Positions 1 to 64,000 of a stretch of 64,000 nt of DNA are shown here, in pieces. The DNA lies in contig JAKSZU010000013.1 in assembly GCA_026018925.1 (NCBI GenBank), positions 1,488,001 to 1,552,000 of the forward strand. Direction: 5' to 3'. The position numbers and the translations under genes were made by a program. The notes beneath the pieces were generated by a model that worked only from the letters and a program-made list of their open reading frames with translations, was not told the DNA's origin and did not search any database. The stretch is from Tupaia tana (taxonomy: Eukaryota; Chordata; Mammalia; Scandentia; Tupaiidae). Position 1 is the first letter of the stretch, and each line of letters starts with the position of its first letter.

Positions 1-40
1 TAGTAGCTATGTGTGAGGTAGTGTCTTTTGGTTTCTATTT

Positions 41-114
41 TTGGGTTGTTGGAAAAGTCATGACATCTTTTGTTTTCCAGTACAAAAATGCATCATGACT
101 TTTCTGACAACTCA
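41..114. mobile_element. Mariner-type miniature inverted-repeat element
   Basis: About 74 bp of imperfect palindrome. The left end TTGGGTTGTTGGAAAAGTCA pairs with the right end TGACTTTTCTGACAACTCA, separated by a short A/T-rich core. Two relatives with the same ends lie at 58120-58197 and 58221-58297, and a TA duplication is seen around the first of those. Size and terminal repeats fit a mariner-derived MITE (the human MADE1 class), but this is not the MADE1 sequence. No transposase is encoded. Confidence 0.75.
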
Positions 115-140
115 TTTGCCTAAAATGATTAGTGATAGTG

Positions 141-384
141 AGTGTCTTTTTTCCCCTCTAGGGCACTGGAGAGAGAGAAACAAAGACAAAAAAGGGAAAG
201 TGAGAAACCACCCTCCACTGGGGATGGCCAATTTGCAATCTCTTCTCCATTTTCTTCCTGGGATCTTGGGGGTGCACACACACACACACACACAGCATTA
301 TTTTCAACCACCAGATCCGGGACTTGAACTGTGGTTGGCCATGTCTGAGCCCAGCAATGTAACCACGACATCATCTGCTGGCCC
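141..384 (-). mobile_element. SINE-L, old copy, antisense
   Basis: Reads AGGGCACTGGAGAGAG at the left and ATCTGCTGGCCCA at the right, so it is a minus-strand SINE. It carries a (CA)n run at about 277-294. The flanks AGTGAGTGTCTT and AGTGAGCATCTT look like a decayed target duplication in antisense L1 sequence. Many substitutions mark it as an old copy. Confidence 0.8.
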
Positions 385-603
385 AGTGAGCATCTTCTAA
401 TGTGCTTATTGGCCATTTGTATGTCTTCTTTGGAGACATGTCTTTTCAAGTCCTTGGCCCATTTTTGAATCACATTATTTATTTTCTTGTTGTGCAGTAT
501 GAGGAATTCTCTATATATTCTGGATATTAGTCCCTTTCTAGATATATGATTTGCAAATATTTTCTCCTATCTTGTTAAATTTTTTATTCTGTTGATAATG
601 TGT

Positions 604-894
604 TTTGTTTTTGTTTTTGTTTTTGTTTTTTTTTACTTTTTTCGAAGGGGAGAGGCTTTTGCTATAGGGAGTGTGCACTCGCCAGAAAGACAGAGACAGA
701 GAGACAGAAAGCAAGAAATCACCTTCCAGGGGGAATGGCCACGCTGCAATCCTTCTCCTCCATTCTCCTCTGAGGATCTTGGGCACGCACACACACATGC
801 CTGGTGTGAGTTTAAACCACCGGGTCTGGGACTCAAACTGTGGTCGACTACATGGGAGTCCAGCGACATAGCCATTATGCCAACTACTGGTCCC
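604..894 (-). mobile_element. SINE-L, antisense
   Basis: T-rich start, then AGAGGCTTTTGCTATAGGG, and an end at CAACTACTGGTCCC. The flanks GATAATGTGTTTTG and AATAATGTCTTTTAA are consistent with insertion into the L1 text around 600. Confidence 0.88.
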
Positions 895-925
895 AATAAT
901 GTCTTTTAATGCACAAATTTGTTTG

Positions 926-1203
926 TTTGTTTTTGTTTTTGTTTTAGAGGTTTTTGCTATAGGGCGTGTGCGCTCGCCAGACAGACAGAGAGAGACAGAG
1001 AGATAGAAAGCAAGAAATCACCCCCGGGGGGGGGGGGGGGGATGGCCACGCCTCAATCCCTTCTCCTCCATTCTCCTCTCGGGATCTTGGGCACGTACGC
1101 ACACGCGCCCGGTGTGAGTTTCAAGCCACCGGGTCCAGGACGCAAACCGCGGCCGACTACATGGGAGTCCAGCAACATAGCCATTACGCTAACTGCTGGT
1201 CCC
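926..1203 (-). mobile_element. SINE-L, antisense
   Basis: Complete copy ending AACTGCTGGTCCC, with CpG-bearing text such as CGTACGCACACGCGCCC still present, so it is fairly young. A run of about 15 G lies at 1026-1040 where the consensus has a short C/G tract. The next SINE abuts it directly. Confidence 0.9.
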
Positions 1204-1462
1204 TTGTTTGTTTGTTTTTAGAGAGAGATTTTTGTTATAGGGCACGTGCACTCACCAGAAAGATAAAGACAGAGAGACAGAAAGTGAGAAATAACCTCCC
1301 GGGGGGGTGGCCATACGCACTCCCTTCTCCTCCATTCTCCTCTTGGGATCTTGGGCATTCATGCACCCTGCATGAGTTTTAAGCCCAGCAGGTCTGGAAC
1401 TCGAACCGAGGTCAACTATGTGGGAGCTCAGCGATGTAACCATTATGCCATCTGCTGGTCCC
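1204..1462 (-). mobile_element. SINE-L, antisense
   Basis: Begins in TTGTTTGTTTG, continues AGAGAGATTTTTGTTATAGGG and ends ATCTGCTGGTCCC. It lies tail to head against the previous copy, which suggests it used that copy's T-rich tract as target. Confidence 0.87.
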
Positions 1463-1497
1463 ATAATGCACACGTTTTTAAATTTCTTTTCTGTTAA

Positions 1498-1700
1498 GGT
1501 TTATTTATTTATTCAGACACATAGAGAGGAGTGTAAAGAGAGAGACACTCCTAAGAGGGTCTTCATGCCATAACCCACCCCAGCCTTCGCCAGCCCAAGC
1601 AAGAATACGCACACCTGGCATCCACAGGGACCTCTGGGACATGGACCCAGGACCTTCCTGTGTAGGTCCAGCCGAATTACTCCTGGGCCATCATCTGTGT
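1498..1700. repeat. Unclassified SINE-like segment
   Basis: Starts with TTTATTTATTTATTC and holds GAGAGAGACACTCC and an ACACCTGGCATCC stretch. The layout resembles an antisense SINE, but the text does not align convincingly with the SINEs elsewhere in the window. It interrupts antisense L1 sequence. It could be a very old SINE-L or another family. Confidence 0.35.
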
Positions 1701-2260
1701 CCTTTCTGGTGTTATTGTCACCTGCACCTTTGTATCATGTCCAAGAAGTCATTGCCAAATTCAAGTTGTGAAGTTTCTCCCTATGTTTTCTTTTAAGACT
1801 TTAATATTAGATATTTGATCCATTTTAAAATAGCTTTTGAATATAGTGCCAAATAAGGGTCCACCTTTGTTTTTTGCACATGGATCCCCAATTTCCTGGA
1901 AATTCCCACTGAATAGTCTTGGAACCCTTGTCAGAAATCATTTCAACATATATGTGAGAGCATATTTCTGGGCTTCTCTCCTACTCCATTGCCCTGTGTG
2001 TCTGACTATGCTAGCACTGCACTATTTTGATTACTGTAGGCTTAGTGGTAAATTTTGAAATTAGAGAGTATGCGTTCTGCCTCCCTCCCTGGCGGTTAGT
2101 GCTGCGAGTGCGGAGTGAGTGCTCCAGGCTCGGGACACACATTTATTATTTTAAAACTCCAAAAAAATCTTTTAAAAATCTTTTTAAAAAAACTCAAAAA
2201 CTTTACCAAAAATCCATGTCTCCCTCGCCGGAGACTTTTATTTTTTTTTCTTCCTCTTTT

Positions 2261-5118
2261 TTTTTTTTCTTTTTTTTCATTTTTTTATACATTCAATTAC
2301 CTTTTTTAGCTTACGAAGTGAATATTTCACTATGTGAACATTTCTCCCTAGTCTAGTTGGTTAAACATCATTAGAGGATACTGTGAACATCTGTATGCCA
2401 AGAAACAAGACAATCTGGACGAGATGGACAAATTCCTGGAGACGTATAATCTACCAAGATTGAGCCAGGAGGATATAAAAAGTCTGAATAGGCCCATAAT
2501 AAGCCAGGAGATTGAATCAGTAATAAATAACCTCCCAACAAAGAAAAGTCCTGCCCCTGGTGGCTTCACCTCTGAATTCTACAAAACTTTTATAGATGAG
2601 TTAACCCCCATTCTGCTCAAGTTATTTCTAAAGATCCAAAAAGTTGACTCTCTTCCTAATTCATTATATGAAGCCTCCATCACCCTTATCCTTAAAACAG
2701 ATAAGGACAAGACAAGGAAGAATATAGACACAAAGATTCTCAACAAGATACTAGCAAATCGTATCCAACAACTTATAAAAAAGATTATACATTATGATCA
2801 GATAGGCTTTATTCCAGGAATGCAAGTTTGTTTCAACATATGCAAAACCATAAATGTAATACACTATATTAACAGGAAAAAAGATAAAAACGATATGATT
2901 ATATCAATTGATGCAGAAAAAGCATTTGATAAGATACAACATCCCTTCATAATCAAGACTGTCAGCAAAATTGGCATAGAAGGGCCATTTCTCAATACAA
3001 TAAAAGCCATCTATGAAAAACCCATAGCGAACATCATCCTGAATGGAGAAAAGCTGAAAGCTTTCCCACTAAACACAGGAACAAGACAAGGATGCCCACT
3101 TTCTCCACTCCTTTTCAATATAGTACTGGAAGTCCTCGCCAACACAATCAGAAAAGAAGAAAAAATAAAAGACATCCAAATTGGAAAAGAAGAGGTAAAA
3201 CTCTCTCTATTCACAGATGACATGATTTTATATGTAGAAGACCCAATGGTTCCCAATAAAAAATTTCTGGAAGTAATACATGAATACATTAAAGTTGCAG
3301 GATACAAAATCAATATACAGAAATCTATAGCATTTCTATATACGAGCAACAGGCACACTGAGATTGAACTGAAAAAATTTATTCCATTTACCCTAGCCAC
3401 AAAAAGTATAAGATACTTAGGGATAAATCTAGCCACAGAAATGAAAGACCTCCACAAGGAAAACTATGAGAAGCTAAAAGAAATTGAAAATAACACAAAA
3501 AAGTGGAAGGACATCCCATGTTCCTGGATTAGAAGAATTAATATAATCAAAATGGCAATTCTACCCAAATTAATCTACATATTTAATGCAATGCCAATAA
3601 AGTACTGGACACATTCTTCACAGATCTAGAAAAGACAATCATACTATTTGTCTGGAATCATAAAAGACTTTGTATTGCCAAAGCAATCGTGCACAAGAAG
3701 AGTGGAGTGGGCGGCATCTCACTCCCTGACCCAAAAAATATACTACAAAGCTGTGGTAATCAAAACAGCATGGTACGGGCACCGAAACAGACATGTGGAC
3801 CAATGGAACAGAATAGGGTCCTTAGAAATAAATTCCCAAACATAACAACTGATTTTTGACAAGGGGTACCAGTCAATCCAATGGAAAAAGGAAAACCTCT
3901 TCAGCAAATGGTGCTGGAAAAACTGGATTTTCACCTGCAGAAAGATGAATCTGAACTCCTACCTCTCACCTCTGATAATAATTAAGTCAAGGTGGATCAA
4001 AGATCTAAATCTTAAGACCTCAAACTATTAAACTGCTCCTAGAAAACATGGGGGAAACTCTGGGAGACATTGGGATAGAGAAAGACTTCTTAAAATAAGA
4101 CCCCCATAGCACAGTCACTAGTCCCCAAAATAGACAAGTGGGATTACATCAGACTAAGAAGTTTCTGCATGGCAAAAGACACAGTAATTAATGTGAACCG
4201 ACAGCCCTCAGAATGGGAAAATATTTTTGTAAATTATGCATCAGGTAAGGGACTGATAACAAGAATACACAAGGAACTCAAGCAGCTGTTTGGAAAAAAG
4301 ATGATCAACCCTATTAAAAGATGGGAGAATTAGTTGAAAAAAAAAAAACACTCTAAAGATGACATACGAATAGCCAAAAGGCATATGAAAAAATGCTCAA
4401 CATCCGTCATCATAAGGGAAATGCAGATCAAAACAACAATGAGATACCACCTAACCCCAGTCAGAATGTCTAAGATTGAAAAAGAAACAAAAAAATGATA
4501 AGTTTTGGTGGGGATGTGGTGAAAGGGGAACTCTCTTACACTGCTGGTGGGGATATAAATTAGTCCAGCCACTGTGGAGAACAATTTGGAGACTCCTCAA
4601 AAATCTACAAATAGAACTACCATATGATCCAGCAATCCCACTCCTTGGTATCTACCCAAAAGACAGAATTCTTAATCAAAAAAGTGCTTGCACATCAATG
4701 TTTATTGTGGCACTATTCACAATTGCTAAGACATGGAACCAACCCAAATGCCCCCGAACAGATGAATGGATTGAAAAGCTGTGGCACATATACTGTATGG
4801 AATACTATTCAGCCATAAAAAAAAAAAAATCCTGGCTTTGACAGAAAGTGGAAGAATATGGAAGATTTATTGCTGAGTGAGGCAAGCCAGGCTATGAAGG
4901 AGAGATATTGTATGTCCCCACTTAATATATACCGAGTGTCTGCGCTCTATGACTGAAACTGATTGACTAAAAGATATGCAAACACGATAAATGGGTGTAA
5001 ATACCAGATATAGTGTATGTAGAAGAGTAGGGCCTGAGGAAGGACATTTAGAAGAAAAATAGACAAAGCATTAATGGTACAAGGAAATATAGTATTATCT
5101 GTTGAAGATATTTTATAG
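2261..5118. mobile_element. 5'-inverted (twin-primed) L1 inside the PABPC1 5' UTR
   Basis: A perfect 15-bp target duplication TTTTCTTCCTCTTTT sits at 2246-2260 and 5119-5133. The pre-insertion text across it matches the expected PABPC1 5' UTR. Inside, a poly(T) stretch and about 85 bp of antisense sequence (2261-2355) precede a long sense-strand L1 body (2356-5118) that has no A tail at its right end. That arrangement is a minus-strand insertion whose 5' part was inverted by twin priming: T tail and 3' tip at the left, inverted ORF2 to 3' UTR at the right. The right target end TTTT|AT fits an L1 endonuclease site. Confidence 0.85.
2356..4841 (+). pseudogene. L1 ORF2 remnant (reverse transcriptase part)
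   Basis: The inverted L1 body still has a 401-codon open frame at 2424-3629. It begins in the linker between endonuclease and reverse transcriptase and runs through the RT palm. Motif A ([12 protein letters not shown], Asp from 2910) and the catalytic FTDD box (3210-3221, FADD in most L1s) are visible, so both Asp residues of the pair are kept. Past 3629 it continues with stops and shifts to the usual C-terminal text (EYYSAIKKKK, about 4800-4835). Endonuclease and ORF1 are absent through 5' truncation. It cannot make a full protein. The long frame argues for modest age. Confidence 0.9.
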
Positions 5119-5463
5119 TTTTCTTCCTCTTTTATAAAATAACCCAGTGAAGCAGCCAAGTCCCACCCGCCCACTCGTGGCCCCACAGCAGCTCCAAGAA
5201 GGAACTAAGAAACCGAGGCCTTCCGGCTGCCTGGACCCGACATCACCACTCTCGCTCCCAGCCTGCAGCCAGCAGCCCCAAGGCAACGCATCGACCCTGT
5301 TCTGTGGCCGTTGAGTAGTTTTCGATTCTGGCTGATTTTTGTCCCTCTGTGCTGGCCCCGCTCCCCTCCTCCCAGCTCTGCCCCAGCCCCAGCACTCGCT
5401 CTCCTCTCACAGAAAGGTCATGGCCTGTGGCCCTGTGGGCAGCCATGCCAAGATAAACCCTAG

Positions 5464-6737
<1,274 letters not shown>

Positions 6738-7310
6738 TAGGACCAAGTCCTTGCTGGACTGCTCAGGGTGCCAGACCTGATCCATTCCAAAATGTGCCTG
6801 ATGCTATCCGCCCAGCTGCTCTTAGACCACCATTTAGTACTATGAGACCAGCTTCTCCACAGGTTCCACGAGTCATGTCAACACAACGTGTTGCTAACAC
6901 ATCAACACAGACAGTGGGTCCACGTCGTGCTGCTGCAGCAGCTGCTCCTGCTGTCCGCACCATTCCACAATATAAATATGCTGCGGGAGTTCGCAATCCT
7001 CAACATCTTAATGCACAGCTGCAAGTCACCATGCAACAGCCCGCTGTTCGTGTACAAGGACAGGAACCTTTGACTACTTCCATGTTGGCATCTGCCCCTC
7101 CTCAAGAGCAAAAGCAAATGTTGGGTGAACGGCTGTTTCCTCTTATTCAAGCCATGTACCCTACTCTTGCTGGTAAAATCACTGGCATGTTGTTGGAGAC
7201 TGATAATTCAGAACTTCTTCATATGCTTGAGTCTCCAGAGTCTCTCCATTCTAAGGTTGATGAAGCTGTAGCAGTACTACAAGCCCACCAAGCTAAAGAG
7301 ACTGCTCAAA

Positions 7311-7564
7311 GGGGCCAGCAGTTAGCATAATGGCTATGTCGCTGGACTCCCATGTAGTCGACCACGGTTCGCATCCCGGACCCAGGGGCTTAAACACGCA
7401 CCGGGCACGTGTGCGTGCGTGCCCAAGATCCCGAGAGGAGAATGAAGGAGAAGGGATTGTGGCATGGCCATCCCCCCTGTGGGGTGATTTCTCACTTTCT
7501 GTCTCTTTCTGTCTGGCGAGCGCACGTGCCCTATAGCAAAAACCTCTCTGGAAAAAAAAAAAAA
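7311..7564 (+). mobile_element. SINE-L in the last PABPC1 codons
   Basis: Starts GGGGCCAGCAGTTAGCATAA and ends CCCTATAGCAAAAACCTC plus an A run. Target copies GAGACTGCTCAAA (left) and GAGGCTGCTCAAA (right) are PABPC1 coding text, so the insertion came after retrocopy formation. Confidence 0.95.
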
Positions 7565-7705
7565 GAGGCTGCTCAAAAGAAAGCAGTTAACAGTGCCACT
7601 GGTGTTCCAACTGTTTAAAATTGATCAGGGACCACAAAAAGAAACTTGCCCTCACAAAAAGAAACTTGCACTTCACTGAAGAAAAATATCTAACCATCAA
7701 AAAAC

Positions 7706-7969
7706 TGGGACCAGCAGTTAGCATAATGGCTATGTCGCTGGACTCCCATGTAGTCGACTGTGGTTTGAGTCCCGGGCCCAGTGGCTTAAAACTCATGCTG
7801 GGCATGTGTGCGTGTGCCCAAGATCCCGAGAGGAGAAAGAAGGAGAAGGGATTGCGGTGTGGCCATCCCCCGTGGGGGGTGTTTTCTCGCTTTCTGTCTG
7901 TCTGTCTGGTGAGCACATGCACCCTATAGCAAAAACCTCTCCAAAAAATAAATAAATAAAAATAAATAA
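7706..7969 (+). mobile_element. SINE-L in the PABPC1 3' UTR
   Basis: Head GGGACCAGCAGTTAGCATAA, tail (AAAT)n to 7969. Left and right flanks both carry an ACATCAAAAAA-type string from the 3' UTR, the target duplication. The B box reads GGTTTGAGTCC. Confidence 0.93.
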
Positions 7970-8389
7970 ACATCAAAAAAAACTTAAATATTATGGAAAA
8001 AAATCTCAAAATATAAAATAAACAAAAAAAGGAAAGGAATCTTTGAACCTTATGTACCGAGCAAATGCCAGGTCTAGCAAACATAATGCTAGTCCTAGAT
8101 TACTTACTGATTTAAAAACAAAAAAAAAAAAAAAACACAAAATAATAGTAAAATATAAAAACGAATGTTTTATAAACCCTGAAAAAATAATTTACAGCAA
8201 AGTACAAAAATTTAAAGCATTCCTTTCTTTAATTTTGTAATTCTTTACTGTGGATTAGCTCAGGGTGTCGGTCTGTTTTAAGTAACAGAATTGATAACTG
8301 AGCAAGGAAATGTAATTTGGATTATAAAATTCTTGCTTTAATAAAAATTCATTAAACACCAAAAAAAAAAAAGTATGAGTTCTACAACT

Positions 8390-8631
8390 TTTTTTTTTGA
8401 GAGGTTTTTTCTGTAGGGTGCGTGTGCTTGCCGGAAAGACAGAGTCAGAAAGTGAGAAATCACCCCCCACCCCCTGGGGATGGCCACGCCACAATCCCTT
8501 CTCTATTCTCTCAGGATCTTAGGCACACACATGTGCCTGGTGTGAGTTTAAGCCTCTGGGTCTGGTACTCGAACTGCAGTCAACTATGTGGGAGTCCACC
8601 GACATAGCCATTAGGCCATCTGCTGGTCTCC
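8390..8631 (-). mobile_element. SINE-L, antisense, just past the PABPC1 tail
   Basis: T-rich left end, AGAGGTTTTTTCTGTAGGG, right end CATCTGCTGGTCTCC. The text CCAACTTTTT on the right and CAACTTTTTT on the left suggest a short target repeat in the resumed antisense L1. Confidence 0.87.
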
Positions 8632-9133
8632 CAACTTTTTTCTTTTTCAAGATTGTTTGGGATTTGGAGTTCCTTGATATTCCATATGAATTTTTAGGAT
8701 GGATTTTTTTTATATGTAGGGGAAAAAAAGGTCATTGAAATTGCAATAGGGATTGTTTTGAATATGTAGATTGTCTAAAGTAATCTTTTCTACATTTTAG
8801 GATTTGAACAGTATAAAGTCTTCTAATTCATGAATATATCTTTCCTTTTATTTATGTCTTATTTAATTTCTTAAACATCATTTCCTTTTTTACTTAATAT
8901 TCCTTTGTATAAATGTCATAGTGTTCATACATTGGTTAAATATGGACAGTTGGGTTTCTACCTCTTTACTATTGCAAATAATAATGCTATTATGAACATT
9001 GGTATACAGTATGTAATTTAGCCCCTGCTGTCAGTTCTTTTGGATATGTCTAGGAATCAAATACTGTATCATATGGTTTTTCTACATTTATCTTTCTGAA
9101 GAACTGTCATACTGTTTTCCATATCAGGTGCAT

Positions 9134-9392
9134 CTTTTTTTTTTTTTTTGAGAGGTTTTTGCTATAGGGCACGTGTGCTCGCCAGACAGACAGAGACAGA
9201 GAGATAGAAAGCGAGAAATCACCCCCCAGGGCGGATAGCCATGCCGCAATCCCTTTGCCTCCATTCTCCTCAGAGGATCTTGAGCATGCACACGCACCCG
9301 GCGTGAGTTTTAAGCCACCAGGTCCAGGACGCGAACCGCAGTCGACTACATGGGAGTCCAGCGACATAACCATTACACTGACTGCTGGTCCC
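9134..9392 (-). mobile_element. SINE-L, antisense, with target duplication
   Basis: T tract at the left, GCTATAGGGCACGTG, and ACTGCTGGTCC at the right. CAGGTGCAT occurs directly on both sides (about 9125-9133 and 9392-9400) as the target duplication. Confidence 0.92.
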
Positions 9393-10064
9393 AGGTGCAT
9401 AATTTTATATTATCTCATGGAGTGAACAAGCATTCCAATTTCTCTACATCTTTGACAGCACTCATTATCTACCCCCTCTTTGTTTTTAAATATTAGTCAT
9501 TCTGATGGGTATGATATGATATCTTATTATGACTTCTATTTGATTTCCATCTGATTAGTGATGTTGAACATCTTTACATGTGCTTATTGGACATGCATGT
9601 GTCTTTTTTTGGAGAAATGTCTATGTAAACCCTTTAGTCATTTTTTATTTAGGTGGTTGGGGTTTTGCTACACAGTTGTAGGAATTCTTTATATATACTG
9701 GCTACTAATCTCTTATCAGATCTATGATTTGTAAATATTTCCTTTCATTCAGTCAGTCCTTTTTTCACTCTCTTGGTAGTATCCTTTGATACACAGAAGT
9801 TTTTAATTTTTGTAAAGTGTGATTAGCCTATTTTTTATTTTTACTTATGTTCTTTGTGTTATATCCATGAAATAATTACCAAATACAATGTCATGATGAT
9901 TTTCTCCCTGTGACTTTTTCTAAGACCTTTATAGGCTTAGCTCTTACATTTAGGTCATTTATCTATGTTAACTTCTGTATATTGTTTAAATTAAGGGTCC
10001 ACTGTCATCCTTTTGTACGCGGATATCAGTTTTCTCAGAAGAATTTGTTGAAAAGAATCTCCTA

Positions 10065-10318
10065 GGGGACTAGCAAATGGCATAATGGTTTTGTTGCTGG
10101 ATGCCCATATACTAGACAGCAATTCATATCCCAGACCCAGTGGCTTAAAACTCAGGCTGAGAACGTGTATGTGTGTGCCCAAGATCCTGAGAGGAGAGTG
10201 GAAAAGAAGGGATTGTGGCATGGCCATCCCCTCTGGAGGGTAATTTCTTGCTTTCTGTCTCTCTGTCTCTCCAGCAAGTGTATGCACCCCATAGCAAAAA
10301 TTTCTCTTAAAAAAAAAT
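10065..10318 (+). mobile_element. SINE-L, sense
   Basis: Head GGGGACTAGCAAATGGCATA, degraded B box, body GCCCAAGATCCTGAGAGG, tail CATAGCAAAAATTTCTC plus A9. It lies in antisense L1 text. Moderately diverged. Confidence 0.86.
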
Positions 10319-10430
10319 CAATTGGCCATATATATGCAAAAGTTTATTTCTGGATTCTCTCTTCTGTTCCATTGGTCTACATGTGTATCCTTTTGCCAAT
10401 ATCGTACTTTTTTTTTTAACTACCACAACT

Positions 10431-10604
10431 TTTTTTTTTTCCAGAGAGAGACAGAAATGGAGAGGGAAAAGACACTCCCTCCAGTTGGGCACGGTCATAT
10501 CACAATCATTTCTTCTCCATGTCCCCATCCTGCCTGATTTTGAGAATATACACATGTGTATTTGAACCACACAGCCCCTTAGTCAGCAGGCCATGGCTGG
10601 CCCC
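10431..10604 (-). mobile_element. Old antisense SINE, partial
   Basis: T run followed by CCAGAGAGAGACAGAAATGG, ending CATGGCTGGCCCCAC. The middle is shortened and the head is poorly conserved. Probably an old SINE-L relative. Confidence 0.6.
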
Positions 10605-12209
10605 ACACTATTTCGTAACTGTAGCTTTGCACGAAGTTCTAAGGTCAGGAAATGTGAGTCCTCCAGCTTTGTTCTTTTCGAGATCATTTGGCTCAGGGAT
10701 TCCTCGAGAATCCATGTGAATTTTAGGATGAGTTTTTCTATATCTTGAAAAAATGCTTTTAAGATTTTGATAGAAATTGTAGTTATCTGTAGATTGCTTT
10801 GGGTATTATGAACAATTTAATGTACTAAGTCTTTTAATTCATGAACATGATCTTCCCATTTATGTATATTTTAATTTATTTTGCCAGTGTTGTAGTTTTC
10901 AGTATGCAAATCTTTCAATTTCTGATTAAATCTATTTCCAAGTATTTTATTCCTTTGAATGCGAGTGCAGATGGAATTGTTTATGTAATTTCCTTTTTGG
11001 ATTGTTCATAGTTGTATGTAGAAATACAACTAATTTTTGCTTGTTGATTGTGTTTCCTGTAACTTTGTTGAATTCGTTGATTATTTCTGACAGTTATTTT
11101 GTCAGTTCTTTAGGGTTCTCTACATATAAGCTCATGTAGTCTTCAAACACAGATCATTTAACCCGATTCGTTCCAATGTGCATGCCTGGAATTCCTCCCT
11201 CCCCCACCCCGCTGATTTCCTTGCCTAGAACTTCTAATACTGTGTTCAATAGAAGTGGTGAAAGCAGGTATCCTTTTATTATTCCTGTCCTTAGAAAGTT
11301 CTCAGTCTTTTACTATTGAGTATGATGATCACTATGGACTTTATGGATTTTCATATATGGCCTTTAAAATGATGACTACATTTTTATTCTATTCCTAACT
11401 TACTGAATATTTTTACTAAAAAACGACGTTGACTTTTGTTAAATGCTTTTTCTGCATCAGCTGAGATAATTAGGTGTTATTTATCCTTCACACTGTTAAT
11501 GTTGCGTGTTACATTGTTTTTCATATGTTGAACTACCCATGCATTTCTGAGCTAAACCTCACCTGTTACGGTATGTAATTCTTCTAATATGTTACTGAAT
11601 TCAATTTACTAGTGTTTTGTTGATAATTTCCTACATCAGTGTTCATCAGAAGTATTTGTAATTTTTGTGTCTTGAGATACATTTATCTGACTTTTGTATC
11701 AGAGTAATGCTTGCTTTACAGAATGAGTTAGGAAGTATTCCTTCCTCTTCAATTTTTTTGGAAGAATTTAAGATAGATTGGTGTTAATTCTCTAAATGTT
11801 TGATAGAATTCACCAATGAAGCCATCTGGTCTAGACCTTTTCTTGTTGAGAGGTTTTTGATTACTGTTTCAGTCTCACTACTTGTTATAGATCCTTTCAG
11901 GTTTTGTTTCTTTTTGAGTCAGTTTTGGTAATTTGTGTGTTCCTAGGAATTTGTCCATTTTATCTAAGATAACCAATTAGGTAACTAAAACTTTGCCAAT
12001 TTTGATGGTCTTTTCAAAGAACCAACTCTTGGTTTCATTAATTTTCTCTATAGTTTTTCTACTTTCTATTTTGTTTATGTATGCTGTAATCTTTATGATG
12101 TCTTTCCTTTTGTTAGATTTGGGGTTTTCTAGTTGCTTAGGGTACTACTAGAGGATTGTTTCTATCGATTAGTTTTTTTTTTATTTTTCTTGTGAGTGGA
12201 TACCTTCCT

Positions 12210-12488
12210 GTTTTTTTTTTTTTTTTTTTTCTTTTCTTTCTTTTTGAGAGGTTTTTCCTATAGGGCGCATGCACTCACCAGAAAGACAGAGAGATATAGA
12301 GACAGAAAGCAAGAAATCACCCTCCATGGGGAATGGCCACACCACAATCCCTTCTCTTCCAGTCTCCTCTCGGGATCTTGGGCACACACACACACCCGGC
12401 GTGAGTTTAAGCCACCTGGTCTGGGACTCAAAACGCAACAACTACATGGGAGTCCAGCGATGTAGCCATTATGCCATCTGCCGGTCCC
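12210..12488 (-). mobile_element. SINE-L, antisense
   Basis: Long T/CT tract, GAGAGGTTTTTCCTATAGGG, right end CATCTGCCGGTCCC. The body keeps CTCGGGATCTTGGGC. It lies at the 5' margin of the antisense L1. Confidence 0.9.
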
Positions 12489-12779
12489 TATTCCTATTTT
12501 ATTTTCTTTGGATTTAAATTCACTAAATTTCTCTTTGAGTCTGAACTGCTATTAAATATATCCATTGAGTTTTCATTTTGGCTACTGTATTTTTCAATTG
12601 GAGAATTCTCCAATTGTATTTTTCAATTGGAGAATTGTATTTTTCAATGGGAGAATTGCGATACACATCTCTGGTGTATCTCTTTTAAAAAAAGAGTTTC
12701 CAGCTCTGCCAAAATCCCCAGTCTTCTGTCTTCTCACCTAGTATTTCATAGTTTCTATTTTCTCTTTCACCTAGTTTTT
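12489..12779. other. AT-rich stretch, possible L1 remnant
   Basis: No gene seen. TTTATTTTCTTTGGATTTAA and nearby text could be decayed antisense L1. It contains a short tandem array with a 22-bp palindrome. Confidence 0.4.
12592..12656. repeat. Short tandem repeat with a perfect 22-bp palindrome
   Basis: Three imperfect copies of a unit like TATTTTTCAATTGGAGAATT. At 12595-12616 the sequence is its own reverse complement (CAATTGGAGAA then its mirror), centred on an EcoRI-type GAATTC. Confidence 0.75.
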
Positions 12780-13048
12780 TTTTTTTTTTTTTCTTTTTCG
12801 GAGAGATTTTCGCTATAGGGCGCGTGCGCTCACCAGACAGAGAGAGACATTAGAGACAGAAAGCGAGAGATCACCCCCCCTGGGGATGGTCACACCACAA
12901 TCCCTTTCTCCTCCATTCTCCTCTCGGGATCTTGGGCACGCACGTACACGTGCCCGGCATGAGTTTTAAGCCACCGGGTCCGGGACGCGAACCGTGGTCG
13001 ACTACGTGGGAGTCCAGCGACATAGCCATTACGCTAACTGCTGGTTCC
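12780..13048 (-). mobile_element. SINE-L, antisense, young
   Basis: Right end CTAACTGCTGGTTCC. The TCTCTTTCACCTAGTTTT text before the T tract is repeated as CTCTTTCACCTAGTTTT just after the SINE, a long target duplication. CpGs in CGCGAACCGTGGTCGAC are kept. Confidence 0.93.
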
Positions 13049-14190
13049 CTCTTTCACCTAGTTTTGTATTTTTATTGCTTTGTCTTTTCTTATGACTTTT
13101 TTATATTGCGTGTGAGACATTATTTTATTTGAAAATTAATTTGCATGAAGAATTCTCTCATTTTTGTTTTAATGTGTCCTTGAGTACATTTTCACATTCT
13201 TGTCAACCGCCCTCACTGAAGTGCTTGGGTGAGAGTATTAGCTATTTAAAGGTGATAACAAGCTTTTACTCTTCATGTCTGGGAATTCATTACATATCTC
13301 TCAGGCAGAGAGAGGATAAAAAAGAGGTAGGTAGGTGGGTAGATGGTGGCTTCTTTTGCCACTTTCTTAATGATGAAAGTGAAACGCCTGACGTTCGTTT
13401 TGTTCTCCTAGAAGTTGTTGTTTTTAGGTCTTGTGTTTAGGCCTGTAAGCCATCTTAGATGGTCCTGTCTGGTTTGCTGTGAGGGACAGTCTGGTGTTTC
13501 CTAGACACGCATTTGATCCTTTAGCACCTTTCCATACTGAATCATGTTGACTTAGAAATTTGCCGAGGAGCCCTTTCCACGTAGGTCCATTTCTGAATTC
13601 CCTGTTTTGTTCTCTTTAGCCATTATGGTAACATGACCTAATTCTCCTAATCACTGTAGCTTTAGAGTACGTTTAATATTTCATAGGATAAGACCCCAAT
13701 GTTGATTCTCAAGACTCTCTTGACTTTTCTAGGTCCTTGGTATTTGCATATATGTGTTAGGACAGCTGTCACTTTCTACAAGAGTACACGCTGGGACTGT
13801 GAGTGGGAGTGTGTTAAGTCTGTTGCCCCACTGGCTAAGAGTTGACAGGAACGATACTGAGTGTTTATGATACAGTGTCTCTCCCTCTGTTTGCCTTTCC
13901 CCCTTTGATGTAAAGGTGACAAACAGCTTTCATTAAATGTCTCTCTTGGTGGCGGATGTTCTGGAATGTCTTTATGAACTGTATTGTTCTTTCGATCCCA
14001 TTTTCCAGGGGTCTGTTCCCTGTATGTGGAGGCACAGTGGGTTTTTGTGCTTGTGTCCACGATCTTGCTACACTGTCTTGTTAGGTCTAGAAATTAGCTC
14101 GTCCATTCTTGTGGGGTTTTGCATATAATCTTGTCATCCACACACCAGAACTGTTTTCCTTTGTCCTTTCCACGTATTCCTGTCATTCCT
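13049..14190. other. AT-rich, largely unassigned sequence
   Basis: No coding region or clear element. 13640-13770 has weak resemblance to antisense L1 (CACTGTAGCTTTAGAGTACG). A GGTAGGTAGGTGGGTAG run lies near 13326. Confidence 0.4.
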
Positions 14191-14910
14191 CCTCCTGTCA
14201 TGGTAGGACTTGCTGGAGGAACCGGCGACCTGGGGCAGCGCTGGCATTTCCCATGGGCAGGAGCGTAGAGCGGAGGAGGCGCCCTTCTGGCTACCAGTGT
14301 GCCCGCTCTGCAATGGGTGTGGCAGGCCTTGGTGCCCTCCCTGCGTCTGCGGAGTACGGCGAGCGGATCTGCCTGGGTGGAGTGTGGACTTCCCGGTCGG
14401 GGGCTGCCTTGGGTCCCTGGAGCGGTCTCTGGGCAGCAGTGTCCCTCTCTGGCGTAGAGCCTGGCTTCTGGATTCTGTTTCCCAGCTTCCCATCCCGTCA
14501 GGTGTCAGTGTCATGCTGGGCTGGGTTGGGCCCAGGCGCTGCTTGCCCGCACCTCACTGCACGCTCGCCGGGCCAGGCCCTGGCACGTGCACGCCCATAG
14601 CTCCTGGGCCAGGCAGTCTCCCACTGCGGCACTGACCTACCCAGTGGGATGCCTTTGTGTTAGCTGAACAGAGCGGTGTGGGGTGGCCCACTCTGGCCCG
14701 CGGACAGCCTGCGTGTGGGCCGCGAGGGAGGCGCTGCTTCCAGATTCCATGCCATGGTCATTAGGTGTCGGCCTCAGAGGGTGCCTGTCTATGCCAGGTC
14801 CTGAGCCACTGTCTCCCTGGGATGGGAGACACTTCTGGGCCCCAGGGGTCCCTGGGGAGGCTGAATGATGGCAGCCACATGTGCCTTCCTCTCGTTTCTG
14901 TGCCTCGCAG

Positions 14911-16500
14911 GTGGCCATACCTCGAGCAGGAGTGGGGACGCCTCGTCTGGCCCCGGCACCTGGCCCTCCGTCCACCGCAGGCATTCCAGGAGCTGCCCCA
15001 GCCCTGCCCATGCCCACACCAGGTACTGCCCTCGCCAGCCTCCCAGTCCCACCCCATGTGCTGCCTCTGGGTCCATATGGAGGCCTGCTCCCAGCTCCGG
15101 CGTCCTGGGGGCCCTGGGCAGCCCCGTGGGGCAGCTGGAGCCCACCCCAGGTGCCCATGCTGCCGGTGTTCCTGCGCCCAGCTGCAGTCAGCGCGCCCGG
15201 CCCCGGGCTGCAAATCACGTAGCCTTTCTGGCCCGCCCCTGCCACACAGAACACTGAGCTGCGCTGAGGAGCCAGCGGGACTGTGGTTTGGCGTCTGCCT
15301 CCCTTCCCTGCCTGCCATGGGCACTGGGCCAGCCCACAAGGGGGCAGCACGTGGGCAGTGAGACTCGCTTCCTTTATTGCTTCAGACCCCGCTGGCCCTT
15401 AGGTCCCGCCGTCTGCACGCACGGTCTCCAGCTACCGCCTGTACTTGAGCTGAGGTTAGACACTTGTCATCACCCGCCGAAGTACAGTGTCTTGAATCCA
15501 GCTTTCCCGATGGAAAGAGATGTTAACAAAGCGATCCGGAAAGATGCATTTCATTTACAGCCGGCTGCGCGTTACTATCTTTATTTACTGTCTTAAGTTG
15601 CAGAGATGCGAGTGGTTTTCAATCCCGAAGTCTGACCTTTCGCTTTCTATTGTAAACGCCTCTGTAAGAAATAGAATTAGCAACCATAGATACTGAAGAG
15701 CCACCGCTGCTAGGCCAGCCCCGCCGTCTCCCGAGGGCCAGGTCTCTATGGCCCATTCCGTGGCCGGGCGAGGACAGACATGTGAGCAGGCCTGTGAGCA
15801 GGAGCAGGTCTCAGTAAGGAGTGCTGGCAGCTTCGTTTTAAGCTATGAGGGACTTGCCAGGAAGCACAGGTAGCAAGCCTGTCCTAGTAGCCAGTGGGTT
15901 TGTGAGTGCTGATGAGGGGGCGTGCAGGGTGCAATGCTTGGGCTGGCCACCTGCCCACCCTCCGAGACAAGCCATGCTTGTGTCACTGGGCTCCTGCCCA
16001 CTGTCCTTGTCCTGCACAGGGGTCTGTGGCCCTGCCCACCCTGGCCTGCCACCCACTCCCAGGCCACTCTAAGGCTGTCTGCTGCAGACAGGGCTGTCCT
16101 TCTGGGGGTCTGGGTGGCCCTCGCCCCAGGCGGGCACAGAACTGCCCTGCGGTGGGCGGCGAGAGCCTGGCTCCTCCCCTGGCTGCCTGCAGTGAGCTCG
16201 GCTGCACTTGGGGCCAACGGTGTTATTGTGGTGTAAGCAGGGTATGCCATCAGTTCTGTTGGAACTCGGTTTTCTAGGCGGTTCTAAGCAGCCTCCTGCA
16301 GGGGCCGGGGTGGCAGAGGTTGCCAGCCTGTGTAACAGGTTCCTCGGCTGCTCAGCTCCAGGGTCACTGGGCCTGACTCTCAGGTGACATGGAGGCCGCC
16401 CTCCCTGTCCCCCTCACTGGGCGTGCTGTCCGTGCACACGGTGGCCAGTGGCACAGAATCCCCGAGAGATTGTACATAGAAAGACAAAAATAAACATTTT
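14911..16500 (+). other. Candidate terminal exon and 3' UTR, gene unknown
   Basis: A pyrimidine-rich acceptor (TCGTTTCTGTGCCTCGCAG, ending 14910) leads into a proline-rich frame from VAIPRAGVGTPR to the stop at 15220-15222. About 1.25 kb without repeats follows, then AATAAA near 16490 with GT-containing text just after it. I do not recognise the protein: no domain is visible, only Pro, Ala and Trp-rich low complexity. It could be the last exon of a real gene, an old pseudogene, or chance in GC-rich DNA. Confidence 0.3.
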
Positions 16501-17590
16501 TGCCTGAAAACAGTGTGAAACACATCTTTTTCTTACTCTCTGTTTACAGAAAAGCCAAAGCGCCGGCCTCCGGGGGGGACAGGGGCCGGGTGGGCTGGCC
16601 TGGCTCCACCCTGCTGTCTACACCTGTGGAGGAGGGCACTGAGGGGCTGGGGACCAATAGTGGGGTGTCTGCGGGGCTGTCTGTCCCCGACACCGCACCC
16701 GCTGGTGTGGCCTGGATGTGCCCCGAGGGCGGCCGGGGTGGCTGGCAGCAGGTTGGGGTGAGGCCGGCGGCTCAGCTTCCAGCCATTCAGCACCTGCCTT
16801 TCATGAGGATCCGTGGGCTCTGCCACGTGGAGGACCGGGCCTCTGTCGGCCGAGCAGCATGCCCAGCCCCGTCCCTGCCGGGCTGGCTCCCAGGAAGACT
16901 GGCGAGTAGACTCCCTCCCACCCTCTGGCGAGCCAAGCCCAGCAGGGGCGCCTCCACTGGGTTCTTGGGCCCAGGACTCGTGGCTGTGGTCACTTCTGAG
17001 TCTTGTAAAGGGAGCTGGCCTTCCTGGTCGGCACAGGGCCTAGGGGAAGGTGGAGCTTTGGAGAGAGGACTCACCGTGTGGGCCTTGGCGTGTGATCTCA
17101 GCTGTCCCCCCGCAGGCCCAGCGGCTCCCCCCGCATGTGCATGCAGGGCTGACCCTGACTGAGCCGAGGGTCTCGGGGTCTCCTGCCCCATCCAGCCAGG
17201 TGTGGCTGCCGAGGTACAGCGTCAGGCTTCAGGCCTCTACGTGGAGGGAAGAAGGACACTGCATCACAGCCGGGCTGGCCTGGGCCGAGGTGGGGCCTAG
17301 CTCGCTGCCACATGCCAGGCCATGCAGTAGCGGGGCAGCCGCATCTGGATCTGGCAGTGTGCCCAGCTGGTCACAGAGGAAGATGGCTCTGATGACAAAG
17401 CTGCGGAGTCGGTGCTGAGAGCAGGACCCTGTCTGCACAGCCATGGTGGTCAGGCTGGCGTCACTCCCACCCTCACTGCAGCGGGTCCCAGGAGAGGTCC
17501 GCGCACTGTGGTGGCGGCGGCTTTGGTTTGATTCTCGGTGAGGGGCACCATGGCGGGCTTGTAATGAACGTGGTGGTTTTGTCTTCTAGA

Positions 17591-17775
17591 TCCTGAGAGT
17601 GAGAAGCCCGACTGAGCCAGCCAGGACACCAGCCCCGAGGCGAGTCATCCAGCGCAGGGATGGGACCTCGGGGCCAGCTGCTGCTGAGTCCAGTTCACAC
17701 CGTTTTATAACCACTTTCTAAGCATTTTTTATTCACAATTGGAAACACAAATGTAATGTGAGAATAAAAAATATT
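17591..17775 (+). other. Candidate short last exon, gene unknown
   Basis: A good splice acceptor (GGTTTTGTCTTCTAG) is followed by a frame reading DPESEKPD and a stop. About 160 bp of UTR-like text ends at AATAAA (about 17763) in an A/T-rich setting. This is typical of a short last exon, but no matching upstream exon could be proved. It may belong with the candidate at 14911 as an alternative end. Confidence 0.3.
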
Positions 17776-18069
17776 TTGGGGGAGAAAGCACTTGGTTTTT
17801 CAGACTCCTCGTGTGTGGTAGCCCTGAGGCTGGCAGGCGATTTGGATATGATCGGGCAGACGTGGGAGTGGCAGCAAACCGTGGGAACTGGAGAGGCGAC
17901 GTGCGGCGACGGGAGCTAACAGGAGCGCTCCCGAGGGCAGGCTGGAGCTCGGAGCCCCGGCGCTGTCTCATCAGGGGTCATGCTGCCGGTAGAAGCAAGG
18001 ACCGTGCGACCGGGTACTGCTCAGGGTTCTCCAGACAGACAGAACCAACACATTAGTAGATAACGGGGC

Positions 18070-18325
18070 ATCAGGCAACCTATGACCTGGTGACTGAGGC
18101 AGCCAGATCCCACATTACGGACTGCACAACTCAAGTCCCGGATCTGACAACGTGAAAACCACCCCAGGTGCATATGCGTGCATGCCCAAGATCCCAAAAG
18201 TGGAGATAACGGGCAGAAGGTATTGCAGCATGACCATTCCTCATGGGGAGGTGGGGGAGTGTGTCTGTCTCTGTGTCTCTCTCCTCTCCAGCAAGCATAT
18301 GCACCCTCTGGCAATTTTTTTTAAA
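18070..18325 (+). mobile_element. Old SINE-L, sense
   Basis: Recognisable by GTGCATATGCGTGCATGCCC, then AAGATCCCAAAAG, and TATGCACCCTCTGGCAA at its 3' end. The head is much diverged. Confidence 0.72.
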
Positions 18326-18337
18326 AAGGAGGGATTT

Positions 18338-18578
18338 TAAGATTTTTTGTCACAGGGCACATGCACTTGCCGGAGAAAGAAACAGAGAGAAAAAGTGAGA
18401 AATCACCCCTCAGGGGAGATGTCCATGCCAAAGTCCTCTCTCTCCCATTCTCTTGAGATTTGAAACATGCACACACATACGTGCCCAGTGTGATTTTCAA
18501 GCCCCCAGGTTCGAGACTTGAACTGTGGTCAACCATATAGGAGTCCAGCACCTTAACCACTGTACCACCTGCTGGTCC
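18338..18578 (-). mobile_element. Old SINE-L, antisense
   Basis: Starts AGATTTTTTGTCACAGGGCA and ends ACCACCTGCTGGTCC. It converges tail to tail with the preceding sense copy, the two forming a loose inverted repeat. Confidence 0.8.
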
Positions 18579-19483
18579 TGAGGGTTTTCATTATAGGCCT
18601 TATCTTATACAATCACAAGATGAAGAAATCCCACAGCAGGCTGTCTGCAATTGGAGAAACAACCAGAAGGCTCAGAACCAGGGAAGCCAACAATGTAGTT
18701 ATCAGTCTGACGTCAAAGCCCGAGCACCGTTTGAATGCCGCTGGAACTAGTGTGAAGTTCAAAAAATAAAGAACTTGGTGTCTGTCTGACCAAAGGAGTG
18801 CCGGAGCCAAGCCTGGCAGGAGCACAGCCAAGGGCCAGGCCATGGAGCAGAGACAGCCGGCAGATGTGCCAGCAGGACACCCAGTACGCCCTGGGAGGAG
18901 GGGAGGACGGAAGGGACTCCTCCACTTCCTCTACGTGTCCCTCCCCGTCCCAGCCATCGGACTGTGCCCACCCCCACTGAAGGTCCCTCTTCCTCTCTCA
19001 GCCACTTACTCAAGCCACTCCTGTGTGGCCACGCTCTCACACCTAGGGACGGTGCTACACTAGCCATCCTGCGTTCCTCAGTTCAGTCAAGGTGACACCA
19101 GAAGGAGCCTCACAGATGGCGGCTTCCTCCAGCGTCTGCCAGTACTGGCACCCAGATGCGTTAACCGTGGGGTGGGGTGAGGTGGGGCGGCGGCGCTGGG
19201 TAGACTACACACCTACTCCAGCTTAGTGAAGAGCTTGCTGCTTCCCACAGCACTTCACACGGGCCAGTGGGCACTCCCTGGAACCTGAGTAGCCGCGATG
19301 TGGCCACGTCCTTCCTTCGCATGAGGACAGCCTCTGGGCACAGCGCTCTGCCATGTCGATCAGTTCAGGCAGGCCGAGCCAGTGACAGCCATGGTCAAGC
19401 TGCCGCCCACGGGGGAGAGCCTGCGCCAGGTCCTCCGGGGTCCTGTATGCCCAGCTTTACCTCCTGCTCAGAAATGCCCACTG
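18579..19483. other. Single-copy sequence, nothing recognised
   Basis: Mixed-composition DNA without a supported exon or repeat. Short frames of 60-100 codons overlap on both strands and have no features of proteins. Confidence 0.4.
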
Positions 19484-19732
19484 GGGGGACCAGCAATTGG
19501 CGTAATGGCTATGCCACTGGACTCCCCTGTAGTTGACCATGGTTCAAGTCCTGGACCCAGTGGCTTAAACTCACATTGGGCACGTGTGAGTGCGTGCCCA
19601 AGATCCCAAGAGAAGAATGGAGGAGAAGGGATTGCAGCATGGCCATCCCCCTGGGGGGTGATTTCTCTCTCTCTCTCTCCATCTTTCTGGCAAGCGCACG
19701 TGCCCTATAACACAAACCTGTCCAAAAAAAAA
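19484..19732 (+). mobile_element. SINE-L, sense, with target duplication
   Basis: Head GGGGACCAGCAATTGGCGTA, tail CAAACCTGTCC plus A run. GAAATGCCCACTGGGG (19471-19486) and GAAGTGCCTACTGGGG (19733-19748) are the target copies. The next SINE begins inside the right copy. Confidence 0.92.
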
Positions 19733-19825
19733 GAAGTGCCTACTGGGGCCAGTGGGTGGTTGGATCCTACCTGGCTGACCACACAGGCTGAGTCCTGGAC
19801 CCGGCAGCTTGAAAAATACACCGGG

Positions 19826-21245
19826 GGCGCACGCGGGACCGGGGCCGGCGCGCTAGGCCGCCCGCCTCTGGGCCCGCGCGGGACCGGGGCCGCCCGCCTC
19901 TGGGCCCGCGGCCAGCGCATGGGGCCGCCGGCCTATGGGCCCGCGCGGGACCGGGGCCGCCCGCCTCTGGGCCCGCGCGGGACCGGGGCCGCCCGCCTCT
20001 GGGCCCGCGTGGGACCGGGGCCGGCGCGCTGGGCCTCTCGCCTCTGGGCCTGCGCGGGACCGGGGCCGCCCGCCTCTGGGCCCGCGGCCAGCGCGCGGGG
20101 CCGCCGGCCTCTGGGCCCGCGCGGGACCGGGGCCGCCCGCCTCTGGGCCTGCGTGGGACCGGGGCCGGCGTGCTGGGCCTCTCGCCTCTGGGCCCGCGCG
20201 GGACCGGGGCCGCCCGCCTCTGGGCCCGCGGCCAGCGCATGGGGCCGCCGGCCTATGGGCCCGCGCGGGACCGGGGCCGCCCGCCACTGGGCCTGCGTGG
20301 GACCGGGGCCGGCGCGCTGGGCCTCTCGCCTCTGGGCCTGCGTGGGACCGGGGCCGCCCGCCTCTGGGCCCGCGCGGGACCGGGGCTGCCCGCCTCTGGG
20401 CGCACGCGGGACCGGGGCCGGCGCGCTAGGCCGCCCGCCTCTGGGCCCGCACGGGACCGGGGCCGCCCGCCTCTGGGCCTGTGTGGGACCGGGGCCGGCG
20501 CGCTGGGCCTCTCGCCTCTGGGCCCGCGCGGGACCGGGGCCGCCCGCCTCTGGGTCCGCGCGGGACCGGGGCTGCCCGCCTCTGGGCGCACGCGGGACCG
20601 GGGCCGGCGCGCTAGGCCGCCCGCCTCTGGGCCCGCGCGGGACCGGGGCCGCCCGCCTCTGGGCCCGCGGCCAGCGCATGGGGCCGCCGGCCTCTGGGCC
20701 CGCGCGGGACCGGGGCCGCCCGCCTCTGGGCCTGCGTGGGACCAGGGCCGGCGCGCTGGGCCTCTCGCCTCTGGGCCTGCGCGGGACCGGGGCCGCCCGC
20801 CTCTGGGCCCGCGGCCAGCGCGCGGGGCCGCCGGCCTCTGGGCCCGCGCGGGACCGGGGCCGCCCGCCTCTGGGCCTGCGTGGGACCGGGGCCGGCGCGC
20901 TGGGCCTCTCGCCTCTGGGCCCGCGCGGGACCGGGGCCGCCCGCCTCTGGGCCCGCGCGGGACCGGGGCTGCCCGCCTCTGGGCGCGCGGGACCGGGGCC
21001 AGCGCGCTGGGCCGCCCGCCTCTGGGCCTGCGCGGTACCGGGGCCGCCCGCTTCTGGGCCTGCGTGGGACCGGGGCCGGCGCGCTGGGCCTCTCGCCTCT
21101 GGGCCCGCGCGGGACCGGGGCTGCCCGCCTCTGGGCGCGCGGGACCGGGGCCAGCGCGCTGGGCTGCCCGCCTCTGGGCCTGCGCGGGACCGGGGCCGCC
21201 CGCCTCTGGGCCTGCGCGGGACCGGGGCTGCCCGACTCTGGGCAC
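19826..21245 (+). repeat. 32-bp GC-rich minisatellite with 144-bp higher-order period
   Basis: The unit is GGGACCGGGGCCGCCCGCCT followed by CTGGGCCCGCGC, 32 bp, with variants carrying GGCGCGCTGGGCCTCTCG or a GCCAGCGCGCGG block. The GCCAGCGC marker recurs at 19911, 20087, 20231, 20670 and 20814; spacings of 144 and 176 (144+32) show a higher-order unit. 32 is not a multiple of 3 and the unit lacks stops, so all frames on both strands stay open for hundreds of codons. It is very CpG-dense. Confidence 0.93.
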
Positions 21246-21437
21246 TCGGCGCCTCTGCTTCGCGTTCCGCAGTGGAGGCCGCCCAGCCCCTGCTGCCCCT
21301 CCGGCGCTGGGTGTGTCCTGCGCTCGGCGCCGACGCTGCCTGGCAGCACTCTGACCAGGCAGGCGAACCGGAGGTGGCGCTGGGTCCCGCGCGCATTCGC
21401 GTGCTCGGGGGCTGGTGTGTGCCCGCTGGGCCCGCGC

Positions 21438-21983
21438 GTGGCCGCCGGGCCTGAGCGTGGTTGCGCGCGCTTGGGGCTGACGTGTGGCCATCGGGCCTAC
21501 ACGTGACCGCCGGGTCAGCGCATGGCCGCTGGGTCTGCGAGTGGCCGCTGGGCACACGCATGGCCCCCAGACTGGTGAGTGGCTGCCAGGTCTGAGTGTG
21601 GCTGCCGGGCCCGCTCCTGTGCATGGCCGCCGGGCCTGCGCCTACACATGGCTCCCGGGCCGGAGCGTGGTCACTGGGCCGGCGCACGCCGGGCCTGCGT
21701 GTGGCTCCCGGGCCTGCGAGTGGCCACCGGGCCTGTGCATGACCTCCAGGTTGGCGAGTGGCCACCAGGTCTGAGCATGGCCGCCGGTCCTGTGTGTGGC
21801 CGCCGGGCCTGTGCCCGTGCGTGGCCGCCGGGCCTGTGTGTGATCGCCGGGCCTGTGCGTGGTCGCCGGGCATGCGCCCACGCGTGGCCGCCAGGCCCGC
21901 GCATGGCTGCCGGGCCTGCGCCCAGGCGTGGCCAACGAGCCTGCCCGTGACCGCCGGGCCTGCACGTGACCGGCGGTTGCGAG
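21438..21983 (+). repeat. 19-bp GC-rich minisatellite
   Basis: About 28 degenerate copies of GTGGCCGCCGGGCCTGCGC (the first base often A), some with a 6-bp insert such as CCGTGC or CCACGC. It is less regular than the 32-bp array and ends at GTGACCGGCGGTTGCGAGC. Confidence 0.88.
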
Positions 21984-22710
21984 CAGCAAACTGAAGCCGA
22001 AAACAAGGATTAAGATCTTGCAAATATAAGCAGAAGAAGGAAACCTTGGATGTCTTAAACCAATTGAGAAATGTATGGTATAGGAGGATTTTCGCTGCCT
22101 ATGGGCAGTGAGAAGGTGATGGTACCAGCCCTGCATTACCTCAGGGAAAAATAAGAACTATTCTACCATTCTTAAGGAAGCCAGATACTCGAGGATGACT
22201 CACGCTGCAGATCCCCACAACACCATCCTCGGTAATCACAGGATGGATGCTGTGCTGCATCAGCTGATAACCGTCTCTGCCTACCAGAACTGCGTTCCTG
22301 AAACTGTACTCCATAGAGACTCACCTACAACTGCGGAGCTGCACGAGACCCACCCTTGACCCAACCCTGAATAGAACCTATGTTTCCTATTGTGGAAAAC
22401 TTTATGAGCTCATAATTGAAAAAGGAAAAAAAAAAAAAAAAAAAAAAAAAGGATGAAAGATCTGGAGGGTATGGTCGCAGGGATGGCAACTGCGGATGCT
22501 GGAGACAGCACGGGAGAGGTAATGGGAATGAATGATGGAGGGCGGTTCAGGGAACGATCATCACGTTTGATGGACACAGGGGTGAAGGGTGGTCTGTTGA
22601 AGATGATGTATGTGGGGGTATCATTGTCTTGGCTAATGTTAACTATACTCATGCTGGAAGGGACCATGCTGTACACTGTAAAGATGTCCAATGGAAAAAA
22701 AAAATAATGA

Positions 22711-22973
22711 TAACATTATCGGCACTCTGGCAGAAGGAGAAAGATCCAATGATATGATAGCGGAAAGGATAAATGTGGATGCCGGAGCCTGTAAGGGAGG
22801 GGAGTGGGTGGTCAGGAGAGGGTGGTAGAAAGTGGGCGTGGGGGGCAAAAGGAGGAATCAGTTAACACCAAAAAAAGTAGAGTTCTCTGTTGAAAACTAT
22901 ATACATATATGTATATTGTATACATCATAATGGGAACTTTATGTAAAATGAATTTAATTAATCTGAGAAAAAT

Positions 22974-22977
<4 letters not shown>
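22711..22977 (+). other. L1 3' UTR-like end of the composite element
   Basis: GCCTGTAAGGGAGGGGAGTG and AGTTCTCTGTTGAAAA match, in the same order, the complement of the L1 3' UTR at 35830-36090 (GTCTGTGAGGGAGGGGAGTG and AGTTCTCTGTTGAAAA). The G-rich purine tract between them is an L1 3' UTR hallmark. Confidence 0.78.
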
Positions 22978-23005
<28 letters not shown>

Positions 23006-23177
23006 AAAAAAAAAAAAAGAAAAAAAAAAGAAAAATACACCGGGCACCTGTGCCTGCATGCCCAGGAGAATGGAGAAGAGTACTGTACGGCCATCCCCCT
23101 GAGGGTGCTTTCTCACCACCTCACCGCAGTGACCATATGTGCCTTGTAGCAAAATTTATTTAAAAAAAGAAAAAAAG

Positions 23178-23656
23178 CTCCGTGGTCCACAGATTCCCCA
23201 GGACGAGTCCCTGATTCCTCATCTCGGAATCTTGAGCTCTCATCCATCATGTGTGCTCCTGCGTCGGATTTCACTGCCAGAACCCAAGCCACATCAGCTC
23301 CTCGGGGACGCCCTGGCTCCCCGGCCCACGGGCTCCCCTCCTTGGAGCTCCGTGATAGTCGGAGCAGCCAGACAGCCCGTCGCGGGGGCTCTCGGGTGTG
23401 CCTCTGACTGGTCACACTGGACTTGAGGTTTCCCCTGGGCAAGGATGTAGAAGTGGCGCTGCTGTCCCTGCACCTTCCTGAGCGGCCCTCGAGCTCGGCT
23501 GACACAGGGTGATGTCGCGCTCTCCTCATGGGTTAGACGCCACTGTGGCAGTGCTGTGGGTTCCACTCGTACGACTCTGCTGGTCCCAAAATCACACATT
23601 TTAGAGCAAAGCTTATCACCAGGGCAAAGATGATCATTTCATAAAGATAAAAGGGT
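23178..23656. other. GC-rich single-copy sequence
   Basis: No repeat or gene recognised. Overlapping short frames exist on both strands. TCCGTGGTCCACAGATTCCC and the following text look like ordinary unique DNA. Confidence 0.4.
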
Positions 23657-23922
23657 TGGGACCAGCGGTTGGCGTAATGGCTATGTCACTGGACTCCCAT
23701 GTAATCGACCACAGTTCGCATCCCAGACCCAGTGGCTTAAACTCACTCCGGGCGCATGTGCGTGTGCTCAAGATCCTGAGAGGAGACTGGAGGAGAAGGG
23801 ATTGTGGTGTGGCCATCCCCCCTGGGGGGTGATTTCTCACTTTCTATCTCTCTGTCTCTGTCTTTCTGGCAAGCGCCCACACCCTATAAACAAACAAACA
23901 AACAAATAAATAAATAAATAAG
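23657..23922 (+). mobile_element. SINE-L, sense
   Basis: Head GGGACCAGCGGTTGGCGTAA, tail CACCCTATAAACAAACAAAC then (AAAT)n. The left-flank TAAAAG text is not clearly duplicated on the right. Confidence 0.9.
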
Positions 23923-24640
23923 GACCTAATAACAGATCTTCAAAATGTATGAGGAAAACCGATAGCGCTGCGGAGAGACAGACAGACCCAGTGACAGTCG
24001 GACTGCTCGGTGTCCCTGTCTCGTAGCTGACAGCACATGTGGAAGACCGTGGCGATGCACAGCCTGACCCCGTGTTCGGTGTGTGCTGGCAGTTCCCTCT
24101 GCCCATCTTGTCACGGCTTAGCTTGCTAGTAAGAAAGCCTGGGCACCCCCTTCATTGGTGCCAGGGGGAGGGTCGAACCACGCAAGCCCCGGTCCACACA
24201 CAGGTACCCTCGGCCTGCCCACCCACACAACCAACATAAAGTCCTAAGACAGTCTCCTCTCCCTGCGCCCTCAACTCATTTTGGACCTGCTTGGGGGCCA
24301 CTCTCCCTCGCCCCAGAAAGCCTCATAATGTGAGTAAGAAACCCTCTCCTCTCCTCTTGGGGCGTGTGTATCTTTGGTGTCAGTTTCAACACCCAAACCG
24401 AATTTTGAGGGGCGTCCCACCCTGTTTCTGCCGAGTGACCACAGCGGTCACAGAGTACAGAAGACCTGCACGTTGATATGAAGCAACCTGAACTGATGGA
24501 CGTTTCTAGAACACACCCCGCAGCAGAATGAATGAAAATGGAAACACCATCAAAATGGGCGGCGCGCTGCTGAAAGCAGTGCTGGGCGGGATCTCTAGCC
24601 CTATTCCTGCCCTTTGTAGAAGAAGAGAGCTTAGACCGAC
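23923..24640. other. Single-copy sequence, nothing recognised
   Basis: Neither repeats nor exons could be supported. Short frames are not protein-like. Confidence 0.4.
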
Positions 24641-24864
24641 GACTTCATCTCCCACCTGGGGAAACTAGCAAAAGAAGACTTGAATACAAATAGGGTAAAC
24701 GAAATTGAATAGCAAAAACTAGTAGAACACACGAATGGTGATATCAATAAAACCAGTATTTATTACAACATTAATAAAACAAACAAAAACTACTGGTAAG
24801 ACTATAATCAGGAGAAAAGAGAAGACAAAGTGCCAGTATCCCAGTGAGAGGTGCCATCAAGACT
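24641..24864 (+). mobile_element. L1 ORF2 fragment, sense
   Basis: GGTAAGACTATAATCAGGAG and AAAAGAGAAGACAAA match the L1 ORF2 segment downstream of the endonuclease domain. The upstream A-rich text is compatible. Heavily decayed. Confidence 0.5.
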
Positions 24865-24993
24865 GACCCCACCAGGGGGCGTGGTGGTTAAGGCGTTGGA
24901 CTCCCACATGGCTGACCACGGTTCAAATCCCAGACCTGGTGGCTTGTTTTCTCACTCCCCCCCCCACTCTGTCTTTCTCTGATCAAACTGGAA

Positions 24994-25021
<28 letters not shown>
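24865..25021 (+). mobile_element. SINE-S with (AAT)n tail
   Basis: Head GGGGGCGTGGTGGTTAAGGC, B box GGTTCAAATCC, then a C/T tract and CTGATCAAACTGGAAA leading to (AAT)9 at about 24988-25018. Confidence 0.85.
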
Positions 25022-25024
<3 letters not shown>

Positions 25025-25319
25025 GTTAAATTTTAAAAATTCTAAAAAACACACTGCGCCCACAGGTATGTGAAGGGTTGTCTGGAAATATTATCAACAC
25101 CTTTATGCCAGTACATTGGGCAACTGAGGTGAAATGGACAGGTGACTCGAAGGACACTAACTGCCAAGCTTACTGGAGCAGAAATACCGGCACAGTCCCT
25201 GTCTATAAAGTAAATTATCCTGTAGTTAAAAGCCTTTCCCCGAAAATAAGTAAGTAAATAAAACAAAACCCTCCATATGTGAATGACCTCACTCAGCCCC
25301 CCTGGGCTATACATACACT
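25022..25319. other. Single-copy sequence, nothing recognised
   Basis: AT-rich at the left, unremarkable afterwards. Confidence 0.4.
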
Positions 25320-25506
25320 AGGTTTTAGCCATGAGCAAGTGCTCTCTCCAGAGGGAGACGGTGAGAGGGAAGTGAGAAATCACCCGGGGACAGCCCCACA
25401 TCACACGTGCCTGGCAAGACTTCCAAGCCCCGACCGGGACTTGAGTGTGGCTGGCGGTTGGCCACGTGGGAGCTCGGTGATAGAGACCACCCATCTGCTG
25501 GCCCCT
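25320..25506 (-). mobile_element. Old SINE-L, antisense, shortened
   Basis: GAAGTGAGAAATCACCC in the middle and ACCACCCATCTGCTGGCCCC at the right end identify it. The T tract and tail are missing. Confidence 0.75.
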
Positions 25507-26602
25507 CCATTTATCCCGTTTTTTAAATAGGCCACCTGCTGTGGTCCCCAGAGGTCGCGCTCCTTTCTCTGCCACTGGTGGTCTATGTCTGTGTGGGGGG
25601 GTGTCAGTCTGAGCCACAGTCCTGGTACCGGAGACCACATGGGCCACAGGGAGGTGGGAACTCCGCTGTCCCTGGTAGAACCCCAGAGCCAGCCCGGCAC
25701 TGGTGACACCACAGCTTGTGCCTGTCCTGCTCTCTGAGCCCCTCAAAGCCTCCCTCGATGGACTTGAGTCACCCGAATCCTGTCGTGTGGGCTGGATGAC
25801 CGCGAGGGAGGCTGCCCAAGGCCCAGGGGTCTGAGAGACGGAGTTCACAGCCTCAGGGTTTGTCTCAAACGGAGTCGGATGGTGGAGACCCAGGGTGGGC
25901 GCTGGGCATAGGCACAGCTGGCCAGGACCGAGGCTGCAGGGAGGCTGGGGCGGCCTGCTCAGGCTCAGGCCCTCCTCGGGAAGGGGAAGCACTCGCCTGG
26001 GAGCCTCTGCCGGGGACACTGGAGTGCCCTGCCAGGCCACAGCACCACAGCAACCGCCCGACCCGCTGCTGCCGATGCCCCAGCCCAGGTGAGCCATTGT
26101 CCTAGCGGGTCAGAGGGCTCCTCCGCACCGCTGCGATCAAGACTCTAGGCTGCCAAATCCCCCTGAGGGCTGGCGTGACGTCCCCACGGGCCAGCACAGA
26201 GGCGCGCCCAGCTGCCTCGGAGCAGAGCAACAGGCCCTCGCTGCTCCCCGCTGGCTGAGCCCTGGATTGCTGGTCAGGGCAGTTCCCCGCACCCAGACCT
26301 TGGCTCGCAGCTGCTGGTGGGGGCTTCCTGCCTGAGCCTCCACGTTTCGCTCCGGTGGGGGATTCTGGCCCCTGCTGGCCGGCTCCTTCCATGGGCACGC
26401 CGATGGCCCTGCCAGGAGCAGCCACGGAGCACACAGCAGCCAGAGCGTGTGTCCCCGAGCTGGTCACCACCCAGGCATAACCGAGTGAGGTGGTCCTCAT
26501 GGATCAGAAGGCCTTTAGTCAGAGTGGGGTCTGGGGGTGCCCAATGGATACTGTCCCCCCTCCCAAAACAAAACTAAAAGCAAAACTAACCAGAGAGCTT
26601 TA
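25507..26602. other. GC-rich single-copy block
   Basis: The minus-strand 259-codon frame at 25318-26097 and overlapping plus-strand frames show no domain or splice context. I treat them as chance frames. Confidence 0.4.
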
Positions 26603-26766
26603 TGGGCCAGCAGCTAAGGGGACACGTGCACTGCTCGACCTGTAAAGCACCCTGGGCACGTTGGCCTGCTTCCCAAGTCCCCGGAGGAGGATGGAAGACA
26701 GGCTGCAGGGCGGCCATGCCCCTCGCGGGGTGTTTTCTCACTTCCCACCCTACAGCAAAATGAGAA
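26603..26766 (+). mobile_element. Old SINE-L, sense, internally shortened
   Basis: ATGGGCCAGCAGCTAAGGGG head, CCCGGAGGAGGATGGAAGAC body, GGGGTGTTTTCTCACTTCCC and CCCTACAGCAAAAT tail. The B-box region is largely gone. Confidence 0.68.
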
Positions 26767-27499
26767 AACAGGCCGCGCAGCCACAAAGCTGACCTACGAG
26801 AGAAGGGACCGGCGCTGGACGGCTCCTTGCGGCCCTCCCCCTGCAGCCTCGGCCTCTCATGTCACCCAGGGGTCTGGAAGGCCTTGGGACACGTGATCAG
26901 GGCGGTGTGGGTGTCTGTGCGGCCTGCCAGTTGCCCTAACCCTGGCCCCAGAAGCCCTCGCTTCCCTCACTTGCTTCAGCTTTCCTTCCCAGGCTGACGA
27001 AATGCTACCGTGGAAGGGAAACAACTGCCGCGGACAACCATGCTGGGGCGGCTCAGTCACATCCTGGGAGGAGGCCAGGCCAGAGTCGAGGCACTGACTC
27101 CCCCTGCCCGGCAGAGGGCTCAGCAGCCGGCGGCAGAGCAGGGAATGGCACCTGGGCAGACCGGGGTGCCCCAGAGGACAGGACAGAGACAGGAGCCGTG
27201 CTGGGTGACAGGTGTGCCCAGGTGCAGTGATTCAGATCTGCCTGGCCTCCATCCATCGGGCCAAGGAAACACCAGTGGCAACGTTGTGTTAGACCTCACC
27301 TGTGGCAAATCTTTACTTTGTGTATCGCGAAACCATTTCAAGATAGCAGCCGGGAGCTACGGTGCCTCTGCACACCGCCGACCAACCCAGTGCAGCTCAG
27401 AGCACAGCTGACGCGCTGGGGCCAGGCGGACCCCCGGGAGAGGGTGGATTGGTCCCCAGGCAACCTGCAGGCTGGGCAGCGCCGGATGGGAGACCTTGT
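26767..27499. other. Single-copy sequence, nothing recognised
   Basis: GC-rich. No repeat or exon could be supported. Confidence 0.4.
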
Positions 27500-27712
27500 G
27501 GGGAGCGCATGCACTTGCCCTATAGCAAGAGACAGAGGGGAAGTAAGGAATCAGCCCCGAGGGTGGCCACGCCGAAGCCCTCCTCCATGCTTCCCTCTTG
27601 GATATGCACACATGCCGGGCATGATTTTCAACACTGGGTCTAGGACTCAAACTGCAAAGTCGACCATGCGTATCGAGCGCCCTAACCACCACACCACCTG
27701 CCTGGCCCTGAG
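27500..27712 (-). mobile_element. Old SINE-L, antisense
   Basis: GCATGCACTTGCCCTATAGC at the left and CCACCTGCCTGGCCC at the right. The body keeps GGGTGGCCACGCCGAAGCCC. Confidence 0.78.
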
Positions 27713-27809
27713 GGCGCCGTCTCTCTCTCCGCGTTCTTTCTCTCACCCTCATGAAATACAGTAAATAAATAAATACTTTTCTTAAAGTAAAGTGCAATCA
27801 CTAAATGCC

Positions 27810-28062
27810 AAGCTGGGCCCATGACCTAGTGGTTACGGACCTGGACCCTGTAATGCCAACCCCGTGGCACGAATCCCAGGCCTGACCGTTGGCAAAGCGA
27901 ATAAGGTGCATTGCCTGCCCGGAAGTCCAGACGGGGGAGGACGCCAAAGGGCTTGTGGGGTGGCCTGCCCCCCGAGGGCCGTGCTCTCTTATTTCCCCCT
28001 CCCTCTCTGCCTCTTTCCGGCAGGTGCACATGCACTCTGACGAAATAAATAAATAAATAAGA
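27810..28062 (+). mobile_element. Old SINE-L, sense
   Basis: Head GGGCCCATGACCTAGTGGTT, B-box relic ACGAATCCC, TCTCTTATTTCCCCCTCCC, and (AAAT)n at the end. Strongly diverged. Confidence 0.68.
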
Positions 28063-28487
28063 AAAAGAGAGAAAAGAAAAGAAAAACCATCCTCAGAAGC
28101 AAAATGGAAGGTGGGGAACTCCAGCTCATGGGAAGGGCCTAAAAAACGTTGTGAGGTGTACACCAGAGGTGGGGACACCGGGAGAGCCGCTGCATGGTTA
28201 GAGACAGGGGGCCGGGGCCGGGGCAGCCTGAGGTGCCCGGCAGGGCGGCAGACACAGCAGGTCAGCCGTGGGGCAATCCCACCACCGTCATTCTTCTGGA
28301 GACACCGCCCTCCACGCAGGAATGGGGAGGGGTGCCTGGCCCCAGACCGTCTCAGCAGCTGTCCACAGGGCGACAAGGAGTCTTCCAGAAAACAGGCTTC
28401 CGGCCTGGCTCGGGGTGCAGTTCCCTTTCTCCTGCTTTCTTCCCCAGGGACGGCAGCCCTTAGGGAGTGAACCACACCAAGACATAT
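28063..28487. other. Single-copy GC-rich sequence
   Basis: No supported gene or repeat. Frames are open on both strands only because of composition. Confidence 0.4.
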
Positions 28488-28499
28488 GAAAAAGTCATA

Positions 28500-28762
28500 T
28501 GGGAGACCAGCAGATGTAACAGCTACGTAACTGACATGGCCAACCATGGCTCAAGTCCCAGACGCAGCAGCTTGAAACTTACCCCGGGCACGTGTGTGTG
28601 CATGCCCCAAATCCCGAGGAGAACGGAGGAGACGGAATTGTGTGGCCATTCTCCTGGGGGTGATTTTTCACTTTCTTCTGTCTCTCTGGTGAGTGCATGC
28701 GCCCTATAGCAAAAATCTCCTTAAAACAAAACAAAAAAAAAAAAAAAAAAGAAAGAAAGAAA
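28500..28762 (+). mobile_element. SINE-L, sense, with 12-bp target duplication
   Basis: GAAAAAGTCATA stands at 28488-28499 and again at 28763-28774. Between them are the head GGGAGACCAGCAGATGTAAC, the tail CCCTATAGCAAAAATCTCC and a long A/AAAG tail. Confidence 0.9.
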
Positions 28763-28774
28763 GAAAAAGTCATA

Positions 28775-29218
28775 CAACCCTTAAAGGAGTGGCCAACCCA
28801 CTCTTTGAACTTAAACCCAAAGGAACTGAGTTACTAGAACAACAACTGATTTTAAAACAGATATATTTAAAATTCTCAGAAGCATAAAGAATAACAGAAA
28901 TAAGGACTGCTATGAAATAAAACGAATGGCTATGGAAAGAAATCAAATTAGAGACGTTAGAAATAAAAATTTAAAACTTACTTGAAATTCAAAAATAACT
29001 TTATAAAAAATTCAAATGAGCGAAAAAAGAAAGGAAAAAAATCATTTTACTAGAACAAGATATTCATTGTTACGGTTTTAGTGAATTCTCTTCTAGATAC
29101 ATGCAAACACATACACAGACTTCCTAACGAAAGCCAGGATTATACCTATGCACAGTTCACATAGCATGCAAGGACCGGCTTCACCAAGTTTACGGAAATG
29201 AGCACTTTGAAGATACCA
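28775..29218. other. A-rich single-copy sequence
   Basis: No gene seen. The A-rich text could be a decayed L1 sense fragment, but no diagnostic motif remains. Confidence 0.35.
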
Positions 29219-29408
29219 TGGGGCCAGTAGGGGCGGAGGTAGGGTGCTGGGGAGACGGCCACACACAATCCCTCCCCTGTTCTCCCCCCAGGATCTGGGG
29301 CACACACAGCGCCCGCATACTTGTCAAGCCGCTGGGTCCCAGACTCAGGCGTACCGAGGGCTGTGTGGGATCCCGCACCTTTACCTCCACACCTGCCGCC
29401 AGCCCCCC
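29219..29408 (-). mobile_element. Old antisense SINE-L, partial
   Basis: GGCCACACACAATCCCTCCC, then CCCAGGATCTGGGGCACAC and AAGCCGCTGGGTCCCAGACT keep the SINE-L order on the minus strand. The T tract and head end are lost. Confidence 0.6.
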
Positions 29409-31790
29409 GTTGTGTCTTTTTAGTGTCTATTGAACCACTGTCTCTATTTTTATTTTATTCCACTTACATTTGAAGTTATTATTGATAGGGACAGTTGTCA
29501 CTGCTCTGTTTGGTCATTGTTTTCTGTCTCAGGACTGGTCTCTTGTTCGTTCCAGTCTCTCCTCCTGCCGTTCTGTCTTCCTCTGTCGGTCACTGATCCT
29601 TTATAGTGGTATGTTTTCATTCATTTCTCGTTCTCTTGGTATCTTCTATGATGTTTTCATTGTGACTACCATGGGGTTTACATCAAACCTCTTATCGCTG
29701 TAACCATCCACTTTAAGCTGATAACAGTTTAACTTCGATCGAGACGGAAAGCCTCCACTTCTATTTCTCCCCAGCCCACTTCGATACTGCTGTCACGAAT
29801 AACATCTTTTTATGTTATGTATCTACTAACATAACTTTATAGGATTGTAGTTATTTGTATACGTTCTTAATTTCTCTCCCATAGTTCATTGCAATGTACG
29901 CGCAACCACTCCCGAGTGACGGGATTCTGCACTTGCCTTTGTACCCACCTGTACCAGGGGGCTGGACCCTTGCATGTTCCTTCATGTTGCTGTTGGAGTC
30001 TTTCAGTTCAACTTCAAAGCCTTCCTTTGCCGCAGTCCTGGTAAGCTCCAGCAGTGTTGACCTCAGCATCCGTTTCTCTGGAAGAGTCTTTATTTCTCCT
30101 TCATGGTTGATGGACAGTTTTGCCTGGTACATGTTCCTGGTTGGTAGTTTTCTTCCTTTAGTACTGAGTATACTCTCCCCGCTAGCCTGCAAGGTTTATG
30201 CTGCAGAAAACCTGCTGATGGAGAGTCTCTTGGATGTGACAAGTTGCTTTTTCTTGCTGCTTTCAAAAGTCTCTTTGTCTTCGATGTTCGAGACTGTGAT
30301 TATAATGTGTCTTGGTGTGGACTTCTTAGGGTTTATCATATTCAGAGAGTTTTAGGCTTCTTATTTCCTTACTAAATTCTGCTCCTTTCCTCTGTTGTTC
30401 TGTTCTGTTTTGTTATAACTCTCGTAACATACCTTGGTCTGCTTGATGAAGTCATGTAAGTTCCTTGAACTTTCTTTATTCCTTTTCATTTTCTTCTTAT
30501 TTTTCCTCCTCTGCCTGGGTAATTTTAAATGGCTTGTCTTCAGATTATCTGATTCTTCCTCCTATTTGGGCAACTCTGCTGTTTAACCTCTTTATTGAAT
30601 ATTTCAATTCGGTTATTACATTTTTCACCTACAAAAGAAAATCTAGTTTAAAACATTTCTCTCTTTGATGAAATACTTATTTGTGCATACATAATTTTCC
30701 TGAACTTACTGAGCATTTTCATGAGCATCATTTTGATTTCTTTGTCAGATAATTCATATGCCTCTATTTCCATTAAATAGGTTTCTGGAGATTTTTTTCC
30801 CTCCTCCTTGGGTCATATTTTCCTGTTTCTTCATGTTCTTTGACTCTCTGTGTTGATATCTGAATATCTGACCCTGTCGTTCTTTATGGACGAGCTTTGC
30901 AAGAGAAAACCTTCATCCGAGGGGTATAATCTCTTGCTCCCTCTGGTGTCGATATGCTGTACTGCAGCCATCCTGGACAAACGCACAGGGTTCGCTCTTC
31001 CCAGGAGCCCTCTAGCCTTGTAGATCCTGCTGCTCTGACAGCACTCTGGAGACGGAGGAAACAGAAACCATTTCCTCAGGCAGTCCTTCTAAAAGTCTGA
31101 GCACTGACTGTACGCTTCGGTCTTCTCTTTTCTTTCCCAGAGGTCTGGGGATGTGAATTTCCCCAATCGTGTTGCATTGAGCCCCCGCCCGCCTGGAGTG
31201 TGCCGGTCCCATCAGCACTGCAAAGCAGGCAGAGCAGAAGCCAGTCTCTCGCGCAACGCCCTGAAAAGCTAAGTGTTGGACGGACGCACTGGCGCTTGCC
31301 GGCCCCGAGGAGAGGCTGGGGTTCGGGCTTTCACCTGCTCAGCCGATGCTTCGCGTGGGAGGAAGGTTAGGGCCAGCGCGGCCACATTAATGCAAACCGT
31401 TCCCTCGTTTCTCACAGGCCCCAGCAGGGGGCGCTTTCCTGTCGGTACTCGTGTCCAGGCACGACAGGAGCCAGTGTCCGAGGCAGCCCCTGGGAAAGTC
31501 GGAATGCGGAATGTGCGGCCCCGGACTCGCCTTCCTGCCCCAGGAAAAGAGCCGGGAGCTGGGGGTTTCTTGTTGCCCTGCGGTTCACGCCTGAGGGAAG
31601 GATTAGGATGAGAGGGTGCCATAAATTCCTATCGGCTTCCACGTGGCTCGTTTTCAGGCCCCTCAGAGTACAGGACACTGACTCATCGCTGGATTTTCAG
31701 AAAGGGAATTGGTCCACGCGGGGATGCTGAATTAGTCTGTCGGAGCAGGGTGAGTCCTGAGCTTCTAGTTGTCATCTTGCTGATGGCACC
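29409..31790 (-). mobile_element. Old antisense L1, ORF1 and 5' region
   Basis: The minus-strand frame 29851-30192 contains KTLPEKRMLRSTLLELTR and NMKEHARV, which line up with the C-terminal end of old L1 ORF1. Further right, text such as GCAACTCTGCTGTTTAACCT fits the coiled-coil and 5' side seen in antisense. 30900-31790 is GC-richer and probably the L1 or HAL1-type 5' UTR. No intact frame. Confidence 0.6.
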
Positions 31791-32195
31791 CGCCGGTTCA
31801 GATCTGTCGCCCATTTAAACAACTTTAAGAATTCTTTGTATGTTTTCAATAGCAGTCCCTTAGCAGGTTTTAAAAATATTTTCTCCCGGTCCCTGGCTTC
31901 TCATTCTCATAATAGTCTTTCTCAGAGCAAAAGTGTTCAATTCCAGCAAAGTTTAATCTCGTCGATTATTTCTTTCATGAGTTGTACCTTTGCTGTTGCA
32001 TCTAAAAAACGATCACCAAACCCAGGCTCACCTAGGTTTCTGGTGTATGGATCTGCTGGGTGTTCTACAGCCTATAATCCATTTAGGTTCATTCTGTGAA
32101 GGGTACGAAATTTGTGTCTAGACTCCTTTTTTTTTTTTTTTTTTTTTTTTTGCGCATGTCTACATTGTCCAGCCCCATTTGTTGAAAAGACTACA

Positions 32196-32705
32196 TTTTA
32201 TTTCCTTTGTAATGCCAGAGGGCATGTGCAAGAGAACGAGAGCGAGAAAGAGAGAGAGAGAGAAGTCTGGCTGTGCGCAGCCCTTGTTCCCGCTGTTATC
32301 CACCCCATTAGAGTCCGGGCATGCCCAGTGAGGGACTCAGTGTCAGGGCAGTACTCACGCCCCGCGCGTCCTCTGCCGCCGAGTACCCGGGCTGGTACTC
32401 TCACCCTGCACATCCTCTGCCGCCCAGTACCGGGGCTGTACTCACGCCCTTCTCGTCCTCTGCCGAGTACCAGGGTTGTACTCACACCCTGCGCCCTCTG
32501 CCGCCGAGTACCAGGGCTGGTACTCTCACCCTGCACATCCTCTGCCGCCCAGTACCGGGGCTGTACTCACGCCCTTCTCGTCCTCTGCCGAGTACCAGGG
32601 TTGTACTCACACCCTGCGCGTCCTCTGCCGCCGAGTACCAGGGCTGGTACTCTCACCCTGCAGCGTCCTCTGTACACCACTTGCTGTTGCACTATAGGGC
32701 TGGCC
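32196..32705 (-). mobile_element. Antisense SINE enlarged by an internal minisatellite
   Basis: AAAAGACTA (left) and AAAAGACTG (right) look like the target copies in antisense L1. Left text AGGGCATGTGCAAGAGAACG and right end CACTATAGGGCTGGCCCC suit an antisense SINE, but its middle is replaced by a tandem array of about 320 bp. Confidence 0.6.
32351..32668 (+). repeat. About 40-bp minisatellite
   Basis: Seven to eight units such as GTACTCACGCCCTTCTCGTC then CTCTGCCGAGTACCAGGGTT, alternating with a GTACTCTCACCCTGCACATC variant. The variants recur in the same order, giving a three-unit higher-order period of about 120 bp. Confidence 0.9.
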
Positions 32706-33303
32706 CCAAAAGACTGTCTTTACTCCATTTCTTGCTTTTGATTCTTTGGCAAAAATCAGTTGAGTACATTTGTGTGGGTCTATATTCTGTTCCAGTTTTT
32801 TATTTGCCTATTTTTCCTGCAATACCATAATCTTGATTATTATAACTTTTTAGAAAGTCTTTAGTTGAGAATAAGTCCTTTGGCTTTGTACTTCTTCAAT
32901 ACCATGTTTCCTATTCTGGGTGTTTTGACTCTTCACAAAAACTTTGCAATCAGTTTCTTGATATCTATAAAATAACTTTCTGGGATTTTGATTACAATTA
33001 CATTGAATCTGCAAATCAAGTTGAGAAGAACTGATATTTTGATCTTATTGCCTTTCTGTCCATGAATATGTAATATTTCTCCATTTATGTCACACTTTCA
33101 TTTCATTTATCAAAGTATTATAGTTTCTTTTATAGAGAAATTACACTTATTTTGTAGATTTATACATAAGTGTTTTATTTGGGGGGATGTTAATGTAAAT
33201 TGCATGGTGCTTTTAATTTCAAATTCCAATTATTTATTCCTTGTATATATAAAAGTAAGTGATCTTACTTATTAACCTTTTATCCTAGAAACTTGCTATA
33301 ATA

Positions 33304-33593
33304 TTTTTTTTTCTTTTTCTTTCTTTTTTTTTTTTTTTTTTGGAGAGGTTTTCGCTATAGGGCGCGTGCGCTCGCCAGACAGACAGAGAGAGACATAGAG
33401 ACAGAAAGCGAGAAATCACCCCCCAGGGGGGATGGTCACGCCGCAATCCCTTCCCCTCCATTCTTCTCTCAGGATCTTGGGCACGTACGCACACGCGCCT
33501 GGCGTGAGTTTTAAGCCAACGGGTCCAGGACGCGAACCGCGGTTGACTATGTGGGAGTCCAGCGACATAGCCATTATGCTAACTGCTGGTTTC
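33304..33593 (-). mobile_element. SINE-L, antisense, young
   Basis: Long T tract, GTTTTCGCTATAGGGCGCGT, ending GCTAACTGCTGGTTTCC. TGCTATAAT is repeated on both sides (33294-33302 and 33595-33603). Confidence 0.93.
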
Positions 33594-34249
33594 CTGCTAT
33601 AATCATTTAGTTACAGGTTGTTGGTTTTTTCTTTTTTTGTCAATTATTTTGGATGTACTATATAAATGATAGTGTCATTTGCAAACAAAGACAATTTTGT
33701 TTCTCCCCAACTTATATACCTCTTAATTTCTTTTCCTGTCCTATTACAATAGCTGGGATTTCCAGTAAGATATCGAAAAGCAGTGGTGAGAGGAGGGGAA
33801 TGTATTTGCCTTATTCCCAATCTTAGCAAGAAAGCTTCTTGTTTCTCACCATTAACTATAATGTTAATTCAAGATTTTTGTAAATGTCCTTTATCAAACT
33901 GAGAAAGTTCTGCTCTATTCCTAGTTTGCTGAGAGCTTTTTGTTTTTTAATTATGGATTGTTGAATTTTTGGTAAATGCATTTTATGCATCTGATGAAAT
34001 AACTTTGTGATTTTTCTTCTTTAGCCTGTTGAAGTGATAAGCTATATTAAATAATTGTGAAAAGCGATCCCATCTTACATACCTAGAATAATTCTCACTT
34101 GATCAGTGTATACTTCATTATTTACATTACTGGGCTGACTTTTCTAATATTTTTTAAAGTACCTATATTGATGAGAGATACTGCTCTGTAGTTTTCTGTT
34201 GTAAAGTTTGGTACGATTTCAATATTATGGTAATTCTGGACTCACAAAA

Positions 34250-34355
34250 ATGAGTAAGGAACCACCCCTCAAAGTGGGGGTGTGGTACAAACAATTCCTT
34301 CTCCTCCATTTCTCTATCCTTGATTCAGGGCATGCACGCACAATGCCCAGAATAT
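34250..34355 (-). mobile_element. SINE-L fragment, antisense
   Basis: ACCACCCCTCAAAGTGGGGG through GGCATGCACGCACAATGCCC matches the middle of the minus-strand SINE-L. Both ends are missing. Confidence 0.6.
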
Positions 34356-34366
34356 TTTTCACTTTT

Positions 34367-34639
34367 TTTTTTTTTTTTTTTTTTTGGAGAGGTTTTTTGC
34401 TATAGGGCGCATGCGCTCGCCAGACAGACAGAGAGAGACATAGAGACAGAAAGCGAGAAATCACCCCCCAGGGGGGATGGTCACGCCGCAATCCCTTCTC
34501 CTCCATTCTCCTCTTGGGATCTTGGGCACGCACGCACACGCGCCCGGCGTGAGTTGTAAGCCACCGGGTCCGAGACGCGAACCGCGGTCGACTACGTGGG
34601 AGTCCAGCGACATAGCCATTACGCTAACTGCTGGTTCCC
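34367..34639 (-). mobile_element. SINE-L, antisense, young
   Basis: Almost consensus throughout, with CpG sites retained. CACTTTT precedes it (34360-34366) and follows it (34640-34646). Confidence 0.94.
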
Positions 34640-35007
34640 CACTTTTAGCATAGGTGTTGCCAAAGCTAGCACACTCAGCGTGCTTTCCAAGCCACTGGAT
34701 CCAAGACTGAAACCACACAGTTGGCCACATGTGATCTAGTTCCTCAACCACCAGGTCATGGGTCACCCAATTCAATGTTTTATTTTAATTTTCATTCAGT
34801 TCAAAATATTTTTAAATTTTCTTGACATTCTTCTTCGACCTACATGTTACTTAGAGGTAGGTTGTTTAATGTCCATAGTTTGGCATTTTACAAGTATATT
34901 TCTCTAATCAATTTATAGTCTAATTCCATTGTGGTTCAAAGCATATGTTGTATGACTTCTTTATTCTTTCTTTTGTTTTCTTCCTTTCTTCTTCTTTTCC
35001 CTTCTTC

Positions 35008-35148
35008 CTTTCTTTTCTTTTCTTTTCTTTCTTTCTTTCTTTCCTTCCTTTTCTCCCTTTCTTTCTTTCCTTCCTTTTCTCCCTTCCTTCCTTCCTTCCT
35101 TCCTTCTTTCCTTCCTTCTTTCCTTCCTTCCTTCCTTCCTTCCTTTCT

Positions 35149-35212
<64 letters not shown>

Positions 35213-35225
35213 TTCTTCTTTTTCT

Positions 35226-35270
<45 letters not shown>

Positions 35271-35308
35271 TTTTCTTTCTTTCTTTTTCTTTCCTTCTTT
35301 CTTTCTTT
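35008..35308 (+). repeat. CTTT/CCTT microsatellite tract
   Basis: About 300 bp of pure pyrimidine: TTTTC, CTTT and CCTT blocks in alternating domains, the longest a (CTTT)n run around 35145-35215. It reads open in several frames as Phe/Ser/Leu or Lys/Glu/Arg, which is not coding. It adjoins the T-rich end of the next SINE and probably grew from its tail. Confidence 0.95.
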
Positions 35309-35501
35309 TCAGAGGGCAGAGGCACTCACCGTGGTGATGCTGCGATCCTTTTTCCTTTATTTCTCCATCCACCAGGTTAGGGGCACACAGCACGTAGTCA
35401 GAGTATCTCAAGTTGCTGTACCAGGGTTTGAACCACAGTGGCCGTATGGGACCTGGCTCCATGCACACAGCTCTTAGCTGCTGCTCCACAGCACTGGCCC
35501 C
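35309..35501 (-). mobile_element. Old antisense SINE
   Basis: AGAGGGCAGAGGCACTCACC at the left, GGGTTTGAACC as a reversed B box, and CACAGCACTGGCCCCC at the right. The body is shorter and diverged, and may be SINE-S related. Confidence 0.6.
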
Positions 35502-35820
35502 CACTGTATGCTTTCTATGCCTTTAAAATTGTTAAGGTGCACTTTGTGGACCAGAATGTGACCTATCTTGTGAATATTTCATATGAGCGTGAGTAAAATG
35601 TGTGTTCTGCTGTTGGGTAAAGTAGTGTGCAGATATCAGTGATATCCTGCTGAATCGTGGTACTGCTGAGTTCAACTATGTCCTTCCTAATCCATGGCCA
35701 TGAATCTCGTTCCATTGCTAATAGAGGTATTTTGAAGTCTCCAAATACAGCAAGAGAGTCAGCTGTCTCTTCTTGCAGCTCTATCACTGTAGTGCACAGG
35801 ATGGTTTTTCAGAGTATGCA
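35502..35820 (-). mobile_element. Antisense L1 endonuclease-region fragment
   Basis: The minus strand reads as part of the L1 ORF2 endonuclease domain (frame 35563-35787, with AVFGDFKIPLL, the GDFN-like motif). It continues the L1 interrupted at 35007. Confidence 0.7.
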
Positions 35821-36407
35821 TGTAGCATATGACAATCAAATCAAGTATTTTACCATATACATCATTTTCAACAGAGAACTTCACATTCTTCTGTCTGTTA
35901 AGTGTTTCTTTCTTTGACCCTCCCACCTACCTTCTACCACTCCCCTCCCTCACAGACTCTGGTATCTACACTGTCCTGCCTATCGCCTTTCCATTTCTGC
36001 CACAGAGTGTAGATAGACATCCAGCTACAGTGAGCGAGGGTATCGTGTTTCTCTTTCAAAGTCTGACTGACTTTGCTTAGCATTCAGTCTTCCATATTCA
36101 ACCACTTCGAGTCAAATGACGGTGTCTCATTGTTCCTTATGGCTGAATAGTGTTCCATAGTGTACATGTGCCACAGTTTCTTAACCCGGTCATCAGTTCT
36201 TGGGCACTCAGATTGATTCCACGTCTTTGTGATTGCAAATATTGCAGCAGTAAACGTGGAAGTGCAAGTGTTTTTCCAACTGAGTGCTTCCCCATTCTCT
36301 GGATAAGTACCACCGAGTGGGAATACTGGATCGTGTGGTAATTCTATTTGTAGGTTTTTGAGAAAACTCCATATTGTTTATACAGAGGCTGTACAAATTT
36401 ATGTTCT

Positions 36408-36663
36408 TTTTTTTTGGGGGGGGGGAGGTTTTTGCTATAGGGCGCATGCACTCGCCAGACAGACAGAGAGAGACAGAGAGACAGAAAGCGAGAAATCACC
36501 CCCCAGGGGGGATGGCCCTGCCGCAATCCCTTCTCCTCCATTCTCCTCTCGGGATCTTGGGCACGCATGCCCACTTGAGTTTAAGCCACCGGGTCTGGGA
36601 CACGAACCATGGTTGACTACATGGGAGTCCAGCAACAGAGCCATTACGGTAACTGCTAGTCCC
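36408..36663 (-). mobile_element. SINE-L, antisense, with target duplication
   Basis: TACAAATTTA at 36392-36401 and 36664-36673. A run of eleven Gs stands where the tail should end (about 36416-36426). The right end reads AACTGCTAGTCCC. Confidence 0.92.
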
Positions 36664-38373
36664 TACAAATTTACATTCTCATCGACAGTGTAGGAGTGCT
36701 CCTGTTTTACCACAGCCTCACCAACACTCGTCATTCTTTTTCTTTTTTTTTTTTTTTTTGATTGTAGCTATTTTGACAGGGAGAAAGTGTTATCTCATTG
36801 TGGTTTTGATCTACATTTCCCTTACGATGAGAGATGTTACACATCTTTTCATGCATTTTGGCCACTCATGTCTTCTTTAGAGAGTACTCTGTTTAGTTCA
36901 TTTGCTCATTTTTAATTAGATTATTCATTTTTCTATTGGATTTTTCAATTTTTTGTGGGTTAGGTGCTTGAGTTCTCTATATATTTTGGTTATCAATCTC
37001 TTATCTGAGGAATACCTTACAAATTATTTTCTCCCCGTGAGTTGTCTCGTCACTCTATTTATTATTTCCTTTGCTGTGCAGAAGTTTTTTAGTTCGACGT
37101 AGTCCCACTTGTCTACTTTTGGAATTATTGCCTATGCTTCAGGGGTCTTATTTTAAAAATCATTGCCTCATATAATGTTTTTAAGAGTCCCTCTGTGTTT
37201 TCCACCAGTAGTTGTATAGTTTGAGGCTTCCTACTTAAATCGTTAATCCACTTTGAGTTGATTTGTGTTAATGGTGAGAAATAAGGGCCAGGCTTAATAC
37301 TTGTGCAGGTGGATATCCATTTCTCCCAGCACCATTTGCTGAAAAGACTTTTCCCCACTGTATTGTCTTGTACCCTTTGCCAAAGATCAGTTGGCTGTAT
37401 GATTTGGGGTTTATTTCTGGATCCTCTAGTCTATTCCATTGATCTATATGTCTATCTTTTGTGCTAACACTACGCTATTTTAATTATCACTGCTTTGTAA
37501 TGTATTTTGAAGTCAGTAGTGAGTTGTCTCCTACTGTATTCTTTTTGCACAGTCTTGACTTGGTAATATGGGATCTTTTATGATTCCAACCAAATTTTAT
37601 AATTGTTTTTTTCTAATTATGTGAAGAATGTCACCAGTAATTTGATCAGAATAGCATTGAATATGTAAACTAATTTGAGTAAAACTGATATTTTGATTAT
37701 GTTGATTCTTTCAATCCAAGAAAACAGGATATCTTCCCATCTTTTGGTATTATACTCAATTTCTTTGTTCATTTTCAGTTTTCTTTGTAGAGGTCTTTCA
37801 CCTTTGGGGTTAGGTTTATTCTTAGGTATGTTATTTATTTTGTGGCTATTGTAAATGGGATTGCTTTCTTCAATTCTGTTTCAATCTGTTCATCTTTAAT
37901 GTATATAAATGCTATTGAGTTTTGTATATTGATTTTAAGTCCTGGTACTTTGCTGAATTAATTTATCCCTTCTAGGAGTATTTTCATGAATTTCCTTGAA
38001 TTCTGTATGTATATAATTATAGCATCTGTGAATGACAGTTTAGCTTCTTTTCCTATCTGAGTGCCTTTTATTTGCTCTCTTGTCTGATTACATTGGCTAG
38101 GATTTCCAGTACTATGTTGAAAAGGAGTGGAGAGGCACCAGGCCTGCACATTTGGCCTGGAGGCAGGGCTCCAGCAGGGCTGGGACTGGGGTTGGGAGGA
38201 AGTGGCTTCACCATGACACTGAGCCCAGCTGGGCTGCGACCGGACAGGCCATGGGGGGGCGGGGGGGGGGGGGGGTGTCACAGGGCTGGGGCAGGGGAGG
38301 GGCAGTAGCAGCCTTGAGGGGGGGCAGGCAGGCTCTGGAGTGGGCCTCTGCCAGGGCGCTACATTGCCATCAC

Positions 38374-38375
<2 letters not shown>

Positions 38376-38403
<28 letters not shown>
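38376..38403 (+). repeat. (GT)14 microsatellite
   Basis: Pure GT run within the 5' part of the RP9 pseudogene. A separate C/G-rich run of Gs lies at about 38257-38275. Confidence 0.95.
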
Positions 38404-38406
<3 letters not shown>

Positions 38407-38790
38407 GGCAGGGCAGGGGGCACAGTGGTTCCCGCATCGCAGGAGCTATGCAGCCAAAAGGAAGGAAGCAGTGGCTGCAGCGGCCCACCAGAGCAGCAGC
38501 TCAAGCACCTGGAGTCCTTTTATGAAGAACCTCCTCCTGGGCTTATCTGGGAAGGCGAGAGGAAGCCAGAAGACTATACACCAGATGTGCCAGGCAACGC
38601 ACATGCGAGGGGATTTCCGGCTCATGCACCAGGACTGCGGATGCTGCAGGGGAATGAAGTGAAAGTTATGAAGTGTTGGCGTTGCAGACCTTGCAGTCAC
38701 TGAGCGGGCGACCAAGGACATCCCTTCTTTATGGAAGGCAACCAAAAGTTAGAACAGGTCAGAGCAGCTCATGAAGACCCCCTGTATGGG

Positions 38791-40744
38791 CATAAGGCTT
38801 AAGGCTGGGCCATGATGGACCATTCGAGGGCAGCGGATCCCCAGCCTGGGAGCCCCCGGGGCGCCTCCTGTGGGAGCCTGAGCCTTCCTGCAGCTTTCTC
38901 CCTGTCTCATAACCACGTCCACCAGCCAGAATGCAGATTCGCCAGCTGCTGGCCTTAACACTGCAAGAACAGGGGAAAAGACAGCACAGAAACGAGGCTG
39001 CGAAGAATAGAAGTTACTGTGGGGCTGAGGAAAGCCAAGGACAACCAGAGGCTGAAAAGGAGAAGTGTAGGCCCATTTCCCGATGAGCAGGAAAGCCGCA
39101 CCAGCCAGGGCACTGTGAGTTGGTCCGTCAGTGACACCGTCAGAGGCATAAATGGCAACGATTTGAAAAGCCTGCTCCCGGCTACCCAAGCTGTTAGGAA
39201 GCTGCGTTCTAGGGACAAACGATCCCCATAGACAGCATCATGGGCTGGGTTTATCCCAAAATCTGTGTCCTTCCTGGGCAGAAATGATTCCGTTGGAATC
39301 CCGTGGGCACTCGCTGGCATTGCTGCCGGGACACCGGAACAGCCAGGCGTGGTGGCCCCGTGCTCTCCCAGCGCTCAAGTTCGGCCTGCCTCTCCCCGCG
39401 CAGCAGTGACCAGGCCGCGTGGGCTCTAGGAAACGTCGCGGGAGGCCCAGTTTCCGGACGGCTGTGGAGTGCGCAGCGCTGACCCGCCGCGGGCTCTCCT
39501 TGCTGTTCCTGACACACCATCGCTAGCACGTGGTCACTCGTGTAACTTCCCCGGGCACCCTCAGACCTCTGCCAGAGGAGCATCCCGCACCCCACGAGAT
39601 GCCGTTGCAGATTCTTCCTACTTGGGTTGTCCCCGCATCACGATGACCCCGAAGCACCGGCAGGCCCTGCTGGGCTATTTCCTACCTCGCCGCCGTCCCG
39701 ATGAGTGAGTGAAAGGGCCGTGAAAACGGGAGTCGTGCCCCAACTCCTGAAGCCTCCAGGGTCGCTGGATCGCCCCCTGTGGCCCCCCGCTCTAAGAGCC
39801 GTAGGCCATACCGGCCCTGGGACTCACCGTCCCCCCAGCCTGCTAACCAACCCCAAGCCAACATCCGGAAGGAAGCTGCGTGGACAGCGCCCCGCACCGG
39901 CGCCGGCAGGACCGGATCCAGCAGGCTGTGAGCGCCGGTGCGTCCCGCCGCGGCGGGGCTCCAGGGCTCACTCCACCCGGAGGCTGTGCACTGTGACCTC
40001 ACAGCGCGGGCAGTGAGCAGACGGAATAGAGCTGCCGGCGGACTTCTTACCTGCGTAGACGCCGAAGTCATTCCGGATATCTCGGATGCCATTGCAAATA
40101 TCCTTCAGGCTGGGAGAAGGAGAAGCTGGGAGAAACTGAGGGACTTAGTATAATGATGGAGCAATGTGGGGGCCTGGATGAAACTGAAGCCCTACAAAAC
40201 CGCGAAAACGAGTCTGTGTACAAAGCTTCATTACACTTCATTGAAAAGCATTTCTCGGGGCCAGCAGTTAGCGTAATGGCTATGTCGCTGGACTCCCACG
40301 TAGTCGACCGCTTTCTGTCTCTCTGTCTCTCTCTCTCTGTCTGGCGAGAACACGCACCCTATAACAAAAACCTCTCAAAAAAAAGAAAAAAAAAAGTATC
40401 TCTCTGCAGAGGAGGAGGAAGGTCAGAATGTTGTACCGGAAACTAGCCCTGAGGGCTGCCCCTTCCAAGTGCAGCGTGGGACTCCTGGGGCCTTCATCCT
40501 CTGGACCGCACGGCCGAGGCACGGAGGGGCTGGCCGTCAGTCTGTCTTACTGTTTCTCTACCAAGCACTCTTTAAATGTGGTTGTTATTGCAGCAGCTTT
40601 TACGACGAAACTATACTTGAACAGTTCCGAACTGTGCACACTGTGCGAAGCTTGTCCTCCAAGTGGGTTTCTTAATTCTACGTGGAATTTCATAGCTTGC
40701 AACATCCTGTAAGTAAAATTAAATTCCACCCTTTACTTCATAAA
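38791..40744 (+). pseudogene. KPNA2: KPNA2 processed pseudogene inside the RP9 pseudogene
   Basis: Copy of the mRNA of importin alpha-1 (KPNA2), the nuclear-import adaptor. The start codon position 38915 is ACG. Recognisable pieces are [15 protein letters not shown] (importin-beta binding domain, 39019 on), [24 protein letters not shown] and LLTNPKPT (armadillo repeats, 39715-39870), [10 protein letters not shown] (about 40085), [20 protein letters not shown] (about 40165) and, after a [16 protein letters not shown] (40410-40450). The normal stop reads TGG near 40502. The 3' UTR (CTGTTTCTCTACCAAGCACT, AACTATACTTGAACAGTTCC) is well kept and ends at ATTAAA and a short A tail (40742). The flanks GAAGACCCCCTGTAT and AAAGATCCCATGTAT are RP9 coding text duplicated on insertion. 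Many frameshifts and stops make it non-functional. Confidence 0.93.
40257..40396 (+). mobile_element. Internally deleted SINE-L in the KPNA2 copy
   Basis: GGGGCCAGCAGTTAGCGTAA through CACGTAGTCGACCGC jumps directly to TTTCTGTCTCTCTGTC and the normal tail, losing about 130 bp including the B box. CGC or CGCTTTC at both break ends allows a microhomology junction. KPNA2 coding text stands on both sides (AAGCATTTCTC and AAGTATCTCTC), the target copies. Confidence 0.92.
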
Positions 40745-40827
40745 AAAAGATCCCATGTATAACATTATACAAGAGAATAAGAGACATGGAAAGGATATGA
40801 GAATACAGCAATCGAAACGGTCACTGG

Positions 40828-40906
40828 GAGAGCAGCAGGTGGAGTGGTGGTTAAGGGCGCTGGACTCCCACATGGTCGAGTATGGTTCAAGTCCTGAACC
40901 TGGCGA

Positions 40907-40949
<43 letters not shown>

Positions 40950-41041
40950 TCTCCCTCTCTGTCACTCTCCGGTCAAATTAAAATAAATAAATAAATATAT
41001 AAGAATAAATAAAGTTAGATAAATTAATTCTTTCACAAAAA
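40828..41041 (+). mobile_element. SINE-S in RP9 coding text
   Basis: GAAACGGTCACTGG (40814-40827) and GAAACAGTTACTGG (41042-41055) are the target copies. Between them are AGCAGCAGGTGGAGTGGTGG, a (CT)n run at about 40909-40946, CTCCGGTCAAATTAAA and a long (AAAT)n tail. Confidence 0.93.
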
Positions 41042-41088
41042 GAAACAGTTACTGGAGGATTCCACCTCAGATGAAGATGAGAGCAGCT

Positions 41089-41354
41089 GGGACCAGCAGT
41101 TACTGTAATGGCTATGTCGCTGGACTCCCACGTAGTCGACCGCGGTTCGTGTCCCGGACCCGGTGGCTTAAAACTCACGCCCGGCGCATGTGCGTGCGTG
41201 CCCAAGATCCCGAGAGGAGAATGGAGGAGAAGGGATTGCAGCGTGGCCATCCCCCCAGAGGTGATTTCTCGCTTTCTCTCTCTCTGTCTGTCTGGCAAAC
41301 GCATGAGTCCTATAGCAAAAACCTCTCCAAAAAAAACCCAAAACAAAACAAAAA
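41089..41354 (+). mobile_element. SINE-L, sense, young, in RP9 coding text
   Basis: A perfect 14-bp target duplication AGATGAGAGCAGCT at 41075-41088 and 41355-41368. CpG-rich head with CGTAGTCGACCGCGGTTCG retained. Confidence 0.96.
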
Positions 41355-41860
41355 AGATGAGAGCAGCTCAGAATATAAAGAGAAAGAAAAAGAAGAAAGG
41401 CATAAGGGAAAGAGGAAAGGAAGACAAACAGGAGGCACACGACTTCTAAGTCAACCGAGAGCTCAGACTCAGAGTGACGAAGGCTTCACTTGTTAGACAT
41501 TTTCTTCTTCAGAATCAAACCCTGGCCCAGGAGCAGGGGAGGACGGACCTGGAGAGTGACAGGCCAGCCGCCTGAGAGGGGGCGCAGCTGGAGGCACAGC
41601 TGTGGCTCTACCTAATTCCAGAGAAGACTTGGGGGGGGGGGTCCTCCTCCCGGGTGCTCGCTCTGGCTCTGGGCAGTGCTGAATTTGGGCAGGGCAAGCC
41701 TTCCACGCCCTCCTCCTGCTGGTCGCGGAGTGTGGTTCCTCTGCAGTGCGGGCATGGTGGCAGGAGGGGCCTCCCAGAAAGTTCTTCCAGGCACTTGTGT
41801 AGCTTCTGTACTCATAGTGGGGAGACTCAGTTCCGTAGACTTCAAGTTTAACTCTTCTCT

Positions 41861-42020
41861 CTCTCTCTCTCTCTCTTTTTAATTTAACTTTATTTATTTA
41901 TTTTAATCTGACAAGAGAGAGAAAGAGAGTGAGAAAGCAAGACACCAGGTCCGAGACTTGAACTGCTGTCTCTGACATGGGAGTCTAACGCCCTTAGCCA
42001 CCACGCCACCTGCCGGCCCC
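41861..42020 (-). mobile_element. SINE-S, antisense
   Basis: A (CT)n lead, TTTATTTATTTTAATCTGAC, a reversed B box in GAGACTTGAACTG, and the end GCCACCTGCCGGCCCC. Flanks ACTCTTCTCT and GCTCTTCTCT look duplicated. It lies in the RP9 3' UTR. Confidence 0.85.
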
Positions 42021-42965
42021 AGCTCTTCTCTGGAGTTGAGGATAAAAGCTCACTACTTTTTAAAGATATGTGTATTTATGGGTAATATGTGCATGTGCTC
42101 CAACTTTAAAAAATGTCTAAGTTTTAATCACGAAAACTCTTCCTTTATCAGTTCCTGTTCCTAATGGCTACCATCGCTGCCGAGTACTTGTGAAGTCTTC
42201 CAGAATATCACCAAAAAAGAAAGTTTTTTTGTTTATACAACTGCTATACACATTAATCCATATAATGTTTCATTTTAATTGTGATGGTGTAAGACTGTTT
42301 TAATAGCAAATATATTTAGCCTTCTTGCCAAGAAAAACGGTTTGTGTTTTAGGAAAAAAAAAATGTAAAAAGCTTTGTCCTGTTTTAGTTTTTAGTGGGA
42401 AAGCTTTCAGCTTTTCCCCGTTCAGTGTATTAGCAATGGGTCTGTCATGTATGGCTTTTACTGCGTGGAGAAATGTCTCAGCGATGCCCATTTTGCTGAG
42501 TCTTGATCATGAAGGGATGTTGCATTTAACCCAATGCTTTTGTTGCATCCATAGTGATGATCATATGGTTTTATCTTTCCTTCTGTTAATGTGGTAGATT
42601 TCATTTATTCATTTATTCTGCATTTGTTGAACCTTCCTTATATCCTGGGATAAAGCCTACCTGGTCATGGTATATAATCTTTTTACGTGCTGTTGGATTC
42701 AGTTTGCTAGTGTTTTGCTGAGGATACTTTTATTTGTCTTCATCAGGGATACTTTTCTGCAACTTTCTTTTATTGTCGTTGCTATGTCCTTATCTGCTTT
42801 TGGTGTCAAGGTGAAGGAGGCGTCATAGAATAAGTTTGGCAAGGTTCCTTCCCTTTGATTTTTAGAAATAGTTGAGGAAAATTGGCGTTAACTCTTCTTT
42901 CAAAGTTTTATAGAATTCAGAAGTGACGCCATCAGGACCCAGGCTTTTGTTTTCTGGGAAACTTT

Positions 42966-43764
42966 TTTTTCTTTCTTTTTTTTTTTGTAGAAAGGTTTAT
43001 TGCCTCTCTAGAATTTACCTCTTTGGCCACTCCTGAGCTAAAGAGGTAAAGTTACTTATCAACAACTGCTATTTCACATGCCTGGACTAGATCCTCTGTG
43101 CCCAGTGGCAGCATTTTTCCTCTTTGTTTTTCTGTTTGTTTGTTTTGTGTTGTTTTTCAATGTTTATTTATTCATTTCAATTTACATTGTATCACATGTC
43201 TTTACAGCATACATTTATTTTTCCAACACAAAAACCATGCATGTCAGTCAAGACAAGGATATCACTATATACGTTATCATTAGTAAATGGCTTCTCATTT
43301 CTTGTTAATTAAGCATATTTTTACCCGTTTTTTTCCTTTCCCTTTCCCCTCCCTCCCTTCCATACTAAACCTTTCTTTTCACATTTTATTGATTGACAAA
43401 AGATTTTAAAGTATGGACAAAGCTAGAATCTAGCGACAAGTACACTAATTTTCTTCTGAAACAATTTTTTATCCTCTCTCCATTCCCCTTTTACTACAGA
43501 GAGTTATAGACTAACTTATTTGAGAAAAAAAAATTAGGTTAATCTCAATTTGGTCTGTTATTTGCACAAAGCCCCATAAGAATTCGATTTCTGATGCAAG
43601 GCCACAGATACTGTTGTACTATTGAACTTATGCAAATAGCCATTCTGCCACTAAATAAGAATGTTCACAAGTATTTTCCAATTGCAAAGGGGTCAGGAGG
43701 GAGAAAAGTTTATGTTTCAATTTTAAAAATTCTTTAACAAATTGCTAAACCCAACAACTCAAAA

Positions 43765-43795
<31 letters not shown>

Positions 43796-45090
43796 TTCTT
43801 AAATCTGGAAGACAAAGCCTAGAAGAAAACCAGCAATATTTTAGAAAAAAGTCATAGAATTCTATTTCACCAGTTCAGTCTTTAATCTCTTTTGTTGAAT
43901 TTGCAGTGTGACTGTGGTCTGACCTTTCCGTTAACATTCAACATTATTATCGATATTTCAGAACTTGTCTCTACCGTTAAGTTGGCCTTTTTCTTGATCA
44001 TTTTTTGTTCTCTTATTTGTCTGTCTATTTAGTTTTCCTGGTATAGTACTCCCTTCAGAACTTCTTGAAGAGCTGGTCTAGTGTTGGTAAATTCTTTCAG
44101 GTTTTGTTTATCTGAGAATGTTATTACCTTTTCTTCCCACATGAAGGGTAATCTTGCTAGATACAGTATTTTTGGTTGAAATTGTTTTTCACGTAACACT
44201 TTGAATATATTTTCCCATTCTTTCCTTGCTTGCATTGTTTCTGACAAGAGGTCCCATGTTAGCCTGGTGGGATATCCTTTGAAAGTAACTTGACGTTTTC
44301 CCCTCCCAATTTTAGTATCCTATCTCTGTCCACGGTTTTGGTCATCTTGCTATGATGTGCCTTAGGGAAGATCTTCTTGGGTTGATTCTATGTGGAGTCC
44401 TTTGTATATCTTGGGTCTGGATATTTTAATGCCTCTCTAGGTTTGGAAAGTTTTCTTCCAGGATTTCATGGCATAGATTATCAATGTCCTGATTACTTTC
44501 CTCACCTTCTGGGATACCAATTATCCGGGTTTGGGCGTCTAATGGTATCTAGTATTACTCATATATTATTCTCATTTTTTTTTGCATTATTTTCTCAGTA
44601 TTTTTGGTGAATTTTTCTAGGTCAGAGGTCCTATCTTCTACATCTGAGATTTGATCTTCTACATGATCTAATCTGCTTTTAATACTTTCAAGGGAGGTTT
44701 TGATTTCCTGAATTACAGCCTTCATCTCTAACAGTCCCGTTTCATTCTTTTTTATGGTATGTATTTCCTCTTTCAGATCGTGGAAGAACTTCCTCACCTC
44801 CTGGATCTCATAGTCTCTTTTCTCCTGCGTCTTCTGGAATTTGTTGTCTCTCTTCTCTTGCGTCTCCGTTAGCTCTGTCACTATGAATACCCTGAAATCC
44901 TTATCTGACATTTCCAGGAGTTCCCTTGTACTGTCTATGGATGATGAAAGGCTATTCTTTCCCCTTGGGGGAGAGATATTTTCTTGATTTCCCATATTTC
45001 TTGTGCCTCCACAGTGGTGGATTCTGGTCATCTGATGATATGTTACTTCCTACCTTCTGGCTTTCCACTGGGTGTTGGGCTGGAAGCCTG
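42966..45090 (-). mobile_element. Antisense L1 with ORF1 but no visible ORF2
   Basis: On the minus strand ORF1 starts at about 45031. Its N-terminal part (MGNQENISPPRGKNSLSSS) and coiled coil (LESIKSRLDHVEDQISDVED) are open to 44555. The C-terminal domain follows in other frames to about 44029 (ARLPFMWEEKVITFSDKQN, TNTRPALQEVLKGVLYQEN). ORF2 would be expected left of 44000, but only about 1 kb remains. That kilobase includes an L1-like polypyrimidine tract (43335-43365, the complement of the 3' UTR purine tract), an internal A27 run at 43761-43787 and a T-rich left end at 42966. This resembles the HAL1 (half-L1) design, or a deletion derivative. It lies inside the larger antisense L1. Confidence 0.6.
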
Positions 45091-47214
45091 GGCGACTATT
45101 TATTGCTGACTCCATTTCATTGCTTGTTACTGGTCTATTCAGGTTTTCTGTTTCTTCCGGATTCAGCCTAGGTAACTGGTACATTTCCAGAAATTTGTCC
45201 ATCTCATTTAAATTTTCTAGTTTGTTGCCATATAGTCACTCATAGTATTCTATCATAATTTTTTTTGTGTTTCTGGCATATTGATTGTAATATTACCAAC
45301 TTCATTATTGATTTTATCTAACTGGTTCTTTCTCTGTTTTTTATTAGTCTAGCTAATGGTTTGTCAATTTTGTTTATCCTCACAAGAAACCAGCTTTTAA
45401 TTTTGTTGATTTTTTTTTGGTATAGTTATTTTATTCTGTTTCATTTATTTCAGCTCTAATCTTTATTATTTCCTTTTTTCTGATATTTTTTAGGGGGGAG
45501 GGTTGTTGTTGCTTTTCTGGCTTCTCGACATGAAACATCGAATTATTTATTTTCCACCATCTATTTTTTTTTCTCAGGAGCACGAATTGCTATGAACTTT
45601 CCTCAAATGACTGCTTTTGCTGTGTTCCAAAGGAGTTGCAGATTAGTGTGTTCATTATTGTCGATTTTAATGAAGCTTTTGATTTGCCTTAATTTTTTCG
45701 GTAGTCTGGATGTCATTCACGAGTAGGTTATTTAGTTTCCATGTTTTTGTATATTTTCAAGAGCTCTTTTTATGTTCGATTTCAAGTTTAATTCCATTAT
45801 ATTCAGAGAAGGTGCCAGATAGTTTCTAAATATGTATGGGCTTATTTTGTGCCTTATTATGTGATCAGTCTTCAAAAATGTTCCATGCAGAGATGAGAAA
45901 AAAGAGTATTTTGTAGTTGCTGAGTGAAATATTCTATATATGTCTGTCAGGTTTATTTGGCTTATGGTATCAGTTACTTCCTGTGCCTCTTTGTTTATTT
46001 TTTTGTTTAAATGACCTTCCAATGGTGACACTGGGGTGTTGAAATTCCCAATAATTAATGTTGCAGTCTATCTCTCCCTTTAGTTCTAATAATCTTTCTT
46101 TCACACATTTGAGTGCCCCAGTGTTGGATGCATAAATATTTATAATTGTTATATATTCTTGGTGAGTTAATCCTTTTAGAACTATATATTATCCCTTTTT
46201 GTATCTTTTTACCATTTTTATTTTAAAATCTGATATCAATGTCATGACTCTGACCTTTTTCATATTTCTGTTTGCATGAAATGACTTTTCTCAGACCTTC
46301 ACTTTCAGTTTATATGTCTTTGTCAATGAGGTGTGTTTCTAGTAAACCACCCATAGAGGGTTCTTGTTGTTCTTGTTTTATCTGTTGAGTCCGTCCCTGT
46401 CTTTTAGTTGGGGACTTTAGTTCATTAAATTCAATGTTACTATTTATATCAATTTATCCCTATTCTTTTGTAACTCTTTTTTTCTTGTTGTTTTATAGTT
46501 TCTTACTTCTGCTTAGCTCCCTTCAGTTTTTCTGATGTAGTATTCCCTTAAGTATTTCCTGACTGAACTAGTATTGGTGAATTCTTTCAAGTTTTGTTTA
46601 TCTAAGAGTGATTTTTCTTTCTCTTTCCCATTTGAAGGATAGTGTTGCTGGATATAGTACTTTTGGCTGAAATAGTTTTTCTTTCAGAGCTTTAAATATG
46701 TCTTCCCATTCTTCCCTTGCCTGCATTGTTTCAGTAGAGAGGTCTGATGTTAATCTACTAGAGTAACTTTTGTAAGTAGCTTGGCCATTTCTCTCTTGCA
46801 ATTTTTCTTGTCTTTGTCTTTTATTTTTTACCAATTTGGCTATGATGTGCCTGGAGAGGATTTTCTTATGTTAAATCTATGTGGTGTCCTTTATGTTTCC
46901 TAAATTTGAGTATCCTTATTCCTCTCTAAATTTGGAAAGTTTTCAGCTAATATAGCATGAAAAAGATTTTCTATGCTTTTACCTCTCTCTTCACCTTCTA
47001 GAATACCTATTATGTAGATATTCTGCCATTTGAAGGTGCCTAAGATTTCCCATATACTGTCCTGATTTTTAAATGCTTTTTCTTCCATTGTTTTTGGCTG
47101 CTTGGACTACATTGGAGGTTTTGTCTGCAAGGTCAGAGGTTTTTTCCTGTGCATGGTCTAATCTATTGTTTATACTTTCAGAATAAATTTTGATTCCCTG
47201 CATCATATTCTTTT

Positions 47215-47439
47215 TTTTTTTTTTTTTTTGAGAAAGATTTTTCCTATACGGCATGTGTGCTTGCCGAACAGATGGAGAGACAGAGACAGAAAATGAGAAA
47301 TCACCCTCCAGGGAGATAGTCACACCACAATCCCTTCTCCCTTCTCCTTTTGAGATTTTGGGCATGCACGCACACACATCTGGTGTGAGTTTCAAGCCAC
47401 CAGGTCTGTGCCTTACCACCATGCCACCTGCTGGCCCCA
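47215..47439 (-). mobile_element. SINE-L, antisense, in ORF1 of the large L1
   Basis: CTGCATCATATTCTTT before and CTGCATCGCATTCTTT after (47440-47455) are the target copies. Left AGAAAGATTTTTCCTATACG, right CACCTGCTGGCCC. Part of the head is shortened. Confidence 0.9.
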
Positions 47440-48089
47440 CTGCATCGCATTCTTTATTTGCAGAAGTGCTGTTTGGTTCTTTTTCAGAGTGTCTATCTCT
47501 TTGTGGATTTCCTCCTTCAAGTCATGGGAGGATTTTCTCATCTCCTGGAATTGGTTGTCTGTTTTCTCTTGCATCTCATTGAGTTTTTTAACAATGAACA
47601 TTCTGAATTCTTTTTCTTACATTTCCGTGATCTCTTATATTTTATCCATTGTTGGTGAAGAATTGCTGAGTTCCTTTGTGAGGGAGGTATTTCCTGGTTT
47701 TCTCCTATTTCTTGGGACCCTGCTTTGATTTCAGTCACCTGGTGATGTGCTCACTTCCTACTTGTCTGGCGTGTGTTTCTGTAGCTGTGTGCTTGTGCCC
47801 TTCTCTATGGTGTGCATTGGCTCTGGGCCAGTTTCCCTCCTGTACTGTGGTGGGGGTGTGGAATCCACAGTGGGAGTTTTGGGTTCAGGTTTTCAGAGGG
47901 GCGTTTCTCTCCTGTTACTGCTGGAGAGAGAACTCCACAGCCTCACTGTCTTTCGGTTGGCTTCTGTCTACGGAAACTTCTCTGCTTCAACTGTGACTGG
48001 GGGCTGAGCTCCTTGCCCTGGGATGGGCGGGAGCTGGATGGTGGCCAAGGCAGCCCCTCTTCCCTCGATCCTGTTTAGTTTTTTAGAAT

Positions 48090-48490
48090 GGTTTCCAGAT
48101 CTTTGTTTGGTTTTCATTTTGTTCATGTATTTTCCCCCCAATTTTGTTGAGTTTTGGCAGTTATTAATAAAGTTGCTATAAACACCCATGTGCAGATCTA
48201 TTTGTGGACATAATTTCTCATGTCTTTGATTTTTAGTAAGTAGAAAAGCTCTGTTTTGAAAGGTGAAAAGAGATCTGTGGCTAGATAGTGGTGATGGTGG
48301 TACAAGGAAGTGAGTGTATTTAATGCCACTGGGAGAAGCACTTGAATGGTTAAAACAGTACATTTTAGGTTATGTGTATTTCACCACATTTTTAACAAAT
48401 GAGGACACATCCCTAAACCTATTTTGGTTTCTTGGTAAAATTTCTTCAGCAAAGTTTCAACATTAACAGGAATCAAAACCCAAAAATGCT
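48090..48490. mobile_element. Small L1 fragments of both orientations
   Basis: 48100-48235 reads like antisense L1 (TAATAAAGTTGCTATAAACA). 48245-48395 reads like a sense L1 3' UTR (GAGATCTGTGGCTAGATAGT, GGTTATGTGTATTTCACCAC). These are old fragments abutting the 5' end of the large antisense L1. Confidence 0.65.
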
Positions 48491-48668
48491 GGGGACCAGC
48501 AAGTGGCGTGGTGGTTAAGGCGCTGGACACTCCCACATGGCCGACCAGGGTTCAAGTCCTGAATCTGGTGGCTTGCTTTCTCACTTCCTCCCTCTCTCAC
48601 TCTCACCCTCTGTCTCTCTCTGGTCAAACTAAAAGATAAAATGAATGAATAAATAAAATAAAATAAAT
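48491..48668 (+). mobile_element. SINE-S, sense
   Basis: GGGGACCAGCAAGTGGCGTG head with the A box TGGCGTGGTGG, B box GGTTCAAGTCC, CTCTGGTCAAACTAAAAG and an (AAAT)n tail. One of the cleanest short copies. Confidence 0.9.
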
Positions 48669-48726
48669 AATTATAAAAAACACTTAAAATGCACATTTTA
48701 AGGTTCAATCAAGAATTCCATTTCTA

Positions 48727-49009
48727 GGGACCAGCAGTTAGCGTAATGGCTATGTCGCTGGACTCCCACGTAGTCGACCGCGGTTCGAGTCCCGGACCCG
48801 GCGACTTAAAACTCACGCCGGGCGCGTGTGCGTGTGTGCCCAAGATCCCGAGAGGAGAATGGAGGAGAAGGGATTGCGGCGTGGCCATCCCCCCTGGGGG
48901 GTGATTTCCTGCTTTCTATCTCTCTGTCTCTCTCTGTCTGTCTGGCGAGCGCACGCGCCCTATAGCAAAAACCTCTCCAAAAAAAGAAAAGAAAGAAAAA
49001 AAAAAAAAA
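48727..49009 (+). mobile_element. SINE-L, sense, youngest-looking copy
   Basis: A perfect 16-bp target duplication AAGAATTCCATTTCTA at 48711-48726 and 49010-49025. A box TTAGCGTAATGG; B box GGTTCGAGTCC, which matches the pol III consensus; CpGs mostly intact; A-rich tail. Useful as a reference copy. Confidence 0.97.
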
Positions 49010-49213
49010 AAGAATTCCATTTCTATAAATATATACTTTAAAAAAATCAGACAACAGAATAATATTGTAAATACACATGTATTTAACATCTAATCTTTTA
49101 TACAATGAAAACTGGAAAACTACTTAGTGGTTCCAAAATAGGCAGTTCATTAAATATTTCTCTGTATATAACCATAGTGTGTAGCTATTTTTAAATTATG
49201 TTCTAGATATGTA

Positions 49214-49452
49214 ATTTTTTTAAAGGCTTTTGCCATCGTGTGTGTGTGCTCAGCAGAGAAACCGTGAGCAGAAAAATGAGAACTCTCCCCATCTGAACCC
49301 CAGGGGGGATGGCCATGCTGCAGTTCCTGCTCCTCCGTTCTCCGGGGGTGTCGAGCACACATGCACAGGAGCCTGCCCTGATTCTCACGCCGCCAGGTCC
49401 AGGACCCAAACCACAGTCCAGCACCTTAATCTCCATGCCACCTGCTGGCCCC
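49214..49452 (-). mobile_element. Old SINE-L, antisense
   Basis: CTAGATATGT lies on both sides (49203-49212 and 49453-49462). Left AAAGGCTTTTGCCATCGTG, right CCACCTGCTGGCCC. Confidence 0.85.
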
Positions 49453-49662
49453 TAGATATGTCATTTCAGCATGAAATTTCGTTCTAGTACTTTGTTATAT
49501 TGACGAAAGCAGATTGTGAAATGTGGCTATCAGGCGTGTGCCGCGTGTGTGTGATGACTTTCGAGTGATCGATCTAGACAACTCACTGACAAGCTTCCAA
49601 AGACTGTGTTAAAACTCTTCCCACAGAAGCCTTAGCTATTCACAAAGAACTGGTTACGACCT

Positions 49663-49931
49663 CTTTTTTTTTTTTTTTTTTTGGAGAGGTTTTTACTATA
49701 GGGCACGTGCACTCGCCAGAAAGACAGAGAGAGATAGAGACAGAAAGTGAGAAATCACCCCCCGGGGGGATGGCCATGCCACAATCCTTTCTCCTCCATT
49801 CTCCTCTCGGGATCTTGGGCACGCACGCACACGCGCCCGGCGTGAGTTTTAAACCACCGGGTCCGGGACGCGAACCGCGGTTGACTACGTGGGAGTCCAG
49901 CGACATAGCTATTACGCTAACTGCTGGTCCC
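49663..49931 (-). mobile_element. SINE-L, antisense, young
   Basis: T18 tract, GAGAGGTTTTTACTATAGGG, CpG-rich middle, right end TTACGCTAACTGCTGGTCCC. Confidence 0.94.
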
Positions 49932-51312
49932 TACATCTTGATTGCTCACTCTAGGCCAGGCCCTTTATGTACACAGCTCATTTAATCTTCACAGCAGCCT
50001 TCTCGGTAGTGAGAAAGAAAGTAGTTTAGAGTAGTCTGAAGAATGTAGAGGTCTGCCAAAGCTGGCCCAGAAAGAGGTAAGTGCATAGAGTCTCACCATC
50101 TCCCCCACACACCTACACGCCTAGCTAAAATAACTATGCAAGGACACATATTAATAACGAGGTCCCTGAACGCTGAAGCAAAATGACCCGGGTAACCACA
50201 ACCTCCGTTGTTCGTAAGCCTCACCTCCCGCCGGCCGCGTTACTGGAGTGTACGCTGTATGAAACATTCAGAAGCCAAACAGAGGCTTGTGCTATTCTTG
50301 TAAACCGAGTGGGCTCTTAGGGTTAAAAGTAAACATTTTAACCCCCATTCTCCGTTATTCCTTTCAGAGGCCATTTGGAGGAACATGAATTCCAGGTAAC
50401 TGGGACCCACATTCACCCAGGCTGCAGTGCACAGGCTTACTGCAGACAACCACAATACTTTCACATCCCGACTTAGCTTATCTTTCAGGTTGATCGTAGG
50501 CACTTTCATCATTCCTGTTTCATAGATAAGGACCCAGGAAGATTGAGTGCCAGGCCCAGGATGGAAAGCCTGGAGCCCAGGCTGCCTGATCGCATGCCCG
50601 TACCAACGGCTGCTCCCCTGGTGACCGTGTGTACTTAGGCATGAATCAAGACAGCGTTGGAGGCTGGCTAAGAACAAAGCTATGACCACAGGGCGTCAGT
50701 GCCTCAGATGCACCTTACTGGGTGATATTTAAGAGAATGTCCCTCAGGTATGAGACTGTAGAGAGGCTTTGGAGTCCAAGGGGACACCATACTGAAGGGG
50801 AAGAGGGCGAGGGAACTCCAAGGGAATGGAAGGAGAGAAGGGACTTACAGGTCTAGGTGATGTCACTCAGCAGCCCAGCAGAGGGGGTCTGGTCAGAGAG
50901 CTCCCAAGGGCAGCAGCAGCTAGGAGCCTCCACAGTCTTGGGGTTCCACTGCTCTGTGGTAGGAGATATTGGGCAGTTTCATGGGATGTGCAAAGAAGGC
51001 AATCTCCAATTGGCTAAAAACCTTATTTGGGCTATATTTGGAACAGCTGATCATGTAAAGGTGTGAGTTTGGTATCAGCAGCCATTTGACTGATACATCT
51101 CAGCCTGGGGGAGATAAAACCCTAGGCCCATAGACAAAGGCCACCTTTGGCTCATGTAACAGACAAGCCAGTCAAGGGATGCATCACTCTCCATGGCTGG
51201 TGGGCTCCTGGGCTGCAAGGACAGCCTTGTGGAGGAGGCAGGTGTGCAGAGAAATGGTGGACAGGGAAGTGCTACTGCCTAGGCTGTGGTCCCTGTGGAT
51301 GAGGCATCTCCC
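49932..51312. other. Single-copy sequence, nothing recognised
   Basis: Balanced composition without SINE or L1. Short frames such as the 149-codon minus-strand one at 50240-50689 have no recognisable domain. Confidence 0.45.
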
Positions 51313-51323
51313 ATACCATTCTC

Positions 51324-51588
51324 TCTTTTTTATTTTTTTGGAGAGGTTTTTGCTCTAGGGCGCGTGCACTCACCAGACAGACAGAGAGAGACAGAGAGAC
51401 AGAAAGCGAGAAATCACCCCCCAGGAGAGATGGCCACACCGCAATCCCTTCTCCATTCTCCTCTCGGGATCTTGGGCACGCACGCACACACGCCCGGCGT
51501 GAGTTTTAAGCCACCGGGTCCGGGACGTGAACCGCGGTCGACTACATAGGAGTCCAGCGACATAGCCATTACGCTAACTGCTGGTCCC
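51324..51588 (-). mobile_element. SINE-L, antisense, young
   Basis: TACCATTCTCT precedes (51313-51323) and follows (from 51592). Near-consensus body with CGCCCGGCGTGAG. Confidence 0.94.
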
Positions 51589-51679
51589 CTGTACCATTCT
51601 CTTTACCCCACGGGGTGTGACTGCAGCTGAAGGCAAGGTGTGGGCCTTCATTTAGGGCAAGAAAAATATATACTTAATA

Positions 51680-51785
51680 TTTTTTTAAATCTTTTTAATT
51701 ACCAGAGTGTATGTTCTTGAGCGAGAGAGAGAAAAACACCCTCCAGTGGGAATGTACTTATGTTGCAATACTTTTCCTTTTTCCA
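51680..51785 (-). mobile_element. Fragment of an old antisense SINE
   Basis: TTTTTTAAATCTTTTTAATT then GAGCGAGAGAGAGAAAAACA and CCTCCAGTGGGAATGTAC, the tail half of a minus-strand copy. The head half is gone. Confidence 0.5.
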
Positions 51786-51892
51786 GTGACCATTGGTATA
51801 CAAGAACCTGTTGGAGGACTTGCTTTCAATTCTTTAGGGCATATACCTAGAAGTGGAATCACCAGATCACGTCATAACTTTCTGCCTAACTT

Positions 51893-52150
51893 TTTTTTTT
51901 TTAAGAGATATTTTTGCTATAGGGTGTGTGCACTCTCCAGAGAGACAGAAAGAGCCTGAGAAACAGAAACAAGAAATGACACCCCAGGTGAGAGGACCAT
52001 GCCACAATTCCTTCTCTATTCTCTTTTCAGGATTTTGGGCATGCACACACATGTGCCTGGTGTGAGTTTCAAGCCTCTAGGTCCAGGACTCAAACCATAG
52101 TCGGCCATGTGGGAGTACGACGACATACCCACTATGCCATCTTTGGTCCC
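51893..52150 (-). mobile_element. SINE-L, antisense, with 11-bp target duplication
   Basis: CTGCCTAACTT at 51882-51892 and 52151-52161. Left AAGAGATATTTTTGCTATAG, right CCATCTTTGGTCCC. The head is moderately diverged. Confidence 0.93.
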
Positions 52151-52437
52151 CTGCCTAACTTAAAAAAGAAATCTGTTTTCTGTAGTAACTGCACTATTTT
52201 ACATTCCTATCAGCAATGTGTAGGAGTTCTAGTTTCTTCATATCCTCATTAACACTTTTTATTTTCCATTTTTTTTGTATTTGTTTTTTATAGTAGCCAT
52301 CCTAGTGAGTGTGAAGTGATATTTCATTGTGGTTTTGATTTGCATTTCCCTAATGTCTAATGATGTTGAGGACTTTTTCATGTATTTATTGGCCATTTGT
52401 ATGTACTATTTGCAGAAATGTCTTTTTAAATTTAATT

Positions 52438-52584
52438 TTTTTTTTTTTGAAGAGGTTTTTTCTATAGGGCGCGTGTGCTCACCGGAAAGACAGAGAGAGA
52501 CAGAGAGACAGAAAGCGAGAAATTACTCCCCAGAGGGGATGGCCATGCTGCAATCCCTTCTCCATTCTCCTCTCGGGATCTTGG

Positions 52585-52622
<38 letters not shown>

Positions 52623-52707
52623 CTGGCGGGCCCCGGGTCCAGGACTCGAACCACAGTCGACTACATGGGAGTCCATCGACATAGCCATTACACTAACTGC
52701 TGGTCCC
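52438..52707 (-). mobile_element. SINE-L, antisense, with expanded (CA)n
   Basis: TAAATTTAATT at 52427-52437 and 52708-52718 flank it. The alternating CA/CG region of the SINE has grown to about (CA)15 at 52588-52618. Confidence 0.94.
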
Positions 52708-53647
52708 TAAATTTAATTCTTAAATTGGGTTGTTTGTTGTTGAGTTTTAAGGGTTCCTTATATATTCTGTATATTAATCTCTTACCAGATATATAATTTG
52801 CAAATATTTTCTACCATTCCATAGATTGCCTTTTTACTCGATTAGTTGTGTCTTTCAATTCACAAAAGTTCTTAATTTTGGGGATCAATTTATTTATTTT
52901 ATTTTGTTGCCTATGCTTTTGGTGTCATATCTAAAAGATCATTTCCGAATTCAACATCATGAAATTTTCCCACTCTGTTTTCTTCTAGGAATTTTATAGT
53001 TTCAATTTCAGTTCAGTATAAATCTTTGATGTAGTTTGAGTTAATTTTTTAAACTATTGTTAGAAGAGGGTCTAACTTCATTTTTTTTGTATGAAGAGAT
53101 CTGGTTTTCCTAGCACCATTTGTTGAAAAGACGCTTTTCCCCACTGAATGAATGGGAGTCTTTGCATACTTATGAAAAATAAATTAACCATGCAATTGGA
53201 CTTTGTATTCTATTCTCATATGTATGCTTTGTATCGTTATCACATTGTTTTGATTACTGAAGCTTTGTGGTAAGTTTTGAAACCAGGAAGTATGAGTCCT
53301 CCAACTTTGCTTTTCTTTTTCAAAATTGTTTTGACTTTTTGGGCTTTTCTATATCTGCGAAGAAAAAAATGCCATCATATTTTGGTGAGGAATGAATTAA
53401 ATCTGTATTTCACTTTGGGTAGTATTTTCACTTAGCAATGTTAAGTCTTCTAATATGTGAACATGGAGTGTCTTTTAATTTATTTTTGTCTGTTTCAGCA
53501 ATGTTTTGTAGTTTTCAGTGTGTAAGTCTTTCAACTCTTTAGTTAAGCTTATTCTTAAGTACTGTATTCTTTTTACACTGTAAGGTGGCACAGCTTTCTT
53601 AATTTCCTTTTTAGATTATTTATTGTTAATGTATAGAAATGCAGCTG

Positions 53648-53905
53648 AGGGCTAGTGGGTAGTGTGCTGGTGAAGGTAGCTGGATCCCAAATAGCTAACT
53701 GTACAATTCAAGTGCCAGACTCAGTGGCTTGAAAAACATGCTAGGTGTGTTTTCCTGGGCGCCCAAAATCCTGAAAGAAGGGGAAAATGGAGGAGAAAGG
53801 ATTATGGCATAGCTAGTCCTCACAGGAAGTGTCTTCTCATCTTCCCCACCCCTTCTCTGTCTCTCTCCAGCACATGCATGCACCCTCTGGCAAATTAAAA
53901 AGAAA
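53648..53905 (+). mobile_element. Old SINE-L, sense
   Basis: AGAAATGCAGCT (left) and AGAAATGTAGCT (right) are decayed target copies. Head GAGGGCTAGTGGGTAGTGTG, tail CATGCACCCTCTGGCAAATT. Confidence 0.85.
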
Positions 53906-54262
53906 AAAGAAATGTAGCTAATATTTGTGTATCAATTTTGTATTCTTTAACTTTGCTAGTTCATTTACTAGTCCTAATTGTTTTTCTCATGGAATCTTTA
54001 TTAGTTTTTTTTAACATATAAAGTCATGTCATTTGCGAATAGAGATCATTTTACTTGGATGTCTTTTATTTATTTTTATATTTATTTGCCTAATTGCTCT
54101 GGCTACAGTTCCTAACACTTTGTTGAGTAGATGTGGGGAAAGCCTGCTCTGTAGTCTTGTTTCTGATACTAGAGGGAAAATTTTCAGTCTTTCACCATAG
54201 AGTGTGATGCTAGCTATGGGTTTTTCACAGTCTGGGAACAAGGGTGGGAGACCCTGGAGAAT

Positions 54263-54667
54263 CATTGTAGAATTCTGCCTGCCACAAGAAGATATAGGGT
54301 CTAGCACAGTGCTGTGCGTTAAGGAGCATCTGTGGATCCTTGCTGCTCACTCCTCTTTCCCTCCAGGGCCTCTCCCTCCCCTGCACTATGCCCGTGGTAA
54401 TGCTGGCCTCAGCTCATCAGGTTTCCTGTCAGGTTCGCCAGTGGGGGGCGTTAGCAGAAGGTGAGAGGATGGGAGGAGAATGGGAAAGGGTGTGTGTCCC
54501 TGCTTCCCTCCCTTCTGGGTGGACAAGGGTTGTCTGTACCTTTAGTGAAGGCCTTTCTTGTCACCCTCTCCTACAGCTGCTCCCCTAGGATTCTGCTAGG
54601 TAAGCTATCACACTTCCCCTCATGCCTGTCCAGACCTTCGGAGCTACTCCTTACCTCATTTTCTATC
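54263..54667. other. Single-copy sequence, nothing recognised
   Basis: No element or exon supported. The left edge is the end of antisense L1 text. Confidence 0.4.
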
Positions 54668-54905
54668 ACCACAGGGCATGTGTGCTTGCCAGAGAGTGCG
54701 CAGGCGCGAGCACCCTGTGGTAGGGCCTGGTCGTGCCGCAGTCCGTTCTCCTTCGTGTATCTCCATCTCCTCACCCTGTCAGGATGTCGGGCGCACATGC
54801 ACATGCCCCTGGCATGGTTTTCAAGCTGCTGGGTCCAAGGCTCGGACTTTGGTGAGCCCCGTGGATCCTGGCTCCTTACCGTGACAGTAACCACCACGTT
54901 ACAGG
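54668..54905 (-). mobile_element. Old SINE-L, antisense
   Basis: Left CACAGGGCATGTGTGCTTGC, middle CATGTCGGGCGCACATGCAC-like text, right GTAACCACCACGTTACAGGG. Strongly mutated, without a T tract. Confidence 0.7.
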
Positions 54906-55329
54906 GCATTGAGATGTTCTCTGTCTACACGTGGGGCACTGACTGATAAGCCACTTGCAGACCAGTTCTCCAAGCTGCTCCATTTATCCTTTCAGCAAAC
55001 AGTCTTTGACCGACGATATGCCAGACACTGTTCTAAGCCCTAAGAATAAAGCAGTTAATAATACAGACCAAAGTCCCTGTCCTCTCGAAATTATATTCAG
55101 GAGGGAAGGGAGTGAAAAAGCAAATAAGCAAAATGTATACTCTGGTCCCAGGTATTATCTATCGGTGCTGTGGAGTAAAGGCAGAAATGGTGTTGGAACA
55201 TGGGGTAACATTGTGGATGGGGCAGTCAGAGAGAGCATCATTGGAAAAGTAACATGTTAGCAAAAATCTGAAAAGGAAAGGTCATGACACTTGATGATTT
55301 GGGAGGATAGCAGATAAAATTGTCTAGCC
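54906..55329. other. Single-copy sequence, nothing recognised
   Basis: AGACACTGTTCTAAGCCCTA and AAAGTCCCTGTCCTCTCGAA resemble text often seen in old MIR or 3' UTR-like mammalian DNA, but this is not diagnostic. Confidence 0.35.
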
Positions 55330-55573
55330 CAGGGCCAGCAGACGGCATAGTCATTATGTCCCACTGGGTGACCATGGTTCGAGGTCCAGACCCGGTAGCT
55401 TCAGACTCATGCCGAGCACTTGTGTATGCGTGCTCAAGATCCCAGGAGGAGAAGGGATTGCAGTGTGGCCATCCTCCCTGGGGGGTGATTTCTCATTTTC
55501 TGTCTCTCTGTCTCTCCAGCGGGCACTCATTCCCTATAGCAAAAATCTCTCTCTCAAAAAAAGGAAGAAAAAA
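55330..55573 (+). mobile_element. SINE-L, sense, diverged
   Basis: Head AGGGCCAGCAGACGGCATAG, body CAAGATCCCAGGAGGAGAAG, tail TCCCTATAGCAAAAATCTC. The B box is reduced to GGTTCGAGGTCC. Confidence 0.86.
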
Positions 55574-55767
55574 AGGCTATGCCTAGTCTGTTCCAGAAAG
55601 AACTGCAAATGTGGTTGGAGAAAATTAAAGTGGTGAGAGGTGAGGGTGAGTTAAGGCACAAAGTGGGTAGTCTACTTACTGTGAACTGAGCATTTGTAAT
55701 AATGAAGATCACGTTTTATGGGTCACATGTCCAGGTCATGGAAATCAATGTGCTTACCTTTAGGTAA

Positions 55768-56048
55768 TATGATTTCTTTTTTTTTTTTTTTTTTTTGGAG
55801 AGGTTTTTACTATAGGGCGCGTGCGCTCGCCAGACAGACAGAGAGAGACATAGAGACAGAAAGCGAGAAATCACCCCCCAGGGGGGATGGCCACGCCGCA
55901 ATCCCTTCTCCTCCATTCTCCTCTCGGGATCTTGGGCACGCACGCACACATGCCCGGCGTGAGTTGTAAGCCACCGGGTCCGGGACAAGAACCGCGGTCG
56001 ACTACGTGGGAGTCCAGTGACATAGCCATTACGCTAACTGCTGGTTCC
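55768..56048 (-). mobile_element. SINE-L, antisense, young
   Basis: T20 tract, near-consensus body, right end ACGCTAACTGCTGGTTCCC. It joins directly the 3' half of a sense SINE at 56049. Confidence 0.93.
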
Positions 56049-56145
56049 CCCGGGGGGTGATTTCTCGCTTTCTGTCTCTCTGTCTCTGTCTTTCTGGCGA
56101 GGGCACATGCCCTATAGCAAAAACCCCTCAAAAAAATACAAATAA
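56049..56145 (+). mobile_element. 3' half of a SINE-L, sense
   Basis: Begins within CCCCGGGGGGTGATTTCTCG and runs to CCCTATAGCAAAAACCCC plus an A-rich tail. The head is absent. With the preceding copy it forms an inverted pair sharing the body region. Confidence 0.9.
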
Positions 56146-56159
56146 ATGGTCAAAATGTC

Positions 56160-56300
56160 GGTCTGGCAGGTGGTATGGTGGTTAAGACGCTGAACTCCCA
56201 CATGGCTAACTGCAGTTTGAATCCTGGAGCTAGCAGCTTGCTTTATCTCTTTCTCTCGCGTACATGTACCCTATAGCAAATTAAAAATAATAATAATAAA
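56160..56300 (+). mobile_element. SINE-S-like copy, sense
   Basis: GGTCTGGCAGGTGGTATGGTGG head, short C/T tract, then a SINE-L style end (GTACCCTATAGCAAATT) and (AAT)n. It looks intermediate between the two types. Confidence 0.82.
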
Positions 56301-56600
56301 GGCCAGCAGGTGGCGTGGTGGTTGTGGCACTGGACTCCCACATTGCCCACCGCACTTTAAGTCCTGGACTTAGTGACTCGAAACTCACACCGGACACGTG
56401 TGCAAGCGTGCCCAAAATACCAAGAGGAGAATGGAGGAGAAAGTATTTGTGGCATGGCCATCCTCCCCAAGGGGTGATTTCTCACTTCCTGTCTGTCTCT
56501 CCAGCAAGCCTATGCTCTCTATAGCAAAAATCTCTCTCTCTAAAATAAAAATAATAATAATAAATAAATAATAGTAATAATAATAAAAATAATAATTCTT
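56301..56600 (+). mobile_element. SINE-L with old-type head, sense
   Basis: AGGCCAGCAGGTGGCGTGGT head with the full long body and a (AAT)n/(AAAT)n tail about 60 bp long. It abuts the tail of the previous SINE. Confidence 0.9.
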
Positions 56601-58119
56601 TTCTTTAAGGAAGCTTAAAAATGGTCAAAATGTATTTCGAACACTCAATCTCGGTAAAAACTGAGAGTATTAGTTAGTACCCATCAGATGAGCCAGCCTT
56701 TGGAATGATGGCACTTGAGTGGATGAAATTCAGAAAATGGACACTCTCTTTTGTGGCACTATGCATCAAAAGAGTAAAAACAGTCATACTGTTTGACTTG
56801 CTAACTCTACTTTTGAAATTTATCCTTCGGGAATGAGTAGAAAGAGATGTTGAGTGACATTTGATATAATGCTATTTATAATAAGAACACACCTGAAACT
56901 AAGGGAATGCCTAAAATGATGGTATGGTGTATTTATAGGACAGAAAACTGCAACCCTAGCACAACAGAAGGTACGGAATGCTGAACATGAAGGTGAGAAT
57001 GCTTCCCTGTATCCCGAGATACTTGTTAAAAACGTGGCTCTAATGGCTACTGAGTGTTCTCTCTGGCTTGCCAGACACTCGTGCTGAAGCATGTATCTCA
57101 GAGTGTTAGCGGTGACAGGAGGCAGGCCTGGCCAGGTGGGAGTCCAGCACCTTAACCACCTCGCCACCTGCTGGCCGCTCTCCTCCTTCTCTGGCTTGTG
57201 AGCTTCCTGGAGCTGCTCCACAGCCCCTCTGAGTCCTGTCAGAAGTCCTGCTCTTAAATTCCATGCCTTCCACGTCGTTGGCTTCCTTTCCTGGACCACT
57301 TCCTCCCATGGTGCTCAAGGACAGAGCAAGGGAGGTAAACTTTTGAGTGCTTGCATGTTTACAGATGTCTTTCATTTGCCTAAAGATCAGGCAGAATGTG
57401 GTCTGCTGGCTGGAAAGCATCCCCTCTGAATGTGGGAGACCATTTTCTCCCCAATGCTGGTAGGTAAGGTCTGTTGTCTTTCTGGCTTCCATGTTCTTCC
57501 ACGTGATCTGTCTTCCTGCTACATGGTCTAAGAGACACACGGCGGAAACCATCCATAGAATTTAAAATGTTCTAGTGGCTGCCTTAAAATAAAATAAATG
57601 TATTTTAAAAATGTCTTACCCCAACATGCTAAAAATATATAGTATACATAGTATATGTTATTATATATATTATGTGATCATTATAAAAGTATTAACGAGA
57701 TGTTTTACACACCTTCCCTTAAGCTCTGAACTCCAGTGTCTATTTTGTACCGACAGCACATCTCAGTCCCGACTAGCCACACTCACCTGTGGCCAGCGGC
57801 CACCGCGTGGCCAGCCTGGACGTGCACACTTTCCAGATGTTTTCCCGGACCCTAACACACTGCAATCTGGGCCATTACAGCTCGCTGTGGGTCCGCTTCA
57901 CTGTTGTATGGGGCTCTTTCCATCCAGACGCACATGCTGCGATTCTGAGAGGTTTTCTCAAATATAATTATTATTTTGATCTTTATTATGCCCTTTCTCC
58001 CCACCCATTTTGTGAGTTCCTTTTCCCGAAACGTCTATTGGTAGATCCAAGGCTGACCTACTGGTTGGACTTTCTGCCCTGATGCTCTAACAATATTTTT
58101 CCCCTACCATTCTTTTCTA
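56601..58119. other. Mostly single-copy sequence
   Basis: No gene seen. 57128-57177 (AGGTGGGAGTCCAGCACCTT to CCACCTGCTGGCC) is the head end of an antisense SINE. The minus-strand frame 57106-57552 has no recognisable domain. 57580-57700 is very AT-rich. Confidence 0.45.
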
Positions 58120-58197
58120 TTGGGTCATCGGGAAAGCCGTGATGCGTTTTTCCATAGGAACGTAGAAAAATGCATCATGGCTTTCCTGACGGCCTAG
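58120..58197. mobile_element. Mariner-type miniature element
   Basis: 78-bp palindrome-like element. TTGGGTCATCGGGAAAGCCG at the left pairs with CATGGCTTTCCTGACGGCC at the right. TA lies directly outside both ends (58118-58119 and 58198-58199), the expected target duplication. Confidence 0.85.
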
Positions 58198-58220
58198 TAT
58201 TTTGCTTTCCGTTTGTTCTC

Positions 58221-58297
58221 TTGTGTTGTTGAGAAAGTCATGATGCATTTTTGCATAGGAAAACAAAAAATGTGTCATGACTTTCCCAACAACCCAA
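58221..58297. mobile_element. Second mariner-type miniature element
   Basis: TTGTGTTGTTGAGAAAGTCA and TGACTTTCCCAACAACCCAA are near-perfect inverted ends around a short core. It is only 23 bp from the preceding element and of the same family. Confidence 0.85.
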
Positions 58298-58439
58298 TAC
58301 TTCTGGGAGATTTCTTTAATATTACACTACAACCTTTATTTGCTGTTTTTAACTACCACAATTTTAAAAGTTGCTTGAGTTTTTTCCTGTTCTCTCTTAA
58401 ATCGTATTACCTATTTTTTTTCTCATGAATGCAATATCC

Positions 58440-58672
58440 TTTTTTCCCCCTTTAATTTGCTGTAGGGCACGGAGAGAGGGAGAGAGAGGGGTACGTGAGA
58501 AAGTACCCCTAGAGGGGATGGCATGCCCCGACCCCTTCTCCATTCTCCTCTCTGGATCTTGGGCACGCATGCACACATGCCCTCATGTTTTCAAGCCACC
58601 AGGTCCAGGACTCAAACTGCACAGTCAGCCAGTGGGACTCGGCGCCTTCACCACCACACCATCTGCTGGCCC
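58440..58672 (-). mobile_element. Old SINE-L, antisense
   Basis: TTTGCTGTAGGGCACGGAGA at the left, CTCTGGATCTTGGGCACGCA in the body, CACCATCTGCTGGCCC at the right. Confidence 0.86.
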
Positions 58673-58726
58673 AGTGAATATAATATCTTTTTATTTGTCT
58701 GAGGCTATTAAGAAAAGATTGACTCA

Positions 58727-58999
58727 GGGACCAGCAGTTAGTGTAATGGCTATGTTGCTGGACTCCCATGTAGTCGACCGCAGTTCGAGTTCCAGACCCA
58801 GTGGCTTAAAGCTCACGCTGGGTGCATGTTCGTGCGTGCCCAAGATCCCGAGAGGAGAATGGAGGAGAAGGGATTGCGGCGTGGCCATCCCCCCTGGGGG
58901 GTGATTTCTCACTTTCTGTCTCTCTGTCTCTCTGTCTGTCTGGAGAGCACACGCGCCCTATAGCAAAAACCTCTTAAAAAAAAAAAAAAAGGAAGAAAA
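58727..58999 (+). mobile_element. SINE-L, sense, with 16-bp target duplication
   Basis: AGAAAAGATTGACTCA at 58711-58726 and AGAAAAGATTGATTCA at 59000-59015. A near-consensus copy with a mixed A tail. Confidence 0.95.
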
Positions 59000-60337
59000 A
59001 GAAAAGATTGATTCAAAGGGGATAGAGACTTAATGGTGAGCCTCGTGAGCCGGCCTCCCCAACCTCCACACACCAGTTGGCCCCTTTCTTACTTTCCTTT
59101 TAAATGTCTTCTCTTTCTCAGTCCTGATTGAAAAGCAGCTCTAGTCATGGAGAAGTTCTGCCAAGGCCAAAGTGGGGGCACAGTGAGCTGTACCCCTTAG
59201 GGGAAAAAGAAAGTCTTTTTAGACAGAGGAAGCAGGAAGGTGTGATCCAATGGTCTGAAGGAAGGGAAGGAATTCCATGTTTGTTTATTTATTTATTTTT
59301 CTCTGTTTCCCACCTGAGGGCAGTCCTTTTTGGAAAAATCAGGGTGCAATGTGGGCAAGATAATTAGAAACCCACCTTTCTATACAGAACACCAAGGAAA
59401 GGGGTCCCCTGGGAGCTAGGGAGTCTGGGGGAACCCCAGAGAGAAGAGACCTGGCAAGGGTGTCTCTAGTTCTGTGCATGAACCGACCAGGCCCATGCCC
59501 AGCCGCAGCCCAAGCGGCCCTTTGCAGGACGGACACAGGGACACCACTGACGGAAGGAGCGGAGGACTTTTGGACTCCGGCCTGCCCGGTTTGCTCTTTC
59601 GCCGAGACGCCATCTTTGTTTTCACACAAGCACGTTCCTCAGCTGTTGGAAAGGCTCCCTCACTAGCTCCGGGCCTGCAGCTGCAGCAGTGCCAACATCC
59701 TCAAGTCTGCCCTTTCTCGGAAAACTCCATTTCTGTCTGATTTGCATCCCTTTGTCAGTTTCTAATTCATTGCTGCCTTCCTTGTTGACCCTTTTTCTCC
59801 TTTGTGAATGTCCATTTTTGCATGATGTCAAATAGGTTTATCCCTGGGAGACAAGGAGGCCACAAGACTTGCCCTTTGCTGTCTGTGTGTGAACTGAACA
59901 AGATGTGCAGTGACAGTCACCCGCCGGCCTCGAAGAGAGGTGACATCACTGGTCACCGATTGTCGTGTACACTTGCTGTTTCTTCAGCGCCTGGTGGTCT
60001 GGATATCTATAAAGTTTACGCTTTGTACAATTATGGTTCATGTGCCCTGGCAACCGAAATTTGAACTGTGTGGTCAGGGCACTGGGTAAATCACAGGAAC
60101 TGGAATCCCAGGGTCATGAACCCCACTTCTGCCAGCTTCTGTCAATTAAAAGTTAGTCAGGAAGTCTGGCTGCTGCCCAAGCAGAGGGGAATTAGGTCCC
60201 AACTTCTGTAGAGAGGATCACCAATACATAAGTGGACTTATTTTAGAGTCATTGAATCCCTGAAAAATATTTTCACCGTATTGTAGAATTTGGGGTTGGT
60301 GGTTCTTTTCTGTGAATATTTAAAGATATCACTCCTG
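59000..60337. other. Single-copy sequence, one GC-rich patch
   Basis: The 59340-59745 patch is GC-richer. On the minus strand it reads KMASRRKSKPGRPESKSPP from 59619 leftwards, which could be the start of a basic nuclear protein or a retrocopied 5' end, but I cannot name it. Nothing else supported. Confidence 0.35.
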
Positions 60338-60530
60338 GGACCAGGCAAAGAAGTAAAATGCCATGATCTGTGAGACAGTCCCACATGGAAGGTTCCAGGT
60401 TCAAGTCCAGAGGCCTCCCTGAGTACCCCAGGCCCTTGGCTGCCCCGATTCTGGACCGGCTGAGGGCTGGGGCAGGTCACAGCATTGATTCTCTTTCTCT
60501 CGCTCGCTCTGCTCTCTCTCAGAAGAAATA
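60338..60530 (+). mobile_element. tRNA-derived SINE of a different type
   Basis: GGGACCAGGCAAAGAAGTAA head and a good B box GGTTCAAGTCC. The body (TGGCTGCCCCGATTCTGGAC, GCAGGTCACAGCATTGATTC) is unlike SINE-L or SINE-S, and the tail is CTCTCAGAAGAAATAAATG. Only one copy is seen here. Confidence 0.6.
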
Positions 60531-60699
60531 AATGCACTTCTAATAACTAAATGAAGATACTCCCCTGCATTCTGCTTTACATGGTTTTGTATTAGATATC
60601 CACAATTACCCATCATTCAGAAGGCTGTTTCCTGTAGCTAATGTGTTGTTTCTCTATGGCTACTTTCAAGATGAAAACAAACAAACAAACAAAAACAAG
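60531..60699. other. Single-copy sequence
   Basis: Contains a (AAAC)n run at about 60674-60694. Nothing else recognised. Confidence 0.4.
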
Positions 60700-61397
60700 G
60701 GCTTTCAGTGATTTCTTTATATACTAGGCATCATTTGTGGACTTGGCTGAGCTTCTCAAATGTATGAATTTAGATCATTCACCAAATTTCGCAAGTTTGC
60801 AGCAATTACTTCTTCAGACTTATGTGTGTGTAGTGTGTACACCAACTTCTTTCTCTTCTCTTTCTGTGACTTCAATGACAAAAATATTAGATCTTCTGAT
60901 ACTGTTTCACAGGTTCCTAAAACTCTGTTTATTTTGTTTAATCCTTTTTCTCGGTGTTCCTCTGCTTGGTTAATTGTTATCAACGTGCTAATTCACTGAC
61001 TCCTTTTTTTTTTTCTTTCTTTCTTTCTTTTTTTTTTTTTTTTTGCTAATAAGCTTATTCATTACACTTTTTTTTGAAATCTAAAATATTTTGTTTTTCC
61101 AATTCTAAAATTCCCCTTTGGAATTTTTATGGCTTCAGTCTCAGTTAACTTCTATTTTCCTATTTATCTCAAGAGCACTGTTATAATAGTTGCTTTAAAT
61201 TTTTGTCTGTTGAGCCAACATCTGAGTCATTTTTGGATTGACCTGTTGCTTGTGTTTCTCCATGTGAATAGCTCATCTTTCCCTGGTTCCTTAAATGTCC
61301 AGTAATTTTGGGTGTATCCAGGACATTTTGAATGTCACATTTTGAGATTCTATGACCTGCTAAAATCTGCCTGGAGAATACCGATTTTATTCTTTTC

Positions 61398-61436
61398 TTC
61401 TCCTTCTCCTTCTCCTCCTCCTCCTCCTCCTTCTCT
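61398..61436 (+). repeat. (CTT/CTC)n microsatellite
   Basis: TTCTCCTTCTCCTTCTCCTC continuing as CTCCTC repeats, at the T-rich end of the following antisense SINE. Confidence 0.9.
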
Positions 61437-61678
61437 CTTATGTGTTTGCCATAGCATGCATGTGCTCACCAGAGATAGGCAGAGAGAGGAAAAGTGAGAA
61501 ATCATCCCCTGGGGGATGGCCATGCCGTACTTCTTTCTCCTCCGTTCTCCTCCTAGGATTTTGGGCACACATACGTACCCACCAGGTGTGATTTCCAAGC
61601 CACCAGGTGAGGAACTCAAACTGTGGTCAGCCATGTGGGAATCCAGTACCTTAACCCCCACGCCGACTGCTGGCCCTG
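61437..61678 (-). mobile_element. Old SINE-L, antisense
   Basis: GAGAATACCGATTTTA before the CT tract and GAGAATACTGATTTTA after the SINE are the target copies. Left TGTGTTTGCCATAGCATGCA, right CGACTGCTGGCCC. Confidence 0.9.
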
Positions 61679-62515
61679 AGAATACTGATTTTAAGCAGGC
61701 AGTCAACCCCGTTATGCTCAGACTGCAAATTCCATCTCTCCTTCTGTGGTGGTGGTTCCAATGGTAGTTGGATTTTCAAAGCCTTTGTTCACTCCTTTGG
61801 GTCTGTCTGTGCGTGGGTGGCTTGGGCCTGCACCTAGGACTTGAGCCGTTCGTACACGGAACTAGGGTTTCTCCTTCTCTAGGAGTCTCCAACACATGCT
61901 GTCGGTGACAGGGGCCTCTCAGGGCTGTCACCGCCTGTCCTGCTTTTCACAGTTCCAAGACTTGGGGCTCTCACAGCAGGACCGGGAAAGAAAACGAAGT
62001 TGGGGAAGAAGGAGAGAAAGAAACCCCAGGCATGTTCCCCTCACCTTTGGTTCATGGGGGCTCCTTTTTCTGGTCTCTTTGCCAGAAAGACAAGGCTTTT
62101 CTTGGAGTTTTTGCTGCATATGTCAACTGGGGAATTCCTTGCCTGAGCGTCCTTTCTGTCAAACGTGGGGGAAGTAGGAGGACAGAAAACTGGAAAGCAT
62201 ATTTCCCTCTTGGCCGCTTCTTTAAGTCCCGACATGCCACGCGTCCAATTTGCCCGTTACTGTGTCCTTTTCAGAGTCCCCAAGAAATCGACATTCAGTT
62301 ATGCTGAGAATTTCTGGTTCTGATGAGTGGGGAGAGAGAAGCTAGTGTGTGCTTGCCCATCTTAGACACCATGAGAAGTCCTCAAATGTATAAATTCTTA
62401 GGAAATTGAAGTTTGAGGTTTTTCAGTTTTAAGTGGTCAAGTTTTAATTTTTGTATTTCCCCCAAAAATAGCTTAAACACAATTTTAAAATCTTCCCTAG
62501 CAACACAGATTTTTA

Positions 62516-62766
62516 TTTATTTATTTATTTTTTGAGAGGTTTTTGCTATAGGGCGCATGCGCTCACCAGAAAGGCAGAGAGAAAGCAAAAAATCACCCCT
62601 CAGGGGGATGGCCACACCGCAATCCCTTCTCCTCCATTCTCCTCTCAGGATCTTGGGTACGCACGCACACGTGCCTGGTGTGAGTTTAAGCCACGAGGTC
62701 CGGGCCTCAAACCATGGTCTATTACATGGGAGTCCAGCGACATGCCATTACACCAACTGCTGGTCC
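62516..62766 (-). mobile_element. SINE-L, antisense, with 17-bp target duplication
   Basis: AGCAACACAGATTTTTA at 62499-62515 and AGCAACATAGATTTTTA at 62767-62783. (ATTT)n, then GAGAGGTTTTTGCTATAGGG; right end AACTGCTGGTCC. Confidence 0.95.
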
Positions 62767-62783
62767 AGCAACATAGATTTTTA

Positions 62784-62942
62784 GAACAGCTTGTTGGCAG
62801 GTGAAGAATCTGTAGCATTATGGTTCTTTATTACTAAATGATAAGCTATAAAACTTCACCTTAGCTTTACTGGCACCCCAGTTCAATAGAATTTCACTTT
62901 AGAATTTTAAAAAGATGTTTGTAAATGTTTTTGACTTCTCAG
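62784..62942. other. AT-rich single-copy sequence
   Basis: Nothing recognised. Confidence 0.4.
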
Positions 62943-63112
62943 TGCTAGCAGTTGGCATGTTGGTTAAGACACTGGACTCCCACATGGCCAACTACATTGT
63001 CCAGCCCCGGACCCAGCAGTTTGCTTTCTCACTTACCCCCTCTCTCTCTGTCTCTGTCTGGTGAGTGCATGTGCCCTAAAGCAAATTTTTAAAAATGATG
63101 CTAAATTAAATA
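62943..63112 (+). mobile_element. SINE-S-like copy, sense
   Basis: GTGCTAGCAGTTGGCATGTT head, short pyrimidine tract, and a GTGCCCTAAAGCAAATT end shared with SINE-L. Confidence 0.8.
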
Positions 63113-63221
63113 AATACTTCTTTTTTTAAAAAAAAGTTTTTGACGTCTCAGTATGTCATACTACTGCATTTATGAATTCCAAATTGTTTTCTGCTATGTA
63201 TTTAAGTTTGATGTCAGATAC

Positions 63222-63485
63222 GGGGACGGTAAGCAGCATAGTGGTTAAGGCACTGAACTCCCATGTAGTCAACTGTGGTTCAAGTACCTGACCAGTGGCT
63301 TAAAACTCATGCCTGTTACGTGTGTCTGCATGCCCAAAATCCCAGGAGGAAAATGGAGGAGAAGGGACTGCGGCATGGCCATCCCCCCAGGAGTGATTTT
63401 TCGCTTTCTGTCTTTCTGTTTCTCTCTGTGTTTCTGGTGAGCACATGTGCCCTATAGCAAAAACCTCTCTGAAAATGAAAAAATA
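63222..63485 (+). mobile_element. SINE-L with old-type head, sense
   Basis: CGGGGACGGTAAGCAGCATA head, GTGGTTCAAGTACC as a decayed B box, body CCCAGGAGGAAAATGGAGGA, tail GCCCTATAGCAAAAACCTC. Confidence 0.88.
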
Positions 63486-63599
63486 ATAAATTCAAGGGAA
63501 AAGGATTTATTATATTTCATTAAAAGAAATCTTTGTAAGCAAAAGGTTTTAAAATGAATTCAAACAAGTACACAAATTTTAATAAGAAACTTTGATTTG

Positions 63600-63803
63600 G
63601 GGGCCAGCAGGTGGCATGGTAGTTAAGGTACTGGACCCCACATGGCCAACTGTGGTTTGAATCCCAGGCCTGAGATTCACGCTGGGCATATGTGTGTGCA
63701 TGCCCAAAATCCGAAGAGGAGAATGCAGGAGAAAAGACTGTGGTGTGGCCAACCCCCAGGGGGTGATTTCTCACTTCCTCTCTCTGAACACTGGCACCCT
63801 GTG

Positions 63804-63850
<47 letters not shown>
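63600..63850 (+). mobile_element. SINE-L with old-type head and a 44-base A tail
   Basis: GGGGGCCAGCAGGTGGCATG head, full-order body, GCACCCTGTGGC, then an uninterrupted A run at about 63806-63849. The body is diverged although the A tail is long and pure. Confidence 0.9.
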
Positions 63851-63852
<2 letters not shown>

Positions 63853-64000
63853 AAAAAAAAAAAGACAGAAAAGAAAAAAAAGTGTTTTATTTTAAAACAT
63901 AAGTTTCTGATCTTGCTGCAGTTTGAAGACAGATAAAATGATACAATCAATCAGTAACACACTGTAAGAAACCATTTCTGAATCTATTCCATAAACCAGA
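63851..64000. other. A-rich then single-copy sequence to the window end
   Basis: GTTAAAAAAAAAAAGACAG and similar A-rich text, then unremarkable sequence. Nothing recognised. Confidence 0.4.

Follow-up and report, generated by a model that had tools for sequence, protein, structure and literature searches.

The composite element at positions 19826 to 23029 of the window (the 64,000-nucleotide stretch of Tupaia tana DNA analyzed here) is very probably a member of a young family of non-autonomous, non-LTR retrotransposons of the VNTR-composite type, whose copies start in a GC-rich minisatellite (VNTR1) and would be mobilized in trans by LINE-1 (L1). A search of the host genome with part of the element supports the family reading proposed in a first-pass annotation of the same DNA.

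Structure and insertion site of the element

The presence of a composite VNTR element at 19826 to 23029 was confirmed, and its parts and flanks are as follows.

19811..19825, + strand: left copy of the target site duplication (TSD), 15 bp, matching 23030-23044 exactly and lying within an older tRNA-derived SINE
19826..21250, + strand: VNTR1, GC-rich minisatellite of 32/45/67-bp units with a 33-mer as its last unit; 5' end of the element and putative promoter array
21251..21408, + strand: GC-rich spacer (SP), 158 bp, single-copy in the window element and conserved across copies
21409..21980, + strand: VNTR2, diverged 19/25-bp repeat
21981..22425, + strand: MID, unique middle, 445 bp, with no Pfam match above the cut-off in three forward frames
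22426..22450, + strand: internal A-run, 25 pure bases (12 bases in copies L036 to L038)
22451..22705, + strand: U1, first L1-like 3' UTR unit, resembling U2 and the L1 3' UTR of the window
22706..22967, + strand: U2, second L1-like 3' UTR unit, resembling the L1 3' UTR of the window
22968..23029, + strand: A-rich tail, 62 bases, with AATAAA motifs
23030..23044, + strand: right copy of the TSD, exact pair of the left one

VNTR1 has a G+C content of 86% and an observed/expected CpG ratio of 0.87. The two GC-rich minisatellites described in the first-pass annotation were both recovered, together with the GC-rich spacer between them, which it had missed. The internal A-run that it gave as A27 is present, but the pure run has 25 bases. 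Similarly, the 3' UTR at the end of the element is L1-type as described, but it is a tandem dimer of 3' UTR-like units (517 bp in total) rather than a single unit. The score between VNTR1 and VNTR2 units was reached by 15 of 2,000 shuffles, which is only suggestive of a relationship. No G-quadruplex pattern was found on either strand of VNTR1 or of 21251-21980, and there were 0 Rfam matches at the gathering threshold. MID was rejected as a coding sequence, given the absence of Pfam matches above the cut-off in its three forward frames and a sole PDB match with an E value of 1.2. The Pfam test covered these frames and most of those of the 3' module, the third frame there being represented by an 84-codon stretch only; matches below the cut-off (U83, E value of 0.065; DUF6899, 0.11; DltX, 0.41) were taken as chance. 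The 84-codon open frame at 22453, which lies within U1, was also rejected as a gene, since frames of equal length occurred in 16 of 2,000 simple shuffles and it had no Pfam match.

When both strands of the window are considered, the 15-bp direct repeat GAAAAATACACCGGG is confined to two sites, 19811-19825 and 23030-23044, so that the perfect repeat reported earlier is both exact and unique as a pair. When the flanks are joined at this repeat, a 59-bp ungapped alignment spans the junction and is identical at 47 of 59 positions to a SINE consensus built from the window's own tRNA-derived SINE copies (31 long matches out of 40). The SINE runs gap-free across the joined flanks, and the element is therefore an insertion into an older tRNA-derived SINE; that it lies inside one older SINE had been proposed in the first-pass annotation. 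The SINE pattern had 0 matches in viral contigs.

Copies in the host genome

The genome of the host (2,948,224,869 bases in 1,198 contigs) was searched with the 994-bp segment 21984-22977, and the best 40 of 3,747 first-look candidates were scored, fetched, and examined. In total, 36 of these 40 places, including the window copy, match the segment over its full length at 98 to 100%, and 4 are partial; three further short match rows are parts of copies already counted. The order VNTR1-spacer-VNTR2-MID-A-run-U1-U2-A-tail is kept in 33 of the 36 full-segment copies, and the other 3 are 5' truncated, L011 and L032 at the end of VNTR2 and L029 within the spacer. In all 36 copies, MID and U1 are separated by the A-run alone, and therefore no ORF1 or ORF2 lies between the ends. 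Since the A-run is common to all of them, any fusion of earlier insertions predates the family. The several copies of common order with their own TSDs that the first-pass annotation expected of a family were thus recovered among the best 40 of 3,747 candidates, and neither a lack of further copies nor ORF1/ORF2 between the same ends, which it had associated with a single deleted L1, was seen in the full-segment copies. Two of the partial copies, L045 and L046, begin in MID. In another, L047, a 14-nt TSD encloses window 21651-21333 in reverse, followed by 22391-23000, a 5' inversion of the kind expected from twin priming. The fourth, L035, holds U1-U2 only, with no ORF2 upstream, and is either a truncated family copy or another element.

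TSDs of at least 12 nt that are not merely A-rich were found at 33 of the 40 places, some of them read by eye. The remaining seven places have 9 nt (L009 and L045), 7 nt (L044), A-rich repeats of 13, 11, and 8 nt (L013, L018, and L029, respectively), or no TSD by eye (L035). The target sites resemble those of the L1 endonuclease, being T-rich before the cut with AAAA after it: each of TSD positions 1 to 4 is A in 30 to 31 of 34 listed sites and the base before the cut is T in 17, where leading A's of the TSD are indistinguishable from tail A's and the readings for L009 and L011 come from a wrong occurrence. Extra A-tailed sequences within the TSDs of L025 (~230 bp), L026 (~105 bp), and L038 (~45 bp) look like 3' transductions, and L044 (~60 bp) is a weaker case. 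The copies are dispersed and carry their own TSDs and A-tails, as do non-autonomous retrotransposons mobilized by L1, and it is probably the LINE-1 machinery of the host that mobilizes the family. The transduction-like 3' ends, the 5' inversion, and the likely parent-daughter pair described below fit L1 movement in trans.

Age, subfamilies, and array turnover

Over MID, U1, and U2, the 36 full-segment copies show 51 substitutions at 34,379 sites (0.148%) relative to their majority consensus; 7 copies are identical to the consensus, and no copy has more than 4 substitutions. With a substitution rate of about 2 × 10^-9 per site and year, this divergence suggests an age under a million years for a set that consists of the best-scoring 40 of 3,747 candidates, beyond which older copies may be unseen. 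The fairly recent movement suggested by the first-pass annotation agrees with this value, within a set chosen by best score. Some copies have further changes in common: L036 to L038 share a 10-bp spacer deletion and the 12-base A-run; L016, L026, and L033 lack 25 bp of VNTR2; and, among 20 copies compared, L010, L013, L014, L020, L021, L023, and L025 share two VNTR2 changes.

The terminal unit of VNTR1 is the same 33-mer in the 33 copies that bear the array, exactly in 28, with one mismatch in 4, and with three mismatches in 1. The inner unit orders vary even among L012, L013, L017, L018, and L021, which are identical in MID, U1, and U2 and have arrays of 749 to 2012 bp. The tail of L042 contains TTCTTTTAAAAA, which is the 3' flank of L020, and the L042 array is colinear with that of L020 from base 145 to its end (99.56% over 1,814 bp, with 6 mismatches and 2 gaps). 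The arrays of L014 and L021, the only other two compared, match that of L020 at 90% and 85%, respectively. L020 and L042 are likely parent and daughter, the alternatives being sisterhood or an assembly error in long arrays. The array match and the shared flank of this pair suggest faithful copying of the array with shortening at its 5' end, and remodeling would occur mostly in DNA.

Origin of the 3' module and the L1 partner

None of 500 dinucleotide shuffles reached the score of U1 against U2, of U1 against the L1 3' UTR of the window, or of U2 against the same 3' UTR. The kinship of U1 is demonstrated to about 22690, and the unit terminates in an A10 run. The stretch 22815-22896 aligns with the 3' terminus of an older L1, a fragment on the minus strand at 35865-35948, with 76% identity over 85 columns. 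Among 194 window chunks compared on both strands, the two L1-bearing chunks score 280 and 282 with U1 and 336 and 303 with U2, and all others score at most 163 and 179, respectively. MID was also tried as a 3' UTR relative, and its kinship was not accepted, since 12 of 200, 8 of 200, 72 of 200, and 28 of 500 shuffles reached the score.

A reverse transcriptase search of the genome, in which 150 of 24,721 candidates were scored, gave many matches in open ORF2 frames of 1,290 or 1,343 amino acids. When U1 and U2 were compared with the 3' UTRs of these two L1 groups, 27, 38, 49, and 245 of 500 shuffles reached the scores, with one copy used per group and a second copy agreeing with it at 545 of 545 and 725 of 729 bases. 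In the first L1 sample (L048 to L050), no match to U1 or U2 was good enough to retain. The two units resemble the sampled L1 3' UTRs weakly or not at all, and the driving L1 is therefore not pinned to these groups. Judged by their similarities, U1 and U2 derive from L1 elements, although neither of the two sampled groups is visibly their source, and mobilization may depend on the A-tail instead of 3' UTR recognition.

5' ends, putative promoter, and alternative explanations

In the 33 VNTR1-bearing copies, the element starts inside VNTR1, 289 to 2012 bp ahead of the spacer, which is also the range of array lengths; the start of L044 depends on its 7-nt TSD. Of these copies, 28 begin with G, compared with 44% G in the arrays (P = 1.5e-6). 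Eight of the 33 copies start at GCCCGCCTCT (P = 0.001 versus random G positions), a preference that was spotted post hoc, with 6 of 20 copies in the first batch and 2 of 13 in the later one. Of these eight, five carry an extra leading G; inside the arrays, GGCCCGCCTC occurs once and GCCCGCCTC 620 times. For L1, an extra G is the trace expected from reverse transcription of the cap. We infer that transcription begins within the VNTR1 array, so that the minisatellite would serve as a promoter much like the monomers of mouse L1. RNA polymerase II would initiate inside VNTR1, and L1 ORF2p, acting in trans, would reverse transcribe the capped, polyadenylated RNA at a nicked target. Units may be lost from the 5' end of VNTR1 in every round, and array expansion in DNA could compensate for the loss. 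The whole proposal, that VNTR composites originated independently outside the apes and that VNTR1 is a Pol II promoter with a fixed start step in its 32-bp unit, whose 5' units are trimmed by each jump and restored by expansion, is tentative and somewhat more apt to fail than to hold. If it is true, the minisatellite is the engine of the element.

The chief rival to transcription from within the array is plain 5' truncation in a GC-rich array, in which case the varied 5' ends would be uninformative on the transcription start and the promoter would lie upstream or be borrowed; this is doubtful but a serious possibility. In its favor, GC-rich repeats may cause reverse transcriptase to stall, the start step differs among copies, with 25 of 33 starting away from the preferred one, and no internal promoter has been identified in SVA according to one report (PMC12593883). 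However, the strong G preference, the one preferred step, and the extra G's argue against this rival, as do the findings that just 3 of 36 copies end between VNTR1 and MID and that no copy of the 36 has a module upstream of VNTR1.

It is unlikely that the family is instead an internally deleted L1 without ORFs that retained a tandem-repeat 5' UTR and the 3' UTR. The 3' module is L1-like, and tandem repeats occur near the 5' ends of one young L1 (158 bp) and of an ORF1-only element (125 bp) of this genome. However, an L1 would not have an A-run such as the one that separates MID from U1, and the comparison of the spacer, VNTR2, and the VNTR1 unit with ten 5' regions, from L1s and ORF1-only elements with an ORF1 start visible in six, gave 3 of 100 shuffles in 2 of 30 comparisons, which is about chance. 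Among the L1s and ORF1-only elements, no tandem GC-rich 5' UTR was seen in L058 and no ORF1 start in L065 or L066. MID as an L1 5' UTR was rejected, since its high score to L059 (0 of 500 and 0 of 300 shuffles; 0 of 194 chunks) extends over the L1 flank and was not reproduced in L060 to L062, which belong to the same L1 group by ORF1 start. A third L1 line, outside those sampled, could still be the source. It is highly improbable that separate insertions piled up by chance at one locus or that segmental duplication produced the copies. At a single locus, insertion of a truncated L1 into the A-tail of an older element would give the same picture, but the joints are common to 36 places, and such a nested insertion into the A-tail of a VNTR element was dropped for this locus. 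Against segmental duplication, the flanks of 21 copies had no same-strand match of >250 bp, the range covered by the comparison, apart from a satellite at L011 and ~265-bp repeats, presumably SINEs, in L016, L018, L019, L024, and L027.

Comparison with known retrotransposons

The HAL1-like ORF1-only elements of the same genome (L051/L053) are also non-autonomous, with tandem 5' repeats and a doubled 3' UTR (0 of 500 shuffles). The scores of U2 against both of their 3' UTR units were reached by 0 and 1 of 500 shuffles, and those of U1 are weak (188 and 3 of 500). However, these elements have a 340-amino-acid ORF1 frame, which is absent from the family, where MID, the A-run, and U1 adjoin in 36 copies, and they show no match beyond chance to VNTR1, the spacer, or VNTR2. 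Mouse L1 likewise has a tandem-repeat 5' end of variable copy number, but it is autonomous and coding, its monomers are much longer than the units of the family, and the promoter activity of the family is putative. According to one study, the duplication of monomers helps to preserve mouse L1 promoters when retrotransposition is prone to truncation (PMC6454616).

Two papers (PMC4432496; PMC7353768) describe VNTR composites as hominoid specific, and a third (PMC13174262) calls SVA hominid specific. No description of VNTR composites outside primates was found in the open-access literature, where papers naming both "VNTR composite" and "retrotransposon" have primate topics or are general reviews, as far as their titles and the beginnings of their abstracts indicate; a Repbase or Dfam entry for the host is still possible. 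The family would lie outside the apes, in a host whose SINEs are tRNA-derived and presumably unlike those of apes. A second very young VNTR-composite family with other parts would reveal what the design needs, which would be a GC-rich array together with a 3' end that has an A-tail and can be used by L1, with the Alu-like/hexamer head being dispensable. Array turnover and 5'-end formation can be measured from near-identical copies whose arrays differ and from the likely parent-daughter pair, and the family should supply insertion markers in the host.

The family was compared with SVA and SVA2 in layout and repeat unit length. The resemblance to SVA claimed in the first-pass annotation holds for the layout but not for the parts. 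The nearest plan is that of SVA2 of macaque and gibbon, a VNTR plus 3' unique sequence. To our knowledge, SVA2 has neither an A-run nor an L1-like 3' UTR dimer, both of which are present in the family. According to PMC4432496, SVA2 is the common ancestor of the VNTR composites and has units of 40 and 39 bp, in contrast to the 32/45/67-bp units found here. As described there, SVA, LAVA, PVA, and FVA are, like the family, non-autonomous elements with a TSD, an A-tail, a GC-rich VNTR of about 30- to 70-bp units that is variable in length, and a 3' module from another source (L1-derived in LAVA), and in SVA and LAVA array remodeling also apparently occurs in DNA. These elements have a common 5' CT-hexamer/Alu-like region, whereas the VNTR is the 5' end in the family, which has in addition a second VNTR, a unique middle with an A-run, and a doubled 3' UTR. 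In 33 copies, VNTR1 directly follows the 5' TSD, and the family is therefore set apart from SVA, LAVA, PVA, and FVA, though it appears to work like them.

L1 lineages with open reading frames

Among the L1 loci sampled in the same genome (L054 to L064), there are two L1 groups, with open ORF2 frames of 1290 and 1343 amino acids, whose copies are almost identical. Because open ORF2 frames and near-identical copies occur in both groups, L1 is probably active in the host genome. One copy of the second group (1343-aa ORF2) carries a 158-bp tandem repeat on its 5' side.

L1-related and other repeats in the window

22453-22704: 84-codon open frame within U1, the first L1-like 3'UTR unit of the composite element, directly after the internal A-run
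35865-37400, minus strand: diverged L1 fragment, with a 3'UTR match and L1-type protein motifs
36436-36663: SINE interrupting the L1 fragment
32344-32672: 44-bp minisatellite separate from the composite element, 7.8 copies, higher-order period of 125 bp
34964-35308: imperfect TTCT microsatellite of considerable length (85 copies)
58219-58299, both strands: mir-548-like palindrome, from comparison with Rfam

We take positions 35865-37400 to be L1 from the 3'UTR match and the protein motifs. Past the 3' end of this fragment (about 35.6-35.8 kb), further sequence resembling an L1 endonuclease region was seen by eye. The U1 frame had no match in a Pfam search, and frames of at least 84 codons arose in 16 of 2000 shuffles. 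The palindrome scored 47.2 bits against mir-548, under the Rfam gathering score of 90, and is perhaps a short DNA transposon.

Elsewhere in the genome, the family copy L011, truncated at its 5' end, lies within a satellite-like array with a period of about 190 bp (by eye) on contig C1064 (30,885 bp), which also has an L1 reverse-transcriptase frame (2254-3012).

A HAL1-like element

G000:C531:94714700-94719400: ORF1-only, HAL1-like element (L051 and L053) with a 340-aa ORF1 frame

The initial 1.4 kb of L051 resembles, by eye, an ORF1 region in inverted orientation. Open frames of 340 aa occur in many of the 150 ORF1 matches scored in the genome. This HAL1-like element has a 125-bp tandem repeat on its 5' side and a 3'UTR present as a doubled unit.
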